A DNA stretch of 64,000 nucleotides from Vibrio natriegens NBRC 15636 = ATCC 14048 = DSM 759 (lineage in GTDB: Bacteria > Pseudomonadota > Gammaproteobacteria > Enterobacterales > Vibrionaceae): the NCBI RefSeq assembly GCF_035621455.1, contig NZ_CP141822.1, positions 372,001 to 436,000 on the forward strand. Reading direction: 5' to 3'. Below, in pieces: positions 1 through 64,000 of this stretch (positions are counted from its first letter, which is position 1; every line of letters starts with the position of its first letter). The notes beneath the pieces were generated by a model. That model ran no database searches. It saw nothing but the letters and a program-made list of their open reading frames with translations, and was not told the origin of the DNA. Position numbers and translations under genes: made by a program.

Positions 1-1368
1 TAGAGCACCAGAAACCATCACAACGATGTCGCCTTTGTTACCTAGGCCAGACTCTAGAGCAAGCTCTTTACCAGTCACGTAGAACGCGTCTGTGTTTTCG
101 ATAGAGTCAACAACGATTGGCGTAACACCTTTAGTAAGAACAAGCTGTGCAGCTGTCTTAGTGTTAGTTGTTAGTGCTAGGATGTTTGCAGTTGGGAAGT
201 ACTTACGTACTGAACGTGCAGACTTACCGCCTTCAGTTGCAACAACGATAAGTGGAGCAGCCAGTTTCTCAGCAGTGTCTACAGCGCCTTTACATACCGC
301 TTCAGTGATACGTAGACGTGGGCTGTCTAGACGAGAACCTAGTTCCGCTTTAAGAACTGAATCAGTACGTTTAGCGATTTGCGCCATGATAGTTACTGCT
401 TCAACAGGGTATTTACCTTTTGCAGTTTCACCAGAAAGCATTACTGCGTCAGTGCCATCCATTACAGCGTTAGCAACATCGCCTGCTTCCGCACGAGTAG
501 GACGTGGGTTGTTGATCATAGAATCAAGCATTTGAGTTGCAGTGATAACCATCTTACGTGCACGGTTACACTTCTCGATCATCATTTTCTGAGCGAAGAT
601 TACTTCTTCTGCTGGGATTTCAACACCTAGGTCACCACGTGCAACCATGATGCCGTCAGAAAGCTCTAGGATCTCATCGAAGTTATCAACACCTTCTTGG
701 TTTTCGATCTTAGAGATGATGTGGATGTTCTCGCCGCCGTTTGCAGCAAGTACGTCACGGATTTCTTGAACGTCAGAAGCTTTACGGATGAAAGAAGCCG
801 CAACGAAGTCAACGCCTTGCTCACAACCAAACTTAAGGTCGTTCTTATCTTTTTCAGATAGAGCTGGTAGGTTTACAGAAACGCCAGGTAGGTTAACACC
901 TTTGTTTTCGCCTAGTGCACCGTTGTTAAGTACTTTACATTTAACTTCAGTTTCAGTAGTCGCGATAACTTCCATCTCGATTAGACCGTCGTCTACAAGG
1001 ATAGTGTTACCAACGTTTAGGTCTGCTGCGAAACCAGCGTAAGTCACTGCTACAGTGTCTTTGTTACCAACAACTGAAGTGTCAGTTGTGAAAGTGAATT
1101 CTTGACCAGCAACTAGATCAACGTCGTTACCGCCTTCTAGTTTGATAGTACGGATTTCTGGACCTTTAGTATCAAGAAGGATTGCCAGTTGTTTGCCAGT
1201 TGCTTCCATTACTTGGCGGAAGTTCGCAATACGAGTGCCGTGCTCTTCATAGTCACCGTGAGAGAAGTTAAGACGCATAACGTTCATGCCTGCGTTTACT
1301 AGTTCAGTTAGCTTCTCTACAGATTCAGTTTTAGGGCCAATCGTACAAACGATTTTGGTCTTTTTCAT
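1..1368 (-). CDS. pykF: Pyruvate kinase I (3' end beyond window)
   Basis: Catalyses phosphoenolpyruvate + ADP to pyruvate + ATP, the last step of glycolysis, in the cytoplasm. Read on the minus strand it begins [20 protein letters not shown] and 456 codons are visible; the family is about 470 residues, so only roughly 14 C-terminal residues lie outside the window. Recognisable segments include the N-terminal barrel entry ([17 protein letters not shown]), the DTKGPEIRT strand, and the signature [17 protein letters not shown], in which the lysine is catalytic and the acidic residues bind metal. [12 protein letters not shown] and the [15 protein letters not shown] loop follow. The start is supported by a GGAGAG run about ten bases upstream. 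The type I form (PykF) fits the sequence better than PykA. No partner gene adjoins it on its 5' side. Confidence 0.97.
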
Positions 1369-1800
1369 GGAAGATACTCTCCGGTAAGTATAGTTACAAT
1401 TTGAAAGTCGGTTATTTACTCTGAAGTCAGGGCGTTTTTGATGACATTTTGTGCCTGTCACCCACCGATTTTCCGCCACATTATTGAACTTCAGATTCTG
1501 AAAGTCTTTCACCAAGTTTAGTCATTTTATGACTTAAAGATCGGTGATTTTGGTTACCTTTTTGTGACTAATCCCACTTTATATGCAGAAAGTTGCAAAA
1601 AAATAGCCGTCATTTCTGTAATTTTTTTTCTTTTCGGTGGCGAATTCTACCACCGAATGAATCCAATATCACTGTTTAAGAATTGTCTTAGGACAAGGTT
1701 TTATCGAGAAATATTAATTTTTTGGATCGAAATAAATGGACTTAAAAGTTTCGATTTGACTATAATAACTTTCGAAACGAAACTTAAAATCAAAATGTAA
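1369..1800. other. Intergenic region between pykF and the DeoR-family gene
   Basis: About 430 bases without a convincing gene. It should carry divergent promoters: pykF leaves leftwards and the DeoR-family gene rightwards. The right half (1560-1800) is very AT-rich. A 78-codon open frame there (1564-1800) ends exactly at the next start codon, has no ribosome-binding site and looks like chance. The last 60 bases contain the TTTCG/CGAAA repeats listed separately. Confidence 0.6.
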
Positions 1801-1815
1801 ATGTCGAAACGAAAC
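1748..1815. promoter_or_regulatory. Repeated GTTTCG/CGAAAC operator array
   Basis: GTTTCG at 1748-1753 is followed by the palindrome TTTCGAAA (1770-1777), by CGAAACGAAAC at 1773-1783, and by an exact second copy of CGAAACGAAAC at 1805-1815 that lies inside the first codons of the regulator gene. The two 11-base copies are 32 bases apart, close to three helical turns. On the opposite strand they read GTTTCGTTTCG. AgaR-type DeoR regulators are known to bind tandem TTTC-rich repeats, so autoregulation is the natural inference. Binding itself is not shown. Confidence 0.5.
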
Positions 1816-2562
1816 ACTCAACTAAGAAGACACGCTATTTCTAACCTGGTTTCTGAACTGGGCGAAGTCAGTGTAGATGAATTGGCTCATCAGTTTGAGA
1901 CCTCTGAAGTCACGATTAGAAAGGACTTAGCTTCTTTAGAGAAAAATGGACAGCTTTTGCGTCGTTATGGTGGAGCGATCGCGATCCCAACGGAAGTTAT
2001 CCATGAAGAATTGAGTCCAAATGTTTCGACTCGAAAGTTAAATTTAGCCAAAGCGGCCGCATCGCTGATCCGAGACCACAATCGCATTGTTATCGACAGT
2101 GGCAGTACAACCGCAGCATTAATACAGCAGCTAAACGACAAGCGTGGTTTAGTGGTAATGACCAACTCATTGCATGTGGCAAATGCCCTTAATGAGCTGG
2201 AAAGTGAACCGACTTTGTTGATGACAGGCGGGACCTGGGATACACACTCTGAATCCTTTCAAGGCAAAGTGGCTGAGTCTGTTTTAAGAGCTTATGACTT
2301 TGACCAGCTTTTTATTGGTGCTGATGGTATCGACCTGGAGCGCGGAACGACCACATTTAATGAGCTTGTTGGCTTAAGTAATGTGATGGCAGAAGTGTCC
2401 CGCGAAGTCATCGTAATGATTGAGTCTGAAAAAATTGGTCGCCGTATTCCGAATCTTGAGCTCGCATGGCAACAGATCGATGTGCTGGTAACTGATGCGG
2501 ATATACAAGCTGAGCATAAATCACAGATTGAACAGCATGGCGTGAAAGTCATTTGCGCCTAA
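1801..2562 (+). CDS. DeoR/GlpR-family transcriptional regulator (AgaR-like)
   Basis: A 253-residue DNA-binding repressor of the DeoR family. Residues 1-57 form the winged helix-turn-helix, with the family signature around VSVDELAHQFETSEVTIRKD and the LLRRYGGA stretch. Residues about 75-235 form the DeoR sugar-phosphate sensor domain (IVIDSGSTTAAL, VVMTNSLHVANAL, LFIGADGIDLERG). The effector is probably a phosphorylated sugar. It lies 118 bases upstream of glmS on the same strand, which suggests an amino-sugar link such as control of glmS or of amino-sugar catabolism. No clear Shine-Dalgarno precedes the ATG, and the repeat array overlaps the start, both compatible with tight autorepression. 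It could equally regulate genes elsewhere; the effector cannot be read from sequence. Confidence 0.88.
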   Translation: MSKRNTQLRRHAISNLVSELGEVSVDELAHQFETSEVTIRKDLASLEKNGQLLRRYGGAIAIPTEVIHEELSPNVSTRKLNLAKAAASLIRDHNRIVIDSGSTTAALIQQLNDKRGLVVMTNSLHVANALNELESEPTLLMTGGTWDTHSESFQGKVAESVLRAYDFDQLFIGADGIDLERGTTTFNELVGLSNVMAEVSREVIVMIESEKIGRRIPNLELAWQQIDVLVTDADIQAEHKSQIEQHGVKVICA

Positions 2563-2680
2563 CAAACTTATATTCAAACTAACATTTTTAAATTTACTTC
2601 CCTCATGTACGGGCCTTTGCTTGCTGCCTCTATATGAAATCATGGCTAGGGAAGAACAAAACTAAAATCGGAGAAAAAAC

Positions 2681-4513
2681 ATGTGTGGAATCGTCGGTGC
2701 AGTGGCACAACGAGATGTTGCAGAAATTTTGGTCGAAGGTCTACGTCGTCTGGAGTACCGTGGCTATGACTCGGCGGGCGTAGCGATCGTCGATGCTGAA
2801 AATAATCTGACTCGCGTTCGTCGTCTAGGCAAAGTGCAAGAGCTGGCTGATGCGGTTGATCAAGAGAAAGTGATTGGCGGCACTGGTATTGCGCACACGC
2901 GCTGGGCGACACACGGTGAGCCTTCAGAAATCAATGCGCACCCACACATGTCAGGTGATATCACTGTTGTGCATAACGGCATCATCGAAAACTACGAAGA
3001 ACTGCGTGAAATACTTCGTGAGCGTGGCTACGTATTCGAATCTCAAACTGATACTGAAGTGATTGCACACCTTGTTGAGTGGGAACTTCGCACGTCAGAA
3101 ACGCTGCTTGAAGCGGTACAAAAAACAGCGAAGCAACTGGAAGGCGCTTACGGCACTGTAGCGTTGGATCGTAAAGATCCTTCTCGCATTGTTGTGGCTC
3201 GCTCTGGTAGCCCGATTGTTATTGGCTTTGGCGTGGGTGAAAACTTCCTGGCTTCAGACCAATTGGCATTGCTTAACGTTACTCGCCGCTTCATGTACCT
3301 GGAAGAAGGTGACGTAGCTGAAATCACTCGCCGTGAAGTGACCGTTTACGATGAAAAAGGTGAGCGTGTAGAGCGTGAAATTACTGAGTCCAATGCTGAG
3401 CACGATGCGGGTGATAAAGGTCAGTACCGCCACTTCATGCAGAAAGAAATCTACGAGCAGCCAAAAGCGCTAATCAACACAATGGAAGGTCGCATTACTG
3501 CCGATTCTGTTGTGACGGATGCGATTGGTGTACATGCGGCAGACATTCTAAGCAAAGTCGAGCACGTACAAATCGTAGCTTGTGGTACCTCTTACAACGC
3601 GGGTATGACCGCTCGTTACTGGTTTGAAGATATTGCTGGCGTAAGCTGTGACGTAGAAATCGCATCTGAGTTCCGATACCGCAAGTTTGTTACTCGTCCA
3701 AACAGCCTTCTTATCACGCTATCTCAGTCTGGTGAAACGGCCGATACGCTAGCAGCGCTTCGTCTTGCGAAAGAGAAAGGCTACATGGCGGCAATGACCA
3801 TCTGTAACGTGGCTGGTTCTTCTCTTGTTCGTGAATCTGATTTTGCCTTTATGACTCGCGCTGGTGTTGAAATCGGTGTGGCTTCTACCAAAGCATTTAC
3901 CACTCAGCTATCTGCACTGTTAATGCTGGTTACTGCGCTTGGTAAGCAACAAAACCGTATCAGCAAAGAGAAAGAAAAAGAGATCGTAGAAGCGCTGCAC
4001 GCACTACCAGAGCAAATCAATCAGGCGTTGTCTTTTGAAAAAGAGATCGAAGCTCTGGCAACGGATTTTGCTGATAAGCACCATACTCTGTTCCTTGGCC
4101 GTGGTGAGTTCTACCCAATCGCGATGGAAGCATCTCTGAAACTAAAAGAGATCTCTTACATTCATGCTGAAGCTTACGCAGCAGGTGAACTAAAACACGG
4201 TCCTTTGGCTCTGATCGATGCCGACATGCCAGTGGTTGTGGTTGCGCCAAGTAATGATCTGCTTGAGAAGCTGAAATCAAACGTTGAAGAAGTTCGTGCA
4301 CGTGGCGGTCTACTGTACGTATTTGCTGACGCTGATGCAGGCTTTGAAGGCGATGACACAATGAAGATCATCACAATGCCACACGTAAGCGAAATCACTG
4401 CAGCGATTTACTACACCATTCCAATGCAGTTGCTGTCTTACTACATTGCTCTGATCAAAGGTACTGACGTTGACCAACCACGTAACCTGGCAAAAGCAGT
4501 TACCGTGGAATAA
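2681..4513 (+). CDS. glmS: Glutamine--fructose-6-phosphate aminotransferase (isomerising)
   Basis: Makes glucosamine-6-phosphate from fructose-6-phosphate and glutamine, the first step towards UDP-GlcNAc for peptidoglycan and LPS; cytoplasmic. The 610-residue length is normal. It starts MCGIVGAV, the cysteine after the initiator being the glutaminase nucleophile. The class-II amidotransferase domain spans about 1-240 ([26 protein letters not shown]), followed by two SIS sugar-isomerase domains ([42 protein letters not shown]-like segment, [14 protein letters not shown]) and the conserved end LAKAVTVE. The start is supported by GGAG seven bases upstream. Unlike E. coli, glmU is not adjacent; its neighbour is the DeoR-family regulator. 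Confidence 0.98.
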
Positions 4514-4539
4514 CACTACTCCTTACCAAGTGAATTACA

Positions 4540-4580
4540 AAGCCACCTATTACGCCGCGCGTGATAGGTGGCTTTTTCTT
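4540..4580 (+). terminator. Rho-independent terminator of glmS
   Basis: AGCCACCTAT and ATAGGTGGCT form a 10-base-pair stem around the loop TACGCCGCGCGTG, and the stem runs into a T-rich tract (TTTTTCTTTT). It lies 27 bases after the glmS stop. The reverse strand has only a weak T tract. Confidence 0.85.
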
Positions 4581-4667
4581 TTATGCTATTAGACAAAATA
4601 GGGGAAGGATCTTCACATTGCCGCGAATAAACCCAGTCTGCTTGCTCACATTGTTCGATGGACAGCG

Positions 4668-5513
4668 TTAAGGCTGAATTTGACGAAGTGAGTCCAACGC
4701 CGTGTTCATGCTGACAGAGTCGGTCAGTGTATTGAGTTTGAAAAACAGGATGTCGAAAGCAATCATCTGCAGCAGTTGTGGCGTGACCATACCTAATTGG
4801 TTGTGCTCTTCGGTGTAGCTATAAGGAATGACGAAATCCGATAGCTGAGCCACTTTGCCTTTTCCGTAACGAGTCAGTGCGATCACTTTGGCACCGTTGG
4901 CGCGTGCTTTTTCAATCGTGGCCAACACTTCTTGTGTATTGCCTCGCGCCGATACCACCAGCAATACATCGTCTTTTTTCAGCAGTGAAGCCTGGACGAT
5001 TTGAATGTGGTAATCCAGGTTGAACTGAACGTTAAAACCAGAGCGAATCAGCTTGTGGTTGATGTCGGCGGCGACCACCGCAGAAGCCCCAATACCCGAG
5101 AGCAGAATCTTGTTTGCCTTGAGCAGTAACTCAGCACTGCGCTCAATGGTATCGGTATCAATCAGGCTTAGAGATTGTTCTATCTTACTGGTAAATAAGT
5201 TTTTTGATTTCTCAATGATGGTTTGGGTTGAGTCACTGCTTTCGATTTCTGCATACACAGATTGAGTGGGCAGCTTTTGTGTTTGTGGAGCAAGTGCTGC
5301 GAGCTTCAGTTTTAAATCGGGAAAGCCGCTACAGCCGATGCTCTTGGCATAGCGAATCACCGAGGAGTCGCTGATACCCAGTTTAGCGCCGACTTTGGTG
5401 GCGCTAAACTTGGAGAGGTCAAACTGTTGCTCAATAATAAAGTGCGAAATTCTTTGTTCGTTCAGGTTAGTGGAATGAGCGAGTACTTTGACTTTATTGA
5501 TGATGCTTTCCAT
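4668..5513 (-). CDS. murR: RpiR/MurR-family regulator of the MurNAc operon
   Basis: A 281-residue regulator of the RpiR family: an N-terminal helix-turn-helix (about 1-75, with LSKFSATKVGAKLGISDSSVIRYAKSIG) and a C-terminal SIS sugar-phosphate-binding domain (about 115-240, with ILLSGIGASAVVAADINHKL and LLVVSARGNTQEVL). MurR is known in E. coli to repress murQP and to respond to MurNAc-6-phosphate. The ATG at 5513 is chosen because AGAGG sits six bases upstream; an upstream TTG would add eleven residues without a ribosome-binding site. It is the third gene after murQ and murP, unlike E. coli where murR is divergent from murQ. Confidence 0.85.
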   Translation of the reverse strand: MESIINKVKVLAHSTNLNEQRISHFIIEQQFDLSKFSATKVGAKLGISDSSVIRYAKSIGCSGFPDLKLKLAALAPQTQKLPTQSVYAEIESSDSTQTIIEKSKNLFTSKIEQSLSLIDTDTIERSAELLLKANKILLSGIGASAVVAADINHKLIRSGFNVQFNLDYHIQIVQASLLKKDDVLLVVSARGNTQEVLATIEKARANGAKVIALTRYGKGKVAQLSDFVIPYSYTEEHNQLGMVTPQLLQMIAFDILFFKLNTLTDSVSMNTALDSLRQIQP

Positions 5514-5536
5514 TGATGCCTCTACAGTGAATTCGT

Positions 5537-5562
5537 CCCGCCGCAACGAATCGTACGACGGG
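5537..5562 (-). repeat. Intercistronic hairpin between murP and murR
   Basis: On the minus strand CCCGTCG (5562-5556) pairs with CGGCGGG (5543-5537), seven pairs including one G-U, around a 12-base loop. No T tract follows, so it is not a standard terminator. It may stabilise or process the mRNA between murP and murR. Confidence 0.4.
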
Positions 5563-5568
5563 ATGATA

Positions 5569-6945
5569 TTAGCGACTTTTCGCTGTCTTTTCGACTGGAT
5601 CGGTAAACCCTAAGAGCATCGACGCGATAAAACCGACTATCCATGCACACACCACCGCAAGAAGGAATGATGGAATCTGCCCCTCGCCAACCAGTGGAAT
5701 CAGAGAAAGCCCAGCAGTACCAAATGGAATGATGATGCCAATCTTGAACGCGGCCATCATGGCACCACCAGCAAAACCGCCAATACAGCCTGCAATAAAG
5801 GTTTTACCTAGCGGTAGTGACACACCAAACAACAGTGGTTCGCCAACACCCAGAATACCAACAGGCAGAGCTCCAGTGATGGTCTTCTTCAGGCGTTCAT
5901 TCTTCGACTTAAGGTAGACGTACGCCGCTGCGCCGACTTGCCCCATGCCACCCATCGCTAAAATCGGGAACAGGTAGTTAAGACCAAAAGTCTCAAGAAT
6001 TTGTGCATGAATAGGGATAAGACCTTGGTGTAAGCCTGTTAATAGTAGGAACAGGAAGCCACCACCCAGGACACCGCCAACCGCTACGGAACCTGCGGAT
6101 TCATTAAGCAGTGCAACCGAAACCAAGTTGCCTAGCCACACGTTTACCGAGTGGGCGATAGGCTGCAAGATGAACAAAGCCACTGCCGACGACACCAAAA
6201 TAGTTACGGTCGGAGTAAAGATAAGGTCGAGACTTTCTTTACAGTGGCTACGGAACCAAAGCTCAAACTTAGAAGAAAAGACACAGACCAACAATACAGC
6301 AAACATGCCGCCGCCGCCCGGAACTAACGCGTTACCAAATAACTCGATATTTGCAAGGCCCGGCGCAGCCAAAACTGCAGCCATCACCGCACCAATCGCA
6401 GGAGACGCCTGAAGTTCTTTAGCGGTATTCATACCGATCATGACAGAAAGCACCGCGAATACGGCTTTGCCAACGACAGTGAATAGCGAGAAGATATCTG
6501 GGTTGGCTGCGACAAATTCCGGAGCGACGAGTTTGAAGATGTTCACCATCCCCAGAACTAAACCACAACCGATCAAAGCTGGAATGGTCGGCACAAAAAT
6601 CGCGGCTAAGGTGTTGAGAGCGCGACGAATCGAAAATGGTTGCGCGACAGGGGCCTCCGCCGAACCTTCCTCAATACCTGCACCTTTCATTCGTTTATTC
6701 AGAACGCCAGCGACTTTTGCCGCAGTGCCCATGCCGACGATGATTTGATATTGTTCTCCGGCATCAACGACACCTTTAATACCCTCAACCTCTCGTAGTG
6801 CATCCATATTAAATTGGGAGTGGTCTTTAAGCACGATACGTACGCGTGTCATGCAGTTGGTCAGGGTCGCGACGTTATCAAAGCCGCCAATATGCCGTTC
6901 AATGTGATCGGCAATGAGTTCCAGATGTTCTATCTTATTTGCCAT
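5569..6945 (-). CDS. murP: PTS N-acetylmuramic acid transporter, EIIBC
   Basis: Inner-membrane phosphotransferase permease that imports and phosphorylates MurNAc. The 458-residue protein has a short EIIB domain (about 1-80) with the phospho-cysteine at residue 31 (TLTNCMTRVR), a linker, then an EIIC domain with about ten hydrophobic segments, including the GLHQGLIPIHAQ and GVGEPLLFGVSLPLGK motifs of the glucose/sucrose superfamily. It has no EIIA domain, so it must borrow a separate EIIA such as Crr, as E. coli MurP does. The ATG follows the murQ stop by one base, indicating tight translational coupling. Substrate is inferred from the murQ neighbour. Confidence 0.9.
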   Translation of the reverse strand: MANKIEHLELIADHIERHIGGFDNVATLTNCMTRVRIVLKDHSQFNMDALREVEGIKGVVDAGEQYQIIVGMGTAAKVAGVLNKRMKGAGIEEGSAEAPVAQPFSIRRALNTLAAIFVPTIPALIGCGLVLGMVNIFKLVAPEFVAANPDIFSLFTVVGKAVFAVLSVMIGMNTAKELQASPAIGAVMAAVLAAPGLANIELFGNALVPGGGGMFAVLLVCVFSSKFELWFRSHCKESLDLIFTPTVTILVSSAVALFILQPIAHSVNVWLGNLVSVALLNESAGSVAVGGVLGGGFLFLLLTGLHQGLIPIHAQILETFGLNYLFPILAMGGMGQVGAAAYVYLKSKNERLKKTITGALPVGILGVGEPLLFGVSLPLGKTFIAGCIGGFAGGAMMAAFKIGIIIPFGTAGLSLIPLVGEGQIPSFLLAVVCAWIVGFIASMLLGFTDPVEKTAKSR

Positions 6946-6946
6946 G

Positions 6947-7849
6947 CTATTTTCCTTGCAGTAACTGCTGTTTCAGAGGTTGGAAGGGTTGTGCCGCAAG
7001 AGCCAACGCTTTAGAAGGTGAAGTGTCCAACGTGTGCAGCAATACCGCAGCACGAACATTGTATTCCACCGAATCCAATAGCTTGGCGGCGGTGAGATCA
7101 TCCACTTCACAAATTTGCTGCACCATGTGCTGGGCACGAATGCGCAGCTTCTGGTTATTCGCTTTGACGTCTACCATCAGGTTTCCGTGCACTTTACCCA
7201 GTTGAAGCATGACCGAGGTACTCAGCATGCCCAGTAACATCTTTTGTGCTGAGCCGCTTTTCATCCGTGTCGAGCCTGCCAGTACCTCTGCGCCGACATC
7301 CGGTGCAATAGACACATCCGCGTGTTGCGAAATAAGCCCTGGTCCTCGGGTACTGAGTGCAATGGTTTTCGCGCCGATCTGTCTGGCGTAATCCAGTGCT
7401 GAAATGACGAAGGGCGTTCTTCCACTTGCGGCAATCCCAACGACTACATCTTGCGAAGTCAGTTGGCGCTGGCGAAGTTCGGCAGGAGCGGACTCTTTGC
7501 AGTCTTCAATGTCTTCTACAGCCGCGAGCATAGCGTCAAGACCGCCTGCGATAATGGACTGGACCAGAGCAGGATCGGTACCAAAAGTAGGGGGGCATTC
7601 TGCTGAGTCTAAAACACCAAGTCGGCCGCTGGTTCCTGCACCAACATAGAATAAACGGCCGCCTTGTCTCATCTGCGAGGCAATCAGTTCAACCGCTTTG
7701 GCGACATCTGGCAGCACTTTATTAATCGACACCGCAACGCTGGCATCGTGGGCATTGAGTAATTCCAGCACTTCCATTAATGGCAACTCGGACAGCTGCT
7801 CTGTCTCGGGGTTTTGCTCTTTATTAATGGTTGACGACAACTCACTCAT
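6947..7849 (-). CDS. murQ: N-acetylmuramic acid 6-phosphate etherase
   Basis: Cleaves the lactyl ether of MurNAc-6-phosphate to give GlcNAc-6-phosphate and D-lactate, allowing reuse of peptidoglycan sugar; cytoplasmic. The 300-residue SIS-fold protein carries nearly the whole family signature: RLFYVGAGTSGRLGVLDSAE (about 65-85) followed by CPPTFG, then VVGIAASGRTPFVISALDYA, and GSTRMKSGSAQKMLLGMLST with KVHGNLMVDVKANN. GGAG lies about ten bases upstream of the ATG. It is the first gene of murQ-murP-murR. Confidence 0.96.
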   Translation of the reverse strand: MSELSSTINKEQNPETEQLSELPLMEVLELLNAHDASVAVSINKVLPDVAKAVELIASQMRQGGRLFYVGAGTSGRLGVLDSAECPPTFGTDPALVQSIIAGGLDAMLAAVEDIEDCKESAPAELRQRQLTSQDVVVGIAASGRTPFVISALDYARQIGAKTIALSTRGPGLISQHADVSIAPDVGAEVLAGSTRMKSGSAQKMLLGMLSTSVMLQLGKVHGNLMVDVKANNQKLRIRAQHMVQQICEVDDLTAAKLLDSVEYNVRAAVLLHTLDTSPSKALALAAQPFQPLKQQLLQGK

Positions 7850-7890
7850 AACTCTCTCCGTTGATAATCGACGGATAGATAATAATTAAA

Positions 7891-7905
7891 TGTCGAATTC
7901 CGACA
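7891..7905. promoter_or_regulatory. Candidate MurR operator upstream of murQ
   Basis: The palindrome TGTCG-AATTC-CGACA lies 42 bases upstream of murQ, inside an AT-rich stretch whose flanks (TTAAA / TTTAA) extend the symmetry with a one-base offset. Its position fits a promoter-overlapping operator for the regulator encoded at the end of this operon. The assignment to MurR is inference. Confidence 0.45.
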
Positions 7906-8030
7906 ATTTAAATAGTACGGATTATAGATTGGAGTCACATATGTAAAACGATGTTTCATTTATTTTTGTTGTGGTTCGACTACTTATTGGTAGGAGACTT
8001 GACGGGGAGTGAATGGTTGTATTAACGAGT

Positions 8031-8055
8031 GAGAATGTCGAGAAGTGACATTCTC
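8031..8055. repeat. Perfect 9-bp inverted repeat between mtlR and murQ
   Basis: GAGAATGTC (8031-8039) and GACATTCTC (8047-8055) are perfectly complementary around seven bases. It lies downstream of mtlR (100 bases past its stop) and upstream of murQ. There is no strong T tract on either side, so it could be a weak mtlR terminator or a protein-binding site. The rest of the 7850-8154 gap shows no credible gene. Confidence 0.4.
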
Positions 8056-8154
8056 TAAACAAAACACCCGGTCGAGGAGTCGGTGGGCAGAGGTAGCAAT
8101 AATTCAAAGCAGTAGTCAGTACTGCACAAAGATAGCGTTAGTAATGTTTAACTA

Positions 8155-8685
8155 TTAAAAAGGACTTTCCTTGCCAAGTTCATTGCAGATTTCGACAATG
8201 GCGAGGGAAAGCCCTGATTTGATGATTTGTTGTTGGCGCTGAAGTTGAAGCTGATAGAACTCCAGATCGATGTCGTCATCCGGTTCATTGACTTCCAGTT
8301 GCACCATGCCCATTTTCTTAACTAAATGCAGCTTTTTGATCGGATCGAGAATGTTTGGGTCAGTGAACTCGTAGTCGGATGCGTCGCTGTTGAGTTGGTT
8401 TTTGAGCTTAATGATATCTTCAATATCGTGGTAAATATCGTCAGGTAGTACGCCCAAACCAAACAGTAATTTTAGACGAACAGACAGATCGCCCAGTGGG
8501 CCTGAGTCTTGTAGTAGCGGGCCAACAACCGATTGAACAGCGAAGTTATCTTTACGGAAAATTCTTTGTATCAGACCGTCGATCGACTCGTTAAAGACGT
8601 CGACCGTGGCAATAAAGAAGCCCCGCACTGAGGGTGCGCCGTTGAGTCGTTCAATGATCTCGGTTTCGTTGATGTTATCTGCCAT
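8155..8685 (-). CDS. mtlR: Mannitol operon repressor MtlR
   Basis: A 176-residue all-helical protein matching the MtlR family (NINETEIIERLNGAPSVRGF near the start; FAVQSVVGPLLQDSGPLGDL; LSVRLKLLFGLGVLPDDIYH). The family is known genetically to repress the mannitol operon although no classical DNA-binding motif is present. It is the third gene of mtlA-mtlD-mtlR, 58 bases after mtlD. The ribosome-binding site before its ATG is weak (CTCAGTAT), consistent with low expression of a regulator. Full length for the family. Confidence 0.93.
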   Translation of the reverse strand: MADNINETEIIERLNGAPSVRGFFIATVDVFNESIDGLIQRIFRKDNFAVQSVVGPLLQDSGPLGDLSVRLKLLFGLGVLPDDIYHDIEDIIKLKNQLNSDASDYEFTDPNILDPIKKLHLVKKMGMVQLEVNEPDDDIDLEFYQLQLQRQQQIIKSGLSLAIVEICNELGKESPF

Positions 8686-8743
8686 ATACTGAGTAGTTGT
8701 TAAGTCGTTATTATAAGGGGAGCATTGCCCCCCTCTGAGTTAA

Positions 8744-9892
8744 TTACAGCTGGTTGTAGAGTGCCTCAATATGAGCCACCTCAGCGCTGTCTTCTGCAAG
8801 ACCTGTGTATTTCGCGAGCGTTGGCTTCACGCCGACTTCTTTTAATGAAGTTTGTAATTCAACCGCTTGAGGATCGGTGTCGTTAGTGTACTTCAACGCC
8901 GCCGCTATCCCTTTTAAAAGTGTTTGATTTTCAGTGCCATATTCAATTGTACCGAGTAATGGCTTCACTAATCTATCATTTGCACCTAATTTGCGAATTG
9001 GCTGACGTCCAACGCGGTCAACTTCATCAACTAAGTATGGATTGGCAAAGCGGCCCAGAATCTTCTCGATGTAGGCATTGTGCATGTCGCGGTCGAAGCC
9101 ATAACGACGAATCAACACTTCACCACTCTCGATCATGGCCTGTTTTACTTCTGCCTGAATTTCAGGATCTTCAATCGCTTCTCGAATGGTGCGGTGTCCT
9201 TTCAAGCAGCCCAAGTAAGCCGTAATACAGTGACCGGTATTTAGGGTGAACAGTTTACGTTCCACAAACGCCATCAGGTTGTTGGTCTTTTCCATCCCAG
9301 CGATGTCCGGGATTTCCCCTTTGAATTGCTGCTCGTCAACAATCCACTCGCTGAAGCTTTCTACCGTTACTTCCAGTGGGTCATCGTTGGCAGCTTCTGC
9401 TGGTGGCACGATACGGTCTACTGCAGAATCGACGAAGCCAACGAGCTCATCGGCTTTTGCGTGCAGTGACGCATCAAGATGTTTGTACACTTCGCCCTTT
9501 AAATGGGTCGTCCCGCGAACCATGTTCTCACAGGCGATGATGTTCAGTGGTGATTCATTACCCGCTTCGAAACGTTTGGTGATGCCGGTTGCGATGGTTT
9601 TCGCAATGATGTCCAGCACGTTTGGACCAACAGCGGTTGTCACTAAATCGGTTTTTACGATGCGGTCAATCACGTCTTCACTTGCTGAGTTAACTGCGGT
9701 GACATGCGTGACTGTGTCGATTTGGCACTCCGTGCCCACCACTTTAACTTTGTATTCTTGTTTATGACTGAGTTGGTCTACCAACGGGGCATCAACGTCA
9801 GCGAAAGTGACCTCGACGTCTGCGTCTGCTAAAAGTTTACCGATGAAACCACGACCAATGTTACCTGCGCCAAAATGAACTGCATTTTTCAT
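8744..9892 (-). CDS. mtlD: Mannitol-1-phosphate 5-dehydrogenase
   Basis: Oxidises mannitol-1-phosphate to fructose-6-phosphate with NAD+, feeding imported mannitol into glycolysis; cytoplasmic. At 382 residues it is the usual size. The N-terminal Rossmann fold begins [20 protein letters not shown]; the long-chain polyol dehydrogenase catalytic part includes [20 protein letters not shown] and [27 protein letters not shown] precedes the ATG. It follows mtlA after 112 bases that contain a small hairpin. Confidence 0.97.
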
Positions 9893-9975
9893 AACTGTTA
9901 CCTACCAATGTCTGAAATATTGACTAACGAATCTAGGGTGAGGCCAACCGCATAGGGGGTGACAGCTGACCTCGG

Positions 9976-9991
9976 TTTGCTCAGGAGCAAA
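9976..9991 (-). repeat. Small hairpin between mtlA and mtlD
   Basis: TTTGCTC and GAGCAAA form a seven-pair stem with a two-base loop, just after the mtlA stop. It lacks a T tract and probably stabilises the upstream mRNA or modulates readthrough to mtlD. Confidence 0.35.
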
Positions 9992-10004
9992 TTAAGTGAA
10001 GTAA

Positions 10005-11954
10005 TTAAGCGGCTTGTTCGCGGCCAAGGATGTTGAGGATCTCTTCTACATCCGTAGTGCTGGTTAGCTTCTCAATTGCTTCTGGCTCATCGAGTGCGTT
10101 CGTAATGGTGGTAATAACTTGGATGTGCTCATCATTTTTAGCGGCAATGCCGATAACCAGTTTCGCTACATCGTCTTCGTCTTCAGTAAATTGGATACCC
10201 GATGGGTATTGGCAGATAACAATGCCAGTCTTTTTAACGCGATCTTTCGCTTCAATCGTGCCGTGTGGCACCGCGATAGATTCGCCAAGGTAAGTCGGAA
10301 CCAGTGCTTCACGATCAAACATCGCCTCTACGTATTCTGGTTCAACGTAGCCAAGTTCAACTAACTTGTTGCCCGCAAAGCGAATCGCTTCTTCTTTGTT
10401 AGCCGCGCTTAAACCTAAGTGGATGTTTTCACGTTGAATCTGGAATACAGATGGTTGCTGTTGTTCAAAATTGTCGTCGTTTGCTGCAAGAACCGATACT
10501 TTTACCATCTGATCGTCATTGGCAGATGAAGTTTGTGCCGCCAGCAGTTTGGTGACGAGTTGGTTGTACATTTCGCTGTCCAGGAAATTAGTCAGTGAAA
10601 TGTGGTGTGCGTTAGGAGCATGCTTACGTGCACGATCCGTCAAATCTTTATGAGTAATCACGATATCTGCACTCTCTGATAAATTGTTAATAGCAAGGTT
10701 AGTGACGTGGATGTTCAGACCTGCGTCCTGAACTTTCTTGCGTAGCATGCTCGCACCCATCGCGCTTGAGCCCATGCCGGCATCACAAGCGACAATAATG
10801 CTTTGAACTGTCGCAAGGTCTACGTCGCCTTTGCTTTCACTGTTTACCGCTGCATTGTTTTTTGATGCAGATTTCATGTCTTTCATTTGTGACGTTGCTT
10901 TTTCTAGCGCTGCTTTATCGCCGTCTTCTTCTGTCGATGTTTGAGTCTTCATTAACAGAGATGCTACGGTGAACGACACGCCCGCTGCCGCCGCGATAGA
11001 GGCTAGAACACCAACGATCGAGCCTTTTTGCGTCATCAATAGTACCGCGAAGATAGAACCTGGAGACGCTGGAGAAACGATACCTGCGTTGAACATAGTG
11101 AGAACGAACACACCTGTCATACCACCTGCGATAGCCGCTAGGATGAGGCGTGGGTTCATCAGAATGTATGGGAAGTAAATCTCATGGATACCACCAAAGA
11201 AGTGGATGATAGAAGCACCACCAGCAGTCTGACGAGCAGTACCTTTGCCAAACACCATGTACGCCAGAAGAATACCTAGACCCGGACCTGGGTTTGCTTC
11301 AATCAGGAAGAAAATAGATTGACCTGTTTCTGACGCCTGTTGAATGCCTAGTGGTGAGAAGATGCCGTGGTTAATTGCGTTGTTCAGGAACAGAATCTTC
11401 GCTGGCTCAACAAAAATAGAAGTCAGAGGTAGAAGGTGCGCTGATACAAGGAAGTTTACGCCTGCTGCTAAAGCACCAGAAAGTACTTTTACAAAAGGAC
11501 CTATCAGGAAGAAAGCAAGAATGGCACACAGCATACCGATGATGCCTGCAGAGAAGTTGTTTACCAACATCTCAAAGCCACTTTTCACTTTGCCATCGAT
11601 GTAGTTGTCGAATTTTTTAATCGCCAAGCCGCCCATTGGACCGACGATCATCGCTCCCATGAACATAGGGATGTCTGTACCGACAATCACGCCCATTGTG
11701 GTGATTGCGCCGACTACAGCACCGCGATCGCCGCCGACTAATTTACCACCGGTATAACCGATAAGTAGTGGCAGCAAGTAAGTGATCATAGGACCAACCA
11801 TTGAAGCCAAAGTCTCATTTGGCAACCATCCGGTTGGGATGAATAGTGCAGTGATAAAGCCCCACGCGATAAATGCGCCAATGTTAGGCATTACCATGTT
11901 AGACAGAAAGCGACCAAAATTTTGTATCTTGATCTTAGCATCTGGTGATATCAT
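10005..11954 (-). CDS. mtlA: PTS mannitol transporter, EIICBA
   Basis: Imports mannitol across the inner membrane with phosphorylation to mannitol-1-phosphate. The 649-residue protein carries all three domains in the E. coli order: EIIC (about 1-340, with the GGIHEIYFPYI signature near 255-264), EIIB (about 380-475, phospho-cysteine 390 in IIVACDAGMGSSAMGAS), and EIIA (about 508-648, phospho-histidine 564 in SIAVPHGTIEAKD). The ATG at 11954 is preferred because GGGGA lies about six bases upstream and because it gives the normal MtlA N-terminus (MISPDAKIKIQNFGRFLSNM). The linker between C and B is rich in Lys/Ser/Asp. Confidence 0.96.
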   Translation of the reverse strand: MISPDAKIKIQNFGRFLSNMVMPNIGAFIAWGFITALFIPTGWLPNETLASMVGPMITYLLPLLIGYTGGKLVGGDRGAVVGAITTMGVIVGTDIPMFMGAMIVGPMGGLAIKKFDNYIDGKVKSGFEMLVNNFSAGIIGMLCAILAFFLIGPFVKVLSGALAAGVNFLVSAHLLPLTSIFVEPAKILFLNNAINHGIFSPLGIQQASETGQSIFFLIEANPGPGLGILLAYMVFGKGTARQTAGGASIIHFFGGIHEIYFPYILMNPRLILAAIAGGMTGVFVLTMFNAGIVSPASPGSIFAVLLMTQKGSIVGVLASIAAAAGVSFTVASLLMKTQTSTEEDGDKAALEKATSQMKDMKSASKNNAAVNSESKGDVDLATVQSIIVACDAGMGSSAMGASMLRKKVQDAGLNIHVTNLAINNLSESADIVITHKDLTDRARKHAPNAHHISLTNFLDSEMYNQLVTKLLAAQTSSANDDQMVKVSVLAANDDNFEQQQPSVFQIQRENIHLGLSAANKEEAIRFAGNKLVELGYVEPEYVEAMFDREALVPTYLGESIAVPHGTIEAKDRVKKTGIVICQYPSGIQFTEDEDDVAKLVIGIAAKNDEHIQVITTITNALDEPEAIEKLTSTTDVEEILNILGREQAA

Positions 11955-12481
11955 AACAATTCCCCGTTCGATGTTCTGATGAATATTGTTGTCGTAAACG
12001 GTTCGCCAAAACCGCTTGTTTGATTGCTTAGTACCCAATCAATTTATCACACAATTTCCAATTAGAACTGACAACGGGCTTTTCGTGATCTACACCCGCA
12101 CTTCTTCAGATAAAAAGCATTTTTTAAGTGATGGCGATCAATTTATTGATATGTAACTTAATAACAAAATGCAGGTTTTAAATCTGTCAATAAAAATCTT
12201 AGTGATCATGTCGATCTTATTACAAATTTGAATTGAAAATATAATGTGATCAAAATCACTTATGATTTATTTCTGGGATCGAATTAAATATTTCGATCGA
12301 TCAATGTCACATTTTGTCTTGGTTTGGTTGTTGGTAAAAATGTGACCTGCGTCTGGTTGTGGTTTTTTGAAATTTTGTAACGAGATATGCTGCGCAATAT
12401 CAGCACATAGCGACTGATTGGCTGGGCAAATGAGTGCGATGTCAGAAATATCGGAAAATTTCGGTTATATTTCTTACAAAT
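11955..12481. other. Long mtlA upstream region
   Basis: About 530 AT-rich bases with no convincing protein gene. It contains the CRP site at 12245-12260, further GATC/TGTGA-like sequences (around 12131-12145, 12201-12215 and 12303-12309), and should encode a long mtlA 5' leader if the promoter is near the CRP site. In V. cholerae a small antisense RNA (MtlS) is made from the strand opposite the mtlA leader. The equivalent here would be on the plus strand between about 11960 and 12210, but I could not identify its promoter or terminator. Confidence 0.55.
12245..12260. promoter_or_regulatory. CRP-cAMP site upstream of mtlA
   Basis: TGTGA-TCAAAA-TCACT matches the CRP consensus TGTGA-N6-TCACA at nine of ten conserved positions. 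It lies about 290 bases upstream of mtlA. On the minus strand TAAGAT (12220-12215) follows at roughly the distance expected for a -10 element of a class II promoter. Catabolite control of mannitol uptake is well established in the family. Confidence 0.75.
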
Positions 12482-12488
12482 TAAAAGG

Positions 12489-12520
12489 ATAGTGCACTGC
12501 TTGTATCAGCAATGCACTAT
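12489..12520 (-). terminator. Terminator of the olsF-like gene
   Basis: ATAGTGCA-C-TGC and GCA-A-TGCACTAT form an 11-pair stem with one mismatch and an eight-base loop. On the minus strand it is followed by CCTTTTAATTT. It lies 13 bases beyond the stop of the acyltransferase gene. Confidence 0.65.
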
Positions 12521-12532
12521 TTCTCTGGTAAG

Positions 12533-14287
12533 TTATTTATCGAGGTGTTGTGCTAAATATGTTCGCGTATTTTCCAGCCCCATGTAACGTGCCAGTGTCT
12601 TTTCTGGCACTTCGCGTAAGTCCACCATAATTAATCCGTCTAGTGCGTTGTTAAAGGCAGGATCAACGTTAAAGCAGACCAGTTTGCCGTTTAAGCTCAA
12701 ATATTGACGCAGTAAAACAGGAACCCCTTTGCCTTCATCAATTCGAGCGATCACACGCGAAAGCAGCTGCAAATCGCCTAACGCGGTGAGCATGCTGGTG
12801 TTCCAGTTCAGGTTAGTCTCGGGAAGCGGGTTGGATGGGGTAACGTGTTCAGCACAGGCATTGTCGTAGTGATGTAGTGTCATGGACTGAGCCAGTAATT
12901 GACGTGCGGTTTGGCTGTAATCGTTACTTATGCTGACCGGACCAAACAGGTGCGTGTACTCTGGGTTTCTATGTACGAATGTTGCAATGCCTTTCCAAAG
13001 CAGCAGTAGCGCACTCATGCTCTTTTGGTATTGCTCCGCAATCACCGAGCGTCCCATCTCAATCGATTTACCCATCTTGTCGATAAAGCGCTGGTCATAG
13101 TTAAACAGGGTGCGGGAGTACAACCCTTCAACGCCATATTTTGTCATTAATTTATCGACTAACCCCAGACGATAAGCGCCTACCATACATTGATTTTCAC
13201 GATCCCAGACAAATAGGTGCAGGTAATCATGATCGAAATGATCGATATCGATCGCTTGCCCTGTGCCTTCGCCCACCTGACGAAAGTTGTATTCACGTAG
13301 ACGACCGATTTCATGCAGTAGAGATGGGATCTGATAAGCGGATGTGCAGTAGACCTCAAACTCACCACTTTCAAGAAGTTTGGCTTCTGCAGGTAAGCTG
13401 TGCAGCTCATCGAGTAATTGGCTTATCGGTAACCCTGCCGCAATAGGCAGCAAAGCATTCATCGATGTGGTTTGCCCAGGAGTGCTGGGATCACGGTTAA
13501 GCAGGTAGGTATTGAGCCTCAAATAATTGACCACCTGATCATCACTGAGGTTATTCAGCTCTTTAAATTTAATCGCTTGTCCAAACGATAATTCAATCGT
13601 CTGCGCATTCTTATTGAGCAGCTCTCTTCCCAGCATTAAGGTTCTTAGCAAAGGATGAATTTTACCCGCCATGTAGAAGCGTTTTGAGTTTTGTCCGTTA
13701 ATAAATACGGGTACCGTCGTCGCCTTATTTTTACGAATCAGGCTACTGACACTGCGGCTCCACTCTTTGTCTTCTAAACGCTGCTGCTTAGCGTCAACCA
13801 GTTGCGATACTTCACCCGCAGGGAAAACTAACAACAATCCGCCGTTTGCTAGGTGTCTGTTCGCCGCCCGCAGTGCTTTCATGTTGGACTTGACCGCATC
13901 CTTACCTTCAAACACATCTACACCAATAAATAACTGGTCGAGTTCCGGGACGGTTTTAAGGTATTGATTCGCCAGGATTTGGATGTCATCTCGAACCATG
14001 AGCAGTAATTCAGCCAGTATGACGCCTTCGACGCAGCCGAGAGGGTGGTTGGCAACAATGACGGTAGGGCCTTGTTTTGGAACGGCGTCGAGTGAGCCAT
14101 GAGCAATTCGGTAATCGATACCTAAAATCGACAGCGTAAAGCGTAAGAAGGTTTGAATATCTGCATTAACGGGTCTTTGCGCATAGAACTTATCGAGCTG
14201 GCTTAGTCCAGTAGCCCACTCAGCGACATTTTCACCAATGCCAAATGGCGTTTTACGAGGGAGACGAAAAGGGGTAGTGCTATCCAT
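12533..14287 (-). CDS. olsF: OlsF-like bifunctional acyltransferase (ornithine-lipid synthase)
   Basis: A 584-residue fusion. The N-terminal half is a lysophospholipid-acyltransferase-like domain (VIVANHPLGCVEG around 77-88, LLLVFPAGEVSQ, TTVPVFINGQNS). The C-terminal half is a GNAT-like N-acyltransferase of the OlsB/hemolysin type (EFEVYCTSAYQ, IGRLREYNFRQVGEGTGQAI, CMVGAYRLGL, EMGRSVIAEQYQKS, FGPVSISNDY). Fused OlsF enzymes are known to make ornithine lipids, and a Vibrio cholerae homologue does so under phosphate limitation. In the N-terminal domain a Glu (87) occupies the position where relatives usually have Asp after the conserved His81. The ATG at 14287 is chosen for its GAGG five bases upstream. 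Membrane-associated by family; symbol by analogy. Confidence 0.8.
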   Translation of the reverse strand: MDSTTPFRLPRKTPFGIGENVAEWATGLSQLDKFYAQRPVNADIQTFLRFTLSILGIDYRIAHGSLDAVPKQGPTVIVANHPLGCVEGVILAELLLMVRDDIQILANQYLKTVPELDQLFIGVDVFEGKDAVKSNMKALRAANRHLANGGLLLVFPAGEVSQLVDAKQQRLEDKEWSRSVSSLIRKNKATTVPVFINGQNSKRFYMAGKIHPLLRTLMLGRELLNKNAQTIELSFGQAIKFKELNNLSDDQVVNYLRLNTYLLNRDPSTPGQTTSMNALLPIAAGLPISQLLDELHSLPAEAKLLESGEFEVYCTSAYQIPSLLHEIGRLREYNFRQVGEGTGQAIDIDHFDHDYLHLFVWDRENQCMVGAYRLGLVDKLMTKYGVEGLYSRTLFNYDQRFIDKMGKSIEMGRSVIAEQYQKSMSALLLLWKGIATFVHRNPEYTHLFGPVSISNDYSQTARQLLAQSMTLHHYDNACAEHVTPSNPLPETNLNWNTSMLTALGDLQLLSRVIARIDEGKGVPVLLRQYLSLNGKLVCFNVDPAFNNALDGLIMVDLREVPEKTLARYMGLENTRTYLAQHLDK

Positions 14288-14333
14288 ATTTACCTCAGCG
14301 TGCAAGTTTCTAACTGGATAGTAGGAATTACAG

Positions 14334-14340
14334 ATGACAG
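14334..14340 (-). promoter_or_regulatory. Possible PhoB half-site upstream of olsF
   Basis: On the minus strand CTGTCAT, the consensus Pho-box half-site, ends 47 bases upstream of the gene. A second half-site at the required 11-base spacing is poor (CTGTTTT lies further upstream, out of register). Suggestive only, because homologues are phosphate-regulated. Confidence 0.25.
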
Positions 14341-14443
14341 TTCAGCGGCAAAACAGTGAGTCTTTGGTGACAAAAGGGTGACGATTTATTGAACGCTGAG
14401 GTTAGATTCAGAGGTCGGTGCGGAGTTTTTTATCCGCTTTAGT

Positions 14444-14472
14444 TGAGCTTATGCTATGGTAGCTAAAGCTCA
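14444..14472. repeat. Hairpin/operator in the olsF-deaminase gap
   Basis: TGAGCTT (14444-14450) pairs with AAGCTCA (14466-14472), and inside it GCTA pairs with TAGC around TGG, separated by a 2x2 internal loop. It lies 130 bases upstream of the deaminase gene between divergent genes. It may be an operator or part of the deaminase leader. Confidence 0.45.
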
Positions 14473-14528
14473 TTCTATGGGCTTATTACATGCCGTCATA
14501 TCGGTATTATTAATCAAATAAAATCACT

Positions 14529-14600
14529 CAACATCTTCTCACGTGAAGGTGTTGGTACAAGTCCGATTCCCCTGAAATGGTTGAAACGGCTAAGGATATT
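14529..14600 (+). promoter_or_regulatory. Structured 5' leader, candidate riboswitch
   Basis: CAACATCTTC (14529-14538) and GAAGGTGTTG (14545-14554) form a ten-pair stem with one G-U and a six-base loop. It is followed by TACAAGT, a second short stem (CC-G-ATT at 14563-14568 with AATGG at 14576-14580, one bulged G), then TTGAAACGGCT and the ribosome-binding site AAGGA. GTCC (14561-14564) can alternatively pair with GGAT (14594-14597) and hide that site. A compact two-stem leader ending at the ribosome-binding site is typical of translational riboswitches. The ligand class is unproven; the downstream enzyme points to a purine. Confidence 0.4.
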
Positions 14601-14605
14601 TATGA

Positions 14606-15964
14606 ATGGAAACAATCTGGATTAAGAATCCACTCGCGATTTACACTGGCAATGAGCAGGACGCTCGCGGAGGTCTGGTGATTCGCGGAAATAAAATTGT
14701 TGAGCTGGTGGCCCTTAATGCCACGCCTGATGTACAAGTCGACTCGGTGGTCAACGCCAGCCAGCACGTTATCACTCCAGGGCTAATCAATGCCCACCAT
14801 CACTTTTATCAAACTTTGACTCGCGCTTATCCCGATGCTCTCAATAAAGAGCTGTTTCACTGGTTGAAAAGCCTTTATCCGGTGTGGGCGAACCTTGATC
14901 AGGAAATGATGAGTGTCGCCACTGAATTGGCTTTAGTTGAGCTTATGCGTTCAGGGTGCACGACCGCTTCGGATCATCACTACTTATTACCCAATGGTCT
15001 GGAACATGCCATCGATCTGCAAGTTGAAGCTGCACACAGCCTTGGCGTACGCGCTATTTTTACTCGGGGTTCAATGAGTTTGGGAGAAGATCAGGGCGGT
15101 TTACCGCCAAGGCATACTATCCAAACAGAGCAAACGATAGTCGATGACAGCAAAAGACTGATCAATGAATATCACCAAGATCATGATGGTGCGATGATTC
15201 AAATTGCGCTTGCGCCATGTTCCCCATTCTCGGTGACCACGGATCTGATGAAAGAGACTGCGCGAATCGCTCAAGATGAGAATGTTATGGTGCATACTCA
15301 CTTGTGTGAAACCATTGATGAAGAGAACTTCTGTATCAAGCAGTTTGGATTACGTCCGGTCGATTACCTTGAAGATGTTGGCTGGTTAAACGAGCGGACC
15401 TGGCTGGCTCATGGTATTCATTTTAACTCTGAAGAGATTCTACGATTAGGTAAAGCGGGCGTTGGGGTCAGTCATTGTCCGACATCCAATATGATGCTGG
15501 CCTCTGGTATGTGTAAAAACTTGGAGCTTGAACAGGCCGGTGTGAAAGTTGGCCTTGGCGTGGATGGTTCTGCCTCAAACGACGGCTCCAATATGATTGC
15601 TGAAGTCCGCATGGCGATGTACCTGCAACGCCTTCAGTATGGCTCAGCAAAAGTAACGCATTTTGATGCTCTGCGCTGGGCGACAAAAGGTTCTGCTCTT
15701 GCGATGGGGCGACAAGATATTGGAGAACTAAACATCGGTTATCAGGCTGACATTGCCATGTTTAAGCTGGATGATATTCGCTTCTCAGGGAGTCATGATC
15801 CGCTGGCGGCTTTACTGCTATGTGGCGCACAACAGGCTGACCGAGTGATGGTAGCTGGCCAATGGCGGGTCCATGATGGTGAAGTGATCGGTGTGGATTT
15901 ACAGGACTTGATGGTTCGTCATAGCCGCGCCGCGAAGCGACTGGCAGAGCTGTCCGCCAGTTAA
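14606..15964 (+). CDS. 8-oxoguanine deaminase (amidohydrolase family)
   Basis: A 452-residue metal-dependent amidohydrolase. The N-terminus (WIKNPLAIYTGNEQDARGGL) and overall pattern match 8-oxoguanine deaminases, which hydrolyse 8-oxoguanine to urate and ammonia; other members of the branch act on s-triazines. Metal ligands are visible: HHH at 64-66 in LINAHHHFYQT (the HxH motif), the His in MVHTHLCET, the His in WLAHGIHF, and the Asp in GLGVDGSASNDGSN. Cytoplasmic; probably purine salvage or detoxification. It stands alone between terminators. AAGGA lies nine bases upstream; another ATG four bases earlier, in another frame, opens only a seven-codon peptide. The exact purine substrate cannot be proven from sequence. 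Confidence 0.87.
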   Translation: METIWIKNPLAIYTGNEQDARGGLVIRGNKIVELVALNATPDVQVDSVVNASQHVITPGLINAHHHFYQTLTRAYPDALNKELFHWLKSLYPVWANLDQEMMSVATELALVELMRSGCTTASDHHYLLPNGLEHAIDLQVEAAHSLGVRAIFTRGSMSLGEDQGGLPPRHTIQTEQTIVDDSKRLINEYHQDHDGAMIQIALAPCSPFSVTTDLMKETARIAQDENVMVHTHLCETIDEENFCIKQFGLRPVDYLEDVGWLNERTWLAHGIHFNSEEILRLGKAGVGVSHCPTSNMMLASGMCKNLELEQAGVKVGLGVDGSASNDGSNMIAEVRMAMYLQRLQYGSAKVTHFDALRWATKGSALAMGRQDIGELNIGYQADIAMFKLDDIRFSGSHDPLAALLLCGAQQADRVMVAGQWRVHDGEVIGVDLQDLMVRHSRAAKRLAELSAS

Positions 15965-15986
15965 TGTCTGACAGACCAAAAATAAA

Positions 15987-16018
15987 AAGCCGCTTACAAA
16001 CCAGTAAGCGGCTTTCTC
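15987..16018. terminator. Bidirectional terminator
   Basis: AAGCCGCTTAC and GTAAGCGGCTT form an 11-pair stem around AAACCA, with A-rich and T-rich flanks on the two sides. It serves the deaminase gene and the convergent lipoprotein gene. Confidence 0.85.
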
Positions 16019-16035
16019 TATTCTAAGTGTGAGAA

Positions 16036-17085
16036 CTACAGAATCGGGTAGATGTCTTGTTCTGTGTGTTCACCCTCAACCACTTCTACAGGCGTATAGT
16101 GTTGGTACATTAAGAAACCGTCTTCAGAAGTTTCATGGGTATCCGGGCTGTCGATGTATGAAGTACATGTGTAGCCAATGGTGTAAGTTCCTGGACCAAT
16201 AAAACCAAACTCGTAATCGTAAGTTAAATTGCCAAGTTCATCTTCGGTCTCATTTACATCAGCAATCGCAACTGGTGTGTTAAATTCTGCTGGCGCACCT
16301 AAGTCACCCATCGTGCTGCGATCCATCTCACCAGCATATAGGTAAACTGAGTGTACAGCTGGCACGTCGTTAATTGCGTTCCAACTTGCACTGTCTGCTT
16401 CACACGCGTTGTACTGTACGGAGCTAACTACACCGCCAATATGGCCAGCCTCTGATGCGTTAACCAAGCTCACCGCATTCGAGTTCATGTTCATATGATC
16501 CTGACCCGTTGGATCTGCCAGGCCTTTACGTAGATCAAACTCAACGACGTAGCTGTTATGACCAGTATGTACTTTTACGTACTGACCTTTTTGCGAGAAC
16601 TTCAGGCGGCCTTGATCGCTGGTATCAGGCTTCGTTCCATAACAGCTGCCTTTGCTGTTCACTACAAGGCCTTTCACTGTGCCGTCAGTTTTTTCGACGT
16701 AAGAAAGTGTTGTGTCGTTTAGCTGTCTGCCATCTTTTGCGTACAAGCACATCGCATAATCGCCAGGTGCGATAGTTTGCTCGCTAATGATGGTTTCTGC
16801 ATTGCTACCTTGATACTGCATCAGGTCTACTTGACGTAATGCACCGTCTTCGCTGACGTTCATAATGATAGCGTCGCCAGTCTTATCACCTGTTTCAGGG
16901 TCAAACGGGATTAAAACCACATCTTCAAAAGCTAAAACGACTTTATTTGCATCATCGACAGGAGCATCTGAAACCGCAAGAGAAAAAGTTGCTGCTTCTG
17001 TGTCGGATGAAGAGTCACCGCCATTACAGCCAGTCAGTAAAAGACCACCTGAAATCGCGAGGATAGGGTAGGTGTATTTTTTCAT
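16036..17085 (-). CDS. DUF4382-type lipoprotein
   Basis: A 349-residue predicted lipoprotein. The signal peptide ends in a lipobox (GGLLLTGC), giving lipidated Cys20, followed by a Ser/Asp-rich linker. Residues about 37-190 match the DUF4382 pattern (FSLAVSDAPVDDANKVVLAF, IAPGDYAMCLYAKDG). The remainder has paired cysteines (YNACEA, GYTCTS) and looks like a beta-rich carrier or adhesin-like domain. The ATG at 17085 has GAGG four bases upstream. Probably anchored in the outer membrane facing the periplasm or surface. Function unknown; the family is common in marine gammaproteobacteria. Confidence 0.8.
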   Translation of the reverse strand: MKKYTYPILAISGGLLLTGCNGGDSSSDTEAATFSLAVSDAPVDDANKVVLAFEDVVLIPFDPETGDKTGDAIIMNVSEDGALRQVDLMQYQGSNAETIISEQTIAPGDYAMCLYAKDGRQLNDTTLSYVEKTDGTVKGLVVNSKGSCYGTKPDTSDQGRLKFSQKGQYVKVHTGHNSYVVEFDLRKGLADPTGQDHMNMNSNAVSLVNASEAGHIGGVVSSVQYNACEADSASWNAINDVPAVHSVYLYAGEMDRSTMGDLGAPAEFNTPVAIADVNETEDELGNLTYDYEFGFIGPGTYTIGYTCTSYIDSPDTHETSEDGFLMYQHYTPVEVVEGEHTEQDIYPIL

Positions 17086-17464
17086 ATTTCCTCTTTCATT
17101 CACATTGCTGATAAATGCAAAGCGTAGTCTTAAAAACGAGAATGAATGTCATCAAAGAGTGATGTGCGGGTAAATTATCAGTGTAATCAATGTCATTACC
17201 AAGGCGATTTGGTGGGTTTATATTGGGTCTTGAATCTTCTCTCGCCCGACAATATTTAGTCATAATTTTCTTTTTTTTTGAACATTATTAACTAGTCTGA
17301 AGGTAATCATTCATAGCTTTACTACTCTCATCACAATGTTATTTTTTTGACGGATTAAATTTAAATAAAAGAAAAAACTCATATTTTTTAAATTTATTAC
17401 GCAACTATAGGATTGCAACAAAAACTCAACTATATTTACAAACTGTGTAAAAGTAGGAGTGCGT
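17086..17464. other. AT-rich intergenic region
   Basis: About 380 bases between divergent genes, becoming extremely AT-rich from 17260 on. No credible gene or strong hairpin is visible. It must contain the promoters of the lipoprotein gene and of the EAL-domain gene. Its composition marks the left edge of the AT-rich accessory block. Confidence 0.5.
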
Positions 17465-18238
17465 ATGTTTACTGTTGAATATTCAACGTGTGGTGGCGTT
17501 ACAATAAGCAACAAAAATAGCTATGTAACCCTAGAGTTTTTATTGCAGCCAATATACCTCCCTAAATCTGGAGAAACGATCTATTGCGAATGCCTCTCAA
17601 GAGTAATTAATGAATCAGGAGAGACATTAAATAGTGAATCCTTCTTCGATAATATTGACGATGAATTCATTAAGACTGTTTTTTTACTACAGATGGAATA
17701 TTTTAGTGGCATAAAAACGTCTAAAGGTATTTTTTTGAATTTAAATCTATCTGCATTAGAAGATGATGAGTTTGTAGAGAAGGTTATAAATAAAAACATC
17801 TACAATAAATTTCATATAGAAATAAATGAAATAAGCACTTCTATTAAATATAGTAAAATACTAAAAAATATAAAACGACTTCAAAAGTTAGGTATGTTTA
17901 TCGTTCTTGACGATTATTATGAAGAAAATATAGCGGCTCACTTATCTTTAGGGTTAATTGAATGGGACTATATTAAAATAGATAGGTCATTCTTATTATA
18001 CAATTCTGGTGATGATGATTGTTTAAAGTCTCTTATTTTTGTTTTACGACCTTATTGTAAACACGGTTTAATAATTGAAGGAGTCGAGACTTACTTTCAG
18101 AATGAATACCTTAAAAAATATAATATTTTAGCTCAAGGTTATTTTTACTCTAGACCAAGAAAGGTGACTAACGAACGAGAGGATCATCAAGAATCAGAGT
18201 TAATGAAGAAAAAATCAAAAGCAAACACTTATCATTGA
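17465..18238 (+). CDS. EAL-domain protein (putative c-di-GMP phosphodiesterase)
   Basis: A 257-residue protein made almost only of an EAL domain, predicted cytoplasmic. The catalytic skeleton is largely kept: ECL at 42-44 in place of EAL, Asn94 in LNLNLS, Glu119 in HIEINE, Asp149-Asp150, Lys171 in YIKIDRSF, Glu205 in IIEGVET, and Gln224 in AQGYFYSRP. Loop 6 is not: the usual DDFGTGYSS reads DDYYEENIA. It may thus hydrolyse c-di-GMP, bind it without turnover, or act through protein contacts. No sensor domain precedes it; the tail after about 232 is charged. The ATG at 17465 has GGAG five bases upstream. Strongly AT-rich like the AraC gene that follows. Confidence 0.8.
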   Translation: MFTVEYSTCGGVTISNKNSYVTLEFLLQPIYLPKSGETIYCECLSRVINESGETLNSESFFDNIDDEFIKTVFLLQMEYFSGIKTSKGIFLNLNLSALEDDEFVEKVINKNIYNKFHIEINEISTSIKYSKILKNIKRLQKLGMFIVLDDYYEENIAAHLSLGLIEWDYIKIDRSFLLYNSGDDDCLKSLIFVLRPYCKHGLIIEGVETYFQNEYLKKYNILAQGYFYSRPRKVTNEREDHQESELMKKKSKANTYH

Positions 18239-18474
18239 CATTTTAGAATGTGTAATCTGATAGATTTGGCACTTGTCCTCTAGGTCATCCCCTCGCGTAA
18301 CCGATTCCAAACTAAGAGTGTTCGTGTGTTAGTATTGTTTAATCACATGAATAATTGTAGACTCTAATTTACTGTATGCTAATGAATTAAAACCCTTTTT
18401 GTCTCATTTTATAGTCTATTCTTTAGCAGCAGATCATTTTAATAAGAATAAATTAAAGATATACAGGAATAAAA

Positions 18475-19182
18475 ATGATTAGGAAAAGAGTAATAAATCT
18501 TAGTCATAAAATTGAAGGTTCTCTATTTACTCGCAATAGCCATATTATAAGCATCAGTGGTGAAGGGATAATCTTCTATAATGGAGGGATAAAAAAAGTA
18601 CAGCCTAATGTGGCTATTTTTATTCCACCTAATGTATTAGTGAGGTTTTCATTAAAGTCTATATCTAAAAGTGATCTAATTTTAACCACTTATCATGTTG
18701 ATGGAATGAATTTGTCTTGTAGGCAAGAAAAGACTATGAATCTGATCAATGCTTATATTGAGGTCAACATACTAGATTTAAAGAATAAAAACACACTAAT
18801 AGAATTGATAAACCTAAAGTTAGATAAAATAAAGAATAATAAAGTTCTATGTAACTATGAGCCTTTAGAAAAAAAGATTAATGAAATTATAAACAAAGAT
18901 CTAAAAAGGAAATGGTCACTAGAAGATATCTGCAATCTCACATACACCTCTAAATCCACTCTCACTAGAAAACTCAAAAACAGCCAAACAAGCATGGGTC
19001 AGATAATTTCAAACGCTCGCTTAGAGTATGCAACGGTACTTATAACGAATACGAGTTTGAGCGTCGATGAGATTTCTATGCAATCTGGATTTAATAGCAC
19101 TTCTTATTTTTGTAAAAAGTTTAAAGAAGCCCATGGGTTTAGTCCCAGGCAATTCCGAAAGATACTAGCAATGAATAAATAA
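18475..19182 (+). CDS. AraC-family transcriptional regulator
   Basis: A 235-residue regulator. The C-terminal 100 residues form the double helix-turn-helix of AraC proteins (WSLEDICNLTYTSKSTLTRK; LSVDEISMQSGFNSTSYFCK; HGFSPRQFRK). The N-terminal part (about 1-130) is a divergent effector or dimerisation domain with a cupin-like stretch (VQPNVAIFIPPNVLVRFSL). The ligand is unknown. GGA precedes the ATG (ACAGGAATAAAA). It lies 236 bases after the EAL gene with the same high A+T, suggesting joint acquisition; whether it controls that gene is an inference. Confidence 0.85.
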   Translation: MIRKRVINLSHKIEGSLFTRNSHIISISGEGIIFYNGGIKKVQPNVAIFIPPNVLVRFSLKSISKSDLILTTYHVDGMNLSCRQEKTMNLINAYIEVNILDLKNKNTLIELINLKLDKIKNNKVLCNYEPLEKKINEIINKDLKRKWSLEDICNLTYTSKSTLTRKLKNSQTSMGQIISNARLEYATVLITNTSLSVDEISMQSGFNSTSYFCKKFKEAHGFSPRQFRKILAMNK

Positions 19183-19247
19183 CAATAGTAGGCGATTAAT
19201 TTTTCCTGGCTAAACAATGTAAAGCACATATTATTTAATAATCTTAT

Positions 19248-19287
19248 GGAGATTTATTTAGATTAGAGCGCTAGCCTAAATATCTCC
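19248..19287. repeat. Imperfect inverted repeat after the AraC gene
   Basis: GGAGAT-TT-ATTTAG (19248-19261) pairs with CTAAATATCTCC (19276-19287): twelve pairs with a two-base bulge and a 14-base loop. No T tract, so termination would be weak. It overlaps the 3' end of the possible decayed gene on the other strand. Confidence 0.4.
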
Positions 19288-19460
19288 TCATAACCCTCCA
19301 AAAATACCACTTTGTGATTATTGTAAAACCAGTCAACAAGATCATGGCACTTTGAATGTAAGTTTTTTTCAATAATTAAAAAAGCTCAAGTTGCTATCAG
19401 AGAATCAGTTTGGAAAGCAATATACTGACGTACACCCACATCATTATTACTGACACTTCT
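19263..19460 (-). pseudogene. Possible decayed gene remnant (unknown family)
   Basis: One minus-strand frame stays open for 40 codons before its TAA (19263-19265), then a single TGA interrupts it, then it is open for about 29 more codons to a TAG. The translation looks protein-like: LHSKCHDLVDWFYNNHKVV near the end, and DVGVRQYIAFQTDSLIAT before the internal stop. No start codon or ribosome-binding site is evident. I recognise no family. It could be the eroded 3' end of a gene lost by rearrangement; chance openness cannot be excluded. The rest of 19183-19588 holds nothing else I can support. Confidence 0.28.
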
Positions 19461-19588
19461 AATATTTAAGGTGAGCTATGAGTTGATTACTTGCGGCTCT
19501 AAATTAAGGCTAAATTGACTATAATCAAGTTAAGGGCTCGGATAGAGGAGTATGTTGGTCAGACATACTGCTAAAAGGAAGTAGTGCC

Positions 19589-19879
19589 ATGATATACAAA
19601 TATTTTCTTCGAGAGATATTGGGTTTAGCCATTGTGGTCTGTGTTGTTTTCGGAGTATTGGGTGTACTGCTGGATGTTTTTGCTCTAACAGCATATTTTG
19701 AGCATCAAAACTCTATTGCTGATGTCTTTTTCCATGAGTCTTTATACTTTGTTATTTTCTTCATCCCGCCGTATTTTCTCTGGAAACTTATCAATCGCCC
19801 AGATCTAGTCGTCGCTAGGCAAAGTTACTTGGCAATGAAGCTTGAAGCAGAACGTCGTCAATACGCTGATCATCTTTAA
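19589..19879 (+). CDS. Small two-span membrane protein, hypothetical
   Basis: A 96-residue protein with two hydrophobic helices (about 11-34, LGLAIVVCVVFGVLGVLLDV, and about 49-65, YFVIFFIPPYFLWKL) and a basic C-terminus (about 75-95, KLEAERRQY). AAGGAAG seven bases before the ATG supports translation, and a good terminator follows. I recognise no family. Likely inner-membrane. Monocistronic. Confidence 0.65.
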   Translation: MIYKYFLREILGLAIVVCVVFGVLGVLLDVFALTAYFEHQNSIADVFFHESLYFVIFFIPPYFLWKLINRPDLVVARQSYLAMKLEAERRQYADHL

Positions 19880-19921
19880 GAGCAGTTGGCTATTGACCTC
19901 AAGCCAGTATCTAAAAAGCAC

Positions 19922-19955
19922 AAAGGCTCATGGATGTTTCCACGAGCCTTTTTCA
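19922..19955. terminator. Terminator, probably bidirectional
   Basis: AAAGGCTC-A-TGGA and TTCCA-C-GAGCCTTT form a stem with one mismatch near the loop, with TTTTT on the plus strand. It separates the small membrane-protein gene from the convergent metQ-like gene. Confidence 0.8.
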
Positions 19956-20021
19956 ATATTGCCATTACCTATGCGAAAGGTGATGGCAGAGTACTATCAA
20001 GCGTTATGCTGTTTCTAATCC

Positions 20022-20825
20022 TTAAAATGCAGGCTCAATCGTGCCCTTAAAGGTTTTATCTAAAAAGTCACGAATCTCCTGAGACTGGTAGATCGACACA
20101 AACTTCTTGTACTCTTCTTTATTTTTATCTGCTTCGCGTGTTGCGATAACCATAACAGCCAGAGGTGCTTCTTTCGATTCTAGATAGATCCCTTGTTTTT
20201 TAGGATCAAGCCCTGATGACATCACATAGTTCATCGTAATGGTTGCCGCATCGACATCGTCTAATGTTCTTGGCAACTGGGCTGCATCAACTTCAATGAA
20301 CTGAAATGCTTTTGGATTCTCCGTAATGTCTGTCAACGCCGCTTTATGGCCGACACCCGGTCTCAATGTAATTAAGCCCGCATCAGCAAGTAGGAGTAGG
20401 CCGCGACCACCGTTGGTTGGATCATTCGGGATCGCAATGCGCGCATTCTCAGGTAGGTCTTCAAGAGAACGGAACTTGTTTGAGTAAACTCCCATACGCA
20501 TCAGAATAGATTGGCCGATAGAGACTAAGTGAGCGTTGTGGCTGTTGTTGAAGTTATCTAGAAACGGTTGATGCTGATAGCTGTTGATGTCGATACTGCC
20601 ATCACTCAATGCTGCGTTTGGTGTTACGTAATCGGAAAACTCAACCACCTCTACTTTAAGTCCTTGTTTTTCTGCTTCTTTGGCGACCGCTTCTACAACT
20701 TGTGCATGAGGTCCAACGGTTGCTCCAACCTTAATGACAGAGTCTTCTTTTTGCCCGCACGCCGCTAAGCTCAATGCTGCTATGAAAATAAAAGGTAACT
20801 GCTTAATTTGGCTAAAACTTTCCAT
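20022..20825 (-). CDS. metQ: MetQ/NlpA-family methionine-binding lipoprotein (orphan)
   Basis: A 267-residue substrate-binding lipoprotein of the MetQ family, which delivers D/L-methionine to the MetNI ABC transporter. The signal peptide ends LSLAAC (lipidated Cys23). Family blocks are present: VIKVGATVGPHAQVVEAV, VEFSDYVTPNAALSDGSID, HQPFLDNFN, ARIAIPNDPTNGGRGLLLL, ATITMNYVMSSGLDP. GGAG lies five bases before the ATG. No metN or metI is adjacent, so it is an orphan that would share a transporter encoded elsewhere, like E. coli NlpA. Tandem MetJ-like boxes upstream support a methionine role. It may be a paralogue of the main metQ. Confidence 0.87.
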   Translation of the reverse strand: MESFSQIKQLPFIFIAALSLAACGQKEDSVIKVGATVGPHAQVVEAVAKEAEKQGLKVEVVEFSDYVTPNAALSDGSIDINSYQHQPFLDNFNNSHNAHLVSIGQSILMRMGVYSNKFRSLEDLPENARIAIPNDPTNGGRGLLLLADAGLITLRPGVGHKAALTDITENPKAFQFIEVDAAQLPRTLDDVDAATITMNYVMSSGLDPKKQGIYLESKEAPLAVMVIATREADKNKEEYKKFVSIYQSQEIRDFLDKTFKGTIEPAF

Positions 20826-20847
20826 AATAACTCCATTTATATTTTTT

Positions 20848-20863
20848 GGACGTCTATACGGCT
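20848..20863. promoter_or_regulatory. Tandem MetJ boxes upstream of the metQ-like gene
   Basis: GGACGTCT directly followed by ATACGGCT. Against the MetJ box AGACGTCT these match seven of eight and six of eight bases, in the strictly adjacent 8-base register MetJ needs. They lie 23-38 bases upstream of the start codon, where a repressor would block the promoter or leader. Confidence 0.55.
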
Positions 20864-21054
20864 AATCTATCATAATTATAAAACCCGTCAATGTTTGATC
20901 GCTCGGTCAACTACTAATGTCTCCCGTCTTTGAGAATTTTGCTTCTGCTAGCGTATCCCCTACCAGTTGCCTCTCTGTCTTTAAAGGTTGGTTAATCATT
21001 TATGCGACGAATGTAATAAAGTTAAATTATTCAACTAATTATGCATAAAGTCAC

Positions 21055-21081
21055 TAAAGTGCAGATGGTTTTGGTCGATAT
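21055..21081 (+). promoter_or_regulatory. FliA (sigma-28) promoter of the flagellin gene
   Basis: TAAAGTGC (21055-21062), 11 bases, GTCGATAT (21074-21081). The sigma-28 consensus is TAAAGTTT-N11-GCCGATAA: spacing is exact, TAAAG and CGATA are conserved. It lies 60 bases upstream of the GTG start. Confidence 0.75.
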
Positions 21082-21140
21082 TTAAAATGAGACTTTAGTT
21101 CCATAATTTCAAGCAGTAATAATGGAAAGGAGGGCCATGC

Positions 21141-22271
21141 GTGACATTGAGCCTACACAACAACACCGCTGCATTAGCAACACGACGTCACGTTGCTGAT
21201 GCATCTGAAGATTTTAATTCTTCAATACTTAAACTTTCTTCGGGAAAAAAGATCAACAGTGCTAAAGATGATGCGGCTGGTTTACAAATTTCGAATCGAT
21301 TACATGTACAAACTCGAGGGTTAGATGTAGCAGCTAAGAATGTTAATGACGGAGTAGCCATAGTTCAGACTGCTGAAGGATCTATGAGAGAAATATCTCA
21401 TATTCTACAAGATATGAGAGACCAATCCTTACAAGCAGCCAACGGAGCATACTCAATAGCGGATAGGCAAGCTATTCAAAAAAATGTCCAAGCTTTAAAG
21501 GATGAGCTTCATAGTATCGCGAGTTCAGCCAACTTTGCTGGCACTAACTTGCTCGATGGCACATATGGTAAGAAAGCACTTCAAGTGGGTTCCAACAATG
21601 AAACGATTCTCCTTGAGCTAAAGGATATGCGCTCTAGCGCTTCATCGATGGGTGGAAAGATATTTGTTGCACAAGAAGCCAAAGGTGCAGACTGGGTTGT
21701 CGGGGAAGATGGCCACAAGCTCAGCATTGATTTCATCGACAAATCTGGGAACGATGTGAGCCTTAACATCGAAGCTAAAATTGGAGATGATATTGAAGAG
21801 CTTGCAACTTATATCAACGGACAGCAAGAGTTTATTACAGCATCGGTATCGGGTAGTGGTGAACTGCAAATGTTTGTTGGTTCTGATATTGCAGAAGATG
21901 AGATTTGTTTTTCTGGATGTCTGGCTAAAGAGTTGAACTTCGACAATGGCCGTAAGTCGATTGTTGAGAACATCGATGTAACCAGTACAGGAGGAGCCCA
22001 CGAAGCGGTCGCTGTCATTGATTCTGCATTGAATTATGTGGATGGACATCAAGCAGATATGGGAGCACTTCATAATCGATTTGATCGCATGCTCTCTAAT
22101 TTAACTAATATGCATGAAAATATTAGTGCATCGAAAGGAAATCGTACTGATACAGATTTCGCAAAAGAAACAACTGAAATGACTCGAGCTAAAATTCTTC
22201 AACAATCTTCATCATCTATGTTAGCTCAAGCCAGAGTAATTCCTAATGCAGCTTTGAACCTGCTGAATTAA
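21141..22271 (+). CDS. Orphan flagellin
   Basis: A 376-residue flagellin-family protein, exported by the flagellar type III system and assembled in the filament. The conserved D0/D1 N-terminus (about 1-140: ILKLSSGKKINSAKDDAAGL, LQDMRDQSLQAANGAYS, FAGTNLLDG) and C-terminus (about 290-376: DMGALHNRFDRMLSNLTNM, DTDFAKETTEMTRAKILQQ) surround a short variable part. It is divergent from Vibrio polar flagellins, which begin MAVNVNTN. The variable part has two cysteines (256 and 260), which flagellins normally lack. A GTG start is used, seven bases after GGAGG; an ATG four bases earlier is out of frame. No other flagellar gene is near. Confidence 0.9.
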   Translation: MTLSLHNNTAALATRRHVADASEDFNSSILKLSSGKKINSAKDDAAGLQISNRLHVQTRGLDVAAKNVNDGVAIVQTAEGSMREISHILQDMRDQSLQAANGAYSIADRQAIQKNVQALKDELHSIASSANFAGTNLLDGTYGKKALQVGSNNETILLELKDMRSSASSMGGKIFVAQEAKGADWVVGEDGHKLSIDFIDKSGNDVSLNIEAKIGDDIEELATYINGQQEFITASVSGSGELQMFVGSDIAEDEICFSGCLAKELNFDNGRKSIVENIDVTSTGGAHEAVAVIDSALNYVDGHQADMGALHNRFDRMLSNLTNMHENISASKGNRTDTDFAKETTEMTRAKILQQSSSSMLAQARVIPNAALNLLN

Positions 22272-22358
22272 TAGTGTGTGACTTGATATTTGTATCTCAA
22301 TGGCTGCTCATGTGTTTGTAATGCACATGGGTATCTATTGATGAGAAAACTTAGAATG

Positions 22359-22423
22359 CCAATACCAAGCAACGAATTAGTTGTTCTTGTGCGATTTTAT
22401 GCTTACTAAACGGCTGGTATTGG
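22359..22423. repeat. Palindromic intergenic element
   Basis: CCAATACCA (22359-22367) and TGGTATTGG (22415-22423) are perfect inverted copies 47 bases apart, ending in GGTATA. CATGTG/CACATG also forms a small hairpin near 22310-22330. This resembles short Vibrio intergenic repeats, but with one copy in view the family is not established. Confidence 0.3.
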
Positions 22424-22474
22424 TATACGACGGGCGTGCTACTTACTTGGCAAAGTTCACAACCAGAAAAGACA

Positions 22475-22503
22475 AAGGCCCGTAGATTTCTCTACGAGCC
22501 TTA
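22475..22503 (-). terminator. Terminator downstream of tRNA-Ile
   Basis: AAGGC-C-CGTAGA and TCTACG-A-GCCTT form a strong stem with one mismatch. On the minus strand it follows the tRNA 3' end and is followed by TTTGTCTTTT. Confidence 0.7.
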
Positions 22504-22510
22504 TAGAATA

Positions 22511-22586
22511 TGGTGGCCCCTCGCAGACTTGAACTGCGGACCAATCGATTATGAGTCGACTGCTCTAACCACTGAGCTAAGGGGCC
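22511..22586 (-). tRNA. tRNA-Ile (anticodon CAU, lysidine-modified type)
   Basis: A 76-base cloverleaf on the minus strand: acceptor GGCCCC(T)/(A)GGGGCC with encoded CCA, D-arm AGCTCAGTGGTTAGAGCA, anticodon loop CTCATAA with anticodon CAT, and T-arm containing GTTCAAG. It closely resembles E. coli ileX, whose CAU anticodon is changed to lysidine by TilS so that it reads AUA. That resemblance separates it from elongator and initiator Met tRNAs, which also have CAT. The 3' end faces the accessory region. Confidence 0.93.
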
Positions 22587-22683
22587 TGATAGGTCAACGA
22601 TTATAGGGGAAGCGCTGCGAGGTGTCTAGATACCAACATGGCTAATTGCGCTTAGTTTTTATCCACTTAGCACAGTGGATAAT

Positions 22684-22712
22684 AAAAAAGGTGACCTAGG
22701 GTCACCTTTTTT
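22684..22712. terminator. Bidirectional terminator of rpoD
   Basis: AAAAAAGGTGACC-TA-GGGTCACCTTTTTT is a near-perfect palindrome with A and T runs on each side, 29 bases past the rpoD stop. Confidence 0.9.
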
Positions 22713-22740
22713 GATTTTTTAAAGCTTATTAGCGCTTTGC

Positions 22741-24612
22741 TTACTCGTCCAGGAAGCTGCGCAGTGTTTCTGAGCGGCTTGGGTGACGAAGTTTACGTAG
22801 TGCTTTTGCTTCGATCTGACGAATACGTTCACGAGTAACGTCGAACTGTTTACCAACCTCTTCTAGAGTGTGGTCGGTGTTCATGTCGATACCAAAACGC
22901 ATACGAAGTACTTTTGCTTCACGTGGCGTTAGACCTGCAAGCACGTCTTTTGTCGCGCCTTTCAAGCTTGTCGCTGTTGCAGAATCCAATGGTAGTTCAA
23001 GCGTCGTATCTTCGATGAAATCACCTAGATGCGAATCTTCGTCGTCACCGATTGGTGTCTCCATTGAGATTGGCTCTTTAGCGATTTTCAGCACTTTACG
23101 AATCTTGTCTTCTGGCATCTGCATGCGTTCAGCAAGTTCTTCCGGTAGCGGCTCACGACCCATCTCTTGTAGCATTTGACGAGAGATACGGTTTAGCTTG
23201 TTGATCGTTTCGATCATGTGTACCGGAATACGAATCGTACGAGCTTGGTCTGCGATTGAACGAGTGATAGCCTGACGGATCCACCACGTTGCGTATGTCG
23301 AGAACTTGTAACCACGACGATACTCGAACTTGTCTACCGCTTTCATCAAGCCGATGTTACCTTCCTGGATTAGATCCAAGAACTGTAGACCACGGTTGGT
23401 GTATTTCTTCGCGATAGAAATTACCAGACGTAAGTTCGCTTCAACCATCTCTTTCTTCGCACGGCGAGCTTTTGCTTCACCGATAGACATACGACGGCTG
23501 ATGTCTTTAACGTTTTGTACGCTCAGAGACGTTTCTTCTTCAATCATTTTTAGCTTAGTGATTGAACGACGGATCTCTTCTTCGTTACGTTTGATTTTCT
23601 CTGCGTATGGTTTGTCAGACGCTAGAATCTCATCTAACCAAGCATCACTTGATTCGTTACCAGTGAACAGAGCGATGAATGATTTCTTCGGCATTTTGCC
23701 GTATTCAACGACTGACTTCATGATCAAGCGTTCTTGAGTACGAACGCGATCCATAGACGTACGAAGCTCATTCACCAAGTGATCGAACTGTTTTGGTGTT
23801 AGACGGAATTCTTTGAACACGTCTAGCATCATTTCATTAGCAACGGTTGCTTTCGGGCTTTCGTAGCCGTATTCGTTTATCGCTAACTGCAGATTTTGGT
23901 ATGTACTACGTAGCTGATTAAACTTCTCCAGAGCAAGTTCTGGATCGATACCAACATCTTCTTCAGTGTCTTCTGAATCGTCGTCGCCATCTTCGTCTTC
24001 GTCATCATCATCTACGTCTGTGTCATCTTCATCTTCTAATTGAGATTCAGATAGCTCAGAACCGATATGTGTTGCAGTAGGTGCAGCTGTATCTTCTGCA
24101 TCTGGGTCTACAAATCCAGAAATTAGATCCGTAAGGCGAAGCTCTTCTGCTTGAACTTTATCAAACTGTTCAAGAATGTACGGGATCGTTCCTGGGTATT
24201 CAGCAACAGATGATTGAACTTGGTTAATACCTTCTTCAATACGTTTTGCGATGTCGATTTCGCCTTCGCGAGTCAGTAGTTCTACTGTACCCATTTCACG
24301 CATGTACATACGCACTGGGTCTGTAGTACGACCAATTTCACTTTCTACGCTAGAAAGTGCAGCGGCTGCAGCTTCGGCTGCATCTTCATCGGTAATATTT
24401 GTGTCATCATTTAGTGCTAAATCATCAGCATCAGGAGCAGTTTCTACTACCTTAATGCCCATGTCATTGATCATCTGAATGATGTCTTCTACCTGTTCTG
24501 AATCTACGATTTCAGCAGGTAGGTGGTCATTTACTTCGGCGTAGGTCAGATAGCCTTGTTCCTTGCCTTTAATAACAAGTGACTTTAGCTGTGACTGCGG
24601 ATTTTGATCCAT
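22741..24612 (-). CDS. rpoD: RNA polymerase primary sigma factor (sigma-70)
   Basis: The 623-residue housekeeping sigma factor. Region 1.1 begins [20 protein letters not shown]; region 1.2 is seen in [21 protein letters not shown] long acidic non-conserved insert follows (Asp/Glu runs near residues 190-225). Region 2 contains [20 protein letters not shown] and [20 protein letters not shown], which binds and melts the -10 element. Region 4.2 has [20 protein letters not shown] for -35 recognition. The ATG at 24612 matches the E. coli N-terminus. It is the last gene of rpsU-yqeY-dnaG-rpoD. Confidence 0.98.
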
Positions 24613-24711
24613 AGACGGTATCCAACTTCGTAATCTGGTGAAGGAATCAGTATGCGAAATGCAAACCACTAACTATAACAAATTAAATTGATGCTGACTA
24701 ATTAAACAGGG

Positions 24712-26469
24712 TTACGCTTTTAAATCTAGCATAAGTGCTAGCAGCTCCCTTTTCTCTTCGGCTGATAAACCGACACTTCTTGCTTTGGCCTGCAGGTTTT
24801 CAATTTGCTTTTCTACGCACTGGGCGATAATTTTGTCCAGTGAGTCTAAAAATATTTCTTCTTGGTTGTCTTCATCGAGTGGAATGTCCCAGCTCGCAAG
24901 ACGAGACAGAAGTGCCTCATTCTGGCTATTTCGCCAGTGCTCTAATAATTGGCCTGTGTTTATATGGGGATGCGCCTGGCATTTATCAAGTACATCTACA
25001 AATAAACTGAGGCCTGGTATGGATAAATCTCTCACTGTGGAAAGGTCCGGTACCATTTGAGCATAGCTCGGATTTTGAATAAGTAGAGCAATAACCTCAC
25101 GCATTGGAGTTCGTTTGATCTCTTTGTGCGGTTGAGGTCGAGTTTCGTTTACTTTTTTACGTGATTGACGCAGGCGGTTATCAAAGCCTGTACGTTCATC
25201 AAGTAGCTTTTCGAGTAGCTCCTGAAAGTATGGATCAGGAATCCTGTCTATCAAGGCACTAGCATAAGCTCTGAGTGCTGACTTACCCTCATTATTGCCC
25301 AAGTTTATTTGGTGCAATTCGATCAGGTTATCAAATAGATAGCTCGATAGTGGCGTCGCTTGTTCAATTTGCTGTTCGAAGGCCGCTTTGCCGTATTTTC
25401 GAACAAAGCTATCTGGGTCTTCTCCATCTGGTAAGAACAGGAATTTCAATGTGTTACCAGTTTTTAAGTATTGAAGCGCGTTTTCTAGAGCTCGCCAAGC
25501 GGCTTCTTTACCAGCTCGGTCTCCATCGTAGCAACACACCACCGTATTTGTTTGGCGAAACAGCATTTGAATGTGATCGCCTGTGGTCGAGGTGCCTAGC
25601 GAAGCGACAGAGTAATCGACGCCATATTGCGCTAAAGCGACCACGTCCATATAACCTTCAACCACTAAAACTTGTGGTGGCTCTCGGTATGCCTGCAGTA
25701 CTTCGTAAAGGCCATAAAGCTCTTTACCCTTGTGGAAGATAGGCGTTTCCGGAGAGTTAAGGTATTTCGGTGTACCGTCGCCCAGCACTCGGCCACCAAA
25801 ACCAATCACTCGGCCGCGGCGGTCGCGAATCGGAAACATCACACGGCCACGGAATCGGTCGTAGCGGTTGCCTTTGTCGTTTTCAATCAACATGCCGCCA
25901 GACACGAGCATGTCTTGAGCGTCTTTTTGCTGGCCGAAGTTTTTACGGACTAAATCCCACTCGTCAGCCACGTAACCGATGCCAAATTTCTGCACGATTT
26001 CGCCAGATAAGCCACGGTCTTTAAGGTACTCAATAGCAACTTTGTTTGCTGGCTGCTTAAGTTGATTACGATAAAACTGAGCGATGCTGCCCATTAAATC
26101 GTAAAGATTACGTTTCTCGCTACTGCTGGCTTGTGGGCCCGATTTAAACTGGCCTCCGCCACTGCGCTGCTCACGAGGAACGTCCAGACCTAAATACGAG
26201 GCAAGCTCTTCAATGGCTTCCACAAAGTCCAGGCGTTCAAACTCCATGATAAAGTCGATGGCGTTGCCATGAGCACCACAACCAAAACAGTGATAAAACT
26301 GCTTCTCTTGGCTAACGCTGAAAGAGGGCGTTTTCTCATTGTGGAATGGGCAACAAGCGCCGTAGTTTTTGCCTTTTTTCTTAAGTTTCACGCGTGCGTC
26401 GACGATATCGACAATATCAAGCCGAGCTAGAAGGTCATCGATAAAACTGCGAGGGATGTGTCCAGCCAT
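24712..26469 (-). CDS. dnaG: DNA primase
   Basis: Synthesises RNA primers at the replication fork and works with the DnaB helicase. The 585-residue protein has the CHC2 zinc finger (CCPFHNEKTPSFSVSQEK and YHCFGCGAHGNAIDF, about 40-70), the RNA-polymerase core with TOPRIM motifs (VLVVEGYMDVVALAQYG, CCYDGDRAGKEAAWRALE), and a C-terminal helicase-binding domain (about 440-585). The ATG at 26469 gives MAGHIPRSFIDDLL, matching the E. coli start; an upstream TTG is less likely. A hairpin precedes the gene and may limit its expression. Confidence 0.97.
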   Translation of the reverse strand: MAGHIPRSFIDDLLARLDIVDIVDARVKLKKKGKNYGACCPFHNEKTPSFSVSQEKQFYHCFGCGAHGNAIDFIMEFERLDFVEAIEELASYLGLDVPREQRSGGGQFKSGPQASSSEKRNLYDLMGSIAQFYRNQLKQPANKVAIEYLKDRGLSGEIVQKFGIGYVADEWDLVRKNFGQQKDAQDMLVSGGMLIENDKGNRYDRFRGRVMFPIRDRRGRVIGFGGRVLGDGTPKYLNSPETPIFHKGKELYGLYEVLQAYREPPQVLVVEGYMDVVALAQYGVDYSVASLGTSTTGDHIQMLFRQTNTVVCCYDGDRAGKEAAWRALENALQYLKTGNTLKFLFLPDGEDPDSFVRKYGKAAFEQQIEQATPLSSYLFDNLIELHQINLGNNEGKSALRAYASALIDRIPDPYFQELLEKLLDERTGFDNRLRQSRKKVNETRPQPHKEIKRTPMREVIALLIQNPSYAQMVPDLSTVRDLSIPGLSLFVDVLDKCQAHPHINTGQLLEHWRNSQNEALLSRLASWDIPLDEDNQEEIFLDSLDKIIAQCVEKQIENLQAKARSVGLSAEEKRELLALMLDLKA

Positions 26470-26561
26470 AAAACCTAACAAAAAAGAAAAATCATGATTG
26501 GTGTGAATGAGTTACTGAGAAAGTTTGCGTGCGACTTTGAGTTGCTTCATTCAGATACAAA

Positions 26562-26594
26562 CAAGCCGTGCGTTCCAAAGGATAGCACGGCTTG
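26562..26594 (-). terminator. Attenuator-like hairpin between yqeY and dnaG
   Basis: CAAGCCGTGC and GCACGGCTTG form a perfect ten-pair stem around a 13-base loop; on the minus strand only TTTGTATC follows. A strong stem with a poor T tract suggests partial termination. In E. coli a comparable terminator between rpsU and dnaG keeps primase low. Confidence 0.65.
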
Positions 26595-26612
26595 CTGCAA
26601 TTGGGTGGGGTA

Positions 26613-27056
26613 TTAAGCCAATTTAGCGCGAACTAAACCGCTTACTTTACCCATATCTGCACGCCCTTGAATTTGCGGTTTCAAAACGCCCATTACTTTA
26701 CCCATGTCTTGCATGCCAGCTGCACCAGATTCTGCAATTGCATTCTCGATAAGAGTCGCAACTTCATCGTCTGTCAGTGGTTGAGGCATAAAGTCCTCAA
26801 GAACCGTAATTTCTGCTTTCTCCGCATCAGCAAGATCTTGACGACCCGCTGCTTCATACTGCGTTACAGAGTCGCGACGTTGTTTAACCATCTTAGTCAA
26901 TACCGCAATAATGTCGTCGTCGTTCAGAGTAATCTGCTCGTCAACTTCACGTTGCTTAATTGCTGCTAAGGCTAAACGAATAGTACCAAGGCGCAATTTG
27001 TCCTTGGCTTTCATCGCTAATTTTTGCTCTTCTTTGAGTTGTTCAATCAGAGCCAT
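26613..27056 (-). CDS. yqeY: GatB/YqeY domain protein
   Basis: A 147-residue helical protein of the YqeY family, related to the C-terminal tRNA-binding part of GatB (LIEQLKEEQKLAMKAKDKLR; FMPQPLTDDEVATLIENAIA; DMGKVMGVLKPQIQGRADMG). The family is thought to bind tRNA but its role is unproven. It sits between rpsU and dnaG, an arrangement common in Vibrio and absent from E. coli. GAGGAA precedes the ATG. Confidence 0.93.
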   Translation of the reverse strand: MALIEQLKEEQKLAMKAKDKLRLGTIRLALAAIKQREVDEQITLNDDDIIAVLTKMVKQRRDSVTQYEAAGRQDLADAEKAEITVLEDFMPQPLTDDEVATLIENAIAESGAAGMQDMGKVMGVLKPQIQGRADMGKVSGLVRAKLA

Positions 27057-27084
27057 AACTAAATTCCTCTACGGAGCTCAGTTA

Positions 27085-27300
27085 TTAGTACAGGCGAACG
27101 CGACGAGCGTTTTCGCGAGCTAGCTTCTTAGCGTGACGCTTTTGAGCTGCTGCTTTAGCGCGTTTGCGAACTGTAGTTGGTTTTTCGTAGTGCTCACGAC
27201 GACGCACTTCAGAAAGGATACCTGCTTTTTCGCAAGAGCGCTTAAAACGACGTAGAGCAACGTCGAACGGTTCGTTTTCACGTACTTTAACTACTGGCAT
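27085..27300 (-). CDS. rpsU: 30S ribosomal protein S21
   Basis: A 71-residue, highly basic small-subunit protein ([40 protein letters not shown]) that helps in mRNA base-pairing at initiation. Length and sequence match E. coli S21 closely. It is the first gene of the macromolecular-synthesis operon, divergent from tsaD. Shine-Dalgarno GAGG and AAAGG lie upstream. Confidence 0.98.
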
Positions 27301-27529
27301 ATGCCTTTCACCTCAGGGGTTATTCGTTAATGCTGGCATTCAACAGACCAAATCACAATTATTTGGTCACTTACCAGCTGATCAAAAATGGTGCGGAATT
27401 TTAATCCGATCACAACTGCTTTGTAAAGCCTTTTATCGATTATTGTCTGTACAAAATTTGTTTGCAGCACCAAGGCAAGGTAATATGACGCCCAAATTTC
27501 CTCTATATAGAAAGCATACTGAGATAACC

Positions 27530-28546
27530 ATGCGTATTATTGGTATTGAAACCTCTTGTGACGAGACTGGCATCGCGATTTATGACGATGAAAAGGGTCT
27601 GTTGTCACACAAGCTTTACAGCCAAGTAAAACTTCACGCGGATTATGGTGGTGTGGTGCCTGAGTTGGCTTCACGTGACCATGTGAAGAAAACCATTCCT
27701 CTTATTAAAGAGGCGTTAAAAGAAGCGAACCTCACTTCAAAAGACATTGATGGTGTGGCGTACACCGCTGGCCCAGGTTTGGTTGGGGCGTTATTGGTTG
27801 GCGCAACCATTGGTCGCAGTATTGCTTACGCTTGGGGTGTGCCTGCGGTACCTGTTCATCATATGGAAGGCCACTTACTGGCGCCAATGTTGGAAGACAA
27901 CCCACCACCGTTCCCGTTTGTAGCGGTATTGGTATCTGGTGGTCACTCTATGATGGTTGAAGTAAAAGGCATTGGTGAATACCAAATCCTGGGTGAGTCG
28001 ATTGATGATGCGGCTGGTGAAGCTTTTGATAAGACAGCGAAGTTAATGGGTCTGGATTACCCTGGTGGTCCGCTGCTTTCAAAGCTGGCTGAAAAAGGCA
28101 CGCCGGGGCGCTTTAAATTCCCACGCCCAATGACAGATCGTCCGGGTCTGGATATGAGCTTCTCAGGCCTGAAGACATTCACGGCGAATACCATTGCGGC
28201 GAACGGCGAAGACGAACAGACTCGCGCAGATATCGCGCTGGCATTTGAAGAAGCGGTTTGTGCAACGTTGGCGATCAAGTGTAGGCGAGCACTGGATCAG
28301 ACTGGTATGAAGCGTATTGTTATCGCAGGTGGTGTGAGTGCGAACCGTCGTCTACGTGCAGAGTTGGAAAAACTGGCGAAGAAAGTCGGTGGTGAAGTTT
28401 ATTACCCACGTACAGAGTTTTGTACCGACAATGGCGCAATGATCGCTTATGCGGGCATGCAGCGTCTGAAAAACGGTGAAGTATCGGATATGGCAGTCGA
28501 AGCCCGTCCTCGCTGGCCAATCGATCAACTAACGCCGATTGCGTAA
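27530..28546 (+). CDS. tsaD: tRNA N6-threonylcarbamoyladenosine synthase subunit TsaD
   Basis: Transfers the threonylcarbamoyl group to A37 of ANN-decoding tRNAs, in complex with TsaB and TsaE; cytoplasmic. The 338-residue protein has the ASKHA fold: [20 protein letters not shown] at the start, the metal-binding [10 protein letters not shown] motif, [32 protein letters not shown], and [13 protein letters not shown]. The ATG at 27530 gives the conserved N-terminus; 29 extra codons upstream are unlike the family. Divergent from rpsU, as in E. coli. Confidence 0.97.
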
Positions 28547-28558
28547 GCGTATTTATCT

Positions 28559-28825
28559 TATACCCAAATAACCTCGAGATGCTTGGTTCAGCGAGAATGA
28601 CTTGGCTCTCAGACGCGGCAACGATTTGAAGATCTAGTGGTTCTAAATCAAAAATCGTTAACAAAGGCTGTGAGTCAAGACAACTCGCCCTTCGGGAGCG
28701 TGTCACTGACACAATTTCTGCGTCAAATAACTTGGAAAGAGCTTGCTATTCCGCTGCATTATTTTCCTTGAACTAGTATCAGTGACAACGCTCTGAATCC
28801 TGCATCTTGAAGTCATTTGGGTATA
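28559..28825. mobile_element. MITE-like intergenic repeat with terminal inverted repeats
   Basis: The 267-base element starts TATACCCAAATAACCTCGAG and ends in the inverted counterpart ATTTGGGTATA; the outer 24 bases of the two ends are complementary with four mismatches. Inside are further pairings (CTCGCCCTTCGGGAG; TCACTGACA and TGTCACTGA-like copies). It carries no credible gene. TA at both ends could be a target duplication. Similar elements are scattered between Vibrio genes by my recollection; a genome search would settle this. It sits between tsaD and its terminator. Confidence 0.65.
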
Positions 28826-28828
28826 TAC

Positions 28829-28858
28829 AGGCCTCTATTCATAGAGGCCTTTGTTTTT
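28829..28858 (+). terminator. Terminator after tsaD
   Basis: AGGCCTCTAT and ATAGAGGCCT pair perfectly around TC and are followed by TTGTTTTT. It lies beyond the repeat element, so the element would be transcribed at the end of the tsaD mRNA. Confidence 0.85.
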
Positions 28859-28949
28859 GATAACAGAGCACATCAATAACAGGTGATTGTATTTTGCAAT
28901 AACCTCGGGCTGCTTAGTTCATTGACAACATCGGATAGAAAAATAAGTA

Positions 28950-29777
28950 ATGGATATAGCAATGAATAAATTTGAAATTGAAGGTCAGCAACTTGCGTAC
29001 CTGGATAAAGGTGAAGGGCCAGTTTTGCTATTTGGTCACAGCTATTTGTGGGATAACCAAATGTGGGCACCTCAGGTTGAAGTTCTTAGTCAGTTTTATC
29101 GCTGTATCGTGCCGGATTTATGGGCACATGGTGAGTCTGAGGCGGCACCTGCATCAACACGCTCTTTAGTGGACTATGCCCAGCATATGATAGCGTTGAT
29201 GGATCACCTTGAAGTGGAAGAGTTTTCTATTGTTGGTTTGTCTGTTGGTGGCATGTGGGGCGCGGAGTTAACTGCTCAAGCACCACAGCGCGTGAAGTCG
29301 CTAGTATTGCTGGATACTTTTATTGGCTGGGAGCCAGAAGTCACACACAAAAAGTACTTCGCAATGCTCGATACCATCACTCAAGTTCAATCGGTACCTG
29401 AGCCGATTGTTGAAGTGGTTGCGCCGCTGTTCTTTGCCAACAATGTTGAGCAAGCAAACCCAGAGCTCATCGCATCATTTAAGCAAAGCTTGCAAGCTCT
29501 GCAGGGTGAGCGTGCGGTTGAAGTAGCGCGAATTGGTCGAATGGTCTTCGGTCGACGTGATGTGATTGAAGATTCGGAGAAGTTTGCTTTGCCTACGTTA
29601 ATTGCCGTAGGACGTGAAGATAAGCCTCGTCCCGTGTTCGAATCTTATTTGATGAATGATTGCATTACAGGCAGTCAGCTGGTTGAGATTCCAGAAGCGG
29701 GTCACATCAGTTCTCTTGAGCAGCCTGAGTTCGTCAATCAGATGTTGTTGAACTTTTTAAACAAAGTTTACTCTTAA
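28950..29777 (+). CDS. Alpha/beta-hydrolase
   Basis: A 275-residue alpha/beta-hydrolase. The nucleophile elbow is GLSVGG (Ser about 94), the oxyanion region LLFGHSYLWDNQMW, the acid probably in AVGREDKPRP, and the catalytic His in EAGHISSLEQP. It resembles the esterase / haloperoxidase-like enzymes of the superfamily; the substrate is unknown. An ATG at 28962 gives MNKFEIEGQQLAYLDKGEG and may be the real start; neither candidate has a strong ribosome-binding site. Monocistronic, between tsaD and plsY. Confidence 0.8.
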   Translation: MDIAMNKFEIEGQQLAYLDKGEGPVLLFGHSYLWDNQMWAPQVEVLSQFYRCIVPDLWAHGESEAAPASTRSLVDYAQHMIALMDHLEVEEFSIVGLSVGGMWGAELTAQAPQRVKSLVLLDTFIGWEPEVTHKKYFAMLDTITQVQSVPEPIVEVVAPLFFANNVEQANPELIASFKQSLQALQGERAVEVARIGRMVFGRRDVIEDSEKFALPTLIAVGREDKPRPVFESYLMNDCITGSQLVEIPEAGHISSLEQPEFVNQMLLNFLNKVYS

Positions 29778-29790
29778 AGTTGCATTCAAC

Positions 29791-29819
29791 AAAAACTCGG
29801 CACTATGCCGAGTTTTTTT
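29791..29819. terminator. Bidirectional terminator overlapping the plsY stop
   Basis: AAAAACTCGGCA-CTA-TGCCGAGTTTTTTT. The stem of nine or more pairs serves both convergent genes. The CTA loop is the plsY stop codon TAG read on the minus strand, so one stem arm encodes the last PlsY residues. Confidence 0.9.
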
Positions 29820-30414
29820 CTGTCAGATTCTTTTGGCCAATTTTAGGCTCTTCGCCGGACAGTAAACGCCGGATGTTCTGGTGATGTTTGAATACGATCA
29901 AGCAACACAACATCGCTACAGGTAAAGTGTACTGGGGCTTGAACATCCAGGTATAAAATGGCGTGAGCAATACAGTGACCAGTGCTGCAAGGGACGAATA
30001 GCGGAATATAACCGCAACGCAGAGCCAGGTCAGCATCACTAAAACTGTAAGGTCGAGCCCGATTGGTGCAATTGCCCCGAACGCAGTGGCAACGCCTTTT
30101 CCGCCTTTGAAATGGAAGAAAATAGGGTACATATGGCCAAGGCAGGCGGCGATCGCTATGACACCAAGGATGATCGGGTTAATCCCAAGGAAGTAGCCTC
30201 CCCAAACAGGAATGGTGCCTTTGAGCATGTCACACAGCAAGACAGAGAGGGCAGCACCTTTACCACCAATGCGTAATACATTGGTCGCGCCTGGGTTATT
30301 AGAGCCAACTTTGCGCGGATCTGGCAATTTTAAGAGACGACAAATCAACACCGCACTGGAAATAGAACCCAGTAAATAGGCGGCCATCGTCATTATCAGT
30401 GCCAGTGCGTCCAT
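29803..30414 (-). CDS. plsY: Acyl-phosphate:glycerol-3-phosphate acyltransferase
   Basis: Inner-membrane enzyme adding the first acyl chain in phospholipid synthesis, from acyl-phosphate made by PlsX. The 203-residue protein has about five membrane helices and the three family motifs: [31 protein letters not shown], and [18 protein letters not shown] precedes the ATG. Its coding sequence ends within the shared terminator. Divergent from folB, as in E. coli. Confidence 0.97.
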
Positions 30415-30556
30415 AGAAGTCCTTGATGGATTGGAATTTAATGCTCAGTTCCAGCGTAATTGCTATCATAGCGTGAATCTGCTGCTAGCAGAAACACTCT
30501 CTACGAAGGAGCTTGCATTATGTGAGTTCCTGTATATAAAGGTGTTTTGCAGTTTT

Positions 30557-30605
30557 TATACCTAAGCAACTTTATGCTGACCTGATCATAAGTTGCTTAG
30601 GTATA
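30557..30605. repeat. Long perfect inverted repeat upstream of folB
   Basis: TATACCTAAGCAACTT (30557-30572) has a perfect inverted copy AAGTTGCTTAGGTATA ending at 30605; with one bulged T, ATG/CAT extends the stem to 19 pairs. The termini TATACC/GGTATA equal those of the 28.56-28.83 kb element. It lies about 60 bases before folB, in or near its promoter, and looks like a miniature mobile repeat. Confidence 0.6.
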
Positions 30606-30665
30606 GAATATTACGATCAAATTACCCTCAATGGGTATCCGACCTCTGAAATAGAAGGACATAAG

Positions 30666-31025
30666 ATGGCTCTGGATAAAGTGTTTATTGAACAATTAGA
30701 AGTGATCACCACAATTGGCGTGTACGATTGGGAACAGCAAATTAAACAAAAGCTGGTACTTGATATCGAAATGGCACACGACAATAAGCCAGCTGGCAAA
30801 AGTGATGATGTTCAAGATGCATTAGATTACTCACAAGTGAGTGAAGCGGTATTAAATCACATAGAGAACGGCCGTTTCTTGCTGGTAGAACGTGTGGCGG
30901 AAGAAATTGCAGAGTTGATCATGCAACGTTTCTCAGTGCCTTGGATTAAAATTCGCTTGGCAAAACCAGGCGCGGTTCCACAAGCTCGCGCTGTTGGCGT
31001 CGTTATTGAGCGAGGTCAGGCATGA
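30666..31025 (+). CDS. folB: Dihydroneopterin aldolase
   Basis: Folate biosynthesis: converts 7,8-dihydroneopterin to 6-hydroxymethyl-dihydropterin plus glycolaldehyde, and epimerises it. The 119-residue length is normal; key segments are VFIEQLEVITTIGVYDWEQQ, the DALDYSQVSEAV stretch and FLLVERVAEEIAELIM. AGGA precedes the ATG. Its stop overlaps the folK start by four bases (ATGA), indicating coupling. Confidence 0.96.
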   Translation: MALDKVFIEQLEVITTIGVYDWEQQIKQKLVLDIEMAHDNKPAGKSDDVQDALDYSQVSEAVLNHIENGRFLLVERVAEEIAELIMQRFSVPWIKIRLAKPGAVPQARAVGVVIERGQA

Positions 31026-31504
31026 TCACCGCTTATATCGGTGTTGGTACGAACATAGACAGAGAGCAACACGCAAAGGTTGCTTACAAAGAGCTGCAAC
31101 AGCTTGGAGAAGATCTTCTTGTATCCCCGATATATGAATGTGAGCCAATTGGTTTCAGCAGCCAGAATTTCTACAACTTTGTGATTACTCTTCGCACTGC
31201 ATTGTCATTAGAAGAGTTTAGTCATCGCCTTCGTGAGATTGAATTTAAGTGGGGGCGAGAAGAAAATGCGCAAAAGTATCAGGATCGAACACTCGATCTC
31301 GATATAGTGTTGTTCGGTGAGCTCATCTCTACACAAAAGCCCGAACTGCCTCGCAGTGATATCTACAAATATCCTTTTGTCACAAAGCCTTTGTATGATC
31401 TCAACCCACATTTGGTTATTCCTGGTGATGGACGCACGGTCGCGGATATATGGTACGCGATGCAACCAGTTGATTCTCTCAAACCAGTTTCTTTTTCACT
31501 TTAA
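31022..31504 (+). CDS. folK: 6-hydroxymethyl-dihydropterin pyrophosphokinase
   Basis: Next step after FolB in folate synthesis: transfers pyrophosphate from ATP to 6-hydroxymethyl-dihydropterin. The 160-residue protein has YIGVGTNIDREQHAKVA at the start and the signature DRTLDLDIVLFGE with metal-binding aspartates. The opening GTN replaces the more usual GSN. The pairing of FolB and FolK in one operon is unlike E. coli, where folK lies with pcnB. Confidence 0.94.
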   Translation: MITAYIGVGTNIDREQHAKVAYKELQQLGEDLLVSPIYECEPIGFSSQNFYNFVITLRTALSLEEFSHRLREIEFKWGREENAQKYQDRTLDLDIVLFGELISTQKPELPRSDIYKYPFVTKPLYDLNPHLVIPGDGRTVADIWYAMQPVDSLKPVSFSL

Positions 31505-31519
31505 ATTTGAGTTGTTTAC

Positions 31520-32323
31520 ATGAGTTATTTGGAAGCCTTTATTTTGGCTCTGATTCAGGGTCTGACGGAGTTTTTGCCGATTTCCAGCTCCGCACACTTG
31601 ATCCTGCCTTCCGCTATTCTTGGTTGGGAAGACCAAGGTCTTGCATTTGATGTTGCCGTTCACGTCGGAACCTTGATGGCCGTGGTGATCTATTTCCGTT
31701 ATGAAGTGATCACGTTATTTCGGGCGTTGTTTGCCTCTATCTTTAAAGGTGATCGTGGCAAAGAAGCGAAACTGGCGTGGATGATCGTTCTGGCAACGAT
31801 TCCGGCTTGTGTGTTTGGTCTACTGATGAAAGATATCATCGAAGTGTACCTGCGCAGTGCCTATGTGATCGCGACGACGACAATCGTGTTTGGTTTATTG
31901 CTGTGGTGGGCGGATAAACACGCCAAACAAGTGGCAAACGAATATCAGACTGGCTGGAAGAAAGCGCTATTTATTGGTATCGCTCAAGCATTAGCGATGA
32001 TTCCGGGAACCTCTCGTTCTGGCGCGACGATTACCGCAGCGCTGTACCTTGGCTTTACTCGTGAGGCCGCTGCGCGTTTCTCGTTCCTGATGTCGATTCC
32101 AATTATCGCGCTTGCAGGTAGCTACCTTGGTATGAAGCTGGTTACCAGTGGCGAACCCGTGCACATTGGGTTTTTACTGACGGGCATCGTGACGTCTTTT
32201 GTGAGTGCGTACATTTGTATCCACTTCTTCCTCAAGATGATTTCACGTATGGGGATGACACCATTCGTTATTTACCGTCTGATTCTAGGTGTGGGCCTAT
32301 TTGCTTTCTTACTTAGTGCCTGA
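31520..32323 (+). CDS. uppP: Undecaprenyl-diphosphatase
   Basis: Integral membrane enzyme (BacA) recycling undecaprenyl-diphosphate to the monophosphate carrier used for peptidoglycan and O-antigen; overexpression gives bacitracin resistance. The 267-residue protein has about eight hydrophobic helices and both catalytic motifs: [15 protein letters not shown] and [10 protein letters not shown]. It follows folK after 15 bases and is likely cotranscribed. Confidence 0.97.
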
Positions 32324-32340
32324 GTTCTTATTTAATCAAG

Positions 32341-32372
32341 CGCCCGCTCCATGTTGAGCGGGCGATTTTGTT
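32341..32372 (+). terminator. Terminator of folB-folK-uppP
   Basis: CGCCCGCTC and GAGCGGGCG pair around CATGTT, followed by ATTTTGTTT. It lies seven bases before the end of the convergent cca gene. Confidence 0.85.
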
Positions 32373-32378
32373 TGGTCG

Positions 32379-33599
32379 CTATTTATTAAGCGCGATTTTT
32401 ACCGCTTCAATCCGTCTCTTTTCTTGTTCATCTCGAATCGCTGGCCCTTTAAATCCATCCTGAATGATAGCCTGAACATCCACCGCTGCTGCGGCTTGAT
32501 AGGCTCGGGTAAAAATCTCCGCTTGAGGATAAGGCTGATCTTCTAAGCCTTTTCTACCTGCATGGTCAGCCTGACAGCAGATTAAAATGTCTTGCAGTCG
32601 ATCGGCTTTACGCCATACGTCGAACTTGTTGAGAACTTTGATGATGGTTTGCGGTTTTAACTCTGCTGCTCGGTGAATGTTGGAATGCTGTTCGCAGACC
32701 ATTAAGGCTAAATCACGAAACTCATTGGGTACGCGAACGCGTTCACACAGCTTTTTAATCAGCTTGAGGCCTGTATGGCAGTGCATTTTGTGACTTGGCC
32801 ATTCACGCTTTGGCGTCACGCCTTTACCGAGATCATGCACTTGTGCCGCAAAGCGTACTGGTAGAGACGCGCTGAGTTTCGCGGCTTGTTCGGCGACCAT
32901 TAAGGTGTGAATACCGGTGTCGATTTCAGGGTGCCATTTCTCAGGTTGAGGCACCCCAAACAGGGCGTAAATTTCTGGCAGGACAACCGCTAGCGCTCCG
33001 CATTCACGCAGTACGGAAAGAAAGACATCCGGTCGAGGAGAAGACAAAGATTTATGCCATTCCTGCCACACTCTTTCTGGTGTCAGTGTGTCGAGCTCCC
33101 CGGATGCAGACATATCACGCATCAGTTGCATGGTTTCGTCTGCCACCTTAAAACCCAATGGCGCGAGCTTGGCTGCAAAGCGGGCCACACGCAGGACTCG
33201 AAGCGGATCTTCGATAAACGCATCAGAGACGTGGCGTAGAAGGCGGTTGTTGAGATCGTCTTGGCCGCCGTAGGGATCGTACAGCTTTCCCTGGTCATCC
33301 ATTGCCATGGCGTTGATGGTTAAGTCTCGACGAATCAAATCTTCTTCCAAGGTGACATTTTGATCGAAGAAGCATTCAAAGCCAGTATAACCCGAGCCTG
33401 ATTTTCTCTCTGTTCGTGCTAGTGCATGTTCTTCTTTGGTTTTAGGGTGAAGAAACACAGGGAAATCTTTACCGACGGCGGTATACCCCTGTTCAAGCAT
33501 CATTTCTGGGGTGGCACCAACCACCACCCAATCATTGTCATAGTGATCAATTCCAAGTAATTGATCCCGGACTGCACCACCTACTAAGTAAACTTGCAC
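32379..33599 (-). CDS. cca: CCA-adding tRNA nucleotidyltransferase (multifunctional)
   Basis: Adds or repairs the 3' CCA of tRNAs; cytoplasmic. The 406-residue protein has the class II nucleotidyltransferase head (VYLVGGAVRDQLLG; DNDWVVVGATPEMM; RRDLTINAMAMD), the RNA-binding middle (DAFIEDPLRVLRVARFAAKL), and an HD domain (AAQVHDLGKGVTP) typical of the longer gammaproteobacterial form with phosphatase/phosphodiesterase activity. A GTG start at 33599 is chosen because AGAGG is six bases upstream; the alternative TTG six bases earlier abuts that site. Confidence 0.95.
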   Translation of the reverse strand: MQVYLVGGAVRDQLLGIDHYDNDWVVVGATPEMMLEQGYTAVGKDFPVFLHPKTKEEHALARTERKSGSGYTGFECFFDQNVTLEEDLIRRDLTINAMAMDDQGKLYDPYGGQDDLNNRLLRHVSDAFIEDPLRVLRVARFAAKLAPLGFKVADETMQLMRDMSASGELDTLTPERVWQEWHKSLSSPRPDVFLSVLRECGALAVVLPEIYALFGVPQPEKWHPEIDTGIHTLMVAEQAAKLSASLPVRFAAQVHDLGKGVTPKREWPSHKMHCHTGLKLIKKLCERVRVPNEFRDLALMVCEQHSNIHRAAELKPQTIIKVLNKFDVWRKADRLQDILICCQADHAGRKGLEDQPYPQAEIFTRAYQAAAAVDVQAIIQDGFKGPAIRDEQEKRRIEAVKIALNK

Positions 33600-33735
33600 G
33601 AACAACCTCTTAATTTACTGATATGTCGTTGGACATTGTAGCAAGCAATGGTACTTTTCTTTACTCCCAATAGAAGATGCATCTATGTTTATTAGGGGCA
33701 GTTTCAAAGTGGGCGGGTTTTTAGCTGGAGATCCT

Positions 33736-35385
33736 ATGTATAAGGACTTTTTTGGGTTTGTAGAGCAACCTTTTTCGATTGTTCCAAACTCTCGTTATTT
33801 GTATCTGAGTCAACGTCATAAAGAAGCGATTACGCACCTCAAAGCCGGATTGGGTGATGGGGGCGGATTTGCCATGTTGACCGGAGAAGTAGGGACGGGG
33901 AAAACCACCGTGGCGAAAGCCATGTTGGCCAACTTGGACGAGACCACCAAGGCGGGTTTGATTCTTAATCCAACGTTTTCGACTCGAGATCTTCTGGAGG
34001 CGATTTGTGATGAATTTAAAATTGTCTATCCGCAAGGTGCGACGTTAAAACAGTTAAACCAAGTGATTCATCAATACCTGCTGCACAACCATAATGCTGG
34101 CTGGCAAACCTTGTTGGTTATTGATGAAGCGCAGCATCTGGTCGCGGATGTGTTAGAGCAACTTCGCTTGCTGACGAATTTAGAAACAGAGACCCGCAAG
34201 CTGCTTAAAGTCCTTTTGGTGGGTCAGCCAGAGTTACAACGCTTATTACAAACCACCCAGCTACGCCAGCTAGCTCAGAGAATTACCGGTCGTTACCACC
34301 TCTTGCCTTTGGATGAAAAAGAAACCGAGGATTACATCGCGTTCCGGCTTCATACGGCGGGTGGCAATCAACAGTTATTTAATCGTAGTTCGACCAAACT
34401 GATCGCCAAGTACAGTCATGGTATTCCCAGGCTGATTAACCTCATTTGCGATAAAGCTCTTAACATGAGCTATCACCAGGGCAGCACAGTTGTAGACAAG
34501 CAGACCGTTTTGCGCGCTTGTGAAGAGGTTATGCAATTTCAGGCCGATATTTATCAGCAAGACAACAAATCTGGACAAATGGTATCTCGTCGTTCATTTA
34601 GCTGGCCAGCTTGGGGAACCGCTGCCATTGGGGTAGCTGCCGCGCTTGGAGTCGGTTGGGCGGTCATTAATCATATGCCGATGAAGCCCATTTCCCAGTT
34701 TGTCGAAGAGACCGTTGCCATCAATGCTCCTGAGCCGGTTGAGTCAGTTGAACCTGTCGTCGTGCGCGATCAGCTAAGCAATGAGCAACGCGAGTTACTG
34801 CTTTCACAAAAACAATCGAACCTTGCCGTGAACGACCTGTATAAATTGTGGGGCTACCGAGCTTCGGTACGCGATAACCTCTGCTTATCTGAGGCACAAT
34901 CGACCATGGTTTGTGAGAGGAAAATGGCGACTTGGCCGCTGTTGATGAAGCAAAATAGACCCGTGATCTTGGAGCTGAATTATCAAGGCGATATTGGTTA
35001 TGTGATTCTCTACGCGGTAGGGAACGATAAAGTCGAAGTACTTAACGGTAAGCAGCGTTTGCGCCTCCCTCTCTCCTGGTTAAAACCGATGTGGCAGGGA
35101 AATATTATCGAGCTGTGGCAATCGCCGCTTAAAGAAACCTTGCGGTTAGATATGGAAGGGCCTGCTATAGAAGTTTTAGACCAGCTACTTGCTGAGGCGG
35201 TAAGCGAATTACCTTTAGGCACCTCCATTTTTGATTCAGAAATGAAAGAACGCGTCGAACTGTTTCAACGCTGGCAAGGCATTGGTGTTGACGGTATCGC
35301 GGGTCAGCGCACGCTAGAGCGATTACAGCAAAATGTGCAGCCTAACGCGCCAACTCTGGCAAGCATAGATAAGGAGGATGCGTAA
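33736..35385 (+). CDS. gspA: Type II secretion accessory ATPase GspA/ExeA
   Basis: Inner-membrane ATPase that, with GspB, helps place the type II secretin through the peptidoglycan. Residues about 1-270 form an AAA domain (Walker A GEVGTGKT at 50-57; Walker B LLVIDEAQHL). A single membrane helix lies near 290-310 (AAIGVAAALGVGWAVI). The periplasmic part ends in a peptidoglycan-binding domain (RVELFQRWQGIGVDGIAGQR). GGAG five bases before the ATG at 33736 supports the start. TAATG overlap with gspB. The main gsp cluster is not in view. Confidence 0.92.
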   Translation: MYKDFFGFVEQPFSIVPNSRYLYLSQRHKEAITHLKAGLGDGGGFAMLTGEVGTGKTTVAKAMLANLDETTKAGLILNPTFSTRDLLEAICDEFKIVYPQGATLKQLNQVIHQYLLHNHNAGWQTLLVIDEAQHLVADVLEQLRLLTNLETETRKLLKVLLVGQPELQRLLQTTQLRQLAQRITGRYHLLPLDEKETEDYIAFRLHTAGGNQQLFNRSSTKLIAKYSHGIPRLINLICDKALNMSYHQGSTVVDKQTVLRACEEVMQFQADIYQQDNKSGQMVSRRSFSWPAWGTAAIGVAAALGVGWAVINHMPMKPISQFVEETVAINAPEPVESVEPVVVRDQLSNEQRELLLSQKQSNLAVNDLYKLWGYRASVRDNLCLSEAQSTMVCERKMATWPLLMKQNRPVILELNYQGDIGYVILYAVGNDKVEVLNGKQRLRLPLSWLKPMWQGNIIELWQSPLKETLRLDMEGPAIEVLDQLLAEAVSELPLGTSIFDSEMKERVELFQRWQGIGVDGIAGQRTLERLQQNVQPNAPTLASIDKEDA

Positions 35386-36056
35386 TGTCTTTAGCCAAGC
35401 ATGCAAGTTTGCTGCTTTTGCCTATAGGTATTTCTGCCCTTGGCACTGCCTGGTATCTGGAAAAGCTGACTCCTAAAACTCAAGCTGCGACACCTGTGGC
35501 TGTTGCCGTAGCGGAGGTTGTACAGCCGTTTGAAGTATTGGACTATCCAGATGTCAGCCAACTGGCGCAACTGCCAAGAGAGTGGCCTAGTGCGGAATTA
35601 TCAGGTGATATGGGAAGCTACATGCCATCAGAAGAGTATGTCAGCAGCAATCAGGGCACTGCATCCCCGGTGGCACAAAATCAAGCCAGCGATGACGATT
35701 TAGACTTCACTTTGGATGATATCGATTTATCGTCACTGTCGCCGGATTTGGCAATGAAGGTGGAGAACGCATTGTCCAAGAGCGGAAGTGCAACGTCGCA
35801 GCGCTCAACGCCAGTTAACGATTTGGAGGGGAATGCCCAGCAGTGGCAGGGTCGTCTTCCAGCACTCAACTTACAAACACACATGTACGCCAGTGATTCC
35901 CAACGACGTTGGGTGAAAATCAATAATGTGGAATATCACCAAGGTGATGTGGTGGATGGTCAGGTCACACTGAAAGAGATTCAGCCACAAGCGGTGATTG
36001 TTGAGTTTGAGGGAGAACAGATTCGGATCCCGGCACTTTATGAGTGGGAAGGGTAA
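35385..36056 (+). CDS. gspB: Type II secretion accessory protein GspB/ExeB
   Basis: Partner of GspA. The 223-residue protein has a signal-anchor helix (about 7-25, LLLLPIGISALGTAWYL), a Pro/Ala/Asp-rich linker, and a C-terminal periplasmic T2SSB domain (LPALNLQTHMYASDSQRRWV; GEQIRIPALYEW). Its ATG overlaps the gspA stop by one base. Confidence 0.9.
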   Translation: MSLAKHASLLLLPIGISALGTAWYLEKLTPKTQAATPVAVAVAEVVQPFEVLDYPDVSQLAQLPREWPSAELSGDMGSYMPSEEYVSSNQGTASPVAQNQASDDDLDFTLDDIDLSSLSPDLAMKVENALSKSGSATSQRSTPVNDLEGNAQQWQGRLPALNLQTHMYASDSQRRWVKINNVEYHQGDVVDGQVTLKEIQPQAVIVEFEGEQIRIPALYEWEG

Positions 36057-36072
36057 CTGAGTCCAAATAAGC

Positions 36073-36099
36073 AAAAGGCCACAATCATGTGGCCTTTTT
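36073..36099. terminator. Bidirectional terminator
   Basis: AAAAGGCCACA and TGTGGCCTTTTT pair around ATCA, flanked by A and T runs. It ends gspAB and the convergent ygiM-like gene. Confidence 0.9.
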
Positions 36100-36121
36100 A
36101 GTATTCAATGCGAGGGAGCGA

Positions 36122-36733
36122 TTATGCCCAACCTGCTGGAGAACGCTTTTTGCGTGGCATTAGATGAGGCAAGACCAAACCAAACAGCAGGCCAAGACCT
36201 GCAACACCACCACCGTAGGTGAAGTACTTCAGCAGCATGTCATCTTTTTGCGTATCAAGTTTAGCGCGCAGCTCACGATTTTCTGTTTCAATCGAAGTCA
36301 GTTGGTCGCTGATCTCTGAATACTTGTTCTCAAGATCAGAGATTTGTTGATTACGCGTTTCTAGTGAGGTCACAAGGCCCGCTTTTTCTGTGTCTGAAGT
36401 CTGGCGAGCATTGGCCAGTTGTTCTTTCACTTCAGCAAGCTCTTTTTCAATACGAGGTAGGCGAATTGCCATGCTTTCTTTGTTAGTGACAAATTTGCTT
36501 TGCACCCAGCCAGTACGGCCGCGGGAGTCACGAACTTGTGTATAGCCGGTCTCTTTATTCGCGCTTAGTAGTTGTACTTGCGAACCTGCGTCGACACTAC
36601 CAATAATTCGGTAAGTGTTGTTTGGACCTGAGTGCATAAAAGTGAATAGGTCATCAGAAATATAACGGTTTGCAGCTAGGGCCGTTGGCGCTGCTAGCAA
36701 AGTAAACAAAACCGTGATGATTAGTTTTTTCAC
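36122..36733 (-). CDS. ygiM: SH3-domain protein, YgiM family
   Basis: A 203-residue envelope protein: signal peptide ending ALAA (about 1-20), bacterial SH3 domain (about 21-90, RYISDDLFTFMHSGPNNTYR; GRTGWVQSKFV), coiled coil (about 95-170), membrane helix (about 173-193, YGGGVAGLGLLFGLVLPHLM) and basic tail. It matches E. coli YgiM over its whole length, including the C-terminal helix. A GTG start at 36733 is chosen because AAGGGA lies six bases upstream and it opens the signal peptide. Role unknown. Next to cca in E. coli too. Confidence 0.9.
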   Translation of the reverse strand: MKKLIITVLFTLLAAPTALAANRYISDDLFTFMHSGPNNTYRIIGSVDAGSQVQLLSANKETGYTQVRDSRGRTGWVQSKFVTNKESMAIRLPRIEKELAEVKEQLANARQTSDTEKAGLVTSLETRNQQISDLENKYSEISDQLTSIETENRELRAKLDTQKDDMLLKYFTYGGGVAGLGLLFGLVLPHLMPRKKRSPAGWA

Positions 36734-36838
36734 AGTAAATCCCTTAACGATTTTTCTTGGATACAGCGTTGGCACCGAATTATTGGAGCCGGAATTAGAC
36801 GAATAGTATGCAGTTTCAAACTTTGGTGCAACAAAGAA

Positions 36839-36855
36839 GGGAGGCAAAGCCTCCC
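36839..36855 (-). terminator. Terminator of the pit gene
   Basis: GGGAGGC and GCCTCCC pair around three bases; on the minus strand TTCTTTG follows. It lies 61 bases past the phosphate-transporter stop. Confidence 0.7.
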
Positions 36856-36915
36856 TTTCTGTGCGTTTGGGTCAATAATGACAAAGCGCTTACATTCTAT
36901 TGACGGATGTCTTAA

Positions 36916-38175
36916 TTACGAAAACATTGCTTGAATGCCGTAGAAGAAGACCACTGCCAATAGTGCACCCGCTGGTAGAGTAACAATCCATGAAGCAACG
37001 ATGTTACGAACCACACCTAGGTTTAGTGCTGCAATACCGCGAGCAAAACCTACACCCAGAACCGCACCAACCAGTGTTTGAGTGGTTGAAATTGGCAGAC
37101 CTGTACCAGACGCCAGAACAACGGTACATGCCGTCGCTAGCTGCGCTGCAAAGCCACGGCTTGGTGTTAGTTCAGTAATACCTGTACCAACGGTTGCCAT
37201 TACTTTGTGGCCCAGAGTCGCAAGGCCCACAACGATACCGATACCACCTAGTGGAAGAATCCACCATGCGATTGTGCTCTTAGATGTGATTTCACCCATG
37301 TGCTCAACTGTTGATACTACCGCTGAAAGAGGGCCAATCGCGTTTGCTACGTCGTTCGAACCGTGTGCAAATGCCATCGCACAAGCTGTGATAACCATTA
37401 GCACACTGAAGATGCCTTCAACACCAGAGAAGCTGTGGTCATCTTCGCGGTTAGCAAATTTCTTCTGAATGTAGAAGTAGCCGCCAGCCATTACAATTGC
37501 CGATACCGCAGCCGCCCACATCCAGGCTTCACCGTTGCTCAGGTGAAGACCAACGTGCTTAAGACCTTTTTTGATAGTAACCAGTGCAATCACCATTGTG
37601 GTGATAAACATGTAAACAGGCACAAAGCGTTTTGCATTAAATAGCGGATTTTCTGTATCAAAAATCAGGCGTTGTGCGCTGACAAAAATCACGTATGCAA
37701 AGAAGCCGGAGATAACTGGTGTAATGATCCAACTACCCACAATGCCCTGAACGCTGCCCCAGTCCACGGCTTCTGTACCTACAGATACACACGCAAAACC
37801 GATGATCGCACCGATGATTGAGTGAGTGGTTGATACTGGCCAGCCCATGTAAGACGCTAGCAGTAGCCATGTGCCGGCAGCAAGTAGCGCAGACATCATA
37901 CCGAAGACAAGAACGTCAGGCTGGTGAGCAAATAGAGATGTTTCGATAACACCTTTACGGATAGTGTCGGTTACTTCACCGCCTGCAAGATATGCACCCG
38001 CAAATTCAAAGATCATCGCAATGATGATAGCTTGTTTTACGGTTAGCGCTTTTGAACCTACCGATGTACCCATCGCATTGGCAACGTCGTTCGCGCCAAT
38101 ACCAATCGCCATCATGAAACCAAAAATCGCTGCAACAATAATCAGGACAGTGCCGTAGTTCGCAAGGATATCCAT
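36916..38175 (-). CDS. pit: Low-affinity inorganic phosphate transporter (Pit family)
   Basis: A 419-residue inner-membrane transporter with about ten helices and the duplicated PiT signature: IGANDVANAMGTSVGSKALT near the N-terminus and AHGSNDVANAIGPLSAVV in the C-terminal half. Further family motifs are PVSTTHSIIGAIIGF and PISTTQTLVGAVLGV. Uptake is probably driven by H+ or Na+ with metal-phosphate. It follows a DUF47 gene, a common pairing. Confidence 0.94.
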   Translation of the reverse strand: MDILANYGTVLIIVAAIFGFMMAIGIGANDVANAMGTSVGSKALTVKQAIIIAMIFEFAGAYLAGGEVTDTIRKGVIETSLFAHQPDVLVFGMMSALLAAGTWLLLASYMGWPVSTTHSIIGAIIGFACVSVGTEAVDWGSVQGIVGSWIITPVISGFFAYVIFVSAQRLIFDTENPLFNAKRFVPVYMFITTMVIALVTIKKGLKHVGLHLSNGEAWMWAAAVSAIVMAGGYFYIQKKFANREDDHSFSGVEGIFSVLMVITACAMAFAHGSNDVANAIGPLSAVVSTVEHMGEITSKSTIAWWILPLGGIGIVVGLATLGHKVMATVGTGITELTPSRGFAAQLATACTVVLASGTGLPISTTQTLVGAVLGVGFARGIAALNLGVVRNIVASWIVTLPAGALLAVVFFYGIQAMFS

Positions 38176-38234
38176 CGTAATACCTAGTTGTTTTATAACA
38201 AGCGGAACAAAATTTTACGCGCGCCAAATCGAAA

Positions 38235-38256
38235 GACGATGAAAACAGTCATCGTC
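38235..38256 (-). repeat. Hairpin between the DUF47 gene and pit
   Basis: GACGATGA and TCATCGTC pair perfectly around six bases. On the minus strand TTTCGATTTGG follows, so it may attenuate transcription into pit. Confidence 0.45.
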
Positions 38257-38305
38257 CTTATGACACGTGTGTATTATGCTCTTCGTTATGTCGTTAACTT
38301 ATGTT

Positions 38306-38992
38306 TTAAGATCGAGATAGCATGACTTCCAAACGAGCACCTACGCGCTGCGCTTGGTCGGCAATACCACCTACCCATTCAAGAATCTTATACAAGAACA
38401 TGACATCGATAGGGTTCATGTCAGATTCAATCGCCATCAATTGTTGACGAAGTTCAATCTGCATAGCATCGGTATCATCTTCGATGACGTCTAACTGATG
38501 AATCATTTCAGCAACGAGTGTTACTTCACGGCCTTTAAAGCCTGTTTCTAATAGTTCATCAAGTTCATTAATTACCTTTTGCGCCTGATTAGCCGCGTCA
38601 AGACAACGTTGAACGTAAGCGAGGAAATTTGGCTGGAGAGCCTCAGGAATGACAAGTTGACGACCATATACACGGCCAGCAATGTCTTTCGCCAAGTTGG
38701 CAAGTTTGTCTTGTTGAGTCAGAAGCTCAAGCATGTCAGTACGGTCTACTGGCATAAACAAACCGCGAGGCAGTTTTAGACGGATTTCACGTTTCAGAAC
38801 ATCCGCTTCTTTCTCAAGGTGAGAAATTTGAGCACGGATCTCTGCTGCTTTTTCCCAGTCTCCCTTTGAAGAAACTTCAAAGAACTTCACCAGGTGTGAA
38901 CAACATTCGTTGACACACACAACGTGGCGTTGCAAAGGCTTAATAGGGGACTTTGCAAATAACCCCATAATTGTATTTACTGGCATGGTCAT
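38306..38992 (-). CDS. DUF47/PhoU-like protein (TIGR00153 family)
   Basis: A 228-residue all-helical cytoplasmic protein related to PhoU (MGLFAKSPIKPLQRHVVCVN; LSHLEKEADVLKREIRLKLP-type segment; FMPVDRTDMLELLTQQDKLA). These proteins are thought to modulate the adjacent Pit transporter. Two ATGs six bases apart are possible; MPVNTIMGLF (38986) matches relatives best, but AGG spacing slightly favours 38992. It is the first gene of the DUF47-pit pair. Confidence 0.9.
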   Translation of the reverse strand: MTMPVNTIMGLFAKSPIKPLQRHVVCVNECCSHLVKFFEVSSKGDWEKAAEIRAQISHLEKEADVLKREIRLKLPRGLFMPVDRTDMLELLTQQDKLANLAKDIAGRVYGRQLVIPEALQPNFLAYVQRCLDAANQAQKVINELDELLETGFKGREVTLVAEMIHQLDVIEDDTDAMQIELRQQLMAIESDMNPIDVMFLYKILEWVGGIADQAQRVGARLEVMLSRS

Positions 38993-39198
38993 TCAACCTA
39001 ATAACTATAACCTAAAAAAAACATACACCATTTCTTTGGTCTTGGCGAAATGTTGAGCGATGGCTATAAAGGCGCGCATGTTAACGCATTAAATCGCTCT
39101 TTAAAACTGTTTTAGATCATCATTCGAGTGATATTTCTTTCTTGCCGTGTAAGAAAATACGCAATATCCTGTTTCTATCTGCTTTGAAAGGTATAGCT

Positions 39199-40731
39199 AT
39201 GGAAACCGAAATAGAACTGAAGTTTTTTGTTTCTCCTGAATTTTCAGAAACTTTAAAGGAAAAAATTTCTGAGACAAAAGTACTTCAGCATAGTTGTCGT
39301 GACTTGGGTAACACCTACTTTGATACTGCCGATAAATGGTTAAGAAAGCATGACATTGGTTTAAGAATTCGCCGTTTTGATGATGTATTTGTTCAAACAG
39401 TGAAAACCGCAGGACGCGTCGTCGCTGGTTTACACCAAAGACCAGAATACAATGCTGAGCACACGAGCGATGAGCCCGATCTCACACTTCATCCTTCTGA
39501 TATCTGGCCTGCTGGTAAAGATGTCGAGACCTTACAATCCGAACTCACTCCGTTATTTTCGACTAATTTCACTCGCGAGCAGTGGCTAATTGGTATGCCT
39601 GATGGCAGCCAGGTTGAAGTGGCCTTTGACCAAGGTATGGTTATCGCTAAAGGTGATGATGGAGAAGACAGACAAGAGCCGATTTGCGAAGTCGAACTGG
39701 AACTCAAATCGGGACAAACCGATGCTCTGTTTACATTGGCTCGTAGCTTTTGCGAGCAAGGTGGCATGCGTCTCGGGAATTTAAGCAAAGCGGCCAAAGG
39801 TTATCGCTTGGCAACCGGATACACGGGTGATGAGGTAAAACCGCTGGCGTTAGTCGACAGCCGCAGCACAGACACCGTGGAATATTGTCTGATCAACTCG
39901 TTAGAGCACGCGTTGTCCCACTGGCACTACCATGAGCAAATCTATTCGGAACGTGATTGTGTCGAAGCACTTCGCGAAATCAGCAATGCGCTTCGATTTA
40001 TTCGTCAGACCTTAACCATATTTGGTGGCGTTGTCCCACGTCGAGCCAGTGCTATTCTGCGTCAGGAACTAAAATGGCTGGAAGAAGAGCTTACATGGTT
40101 AGACGAACATGCTCACCTTGAAGAGTTACTTGATGACAAAGGTAACGTGTTACGTAAGCTTGATGCCCGCAAGTTCTTGGTTTCGGAGCTAACCCAGCAA
40201 CTGCAAGAACTCCCAAGCCGTGAAGAAGTGCTAGAGCTGTTAAGTTCAGCTCGTTACACCGGCTTATTGCTTGATCTGAGCCGTTGGATCCTTGCTCGCG
40301 GCTGGCAGCCATTTTTGGATGAAAAAGCACGAGAAAAAATGGCGAGCAACATCTTGCCATTTTCTGTCACGCAACTGGATCGCACTTGGGCAGAGTTGAT
40401 GGAAGCGTTCCCCGCAGAGCGTGATTTGTCTGCGCAGGATTATGTTGACCAGCGTTATCGCTTACTTCGCAATCTCTACACCGGAATCGGATTCGCGAGC
40501 CTGTATAACAGCGACGAGCGTAATAGCTTCCGTCTTCCATGGGCGGATCTGGTTCACGGTATCGATGATTTGTTGATGCTGAATCATTTGTTGCCGCTGG
40601 TGGACATGCTACAAGCTGATGAAAAAGAGCAGCTAGAACGATGGTTGCACCGTCAAGAGCGCTCTATCCTACATGCTATGGATCAAACCCGAGCCATCAG
40701 CGTTGAGACACAGCCTTACTGGCGAGAGTGA
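39199..40731 (+). CDS. ygiF: CYTH-CHAD inorganic triphosphatase
   Basis: A 510-residue two-domain protein. The CYTH domain (about 1-205) opens METEIELKFFV with the ExExK motif at residues 4-8 and continues with the basic/acidic tunnel residues (DIGLRIRRFDD, CEVELELKSGQ, NLSKAAKGYRL). The CHAD domain (about 220-500) is helical and histidine-rich, known to bind polyphosphate. E. coli YgiF hydrolyses tripolyphosphate. The ATG at 39199 has GAAAGG upstream. As in E. coli it lies near glnE and hldE, here separated by two accessory genes. Confidence 0.9.
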   Translation: METEIELKFFVSPEFSETLKEKISETKVLQHSCRDLGNTYFDTADKWLRKHDIGLRIRRFDDVFVQTVKTAGRVVAGLHQRPEYNAEHTSDEPDLTLHPSDIWPAGKDVETLQSELTPLFSTNFTREQWLIGMPDGSQVEVAFDQGMVIAKGDDGEDRQEPICEVELELKSGQTDALFTLARSFCEQGGMRLGNLSKAAKGYRLATGYTGDEVKPLALVDSRSTDTVEYCLINSLEHALSHWHYHEQIYSERDCVEALREISNALRFIRQTLTIFGGVVPRRASAILRQELKWLEEELTWLDEHAHLEELLDDKGNVLRKLDARKFLVSELTQQLQELPSREEVLELLSSARYTGLLLDLSRWILARGWQPFLDEKAREKMASNILPFSVTQLDRTWAELMEAFPAERDLSAQDYVDQRYRLLRNLYTGIGFASLYNSDERNSFRLPWADLVHGIDDLLMLNHLLPLVDMLQADEKEQLERWLHRQERSILHAMDQTRAISVETQPYWRE

Positions 40732-40764
40732 TAGCACCTCATCAACTGCGTATTGAAAACAATT

Positions 40765-40792
40765 AGGGCCTCCAGGCCCTATTTTTCTTTTT
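40765..40792 (+). terminator. Terminator of ygiF
   Basis: AGGGCCT-CC-AGGCCCT followed by ATTTTTCTTTTT. It overlaps the stop codon of the convergent channel gene. Confidence 0.8.
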
Positions 40793-41552
40793 GGCTCTGT
40801 TGCTCTTGTTGTCGCAGTTCAAGCTCATTTATCCGATTAAGGATCGTTTCTTGCTGTTCAACGAGTTTGTTCAACATATGCTCTGTATGCTTGGTTCGAT
40901 GATCTTCTTTCTTCGTTGGAGCCGTCACGATTGACGTGACCAAACCAGAGATCATGCCGAAGATCCCCACACCACAAACAATGATCACTACGGCGAGAAA
41001 TTTGCCACCACTGGTTACCGGATAATGGTCCCCATACCCTACGGTAGAGATAGTGACAAACACCCACCACAAAGCGTCAGCCCCGGTCCGAATGTTGGCT
41101 GCAGGATCTTTGGCTTCAATGAACAGCATCGTACTGGAACCCAGAGTTATTAAAATCACCATTAGTAACAGAATGGAAGCAACGGTTGTTTCTCGGCGAT
41201 TCTCCTTGAGTTGATGGAGAATGAATCTAGAAGAGCGCAGTACCAGTACCATGCGTAAAATATGGAAAACTCTGGCAAAGCGTAGTGGCTCGATCATTGG
41301 GATACTGGCCACAAAATCTATCCAGTGTAGTTTAAGGAAGTTCCACCGATTTGTGGCGCGGATCAAATCAATGGTCAGTTGTAAGAGAAAAATACTACAG
41401 ATTATGAAGTCGAGACCGATAAGTACTTGACGGGTTTCGCGATCGATCGAAAAAAATAACAGACCTGAGGTCACAAATAATGCCAGAAAGGACAGGACTA
41501 ATGACAAAAGTCCCATTGGGCGGGTACTGTCTTTGATATCGTTGTTTTTCAT
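40779..41552 (-). CDS. Voltage-gated-type potassium channel
   Basis: A 257-residue inner-membrane channel of the six-helix type. The pore carries the K+ selectivity filter TVGYGD between the last two helices. S1-S4 region: LVLSFLALFVTSGLLFF, DFIICSIFLLQLTIDLI, DFVASIPMIEPL, and an Arg-containing helix (FARVFHILRMVLVLRSSRFI) resembling an S4 sensor. A charged coiled coil (about 215-255) ends the protein and could drive assembly. GAGA precedes the ATG. Function in this organism is unknown; it is divergent from the chemoreceptor gene with 67 bases between. Confidence 0.87.
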   Translation of the reverse strand: MKNNDIKDSTRPMGLLSLVLSFLALFVTSGLLFFSIDRETRQVLIGLDFIICSIFLLQLTIDLIRATNRWNFLKLHWIDFVASIPMIEPLRFARVFHILRMVLVLRSSRFILHQLKENRRETTVASILLLMVILITLGSSTMLFIEAKDPAANIRTGADALWWVFVTISTVGYGDHYPVTSGGKFLAVVIIVCGVGIFGMISGLVTSIVTAPTKKEDHRTKHTEHMLNKLVEQQETILNRINELELRQQEQQSQKEK

Positions 41553-41619
41553 ACAAATCTCGAATTAATTCGCGTAACAGAATGACAAAAACTATATAAG
41601 ACTCGGTGGAGAACTGACA

Positions 41620-42876
41620 ATGGAAAAACTGGCATTTAAGCCGTGGGAAAGAGTCATATCCGACATTCGACTGGTACCAAAGATGGTCATGTTGATGGTC
41701 TTCAGTACTATTTTGATTGTGGCAAAGCAACTTTGGGATGCCAACACGTTTTACGATTCATTGTTGGCTGCGACGCAGAATACGGATATTGCTCAGCAGC
41801 ATTATGAGGCCTACCTGACTCAGGTTGTTTGGCAGACAGCGCTGCTCATCATTGTCTTTGTTGTTTTGTTGTTAGCCGCAGCACGTGTCATGTTACGTCA
41901 AACTCAATACCTGAATGATGCGATAAAACTGATGGCGAGCAAAAACTTATCGGTACCATTTGGTATGGATTGTAAGGATGAATACGGAGACGTGGCACGC
42001 GAGCTGGAAAAAACACGTCGCCAATTGCATGACGTAATCCAAATGCAAATCAACGCCTCAGATGAGCTCTCTGCGCTGACTGAAGTGATGACAATAAGCA
42101 TGTCAGAAACCAAAGAGTCGGCTCAGGAAGAGTTCAATGAAATAGACCAGCTTGCGACCGCCATGAGCGAAATGTCTTCTACGGTTCAAACGGTGGCAGA
42201 ACATGCCCAGCAGGCATCGATTCTCACCGAACAGGCGTCGTCTCAAGCGGTTTCTGGTCAACAATTCTTACAGAGCACTGTCGCTAAGATGAGTGAACTT
42301 TCTAAGGACATTGCCTCTTCTGCTCAGGCTGTTAATCAGGTGGAAGAACGCGTGGAAGCGATTGGCAGTGTTGTAGGAACCATTCAGGGCATTTCTGAAC
42401 AGACCAACCTATTGGCACTTAACGCTGCGATTGAAGCCGCACGAGCGGGTGAAGCGGGACGCGGTTTTGCGGTAGTCGCAGATGAAGTTCGCAACTTAGC
42501 ACAGCGCACGCAGCAGGCGACGATTGAGATTCAGGAAATGATTACTCACCTGCAAACCAGCGCAGAATCAGCCGTTGAACTGATGGAGAAAAGCGTGGTT
42601 GAGGCCGCGGAGGGCAATGAACTGGTCTCAAATGCTGGCACAGAGTTGGATGGCATTGTCACTCAGGTCACACAAATCAATGATATGAACTTCCAAATCG
42701 CCACGGCTTCTGGTCAGCAAAGTAGTGTCGCAGAGGAAATGAGCCAAAACCTGACTAACGTAAGAGAGCTGGTTGAAGCATCTGTGATTGTGGTGACCGA
42801 GTTACTGGAAACGTCTGAAACCATGCAAAATAACGCTGGAGAATTAGACAAGAAAATCAAGTCATTCAGTGTTTAA
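41620..42876 (+). CDS. Methyl-accepting chemotaxis protein with minimal periplasmic part
   Basis: A 418-residue chemoreceptor. Two membrane helices (about 22-38 and 71-89) enclose only about 30 periplasmic residues, too few for a normal ligand domain. A HAMP-like stretch follows (about 92-145), then the signalling hairpin with the conserved tip ([20 protein letters not shown] and [20 protein letters not shown]). No CheW-binding pentapeptide-type tail is evident. It may sense membrane or cytoplasmic state. GGAG precedes the ATG. Own terminator. Confidence 0.93.
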
Positions 42877-42896
42877 TGCATATAGCTTTTGATAAT

Positions 42897-42926
42897 ACGC
42901 CCACAAACCTTTTGTGGGCGTTTTTA
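42897..42926 (+). terminator. Terminator of the chemoreceptor gene
   Basis: CGCCCACAAA and TTTGTGGGCG pair around CCT, followed by TTTTTATTT. Confidence 0.88.
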
Positions 42927-42986
42927 TTTGCTGCAACTCTGGTATAACTTAAAGCTCATTCATCGTGCTTTTCACAAGGAAGAAAA

Positions 42987-45830
42987 ATGCAGCTGCCTTC
43001 GTCTTTGATTTCTGTCGCTGAATCTGCCGTTCAAAATGCTCAGCAAGCTGGCTACTTTCAATTGTGGCCAAGTGAAATCGCAGAGCAATTTTACTATGTA
43101 TCTGGCTTGAGCCAGTTCATAACCGAAACTATTCATCGAGATGAAAAGCTCGCTCAGGACTTGCCTGAGATGGTGGCGGAGCCAAGCCGACAAGCGTCTT
43201 ACCGTACAAGACTCGCGGAGTTATTGGCAGATTGTCAGGATGAAGTGTCAGGCCATCGTGTATTACGTCAGTTCCGTAATCGTGAGATGGTTTATATTGC
43301 GTGGAAAGATTTCCTTCATGCCTGGACACTGGAAGAGTCACTGAGTCACCTTTCTCAACTGGCAGAGGCGCTGATCTTCGAAACTTACCAATGGCAATAT
43401 CAGGCTTGTTGCAAAGAGTGGGGGACACCAACCAATGCTGAAGGTGAAGCTCAACCGATGCTAGTCATTGGTATGGGTAAGCTTGGTGGTGGCGAGCTGA
43501 ACTTCTCTTCCGACATTGATCTTATTTTTACCTATCCAGATAACGGTGAAACTCAGGGTGCGCGCCGCAGCATTGCCAATGCGCAATTCTTTACCCGCCT
43601 TGGCCAGCGCATTATTAAAGCATTAGACCAGCAAACCTTTGATGGCTTCTGCTACCGCGTTGACATGCGTTTACGTCCATTTGGTGAAAGTGGTCCCTTG
43701 GTGATGAGCTATGCGGCGCTGGAAGACTATTATCAGGAACAAGGCCGCGACTGGGAACGCTACGCAATGGTTAAAGCTCGTGTGATGGGATGTGAAATGT
43801 ACCCACAGTATCAAGAGCTGCGTAAGATGTTGCGTCCATTTGTGTTCCGACGTTACATCGACTTCAGTGCGATTCAGTCATTACGCCGTATGAAGTCGAT
43901 GATAAGCAGCGAAGTGCGTCGTCGTGGGCTGAATAACAACATCAAGCTGGGTGCGGGCGGTATTCGTGAAATTGAATTTATCGCTCAGGTGTTCCAGCTA
44001 ATCCGCGGCGGACGCGAGCCTTCTCTGCGTAATCGAGGCTTGCTGGAAACCCTGCGAGGGATTGAAGAACTTGCCTTGCTAACACCACAAGATGTGCAAA
44101 GTCTGGAAGCCGCGTATAAGTATTTGCGCCAACTAGAGAACTTACTGCAAGCCATGGCGGACAAGCAGACGCAGACACTGCCTGATTGCGACATAGAGCG
44201 TATGAAGCTGGCGACTGCAATGCGATTTGACTCCTGGGATGAGTTGATCACTCAGACTCAGCTGCACATGGGCAAGGTTCATCAGGTATTCGATTCTTTG
44301 ATTGGCGATGACGAAGAAGATGAAGGCAGTAATGTTGCGCGCCATTTCCATGAGCTATGGGATATGGCTAAAAAGCAAGATGTACTAGAGCATATCCTGC
44401 AACAAGATATTCAGGTGGAAGATTTTTCCTCCTGCGCAAAAACCATTATCGATTTCAAGCAAGACATTGCCAAGAAAACACTGGGTCCACGCGGTCGAGA
44501 AGTGCTCAATAGACTGATGCCTAAAGTCTTCGATGCGGTTTTCGCGCATCCAGACGCTCAATTTGGTTTACCTAGAGTGTTGCATTTATTGCACAAAATC
44601 TGTACCCGAACCACGTACTTAGAGTTATTGGATGAACACCCGGCAGCTCTGGTGCAACTCGTGAGGCTGTGTACGGCAAGTCCGATGATTTCTGAGCAGT
44701 TATCGCGTTATCCAATCCTGCTTGATGAACTGATTGATCCGCAGCAACTGTATAATCCGATTCCTTTAGACAGTTACCGAACTGAGCTGCGTGATTTTCT
44801 GGCGCGAATTCCAGAAGATGATATGGAACAGCAGATGGAAGCACTGCGTCAATTCAAGCAAATTTGTATTCTGCGTATTGCAGCGGCAGATATCGCTGGT
44901 GCTCTGCCAGTCATGAAAGTGAGTGACCACTTAACTTATCTGGCAGAAGCCATCGTGGAAGCGGTTGTCAGTCAGGCCTGGTTGCAGGTATCAGAAAAGT
45001 ACGGTGAGCCTACCCATGTTAAAGATCGTGAAGGCCGAGGGTTTGCGGTTATTGGCTATGGAAAAGTTGGCGGCTGGGAGTTGGGTTACAACTCTGATTT
45101 GGACATCGTATTTATGCATGACTGTCCGGTCAGCGTATACACTGATGGTAAGAAAGAAATCGATGGTCGCCAGTTCTATCTTCGTTTGGCACAGCGCATT
45201 ATCCATATTTTCTCAACCCGCACCGCATCAGGGATTCTGTACGAAGTGGACACTCGCTTACGTCCGTCTGGAGCCTCGGGTTTACTGGTGAGTCCTACTG
45301 ACGCATTTGACGAATATCAGCATCAGGAAGCCTGGACATGGGAACACCAAGCTTTGGTTCGTGCCCGAATGATCTATGGAGACGAACCTTTGGCTATCGC
45401 TTTCCATAACACTCGACATGATGTGCTGTGTAAATCGCGCGACCAAGCGACACTCAAAAAAGAAGTCGTCGAGATGCGTGAGAAAATGCGCGATCATCTC
45501 GGTGGAAAGAAAGCCGGGCGTTTTATGCTTAAACAAGATGTTGGCGGCATCACCGACATTGAATTCTTAGCTCAGTATCTGGTGCTCAACTACAGCCATG
45601 ATAAACCTAAACTTACGCGTTGGTGCGATAACGTACGAATTTTTGAAACGTTAATTGCACAACAGGTGATGGACGAAGACCAAGCGATGCAGCTGATAAA
45701 CGCCTATACCTCCATGCGTAATGAGATACACCATAGAAACTTACTCAATCTGGACGCTGATGTTGCCGAGAATAAATTTGTTGCGGAAAGAGAGTGGGTG
45801 AAACAGGCATGGAATCAGTGGTTCAGTTAA
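42987..45830 (+). CDS. glnE: Glutamine synthetase adenylyltransferase/deadenylylase
   Basis: Bifunctional regulator of glutamine synthetase, adding or removing AMP in response to PII and glutamine; cytoplasmic. The 947-residue protein shows its internal duplication: the deadenylylase nucleotidyltransferase site [15 protein letters not shown] in the N-terminal half and the adenylylase site [15 protein letters not shown] in the C-terminal half, each with the metal-binding Dx[12 protein letters not shown] and [11 protein letters not shown] are the paired downstream motifs. AAGGAAG precedes the ATG. It is directly upstream of hldE, as in E. coli. Confidence 0.97.
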
Positions 45831-45897
45831 GGCGAGTTATTTAGCCACGCCAAGCGCTGTGGTAAACTCTGCACGATTTAATTTTTGGAGACCAATA

Positions 45898-47328
45898 ATG
45901 AAACCAATTCTACCTGATTACAACAACGCTGGTGTGCTTATCATCGGTGATGTCATGCTAGATCGTTACTGGTATGGCCCAACTGGACGTATCTCACCGG
46001 AAGCGCCAGTTCCTGTTGTAAAAGTAGAAAACAATGAAGAGCGTCCGGGTGGTGCTGCAAACGTTGCGATGAACATCGCGTCATTGGGTGGTCACGCTCA
46101 CATTGTTGGTCTGACAGGAATGGATGAACCTGCAAAAGTTCTGACAGAAAAACTCAGCTCGCTCAAAGTAAAATGTGACTTTGTGCCGCTGCCAGAGTAC
46201 CCAACGATCACTAAGTTACGTGTAATGAGCCGCGGTCAGCAGTTGATTCGTCTGGACTTCGAAGACAAGTTCGAAAATACAGACCCAGAACCTGTGCTTA
46301 CGCGCATGGATTCTGCTCTGCCAACTGTCAAAGCCGTGATCATGTCAGATTACGCAAAAGGCTCTCTTGAACATGTACAGGCGTACATTCAGAAAGCGCG
46401 CGCTGCCAACGTTCCTGTTTTCATCGATCCAAAAGGTGCCGACTTTGAACGCTATCGTGGTGCGACACTTCTGACGCCAAATATGAAAGAGTTCGAAGAT
46501 GTGGTTGGCAAAGTGAAATCTGATCAGGAGCTGGTGGAAAAAGCACTGGCGCTTGTGGAAGAATTTGACTTTGATGCGCTGCTGGTTACCCGAAGTGAAC
46601 ATGGTATGACGTTAATTCGCCGAGGTGCGGAACCGTTCCATCTGCCAACACAAGCAAAAGAAGTGTATGACGTAACGGGTGCAGGCGACACCGTTATTTC
46701 TGTACTGGCGGCTTCAGTTGCTGCGGGTAAATCATTTGAAGAAGCATGTGCTCTCGCGAATGCGGCTGCCGGCGTTGTGGTTGGTAAACTAGGAACATCA
46801 ACCTTGTCTGAAATTGAACTGGCTGAAGCGGTACATGGTAGTAAAGATACCGACTTTGGTGTGATTTCAGAAAAAGCTTTGATCGAAGCGGTGAAGAAAG
46901 CACGTGCTAAAGGCGAGAAGGTTGTGATGACCAATGGCTGCTTTGACATTCTTCACGCAGGCCATGTGTCTTACTTAAACCATGCTGCTGAACTGGGCGA
47001 TCGCCTAATCGTAGCCGTGAATACTGACGAGTCAGTTAAGCGTCTTAAAGGTCCTGGCCGTCCGGTAAACCCAACCGATCGTCGTATGGCGGTATTGGCT
47101 GGCTTAGGTGCGGTAGATTGGGTGGTACCATTTAGTGAAGATACACCGCAACGCTTGATCTCAGAAGTGCTGCCAAGCTTATTGGTCAAAGGCGGAGACT
47201 ACAAACCAGAAGAGATTGCAGGTGGCAAAGAGGTGATTGCTGCTGGCGGTGAAGTTCGTGTACTGAACTTTGAAGATGGTTGTTCAACTAGTGAAATTAT
47301 TAATGCGATTAAAGGTGGCAAAGGCTAA
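45898..47328 (+). CDS. hldE: Bifunctional heptose-7-phosphate kinase / heptose-1-phosphate adenylyltransferase
   Basis: Makes ADP-D-glycero-D-manno-heptose for the LPS inner core. The 476-residue protein has a PfkB-type kinase domain (about 1-320: [20 protein letters not shown], the catalytic [13 protein letters not shown]) and a cytidylyltransferase-like domain (about 345-476: [20 protein letters not shown] with the HxGH motif; [12 protein letters not shown]). The ATG at 45898 has GGAG nearby and gives the usual MKPILPDY start. It lies 67 bases after glnE. Confidence 0.97.
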
Positions 47329-47360
47329 GTCCTTTAACATCTAAACTAAATCGTAATGAG

Positions 47361-47385
47361 AAGGCTGCCTAGGGTGGCCTTTTTT
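47361..47385 (+). terminator. Terminator of hldE
   Basis: AAGGCTGCC and GGTGGCCTT pair (with two wobble pairs) around TAG, followed by TTTTTT. Confidence 0.75.
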
Positions 47386-47430
47386 GCATCTGCCTGCGAT
47401 ACCTAATCTTCCGCTTTTTTACAGGCAATA

Positions 47431-47464
47431 AAAAACGCCAGTTGTTTAGCAACTGGCGTTTTGC
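47431..47464. terminator. Bidirectional terminator, tolC side
   Basis: AAAAACGCCAGTTG and CAACTGGCGTTTTG pair around TTTAG, with A and T runs on both sides; 17 bases beyond the tolC stop. Confidence 0.87.
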
Positions 47465-47480
47465 TTGTCTTGTTTACTGA

Positions 47481-48803
47481 TTAGTTTACAGCTTTCAGAC
47501 CCGCATCGATATTTAGAATGTCTTGCTCATTCAGTGTACCTACCGCCTGACGCAGTTGCAGACCACTGATGATGTAGTCGTAACGAGCATTAGATAGGTT
47601 GCGGTTTGCATCGTATAAACGGCGAGTCGCGTCCAGTACGTCAACAATCGTACGAGTACCTACATCAAAACCTGCTTCTGTCGCCTCTAGTGCAGAGCGA
47701 GCAGAAACTACAGATTGCTCGTAAGCTTTCAATGCACCGATTGATGCGTTGATGTTGTTGTTTTGCGCGCGAACATCTTTCACTACGCTACGGTACTGAG
47801 CTTCGAGATCTTCACTTGCAGCAACATAAGCGTACTCAGCTTGTTTAGTTTGCGAAGTTACGTTACCGCCGGTGTATAGAGGAACCGATAGGTTAATACC
47901 AACGCTCAATGCGTCTAGATCATAGTCTGCTGAACTCTGTCCACGGTCAGAATAGTTGTAACCACCGTCCAAGCTCAACGTTGGTAAGTGACCAGAACTA
48001 GCCAGGGAAATGTTGTCACGAGCGATATCCTGTGAAATGCGAGAAGACAGCAAACTTAGGTTTTGCTCTTTTGCAATTTCAATTAGGTCTTCAGCAGGGC
48101 TATCCGAGCGGCTTGCAGAGAAGCGAGCTGTATCAAGCACGTTCAGATTTTTGTGTTCCTGACCGGTGATTTCACGCAATGATTCGTAGCTGTTGATCAG
48201 ATCGTTTTCTGCCAATACTTCATCAGCAAGTACTGCATCGTATTGCGCTTGTGCATCATGTACGTCGGTGATAGCAGAAAGGCCCACTTCAAAACGTTGT
48301 TTAGTTTGCTCAAGTTGGCGGCCAACAGCGGCTTTTTCGGCACGGACAAACACTAGGTTATCCTGAGCACGTAGTACTTCAAAGTAAGCTTGCGACACTC
48401 GAAGGATCAAACTTTGTTGTGTTGCCGCATAAGTTGCGTCTGCTTGACGAGCTGTTTTCTCTGCCGTGTCTAACGTAATCCAAGATGCGCGGTTGTAAAG
48501 TTCTTGAGTGAAGTTGATACCAGCGGTCAGGTCATTCTTATCATAAGTCGTTTTACCCGCTGAATCGTAATCGATATCACCGCGGATCACATCGTAACCC
48601 GCTGTTAAGTTGATTTGTGGTAGAAGGGCACTACGGCTTGAGGTGATTGCTTCGAAAGCTTGGTCACGCTGTGCTGCTACGCTAAGCAATTGTGGATCGT
48701 TTTGTTTTGCTAAGTCGTAGATGTCAGCTAATGAGTCCGCATAAGCCGATACGCTTATGCTACCTAGCGCTGCACTGATAAAAAGTGGAAGCAATTTTTT
48801 CAT
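47481..48803 (-). CDS. tolC: Outer-membrane efflux channel TolC
   Basis: Trimeric outer-membrane exit duct for RND efflux pumps and type I secretion. The 440-residue precursor has a signal peptide (about 1-22, ending SAYA), followed by two structural repeats of the OEP family (SLADIYDLAKQNDPQLLSVA; VEVGLSAITDVHDAQAQYD-like first hairpin; GFDVGTRTIVDVLDATRRLY second). Length is slightly below E. coli TolC, which has a longer C-terminal tail. Divergent from nudF, as in E. coli. Confidence 0.96.
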   Translation of the reverse strand: MKKLLPLFISAALGSISVSAYADSLADIYDLAKQNDPQLLSVAAQRDQAFEAITSSRSALLPQINLTAGYDVIRGDIDYDSAGKTTYDKNDLTAGINFTQELYNRASWITLDTAEKTARQADATYAATQQSLILRVSQAYFEVLRAQDNLVFVRAEKAAVGRQLEQTKQRFEVGLSAITDVHDAQAQYDAVLADEVLAENDLINSYESLREITGQEHKNLNVLDTARFSASRSDSPAEDLIEIAKEQNLSLLSSRISQDIARDNISLASSGHLPTLSLDGGYNYSDRGQSSADYDLDALSVGINLSVPLYTGGNVTSQTKQAEYAYVAASEDLEAQYRSVVKDVRAQNNNINASIGALKAYEQSVVSARSALEATEAGFDVGTRTIVDVLDATRRLYDANRNLSNARYDYIISGLQLRQAVGTLNEQDILNIDAGLKAVN

Positions 48804-49032
48804 TTTCTATTCCCGCGGTCAATAGATTGGTTAATTCTCAGTAGTTTAACTCAATTTGGACGATATTTACTCTAAACTTTGCATTTTTTTACACGTAATT
48901 ATCCAGTTGTGCAATAAAAATTTGTACAATACTTAAAATAAATTATAACTATTATACAAAAAGTTGAGCCAAGTCCTTTGAGCAAGTGATTAACAATGAG
49001 TACACTACAAGATTCACTCAGAGAGGTGTTTA

Positions 49033-49680
49033 ATGCAACAGTGTGACAAGCGACAAGACGAGTTTACTTCACAAGATGTGGAAATCATCTCGAAAGAGAC
49101 CCTCTTTAAGGGCTTCTTTAAAATGGTGAAGTACCGTTTCAAACATCGGCTCTTTGCTGGTGGTTGGAGTGATGTTGTCGAGCGAGAAATGTTCGAACGT
49201 GGACACGCTGCGGCGATGTTGCCTTATGATCCAATAAAGGATCAGGTTGTTATCATTGAACAGATACGAGTTGGTGCATTAGAACACGATCATCCTTGGC
49301 AGCTTGAAATTGTTGCCGGCATGATTGATCGAGATGAGTCCGTTGAAGATGTGATCCGCCGCGAAGCTCACGAAGAGGCGGGGCTTGAGGTGGGGCGAGT
49401 GATTCCGATGACGTCTTACTATCCCTCTTCAGGCGGATGCTCAGAAAAGTTGGATATTTTTGTCGGAGAAGTCGATGCTTCTAAAGCGGAAGGCATTCAT
49501 GGTTTAGACTATGAAGATGAAGATATTCGAGTTCACGTCATCAGCCGTGAAGAAGCATATCAATGGGTGAAAGATGGAAAACTTGAAAATGCTGCTTCAA
49601 TTATTGCAGTGCAATGGTTGCAATTAAACCATCTTGAGTTGAAATCACAGTGGGTAAGCCCCCATAACGGTGGAGAGTAA
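49033..49680 (+). CDS. nudF: ADP-ribose pyrophosphatase (Nudix)
   Basis: Hydrolyses ADP-ribose to AMP and ribose-5-phosphate; cytoplasmic. The 215-residue protein carries a full Nudix box, GMIDRDESVEDVIRREAHEE followed by AGLEVG, and the family end WLQLNHLEL. GAGAGG lies six bases before the ATG. First gene of a run nudF-yqiB-cpdA that matches E. coli order. Confidence 0.95.
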   Translation: MQQCDKRQDEFTSQDVEIISKETLFKGFFKMVKYRFKHRLFAGGWSDVVEREMFERGHAAAMLPYDPIKDQVVIIEQIRVGALEHDHPWQLEIVAGMIDRDESVEDVIRREAHEEAGLEVGRVIPMTSYYPSSGGCSEKLDIFVGEVDASKAEGIHGLDYEDEDIRVHVISREEAYQWVKDGKLENAASIIAVQWLQLNHLELKSQWVSPHNGGE

Positions 49681-49683
49681 GTA

Positions 49684-50142
49684 ATGGCGCAGATAGCTGA
49701 AAAACAGCGATATCATGTTGATTTAGCGGGTCTAATGAGAACCTATGAGACCAATTACGCTAAATTAAATGCCCTGCTGCCTGTCTCTGCTGAGGTTGGT
49801 GACGTGCGCTGTTATCAAGCCGCGCATATGGTTTATCAATTGACCGTGAATGAAGTCACAAAATACACCACAGTTGTTGAGATATGTCAGAGTGATGAAA
49901 CACCAGTGTTTCCTTTACCGACAATGTCTGTCAGGCTTTACCACGATGCGAGAGTAGCGGAAGTATGCTCAAGCGGAGACTTCTCTCGTATCAAAGCTAA
50001 ATATGATTATCCCAACGACAAATTGATGCAACGAGATGAAAAGCATCAACTAAACACGTTCCTTGGTGAATGGCTGACGTTTTGTTTAAGAAGTGGAATC
50101 AGTAGAACACCACTTGCCTTCAATTGCTCGTCACGTCGCTAA
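49684..50142 (+). CDS. yqiB: DUF1249 protein YqiB
   Basis: A 152-residue cytoplasmic protein of unknown function matching the YqiB family (LMRTYETNYAKLNALLP; TMSVRLYHDARVAEVCS; YPNDKLMQRDEKHQLNTFLG). It follows nudF by three bases with GGAGAG upstream, so it is cotranscribed with nudF and cpdA. Confidence 0.93.
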   Translation: MAQIAEKQRYHVDLAGLMRTYETNYAKLNALLPVSAEVGDVRCYQAAHMVYQLTVNEVTKYTTVVEICQSDETPVFPLPTMSVRLYHDARVAEVCSSGDFSRIKAKYDYPNDKLMQRDEKHQLNTFLGEWLTFCLRSGISRTPLAFNCSSRR

Positions 50143-50188
50143 AGGAAAATAACAAATAACAATATAGTGGACGAATCAGGTTTTCATT

Positions 50189-50995
50189 TTGCAATCATCT
50201 AGTGACAGCATCAAACTTTTACAAATCACGGATACTCATCTGTTTGAGGCAGATGAGGGAAGTTTGCTGAGCGTAAAAACGGCCGACAGCTTTTCTGCTG
50301 TGGTTGATGAGGTTTTGCGCCGCGAAGTGGGGTTTGATTACATTTTAGCAACCGGGGATATTTCGCAAGATCACAGCGCGGGATCGTATCAACGATTCGC
50401 CGCAGGTATTGCGCCACTCGAGAAAGATTGTTTCTGGCTGCCGGGCAATCATGACTACAAACCCAATATGGGCAGTGTACTTCCATCACAACAGATCAAA
50501 GCGACGGAGCATGTGTTGCTTGGTGATAAGTGGCAAGTGATCCTGCTTGATTCTCAAGTAGTCGGCGTTCCGCACGGTCGTTTAAGCGATAAGCAGCTGG
50601 CATTGCTTGAAGAAAAATTAGCCGAGTACCCTGAGCGTTATACGCTGGTATTATTGCATCACCACCCAATTCTTGTTGGTAGCGCGTGGCTAGACCAACA
50701 CACTCTGAAAGATGCAGAAGCATTCTGGCAGATTGTCGAACGTTTTGATGGTGTTAAAGGGATTCTGTGCGGGCATGTTCATCAAGATATGAATGTGCTA
50801 CATCAAGGCATTCGAGTCATGGCGACACCTTCTACGTGTGTGCAATTCAAGCCTAACTCAGATGACTTTGCATTAGATACCACTTCGCCAGGCTGGCGAG
50901 AATTAGAGCTGCATGCGACTGGCGAGATTACGACCCAGGTTAATCGATTGCCGGAAGGTCAGTTCCAACCAGATTTCTCCTCGAACGGATACTAA
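50189..50995 (+). CDS. cpdA: 3',5'-cyclic-AMP phosphodiesterase
   Basis: Degrades cAMP and so tunes CRP activity. The 268-residue metallophosphoesterase shows all metal motifs: QITDTHLF, ATGDISQDH, PGNHDYKP, LHHHP, CGHVHQD. The start is probably TTG at 50189 (CAGG eight bases upstream); the first in-frame ATG would cut far into the fold. A weak start fits a low-level regulatory enzyme. CRP sites at mtlA are among its likely indirect targets. Confidence 0.94.
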   Translation: MQSSSDSIKLLQITDTHLFEADEGSLLSVKTADSFSAVVDEVLRREVGFDYILATGDISQDHSAGSYQRFAAGIAPLEKDCFWLPGNHDYKPNMGSVLPSQQIKATEHVLLGDKWQVILLDSQVVGVPHGRLSDKQLALLEEKLAEYPERYTLVLLHHHPILVGSAWLDQHTLKDAEAFWQIVERFDGVKGILCGHVHQDMNVLHQGIRVMATPSTCVQFKPNSDDFALDTTSPGWRELELHATGEITTQVNRLPEGQFQPDFSSNGY

Positions 50996-50999
50996 TCCT

Positions 51000-51028
51000 G
51001 CCCGAACATTATGTTCGGGCTTTCTTTT
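51000..51028 (+). terminator. Terminator after cpdA
   Basis: GCCCGAACAT-T-ATGTTCGGGC, a ten-pair stem, followed by TTTCTTTTT. It lies between cpdA and yqiA, so yqiA may depend on readthrough or on its own promoter. Confidence 0.85.
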
Positions 51029-51042
51029 TATGTGAGACTTTT

Positions 51043-51627
51043 ATGATGAAACCTTCATTATTGCTGTACATCCACGGTTTTAATAGCTCACCACTCTCAA
51101 TGAAAGCGAATCTGATGAGAGAGTATTGTCAGCAGCATCGCCCGGACATCAAAGTGATCATTCCGCAGTTGCCGTGTTTTCCGCAACTAGCCGCTCAACT
51201 GTTACTGGACATCGTCGAGCAATATCAAAATGATTACCGAATTGGATTAGTAGGCAGTTCGTTAGGAGGCTTTATGTCTACTTGGTTGAACAGCCAATTT
51301 GGATTCAAAGCTGTAGTGGTCAATCCGGCCGTCAAACCTTATGAGTTGCTAGTCGACTATTTAGGTGAACAAACTAACCCCTACACGAATGAAACTTATA
51401 CACTTGAGACTTGCCATATTGACGAGTTGAAAGCTCTTGATGTACAAAGCATCGCATCGCCAGACGCGTTTTGGCTACTGCAGCAAACCGAAGACGAGGT
51501 TCTGGACTATCGCCAGGCGGTAAATAAGTTTGCGCAATCCAAGCAAACGGTAGAACAAGGCGGTGATCACAGTTTTGTAGGCTTTGAGCGTTATCCTGCA
51601 AAGATTATCGAATTTCTAGAACTGTAA
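51043..51627 (+). CDS. yqiA: YqiA-family esterase
   Basis: A 194-residue alpha/beta-hydrolase of the YqiA/UPF0227 type. Nucleophile elbow GSSLGGFMSTWL, oxyanion segment LYIHGFNSSPLSMKA, and catalytic His in GGDHSFVGFERYP. Family esterase activity on short acyl esters is known for E. coli YqiA; the natural substrate is not. It starts 15 bases after the cpdA terminator and precedes parE, as in E. coli. Confidence 0.92.
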   Translation: MMKPSLLLYIHGFNSSPLSMKANLMREYCQQHRPDIKVIIPQLPCFPQLAAQLLLDIVEQYQNDYRIGLVGSSLGGFMSTWLNSQFGFKAVVVNPAVKPYELLVDYLGEQTNPYTNETYTLETCHIDELKALDVQSIASPDAFWLLQQTEDEVLDYRQAVNKFAQSKQTVEQGGDHSFVGFERYPAKIIEFLEL

Positions 51628-51683
51628 TGGATAGGAACGATTGGAATACGCTCATAGTTTTTGCTGATATATCCAACCGTTGC

Positions 51684-51716
51684 TTGACATAGGCGGTTTG
51701 CTTTCCGACTATATTT
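51684..51716 (+). promoter_or_regulatory. Possible parE promoter
   Basis: A perfect -35 hexamer TTGACA (51684-51689) is followed by TATATT after 20 bases or by a poorer hexamer at 17 bases. It lies about 165 bases upstream of parE in a 250-base gap with no gene. Confidence 0.3.
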
Positions 51717-51878
51717 TGCTGAAAGATCTTAAGGGTCATAGACTCTGGCTACTTTGTTATGTATCAGATTTACAAACATTTAAAGATACTAACAGGGTGG
51801 CTTTTTCGTTTCCTGAGAAAACACATTCTGAACTGTGTTTTGCAGGTAACAAATAAACTTTGAGAACAATTCCGTATT

Positions 51879-53759
51879 ATGACTGAACAATATAATGCTG
51901 GGGCCATTGAAGTACTGAATGGCTTAGAGCCAGTACGTCGCCGACCAGGGATGTATACGGATACAGCGCGCCCGAACCACCTGGGCCAAGAAGTTATCGA
52001 TAACAGTGTCGATGAAGCGCTAGCCGGACATGCCTCAAAAGTACAAGTCATCCTACATGCTGACCAATCACTGGAAGTGATCGATGATGGTCGAGGCATG
52101 CCTGTTGATATCCACCCAGAAGAGAAAGTCTCTGGTGTTGAGCTGATCTTATGTAAGCTTCACGCGGGTGGTAAATTCTCGAACAAAAACTACCAATTCT
52201 CCGGTGGTCTCCACGGGGTAGGTATTTCGGTAGTAAACGCGTTGTCTAAGCGTGTTGAAGTGACCGTTCGCCGTGATGGTCAGGTCTATGAGATTGCCTT
52301 TGAGCACGGTGATAAAGTTTCGGATCTAACCGTAACCGGCACATGTGGCCGCCGTAATCGTGGTACTAGTGTGCACTTCTGGCCAGAAGCGAAGTACTTT
52401 GACTCTGCAAACTTCTCTGTGACGCGCCTGGTCAATAACCTACGTGCGAAAGCGGTTCTTTGTCCGGGATTAGAAATCACGTTCACAGACAAAGTGAACA
52501 ACAAAGACTACAAGTGGCACTACGAGGATGGTTTAAAAGACTATCTGGCTGAAGGCGTTAAAGGATACACCGTTCTGCCAGAAGAACCGTTTACTGGTGA
52601 ATTCTCTGCAGAAACTGAAGCCGCAAACTGGGCTGTGATCTGGCAGCCAGAAGGCGGCGAGATGATCACCGAAAGTTACGTCAACCTGATCCCTACTGCT
52701 CAGGGCGGTACACACGTAAATGGCCTGCGCCAAGGTTTGCTGGACGCAATGCGTGAGTTCTGTGAATTCCGTAACTTGCTTCCACGTGGCGTCAAACTGA
52801 CCGGCGATGATGTCTTCGATCGTTGTTCATATGTGCTATCGGTGAAAATCCAAGATCCGCAATTTGCTGGCCAGACCAAAGAACGTCTTTCATCTCGTCA
52901 AACGGCGGCATTTGTTTCAGGCGTGGTAAAAGATGCCTTCAGCCTATGGCTGAACGAAAAGCCGCAACTGGCAGAACAACTTGCTGAAGTTTGTATCGCT
53001 AACGCGCACCGTCGTATGCGTGCGAGCAAAAAAGTCGTACGTAAGAAAGTTGCGTCAGGCCCTGCCTTGCCAGGCAAGCTAACCGACTGTTCTGTGCAAG
53101 ACCTAAATCGTACCGAAATCTTCTTCGTGGAGGGTGACTCGGCGGGTGGCTCGGCAAAACAGGCACGTGATCGTGAGTTCCAGGCGGTTATGCCACTGCG
53201 CGGTAAGATTCTGAATACCTGGGAAGTGTCTGCTGACCAAGTCCTGGCGTCTCAAGAAGTGCACGACATTTCTGTTGCGTTGGGTATCGACCCGGATAAC
53301 GACAACCTCGACGGCCTTCGTTACGGTAAGATCTGTATTCTTGCCGATGCGGACTCGGATGGCCTTCATATCGCGACGCTGCTGTGTGCTCTGTTCACTC
53401 GTCACTTCCGCGCACTAGTGGAAGCGGGTCATATCTATGTTGCCATGCCGCCACTGTATCGTATCGACTGCGGTAAAGAAGTGTTCTACGCACTTGATGA
53501 CGATGAAAAAGATGGCGTACTAGAGCGCTTGTCGAAGAAGAAAGCCAAAATCAACGTACAGCGATTCAAAGGTCTGGGTGAGATGAACCCATTACAGCTG
53601 CGTGAAACCACCATGGATCCAAATACGCGTCGTCTGGTTCAGTTAACCATTGATGACTCTGCAGCGACCATGGAAATGATGGACATGTTGCTTGGTAAGA
53701 AGCGTGCAGATGACCGTCGTTCTTGGTTACAAAACAACGGCGATTTGGCAGAGGTTTAA
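51879..53759 (+). CDS. parE: DNA topoisomerase IV subunit B
   Basis: ATPase subunit of topoisomerase IV, which separates daughter chromosomes. The 626-residue protein has the GHKL ATP site (VIDNSVDEALAGHASKVQVI; DDGRGMPVDIHPEE; GLHGVGISVVNALS), the transducer domain, and the TOPRIM domain (FFVEGDSAGGSAKQARDREF; ADADSDGLHIATLLCALF). A GAGAA lies upstream of the ATG. parC starts three bases after its stop. Confidence 0.98.
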   Translation: MTEQYNAGAIEVLNGLEPVRRRPGMYTDTARPNHLGQEVIDNSVDEALAGHASKVQVILHADQSLEVIDDGRGMPVDIHPEEKVSGVELILCKLHAGGKFSNKNYQFSGGLHGVGISVVNALSKRVEVTVRRDGQVYEIAFEHGDKVSDLTVTGTCGRRNRGTSVHFWPEAKYFDSANFSVTRLVNNLRAKAVLCPGLEITFTDKVNNKDYKWHYEDGLKDYLAEGVKGYTVLPEEPFTGEFSAETEAANWAVIWQPEGGEMITESYVNLIPTAQGGTHVNGLRQGLLDAMREFCEFRNLLPRGVKLTGDDVFDRCSYVLSVKIQDPQFAGQTKERLSSRQTAAFVSGVVKDAFSLWLNEKPQLAEQLAEVCIANAHRRMRASKKVVRKKVASGPALPGKLTDCSVQDLNRTEIFFVEGDSAGGSAKQARDREFQAVMPLRGKILNTWEVSADQVLASQEVHDISVALGIDPDNDNLDGLRYGKICILADADSDGLHIATLLCALFTRHFRALVEAGHIYVAMPPLYRIDCGKEVFYALDDDEKDGVLERLSKKKAKINVQRFKGLGEMNPLQLRETTMDPNTRRLVQLTIDDSAATMEMMDMLLGKKRADDRRSWLQNNGDLAEV

Positions 53760-53762
53760 CGA

Positions 53763-56048
53763 ATGTCTACAGAAATTACTTACGATGGCGTTGAACAGTT
53801 GCCGATGCGCAAGTTCACCGAAGACGCTTATCTGAATTACTCGATGTACGTAATTATGGATCGTGCATTGCCATACATTGGCGATGGTTTGAAGCCGGTT
53901 CAACGACGTATCATCTACGCGATGTCGGAGCTAGGTCTCTCGGCATCCGCAAAATACAAGAAATCAGCACGTACCGTCGGTGACGTGTTGGGTAAATACC
54001 ATCCGCACGGTGACTCTGCGTGTTACGAAGCGATGGTATTGATGGCGCAGCCGTTTTCTTACCGTTACCCATTGGTTGACGGTCAGGGTAACTGGGGTGC
54101 GCCGGATGACCCGAAATCCTTCGCAGCGATGCGTTATACCGAAGCGAAACTGTCTAAATTTGCTGAAGTATTATTGGGTGAACTAGGTCAGGGCACGGTT
54201 GAGTGGCAGCCAAACTTTGACGGCACGATGAAAGAGCCGCAAATGCTGCCTGCACGTCTGCCTCATATCCTGCTTAACGGCGTAACGGGTATCGCGGTTG
54301 GTATGGCGACGGATATTCCTCCGCATAACGTACGTGAGGTAGCTGACGCAACAATCCATCTGATTGATAACCCTAAAGCGGAACTGCCGGACGTAATGCA
54401 GTACGTGAAAGGCCCGGATTACCCAACGGAAGCTGAGATCATTTCCCCGCAAGCGGAAATTGAAAAGATCTATCGTAACGGACGCGGCAGTATCAAGATG
54501 CGTGCTGTCTGGCATAAAGAAGGGGCGGACATCGTCATCACGTCGATTCCGCACCAAGTGTCAGGCTCTAAGCTACTTGAGCAAATCGCAAACCAAATGC
54601 GTGCGAAGAAGCTACCAATGGTCGAAGATCTTCGTGATGAATCGGATCATGAGAACCCAACTCGTATCGTTATCGTTCCTCGTTCTAACCGAGTCGATTG
54701 CGATATGTTGATGAATCACTTGTTCGCTTCTACTGATCTAGAACGTAGCTACCGCGTTAACCTGAACATGATTGGCCTGGATAACCGTCCTCAGGTTAAA
54801 GGTCTGGTTCAGATTCTATCGGAGTGGATTGAGTTCCGCCGCACGACGGTTCGCCGTCGTTTGCAATATCGCTTAGACAAAGTGATGGCTCGCCTGCACA
54901 TCTTAGAAGGTTTGCTGGTTGCGTACCTGAACCTTGATGAAGTGATTGAGATCATCCGTACTGAAGACGATCCAAAAGCGGTGCTGATGGAGCGTTTTGG
55001 TATCACCGATATCCAAGCCGACGCGATTCTGGATACCAAGCTTCGTCATCTTGCCAAACTGGAAGAGATGAAGATCCGTGGTGAGCAAGAAGAGCTGGAA
55101 AAAGAACGTGAGAAGCTAGAGCTGCTATTAGGTTCTGAGCGCCGTCTGAATACATTGCTGAAGAAAGAAATCAAAGCAGATGCAGAGAAATACGGCGATG
55201 ATCGTCGCTCGCCACTAGTAGAACGTGCAGAAGCGAAAGCGCTAACTGAGCGTGACCTAGTGCCGAGTGAACCGATTACGGTTGTTCTGTCTGAAAAAGG
55301 CTGGATTCGTCACGCGAAAGGCCACGAAGTTGAAGCTGAAGGTCTGAACTACAAGTCTGGTGATAAATACTTGGCGCATGCCCGAGGCAAGAGTAACCAA
55401 CCTGCCGTTTTCCTTGGTAGTGATGGTCGCAGCTACTCGCTTGAATCGCACTCTTTACCGTCTGCTCGTAGTCAGGGTGAGCCAATTACCGGCCGCCTGA
55501 ACATCACCGCAGGCAGCAGCATTCGCCAGGTGATTATGGGTGAAGAAGATCAGTTATGGCTGGTGGGTTCTGACGCGGGTTACGGCTTTGTATGTAAAGG
55601 TTCCGATCTGTTGTCGAAGAACCGCAGCGGTAAAGCTCTGGTCACCTTACCTGCGAACTCTGAAGTGATGACACCTAAAGAAGTTGAAGATTTAGACTCT
55701 GATGAAATTCTGGCGATCACTAACCAGGGACGTATGTTGTTGTTCCCAATTAAAGACCTGCCGCAATTAGCCAAAGGTAAAGGGAATAAGATCATCAACA
55801 TTCCTGCGGCGAAAGCGAAAGATCGTGAAGAAGTATTATCTCATCTGATGGCTCTGCCACAGGGAGCTTCTCTGACACTTTATGCTGGCAAGCGTAAGCT
55901 GGGCTTAAAACCAACTGACTTGGATAACTTCCGTGGAGAGCGTGGCCGTCGAGGCAGTCTGCTGCCAAGAGGCTTACAGCGAGTGACACGAATCGACGTT
56001 GAGCTCGGTGAGTCGAGCAACACTGAAGAATCGAGCGAAAGCGAATAA
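53763..56048 (+). CDS. parC: DNA topoisomerase IV subunit A
   Basis: DNA-cleaving subunit of topoisomerase IV. The 761-residue protein has the winged-helix core with catalytic Tyr125 in [10 protein letters not shown], the tower and coiled coil, and a C-terminal beta-propeller (about 490-740). The quinolone-determining region reads [15 protein letters not shown] with Ser85 and Glu89, the susceptible form; the common resistance changes at these positions are absent. Cotranscribed with parE. Confidence 0.98.
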
Positions 56049-56054
56049 AACAAA

Positions 56055-56083
56055 AATCCCAGCCAGTGGCTGGGACTTTTTTA
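56055..56083. terminator. Terminator between parC and degS
   Basis: TCCCAGCCA-G-TGGCTGGGA (56057-56075) with AAAAA before it and CTTTTTT after it. It serves parC, and overlaps the last codons of degS. Confidence 0.85.
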
Positions 56084-57145
56084 TGCTTCTTGTTTGTCTT
56101 CAGCAATAGTGACTTTTAACGTTATCTCTTTGCCTTTACGAATAATGCCCACTTCAACAGTCGTACCGGGACGTAAATCGGTGACAATATCCATCACACT
56201 TTGTCGTCCCTGAACTTTATTGCCATCAATACTAATTATGATGTCTTGTTTCTCGAAGCCTGCTGCGCTAGCGGGACCATTAGGGTCGATACCGAGAACG
56301 ACAATGCCACCGACATGTTGATTACCCAATAATCGGGCGGTGACCGCATTAATATCTTGACCATCAATGCCGATATAGCCACGGATCACACGGCCATCCG
56401 CAATGATCTTTTGCATGATCTTGCTCGCGAGTGGTGCCGGAATCGCGAATGAAATGCCGTAAGTTTCCAAATCGGTTGCTTGCTGGAAGGAGGCGGTATT
56501 AATTCCGACTAACTCACCCTGGGTATTAACCAGTGCACCACCAGAGTTACCTTCGTTGATTGCCGCATCGGTTTGAATGAAGGCTTGTCGCCCGTCGCTG
56601 ATAGAAGAACGTCCCGTTGCGGAGATTATACCAAAGGTCGTGGTTTGTCCTAAGTTGTATGGATTGCCAATGGCCAGTACCACATCACCAACTTGAGGTT
56701 TGTATTCTGAGTTCAGAGGTATCACGGGGAGATTGGTACCCTCAACACGCAGCACGGCGATATCGGTACGTTTGTCGGTACCGACAAGTTGTGCCGCGGC
56801 AGCTCTGCCATCTTGCAGTGCTACGACGATTTGGTCAGCCTGCGCAACAACATGGTAATTGGTAATGATGTAGCCTTTCTCACTGACAATCACACCAGAT
56901 CCCAGCCCTTGTGTAGAAAGCTTGCTACGATCATTTTCTACATACTTGCGGCTGTAAATATTCACCACGGCTGGAGCGGCTTTTCTAACAGCCTGATTGA
57001 AAGAGAGTTCAAGAGAGGCGATGTTGCTTGGTTGTGGATCAAGCGCAGCTGGAATTACGTTATTACGTAAAGATGGAACCGCAAGTAGGACAACGGCGGC
57101 GGTTGCCAAGCCTAGAAAGACAGAACGTAATAAAAAGCTAAGCAT
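56081..57145 (-). CDS. degS: Site-1 protease DegS (sigma-E activation)
   Basis: Inner-membrane-anchored serine protease that cuts the anti-sigma factor RseA when outer-membrane proteins misfold. The 354-residue protein has one N-terminal membrane helix (about 5-24), a trypsin-like domain with His98 (ITNYHVV), Asp128 (RTDIAVLRV) and Ser201 (NEGNSGGALVN), and a single PDZ domain (about 255-350). Length and residue positions match E. coli DegS. The ATG at 57145 has GAGAGGAT directly upstream. Confidence 0.96.
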   Translation of the reverse strand: MLSFLLRSVFLGLATAAVVLLAVPSLRNNVIPAALDPQPSNIASLELSFNQAVRKAAPAVVNIYSRKYVENDRSKLSTQGLGSGVIVSEKGYIITNYHVVAQADQIVVALQDGRAAAAQLVGTDKRTDIAVLRVEGTNLPVIPLNSEYKPQVGDVVLAIGNPYNLGQTTTFGIISATGRSSISDGRQAFIQTDAAINEGNSGGALVNTQGELVGINTASFQQATDLETYGISFAIPAPLASKIMQKIIADGRVIRGYIGIDGQDINAVTARLLGNQHVGGIVVLGIDPNGPASAAGFEKQDIIISIDGNKVQGRQSVMDIVTDLRPGTTVEVGIIRKGKEITLKVTIAEDKQEA

Positions 57146-57213
57146 ATCCTCTCCATATGTGAACGCCAAAGTGGCATAAGAAGGTGAAGAATAGCATTAC
57201 ATTGAAAAATAAC

Positions 57214-57250
57214 AAAAGGACAGCACGTGATTGTGCTGTCCTTTTAATTG
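57214..57250 (-). terminator. Terminator between degQ and degS
   Basis: AAAAGGACAGCAC and GTGCTGTCCTTTT pair perfectly around GTGATT, with T runs on both strands. It lies between the two same-strand genes, so degS probably has its own promoter or relies on readthrough. Confidence 0.85.
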
Positions 57251-57342
57251 TCCGACTAAAAGTTCGTCAAAGTATTAGAGCTCTGTCACCGAATGTTGTG
57301 TATCCAAAGCACTTTTACTTAACCACCTTTGGGCCAATACTG

Positions 57343-58710
57343 TTATCGAATTACCAGATAAATGGTACGGTCTCCGCGCTGAATGTTGAGTGCGAGTACG
57401 CCTTTTTGCTTATCAACAATGGCTCGAAGTTCAGCAAGGTTTTTCACGCGCTGACGGTTAACTCCGATGATGATGTCACCTTCTTGCAACTGGTATTGAG
57501 CTGCAGGTGAGTTTTCAGCAACGCTTGTCACCTTCACACCTTGAACGGAGTCACTCGGATTTGTGTTACTTAACTCAGCCCCTTTTAGACCATCATGCAG
57601 GGTTTCTGCTTTCGCTTTGATATTGGTTGACTCACCAAGCGTCACATTAAAGGTTTCGTTTTTACCATCACGCACCACACCGAGCGTGATCTTTTTACCT
57701 GCACCTAATGTTGCGACTTTGGCACGTAGCTCAGAGAAGGTGTCAATCGACTTACCATTCACGGAAACGATGATATCACCTGCTTTCAAGCCCGCTTTAT
57801 CAGCAGCGCTGTCAGGCACTACTTGACCAATAAATGCGCCTTTGCTGGACTCGTAGCCGAGTGCCTCTGCTAGCTCCGACGTGACTTCGCCGCCTTGAAC
57901 ACCCAACATACCGCGTTTCACTTCACCAAACTCTAAAATTTGCTCGGTAAGGTTTTTCATCATGTTGGAAGGAATCGCAAAGCCAATGCCGACGTTACCA
58001 CCATTTGGACCCAAAATAGCGGTGTTGATGCCGATCAGCTCACCATTTAAGTTGACCAAGGCACCACCTGAGTTGCCGCTGTTAATCGCTGCATCGGTTT
58101 GAATGAAGTTCTCGAAGTTTTCAACATTCAAGCCGCTACGGCCAAGTGCGGAAACAATACCTGAAGTGACGGTTTGACCCAGACCAAACGGGTTACCAAT
58201 CGCAACGGTAAAGTCACCGACGCGCAACTTGTCGGAGTCGGCAATTTTAATTTGTGTCAGGTTCTTTGCTTTTTCCAATTTGAGCAGTGCCACATCGGCC
58301 ATTTCGTCACCACCGACTAATTCGGCGTCATACTCTCGTCCGTCATATAAGCGTACTCGAATCTCATCCGCCCCTTTTATTACGTGATAGTTCGTTACGA
58401 TATGACCTTTGTTCGCGTCAATGATGACACCTGACCCTAAACCACGGAACGGGCGCTCTCGCGTTTGTTCCATTGGAAAATCTGGGCCAAAGAAAAATTG
58501 AAATTGCTCTGGAATACGGCTGGTTTGCACCTGTTTGCCTTCTACCGCAATGCTGACTACCGCTGGGGTCACTTTATCCAGCATTGGTGCGAGGCTAGGT
58601 AGTTGCTGACCATCCATGCTGAGCGGCAAGGCTGCCGTCGCCTGGATTGGCGTGAAGATAGAACTCAAACTTAGAGATAGAACGGTCAGTGCAAGCAGTG
58701 GTTTTTTCAT
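57343..58710 (-). CDS. degQ: Periplasmic serine endoprotease DegQ
   Basis: HtrA-family protease and chaperone. The 455-residue precursor has a signal peptide (about 1-27, ending ATAA), a protease domain with His109 (VTNYHVI), Asp139 (ADVALLKL) and Ser214 (NSGNSGGALVN), and two PDZ domains (about 255-355 and 365-455). The short activation loop (FFFGPDFPMEQTRE) and length favour DegQ over DegP. Order degQ-degS as in E. coli. Confidence 0.94.
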   Translation of the reverse strand: MKKPLLALTVLSLSLSSIFTPIQATAALPLSMDGQQLPSLAPMLDKVTPAVVSIAVEGKQVQTSRIPEQFQFFFGPDFPMEQTRERPFRGLGSGVIIDANKGHIVTNYHVIKGADEIRVRLYDGREYDAELVGGDEMADVALLKLEKAKNLTQIKIADSDKLRVGDFTVAIGNPFGLGQTVTSGIVSALGRSGLNVENFENFIQTDAAINSGNSGGALVNLNGELIGINTAILGPNGGNVGIGFAIPSNMMKNLTEQILEFGEVKRGMLGVQGGEVTSELAEALGYESSKGAFIGQVVPDSAADKAGLKAGDIIVSVNGKSIDTFSELRAKVATLGAGKKITLGVVRDGKNETFNVTLGESTNIKAKAETLHDGLKGAELSNTNPSDSVQGVKVTSVAENSPAAQYQLQEGDIIIGVNRQRVKNLAELRAIVDKQKGVLALNIQRGDRTIYLVIR

Positions 58711-58841
58711 CCAATAACTCCTCTTGAAACATGTCTGCCAAAAAGAAATATCCTAACTGTTAGTAATATAGGGATTAGTTGGGATAATCAAAAGGGGTAG
58801 CAGTTCACAAGTAAGTTAGAGATGGCTGTTTCAGAAAAGTT

Positions 58842-58878
58842 CAAAAAGGGCCGATACAAAATGAGATTTGTATCGGCC
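58842..58878 (-). terminator. Terminator of zapG
   Basis: GGCCGATACAAA and TTTGTATCGGCC pair perfectly around six bases; on the minus strand CTTTTTG follows. It ends the zapG mRNA before degQ. Confidence 0.85.
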
Positions 58879-58899
58879 TGATAGGGGAGATAAGAGGTG

Positions 58900-59343
58900 T
58901 TATGATGCTTTGGCGGTGACCGCTTCAGGTGCTGTAATTACTTCTTTCTCTTGATCTTTTAAAAGACCTGTTGCGCCATTGGCGTAGTCTTTAGGTTGTT
59001 CGTTGACATTTGGCTGATCTTCTTTGATCTGCTCTGAAGCCATCGCTGTCTTCTTATCAAACGGGTTATCTTGCTCAGGTAGATTAGGCAAAAGTTCTGA
59101 AGACGTCTTCGCTAGATGCTGATACAGCTTGGTGTAATCTTTACCTAGGGTATCCAACATTTCTGCGGTTTGGGCAAAGTGGTCAACGAGCTCTTGGCGT
59201 TGTTGCTCTAGTTCAAACTTCGCCGACTCTAATTCTTTCTGTACAGACTTCTGTTTTTTGTATTCAGGTGTGGTTAGTCTACTAATGACTACGCCTACGA
59301 TTGTACCGACCAGCAAACCCACAATGGCATGAATCCAAGGCAT
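58900..59343 (-). CDS. zapG: Z-ring-associated protein ZapG (YhcB, DUF1043)
   Basis: A 147-residue inner-membrane protein: one N-terminal helix (about 4-22, IHAIVGLLVGTIVGVVISRL), then a coiled coil (about 30-85, QKELESAKFELEQQRQELVD) and a disordered, acidic C-terminus. E. coli YhcB links envelope synthesis and division. GGAG precedes the ATG. It is divergent from zapE, as in E. coli. Confidence 0.92.
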   Translation of the reverse strand: MPWIHAIVGLLVGTIVGVVISRLTTPEYKKQKSVQKELESAKFELEQQRQELVDHFAQTAEMLDTLGKDYTKLYQHLAKTSSELLPNLPEQDNPFDKKTAMASEQIKEDQPNVNEQPKDYANGATGLLKDQEKEVITAPEAVTAKAS

Positions 59344-59538
59344 AACTGCTCCTTATATTTGTTTTAACAAGTCTTTTACTACTTAGTTACACGCGGTGCT
59401 CGTCCATGTTACTATGGCTTGAACAGCCGATAAAGAAAAATAGCAGTATGTCTTCGGGGACTGATAACTAATTCTCTGTAATCAGACATTGCCCCCGAGG
59501 TGACACTTTCCTTTGTACCTCTAAAACGACTTAATGCG

Positions 59539-60642
59539 ATGACACCACTACAACGATATCAAAAAGATATAGCAGAACATGGATTCCAGCGTGATGAAGC
59601 CCAACATCAGGCAGTAACTGCTTTGGATAAGCTCTACCACGCTATTGTCAATTTTCAGTCTGCACCTGTACCTCAACTTTCCAAATGGCAAAAACTCATG
59701 GGTAAAAAGGTTGAATTGCCTGAACCTCCGAAAGGTTTGTATTTTTGGGGAGGGGTCGGTCGAGGTAAAACCTATTTGATGGATGCTTTTTTTGATGCGT
59801 TGCCAACAGAAAGAAAGATGCGAGTGCATTTTCATCGCTTTATGTACCGAGTACACGATGAACTGAAGCAACTGGGTGATGTTGAAAACCCATTATCGAA
59901 AGTGGCTGACAAGTTTAAAAAAGAAGCGGACGTGGTGTGCTTTGATGAATTCTTTGTCTCTGATATTACCGATGCAATGATTCTGGCTACATTGCTACAA
60001 GAAATGTTTAAGCGTCAGATGATCTTAGTTGCGACGTCGAATATTGAACCGCAAAATTTGTACCGTAACGGTTTACAGCGAGCGCGATTCTTGCCTGCAA
60101 TCGATATGATTTTGGCTCGATGCGATGTTTTGAATGTCGACAGTGGAGTGGATTACCGTTTAAGAACGCTCGAGCAGGCAGAAATCTATCATCATCCTTT
60201 AGACGAACAAGCGACCATTAACCTGAATAAGTACTACCAGCAACTGACAGGTGAGCGGCAGCACGTGGCGCATCAGATAGAAATTAACCACCGTAATATC
60301 GAGGTTATCGAAGCCAGCGACGGTGTATTGCATGCTTCTTTTGCTCAGTTATGTCAAACGACTCGAAGCCAGAATGATTACATAGAACTCTCACGCATTT
60401 ATCACACCGTATTGCTGGCTGATGTTGTGCAGATGAGCGGCAAAATAGACGACGCAGCGAGACGTTTTATTGCTCTGGTCGATGAGTTTTATGAGCGACA
60501 TGTTAAGCTCATTATTTCTGCGGAAGTGCCGATGGATAGCTTATATACTCAAGGCCAGCTTGAATTTGAATTTAAGCGCTGTCTATCTCGTTTAACTGAG
60601 ATGCAGAGTCATGAGTATCTCGCAAGAGAGCATTTGGCTTAA
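59539..60642 (+). CDS. zapE: Cell division ATPase ZapE (AFG1 family)
   Basis: AAA-type ATPase found at the division site under oxidative or low-oxygen stress in E. coli. The 367-residue form has Walker A GGVGRGKTYLMDAFF, the FHRFMYRVHDEL motif, Walker B VVCFDEFFVSDITDAM, and the conserved tail RRFIALVDEFYERHVKLIIS. The ATG at 59539 matches relatives at the N-terminus, but its ribosome-binding site is poor; a GTG at 59500 would add 13 residues. Confidence 0.92.
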   Translation: MTPLQRYQKDIAEHGFQRDEAQHQAVTALDKLYHAIVNFQSAPVPQLSKWQKLMGKKVELPEPPKGLYFWGGVGRGKTYLMDAFFDALPTERKMRVHFHRFMYRVHDELKQLGDVENPLSKVADKFKKEADVVCFDEFFVSDITDAMILATLLQEMFKRQMILVATSNIEPQNLYRNGLQRARFLPAIDMILARCDVLNVDSGVDYRLRTLEQAEIYHHPLDEQATINLNKYYQQLTGERQHVAHQIEINHRNIEVIEASDGVLHASFAQLCQTTRSQNDYIELSRIYHTVLLADVVQMSGKIDDAARRFIALVDEFYERHVKLIISAEVPMDSLYTQGQLEFEFKRCLSRLTEMQSHEYLAREHLA

Positions 60643-60893
60643 ATCTACTTGTTTCAAAAAAACTGAAGAAAAAATTAGTGATTTGGCGCAAAAAAAGGTG
60701 ATTTTTTCTTCGGTCTTCTCTATAATCCTGCGACCCACCGTTACTGCAGACCTGATTATCGAAGTTATTTCGACAATGAAGGTCGAGAGTACCACCGACT
60801 CGAAGGGGTGATGACTGGGCTCTTAGACAGTGTGGGAGCACCAAAAGGGTGTTCCTTTAAAGTTTAAATTTTAATTAACGGGTTATTATTAGC
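60643..60893 (+). promoter_or_regulatory. rplM promoter and structured leader
   Basis: TATAAT at 60721-60726 is a perfect -10; the -35 is poor. The transcript would have a leader of about 165 bases. It contains CGAA/TTCG-type short stems, GAGT/ACTC, and a strong hairpin GGAGCACC (60835-60842) with GGTGTTCC (60848-60855). L13 is known to repress its own operon in E. coli, so this leader is a reasonable place for that control. Upstream, GAAGAAAAAAT (60664-60674) faces ATTTTTTCTTC (60701-60711), a possible zapE terminator. Confidence 0.5.
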
Positions 60894-61322
60894 ATGAAAA
60901 CTTTCGTTGCTAAACCAGAAACTGTAAAACGCGACTGGTACGTTGTAGACGCTGAAGGTAAAACTCTTGGCCGTCTAGCAAGTGAAATTGCATCTCGCCT
61001 ACGTGGCAAACATAAAGCTGAATACACTCCTCACGTTGACGCTGGTGACTACATCATCGTTATCAACGCTGAGAAAGTTGCTGTAACTGGTAACAAAGCT
61101 AAAGACAAAGTGTACTACCGTCACTCTGAGTTCCCAGGTGGTCTAAAATCTATCACTTTTGAAAAGTTGATCGATCGTAAACCTGAGATGGTTCTTGAGC
61201 TTGCAGTTAAAGGCATGCTTCCACGTGGTCCTCTAGGCCGTGCTATGTACCGTAAGCTTAAAGTTTACGCAGGCGCTGAGCACAACCATGTTGCTCAACA
61301 ACCACAAGTACTAGACATCTAA
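60894..61322 (+). CDS. rplM: 50S ribosomal protein L13
   Basis: A 142-residue large-subunit protein essential for early 50S assembly ([60 protein letters not shown]). Exact family length. Codon use is strongly biased, as expected for a highly expressed gene. rpsI follows after 15 bases. Confidence 0.99.
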
Positions 61323-61337
61323 TTGGGGATTTCGAAA

Positions 61338-61730
61338 ATGGCAGAGAATCAATACTACGGCACTGGCCGTCGCAAAAGCTCAGCTGCGCGTGTTTTCATC
61401 AAACCAGGCAGCGGCAACATTGTAGTAAACAAGCGTAACCTTGACGAATACTTCGGTCGTCCAACAGCACGCATGGTTGTACAACAACCTCTAGAGCTAG
61501 TTGAACTAACTGACAAGCTAGACCTTTACGTAACAGTTAAAGGCGGCGGTATTTCTGGTCAAGCTGGTGCTATCCGTCACGGTATCACTCGCGCGCTTAT
61601 GGAATACGATGAGTCTCTACGTCCTGCTCTACGTGCAGCTGGTTACGTTACTCGTGACGCTCGTTGCGTTGAACGTAAGAAAGTTGGTCTACGTAAAGCA
61701 CGTCGTCGTCCACAGTTCTCTAAGCGTTAA
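61338..61730 (+). CDS. rpsI: 30S ribosomal protein S9
   Basis: A 130-residue small-subunit protein whose C-terminal tail (RRPQFSKR) reaches the P-site tRNA. It begins [20 protein letters not shown], with GGGGAT upstream of the ATG at 61338; the five codons before it are not part of the family. Cotranscribed with rplM. Confidence 0.99.
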
Positions 61731-61780
61731 TTTCCTTACGGGAATTATGCTTTCCAGAGTTATTCTGGATACTGTGCACC

Positions 61781-61813
61781 AAAAGCTCGGCTATATGCCG
61801 AGCTTTTTGTTTT
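61781..61813 (+). terminator. Terminator of rplM-rpsI
   Basis: AAAAGCTCGGC and GCCGAGCTTTTT pair around TATAT, followed by GTTTTTT. A small hairpin (TCCAGA/TCTGGA, 61753-61769) lies just before it. Confidence 0.9.
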
Positions 61814-62274
61814 TTATACGGCTGAAAAATACGCTATTAATTTGATATTTTTATCCCGGACCTAACTTAATACCCACGCAATATTTAGCTGAGCCATTAT
61901 TAAGTTTTTTCTTAATTTCATGTGCTACAAAATTTTAATAACTCTCGTCATTAGTCCGGCTATTTTATTTCTTCTTCAGCAGACTTAATTTACTGAAAAC
62001 AACCGATATAAAAGGGATAAACCTCGTTATTTCGTGTCTCTTCCTTTCGCTTTCTTGTTACAAATCACATCAAACATTTATTATTTTACTGCTTTTGTGA
62101 CGACACGGGCGATTTGCCTCACAAATGTTACAAAAAGGTAGCTTTATCTTGTCAAAAAGTAGGGTTTTCTTTATCATTTCCTCCCAATAAATATAACGAA
62201 ATTCATTATGTGTTAGCCATGCTCTTATAAGCGGAATAATAACGATCCAAGGGAGCAAATGGGAGAATGTTTGG
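61814..62274. other. AT-rich region before petA, with a sigma-70 promoter
   Basis: About 460 bases with no gene that I can support. The best promoter is TTGTCA (62149-62154), 17 bases, TATCAT (62172-62177), which would start the petABC transcript about 90 bases before petA. The remainder is AT-rich with no strong hairpin. Confidence 0.6.
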
Positions 62275-62865
62275 ATGAGCAACGCGCCTTTAAATAACGG
62301 TCGCAGGCGTTTTCTAACCGCTACAACGGCAGTTGTGGGTGGGTTAGGGGCAGCTGCCGTCGCCGTTCCTTTTATAAAATCATGGAATCCGAGTGCTAAA
62401 GCAAAAGCTGCTGGTGCACCGGTGGAAGTGGATATCAGTAAAATCGAACCGGGCCAATTGGTTCGTGTTGAGTGGCAGGGTAAACCTGTATGGATTGTAC
62501 GCCGTACTCAGCAAGTGATAGATAACCTCAAAACTATCGACGATAAACTTCGTGATCCTAAGTCTGAAATGGAGCAGCAACCTGCTTACGCTCAGAATGA
62601 GTACCGCTCAATTAAGCCGGAGTTCTTTGTTGCAGTTGGTTTCTGTACTCACTTAGGCTGTTCACCTAGCTACCTGCCTGATTCTTTCTCAGAGCAAGTT
62701 CAGGGTGTGAAATCTGGCTTCTTCTGTCCATGTCATGGCTCTAAGTTTGATATGGCTGGCCGAGTGTTCCAGGGTGTTCCTGCGCCGTTGAACCTTGTGA
62801 TTCCTAAGCACATGTATCTGAGTGACACGAAGCTCATAGTTGGTGTTGATGAGGGGGATGCATAA
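62275..62865 (+). CDS. petA: Ubiquinol--cytochrome c reductase, Rieske iron-sulphur subunit
   Basis: The [2Fe-2S] subunit of the cytochrome bc1 complex, accepting electrons from ubiquinol on the periplasmic side. The 196-residue protein has a Tat-type N-terminus (NNGRRRFLTATTAV) and membrane helix (about 12-34). The cluster ligands are CTHLGC and CPCHGS. GGGAG lies nine bases before the ATG. The stop overlaps the petB start (TAATG). Confidence 0.97.
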   Translation: MSNAPLNNGRRRFLTATTAVVGGLGAAAVAVPFIKSWNPSAKAKAAGAPVEVDISKIEPGQLVRVEWQGKPVWIVRRTQQVIDNLKTIDDKLRDPKSEMEQQPAYAQNEYRSIKPEFFVAVGFCTHLGCSPSYLPDSFSEQVQGVKSGFFCPCHGSKFDMAGRVFQGVPAPLNLVIPKHMYLSDTKLIVGVDEGDA

Positions 62866-64000
62866 TGCAAGCAATGTTAGACTGGGTAGAAAAACGTATT
62901 CCAGCCATGAATGCTTATAAAAAGCATTTATCTGAATACCCAATGCCGAAGAACTTCAACTTTTGGTACCTTTTTGGTTCTCTGGCTATGTTGGTTCTTG
63001 TCAACCAAATCCTAACGGGTATTTGGTTAACGATGAACTACGTTCCTTCTGGCGAAGGTGCATTTGCTTCTATCGAATACATCATGCGTGATGTTGAGTA
63101 CGGTTGGTTGTTGCGATACATGCACTCTACCGGTGCTTCAGCATTCTTCGTGGTTGTATACCTACACATGTTCCGTGGTCTGATCTACGGTTCGTACCAA
63201 AAGCCTCGTGAACTACTGTGGATCTTCGGTATGTTGATCTTCTTGGTTCTTATGGCTGAAGCTTTCATGGGTTACCTATTACCATGGGGTCAGATGTCAT
63301 ACTGGGGTGCACAGGTAATCATTTCTCTATTTGGTGCGATTCCTGTTATTGGCGATGATCTAACTCTTTGGATCCGTGGTGACTACATCATCTCTGGTGC
63401 AACGTTGAACCGTTTCTTCGCGCTTCACGTTATTGCGTTACCAATCGTACTGCTACTGCTTATCGTACTTCACGTATTGGCACTGCACGAAGTTGGCTCA
63501 AACAACCCTGACGGTATCGAGACTAAACTACCGAAAGGCACTATGGGCGATGATTACCAAACGCAATTCAAGTTCCACGATTACTACTCGAAGAAATACG
63601 ACATCATCGACTCTATTCCGTTCCACCCTTACGGTACGGTAAAAGATTTGGTGGGTGTAGCTGGTTTCTTGTTCTTCTTCTGTTACGTGTTGTTCTTCAA
63701 CCCAGAAATGGGTGGTTACTTCCTTGAGCCGCCTAACTTTGAAGCAGCGAACCCGCTTAAGACACCTGCGCACATCGCGCCTGTATGGTACTTCACACCG
63801 TTCTATGCAATCTTGCGTGCGGTTCCAGACAAGCTGTTGGGCGTAATCCTGATGGGTGCTTCGATTGCAGTTCTGTTTGTACTACCGTGGTTAGACCGTT
63901 GTAAAGTGCGTTCTTACCGTTACCGTAGCAAACTTCATCTGTTGAATATTATCCAATTCACTATCAGCTTCATTGCGCTAGGTATTTTGGGTGCGTTACC
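62865..64000 (+). CDS. petB: Cytochrome b of the bc1 complex (3' end beyond window)
   Basis: Membrane core of the bc1 complex, with two b haems and both quinone sites. About 378 codons are visible, beginning MQAMLDWVEKRIPAMNAYKK. Family blocks are clear: GWLLRYMHSTGASAFFVVVY with haem histidines, MGYLLPWGQMSYWGAQVI at the quinol site, FALHVIALPIVLLLL with the second histidine pair, and APVWYFTPFYAILRAVPDKL. The frame stays open to the window edge. Cytochrome c1 (petC) should follow. Confidence 0.97.
   Translation, partial: MQAMLDWVEKRIPAMNAYKKHLSEYPMPKNFNFWYLFGSLAMLVLVNQILTGIWLTMNYVPSGEGAFASIEYIMRDVEYGWLLRYMHSTGASAFFVVVYLHMFRGLIYGSYQKPRELLWIFGMLIFLVLMAEAFMGYLLPWGQMSYWGAQVIISLFGAIPVIGDDLTLWIRGDYIISGATLNRFFALHVIALPIVLLLLIVLHVLALHEVGSNNPDGIETKLPKGTMGDDYQTQFKFHDYYSKKYDIIDSIPFHPYGTVKDLVGVAGFLFFFCYVLFFNPEMGGYFLEPPNFEAANPLKTPAHIAPVWYFTPFYAILRAVPDKLLGVILMGASIAVLFVLPWLDRCKVRSYRYRSKLHLLNIIQFTISFIALGILGAL

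Follow-up and report, generated by a model that had tools for sequence, protein, structure and literature searches.

Does the leader of the 8-oxoguanine deaminase gene of Vibrio natriegens carry a regulatory RNA and, if so, of what kind? The enzyme encoded here destroys oxidized guanine, and leader RNA may set the amount of it that is made. In the window, by which we mean the whole 64,000-nt stretch of DNA that was analyzed (contig NZ_CP141822.1, positions 372,001 to 436,000), an earlier note based on the letters alone had placed a candidate purine-sensing riboswitch directly in front of this gene. The candidate was centered on a ten-pair stem with a six-base loop and was suggested to belong to the NMT1-type class or to be a relative. 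We examined this proposal by comparison with the leaders of related genes, by folding, and by scans with covariance models.

Results

The deaminase gene and its surroundings

The assignment of the gene to 8-oxoguanine deaminase was upheld, the score of its product exceeding the cut-off of 532 bits for the profile concerned (Table 1). Pfam detected amidohydrolase domains in the protein and nothing else. A divergent olsF-like gene, whose best NCBIfam match is under its own cut-off, lies upstream of the deaminase gene, and a terminator-like hairpin lies downstream. A consensus promoter was looked for on the plus strand of the leader and none was found. By eye, the motif TATGCTATGKT was seen at 14446-14464 inside a varying inverted repeat (AGCT..AGCT in the window, GTCT..AGAC in locus L005), and this stretch could be a promoter region or operator. 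Elsewhere in the window, the small RNA MtlS (RF02268, 118.9 bits), which we take to be antisense to the mannitol transporter gene, was matched at 11960-12085 of the plus strand, overlapping the start of a long reading frame on the opposite strand (10005-12038).

A conserved 38-nt element at the ribosome-binding site

Positions 14480-14640 were searched against 296 Vibrionaceae genomes. In most genomes, the strong leader matches started at 14559-14570, within the final ~45 bases ahead of the start codon, and not at the ten-pair stem. The coordinates and the stem picked in the earlier note were thus displaced from the conserved element, which is the 38-nt core listed in Table 1; the second, short bulged stem described there proved to be the conserved feature. 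The core was found in 25 distinct versions with zero indels. These versions were gathered with a regular expression that is blind to other forms; the 60 leaders that were fetched by gene, blast match or model, without the core expression, all fitted that expression (60/60).

Table 1 Features of the deaminase locus (positions of the window; base numbers in feature names are alignment columns).
Feature	Position	Strand	Basis or remark
Upstream ten-pair hairpin	14529..14555	+	z -4.8; leaders compared by eye
Conserved 38-nt RNA element, whole core (alignment columns 3-40)	14559..14596	+	25 ungapped versions in Vibrionaceae; covarying hairpin
5' hairpin strand: A4 G5, bulge W6, C7 C8, N9-Y13 of middle helix, C14, 15-17 of inner stem	14560..14573	+	Topology in 25/25 isolated cores
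Bulged W6 between invariant G-C and C-G pairs	14562	+	U in window and 6/25 cores, A in 19
Invariant unpaired C14, opposite N25 W26	14570	+	25-core comparison
GNRA tetraloop	14574..14577	+	GAAA in window; GCAA, GAGA, GUAA in relatives
3' hairpin strand, ends in invariant GGCU	14578..14591	+	N25 W26 at 14581-14582
Shine-Dalgarno AAGGA, directly 3' of hairpin	14592..14596	+	Invariant in 25/25 cores
8-Oxoguanine deaminase gene	14606..15964	+	452 aa; NCBIfam NF006055, 680.2 bits

Folded in isolation, the cores all adopted the same topology. The lower stem consists of A4-U35 and G5-C34 with the bulged A or U at position 6, and the middle helix contains 7 bp (7-33 to 13-27) with at most one mismatch. 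Above it, C14 faces N25 W26 in an asymmetric C/NW internal loop, and the inner stem (15-24 and 16-23, plus 17-22 where pairable) is topped by the GNRA loop. Invariant bases outside pairs are C14, G18, A21 and A36-A40, with W6 being A or U. In seven divergent leaders (L166-L172), the 7-bp middle helix is perfect and the GNRA loop is closed by a G-C pair. In 6 of 25 cores, U12 has a C as its hairpin partner and yet remains invariant, a hint of a second role for this base. The internal loop varies among the 25 cores (N25 is C, U or A; W26 is U or A), and as judged from this alignment the variable loop opposite C14 is unlike a strict binding pocket.

Two stretches had been taken to be conserved and single stranded. 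In TACAAGT, the AAG is (nearly) conserved but the remaining letters are not; in TTGAAACGGCT, GGCT followed by AAGGA forms an invariant block, but the rest varies, partly together with the partner strand. The ten-pair stem with its six-base loop is present, and the fold of 14526-14557 (-14.2 kcal/mol) is more stable than expected by chance (0/200 shuffles as stable), but the stem is clearly kept, by eye, just in the nearest relatives L003 and L004. This hairpin is accessory at most. A short upstream frame beginning at the ATG of AAATGG was also considered and was dropped because the base concerned (column 22) is A or C in many relatives.

Conservation relative to the permease neighbor

Over 46 loci (1035 pairs), pairwise identity, expressed as a gapped alignment score, was 0.89 for the motif, 0.48 for the 40 nt adjoining the core on its 5' side and 0.44 for shuffled sequence; the adjoining 5' sequence is not conserved. 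In 26 loci with a readable permease start, the values were 0.93 for the 40-nt motif stretch, 0.50 for the 40 nt 5' of the motif and 0.55 for the 40 nt that precede the permease start. The motif values of 0.93 and 0.89 are biased upward, since a pattern spanning most of the motif served to pick the loci. The count of occurrences given below (91/107) is free of this bias.

In 31 of the 46 loci, the next gene upstream, within 500 nt and in the same orientation, encodes a xanthine permease homologue; among the 15 loci with no permease call, at least 4 hold less than 600 nt of upstream sequence. Five of the upstream permeases were typed as xanthine permease by a TIGR03173 match over its cut-off. 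At the 31 loci, two genes of what appears to be an operon flank the element. The permease leaders (for example L064, L095, L076, L086 and L060) have hairpins of varying sequence directly before the permease Shine-Dalgarno sequence, and a conserved CTACGNAGTTTGTAGAAG is found within 110 nt of the permease start in 20 of 26 leaders. An Rfam scan of the permease leaders of five loci gave no match. This feature is possibly another leader element or operator.

Covariation and folding

Among the 25 cores, pairs 9-31, 10-30, 11-29 and 17-22 show changes on both sides. Doubly changed cells numbered 18, compared with 7.5 in shuffles (0/500), and the covariation score was 0.186, compared with 0.099 ± 0.011 in shuffles (0/500) and at most 0.084 in slid registers. 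The number of doubly changed pairs (4 versus 3.1; 154/500) and that of pair types (8 versus 8.3; 375/500) were not raised over shuffles. Given that related sequences can mislead a shuffle control, we also built a tree-aware null, in which each column evolved independently on a tree of 80 deaminases. The covariation score was then 0.218 versus 0.067 ± 0.035 for the null (0/1000), and the test limited to pairs that vary on both sides gave 4/1000. The share of paired cells was not significant against this null (114 and 225 of 1000), mainly because pair 9-31 is C-U in 52 of the 80 genes. An initial tree test that left the divergent leaders out gave a weaker result (6/300). RNAalifold applied to the 25 cores returned 8 of the 12 hairpin pairs unprompted. 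Covariation among orthologous leaders, to which the earlier note had pointed as a check, was therefore found, and its location is the core.

By folding energy alone, the window core was not above chance (z -0.71; 45/200 shuffles at least as stable). With flanks of 15 nt on the 5' side and up to 60 nt on the 3' side, the mean pair probability of the hairpin was less than 0.5 in 10 of 25 versions, with values of 0.09 for L042, 0.20 for L027 and 0.03-0.30 for the window clade. The evidence for the core hairpin is comparative, not energetic, and on this comparative basis we conclude that the leader holds a real conserved, covarying RNA element that is kept by compensatory changes. As looked for in a riboswitch, a conserved, covarying structured RNA lies in the untranslated leader of a metabolic gene, beside the Shine-Dalgarno sequence.

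Pairings that would mask the Shine-Dalgarno sequence

The pairing of GTCC with GGAT, which had been thought to hide the ribosome-binding site, is not conserved, since U6-A40 forms in just 6 of the 25 distinct cores and no standard pair is available in the other 19. Two further alternatives were examined for covariation and none was detected. Pairing of U12-Y13-C14 with GGA (UYC:GGA) is available in 25/25 cores, with its middle pair 13-39 having a probability of at most 0.12; pairing of C15-C16-U17 with AGG (CCU:AGG) is available in 21/25 cores and broken in 4. In the window clade (L002, L004, L005 and L006), the ensemble is split between the hairpin (0.03-0.30) and a fold that joins column 16 to Shine-Dalgarno column 38 (0.49-0.72), whereas the probability of pair 16-38 is at most 0.02 in the other 21 versions. 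The first alternative proposed by RNAalifold, in which CCU pairs with AGG and GGYU with GGCU, was obtained from 33 early leaders without the divergent ones; it was dropped because CCU:AGG breaks in 4/25 cores and the 25 cores return the hairpin.

Distribution of the element

A deaminase matching at E <= 1e-150 was present in 106 of the 296 Vibrionaceae genomes, at 107 places, and the element precedes it at 91 of these. The 91 comprise 83 places with a leader-sequence match (52 leaders read and 31 checked by match coordinates alone) and 8 of 23 further leaders that were scanned with R1, a covariance model made from 33 leaders. The other 15 leaders in the R1 scan were without the element, and the one remaining place (G081, a fragment) was left out of the leader examination. 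Of the 15 places lacking the element, 13 belong to other Vibrionaceae genera, with one genome contributing two, and the others are in two genomes of the window's genus, whose deaminase is just 61% identical. In Vibrio mytili (L006 / L058), the deaminase frame is broken by a stop approximately 350 residues in, and the leader element is intact.

Outside Vibrionaceae, 45 deaminase leaders were scanned and none carried the element, no score being above 10.8 bits. An exact-pattern scan of contigs from 84,980 species matched 47 stretches, 46 of which belong to Vibrio, Photobacterium or an Aliivibrio MAG. The deaminase frame starts right behind the element in 45 of these 46, the last being truncated where the fetched stretch ends. 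The remaining match, from Telluribacter, has no reading frame starting within 40 nt.

In the window's own genome, R1 found one strong site, the next match having an E value of 0.94. With more sensitive filters, 23 of 40 Vibrionaceae genomes gave an R1 match at E up to 1, and 17 had one strong site each. A second model, R2, was applied to 197 genomes, of which 54 had one match each, that in G156 being weak (E 0.017). A weak second match near the cluster in G232 (27.1 bits) has no frame of more than 80 aa starting nearby. Across 369 genomes of the class, R1 with strict filters returned the own site and three weak matches; the pattern with up to two mismatches returned, from 360 class genomes, the own site and five stretches at two mismatches, compared with six for a reversed control. 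In the scans made, the element was found at no gene other than that for the deaminase, and it appears to be present as a single copy per genome. Most riboswitch classes, by contrast, are restricted neither to one gene nor to one bacterial family.

Comparison with known RNA families

An Rfam 15 scan of the leader found no family matching the element and none at the ten-pair stem. Hits to STnc540, CRISPR-DR26, HepC_CRE and others at or near the motif were far below the gathering scores and were rejected. With the NMT1 model RF03054, stretches 14300-14750 and 14550-14612 gave no match at E up to 10. As a positive control, the same model gave three matches of 45-51 bits (gathering score 36) elsewhere in the window's genome (contig 1, 569400-572725; L294:6401-6472 -, 9306-9363 - and 9676-9726 +), and none over the cut-off in 14 control genomes. 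One of the three sites precedes the gene of a PRK12393-type amidohydrolase, a sister enzyme (604.9 bits against a cut-off of 543), and the other two precede, or overlap the first possible start of, genes for an NMT1/THI5-like ABC binding protein and a 2OG-Fe(II) dioxygenase-like protein. These gene types are among those listed for NMT1 RNAs in an excerpt of PMC7373994. It is therefore very probable that part of the purine oxidation in this organism is governed by xanthine-I riboswitches, and the element in the window is something else.

The structure pointed in the same direction. Excerpts of PMC7373994 and PMC8266621 describe NMT1/xanthine-I RNAs as having helices P1-P2a-P2b with a large conserved J1 junction; the 25-core consensus has just the bulge W6 and the C/NW loop. 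An identity with NMT1/xanthine-I was thus refuted at the level of sequence and structure. The earlier proposal of a candidate riboswitch or a relative is nevertheless reasonable, given that a conserved covarying RNA does lie beside the ribosome-binding site of a purine-oxidation gene. The three-stem junction, kissing loops and Rfam match that mark the purine riboswitch and its 8-oxoguanine, xanthine-II and 2'-dG variants were likewise not found in the element. No description of the element was recognized in the literature searched, which most subscription journals lie outside, and the element is absent from Rfam 15 and uncatalogued.

Discussion

We consider it quite possible, if just short of probable, that the element is a cis-acting RNA under ligand control that gates the start of deaminase translation. 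Whether the gene stands alone, as in the window, or follows the permease gene, the element occupies the ribosome-binding site, which suggests that it acts on translation of the deaminase and not on the start of transcription. Its stem ends directly at the Shine-Dalgarno sequence, so that ribosome access should depend on whether the hairpin is formed, lost or occupied. In the mechanism we propose, this hairpin in the mRNA would control the translation start of 8-oxoguanine deaminase, with its forming or breaking changing the access to AAGGA; in the window clade, the competing pairing would be that of CCU (14571-14573) with AGG (14593-14595). The balance might be set by a bound purine of the pathway, whether 8-oxoguanine, guanine, xanthine or urate, and a balance set in this way would constitute a very small translational riboswitch unrelated to the known purine classes. 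Given the purine gene context, a purine ligand would be the most economical trigger, and the element is plausibly a minimal purine riboswitch.

A narrower version of this reading is offered tentatively, as a possibility with the chances rather against it. It holds that the element represents a new class of purine-sensing riboswitch, consisting of one 38-nt GNRA hairpin, that arose within Vibrionaceae, senses 8-oxoguanine or its product urate, and controls just the deaminase. If true, it would add an independent solution to two others, the xanthine-I switches found in this genome and the 8-oxoguanine switches with a three-way junction that other bacteria have.

Because the internal loop varies and the element has a narrow distribution and was found at one gene, a constitutive element or a protein operator also has to be considered. 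A constitutive translation element would sense nothing; the hairpin would keep the Shine-Dalgarno region from other pairing, or serve as a ribosome standby site, with the deaminase being translated independently of the upstream cistron. Such a role would account for the position between permease and deaminase and suits the invariant AAGGA directly after the stem and the association with one gene, as well as the tolerance of most versions for a mismatch in the middle helix and the lack of strict conservation in the internal loop. However, A4 G5, C7 C8, C14, GGCU, the GNRA class and the fixed 38-nt length exceed what an insulator would seem to need, and variation is greater in the permease leaders of the same loci (identity 0.55). 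We regard this explanation as a serious one that is nevertheless somewhat unlikely.

Rather unlikely, in our judgment, is an operator to which an RNA-binding protein, perhaps the deaminase itself acting autogenously or a family-specific regulator, binds by way of the bulged lower stem and the GNRA hairpin and so blocks the adjoining Shine-Dalgarno sequence. A bulged hairpin of fixed length beside that sequence, its invariant lower stem, its narrow distribution and its single strong site per genome, within the scans made, are compatible with such an operator, whereas the deaminase has amidohydrolase domains alone according to Pfam, and 15 deaminase places in the family are without the element.

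A target site at which a small regulatory RNA pairs with the conserved leader might account for the invariant GGCUAAGGA over the ribosome-binding site, but such pairing predicts no compensatory changes between the halves of the hairpin, and we think this very improbable. Membership in the NMT1/xanthine-I class fits the gene context, in that NMT1 RNAs precede 8-hydroxyguanine-deaminase-like genes (excerpt of PMC7373994) and this genome has an NMT1 RNA before such a gene, but it is next to inconceivable given the RF03054 scans and the absence of the large conserved junction described for the class in excerpts of PMC7373994 and PMC8266621.

If the element does sense a purine, the leader would be a metabolite-binding RNA of very small size, and the response of these marine bacteria to oxidized guanine would become directly testable. 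If it senses nothing, it would still be an uncatalogued covarying RNA at the ribosome-binding site of a single gene in a single family, within the scans made, and a case of how such elements arise.

The coat-protein operators of RNA phages are bulged-hairpin translational operators bound by protein. They resemble the deaminase element in being a hairpin that carries a bulged base next to the Shine-Dalgarno region, and the deaminase element differs in having a GNRA loop and a second internal loop. The pnuC motif is set apart here by its description: it is associated with genes of NAD+ metabolism and has a pseudoknot at the ribosome-binding site, which is not part of the consensus of our element. 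An excerpt of PMC9295807 mentions a guanine-I variant that is selective for 8-oxoguanine; riboswitches of this type would serve the same chemistry but keep the three-stem junction, whereas the deaminase element is a single hairpin with no Rfam match. The NMT1/xanthine-I RNAs are similar in being hairpin-type leader RNAs of ~50 nt at purine-oxidation genes, including those for 8-hydroxyguanine-deaminase-like enzymes, and are described as controlling translation by sequestering the ribosome-binding site (excerpt of PMC7373994). They differ in that their loop is variable, according to an excerpt of PMC8266621, where that of the deaminase element is always GNRA, and in that the genuine NMT1 sites lie at other genes of the same genome. 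This genome provides a natural comparison between two related deaminases, since a genuine xanthine-I riboswitch precedes one of them and the unrelated element described here precedes the other.
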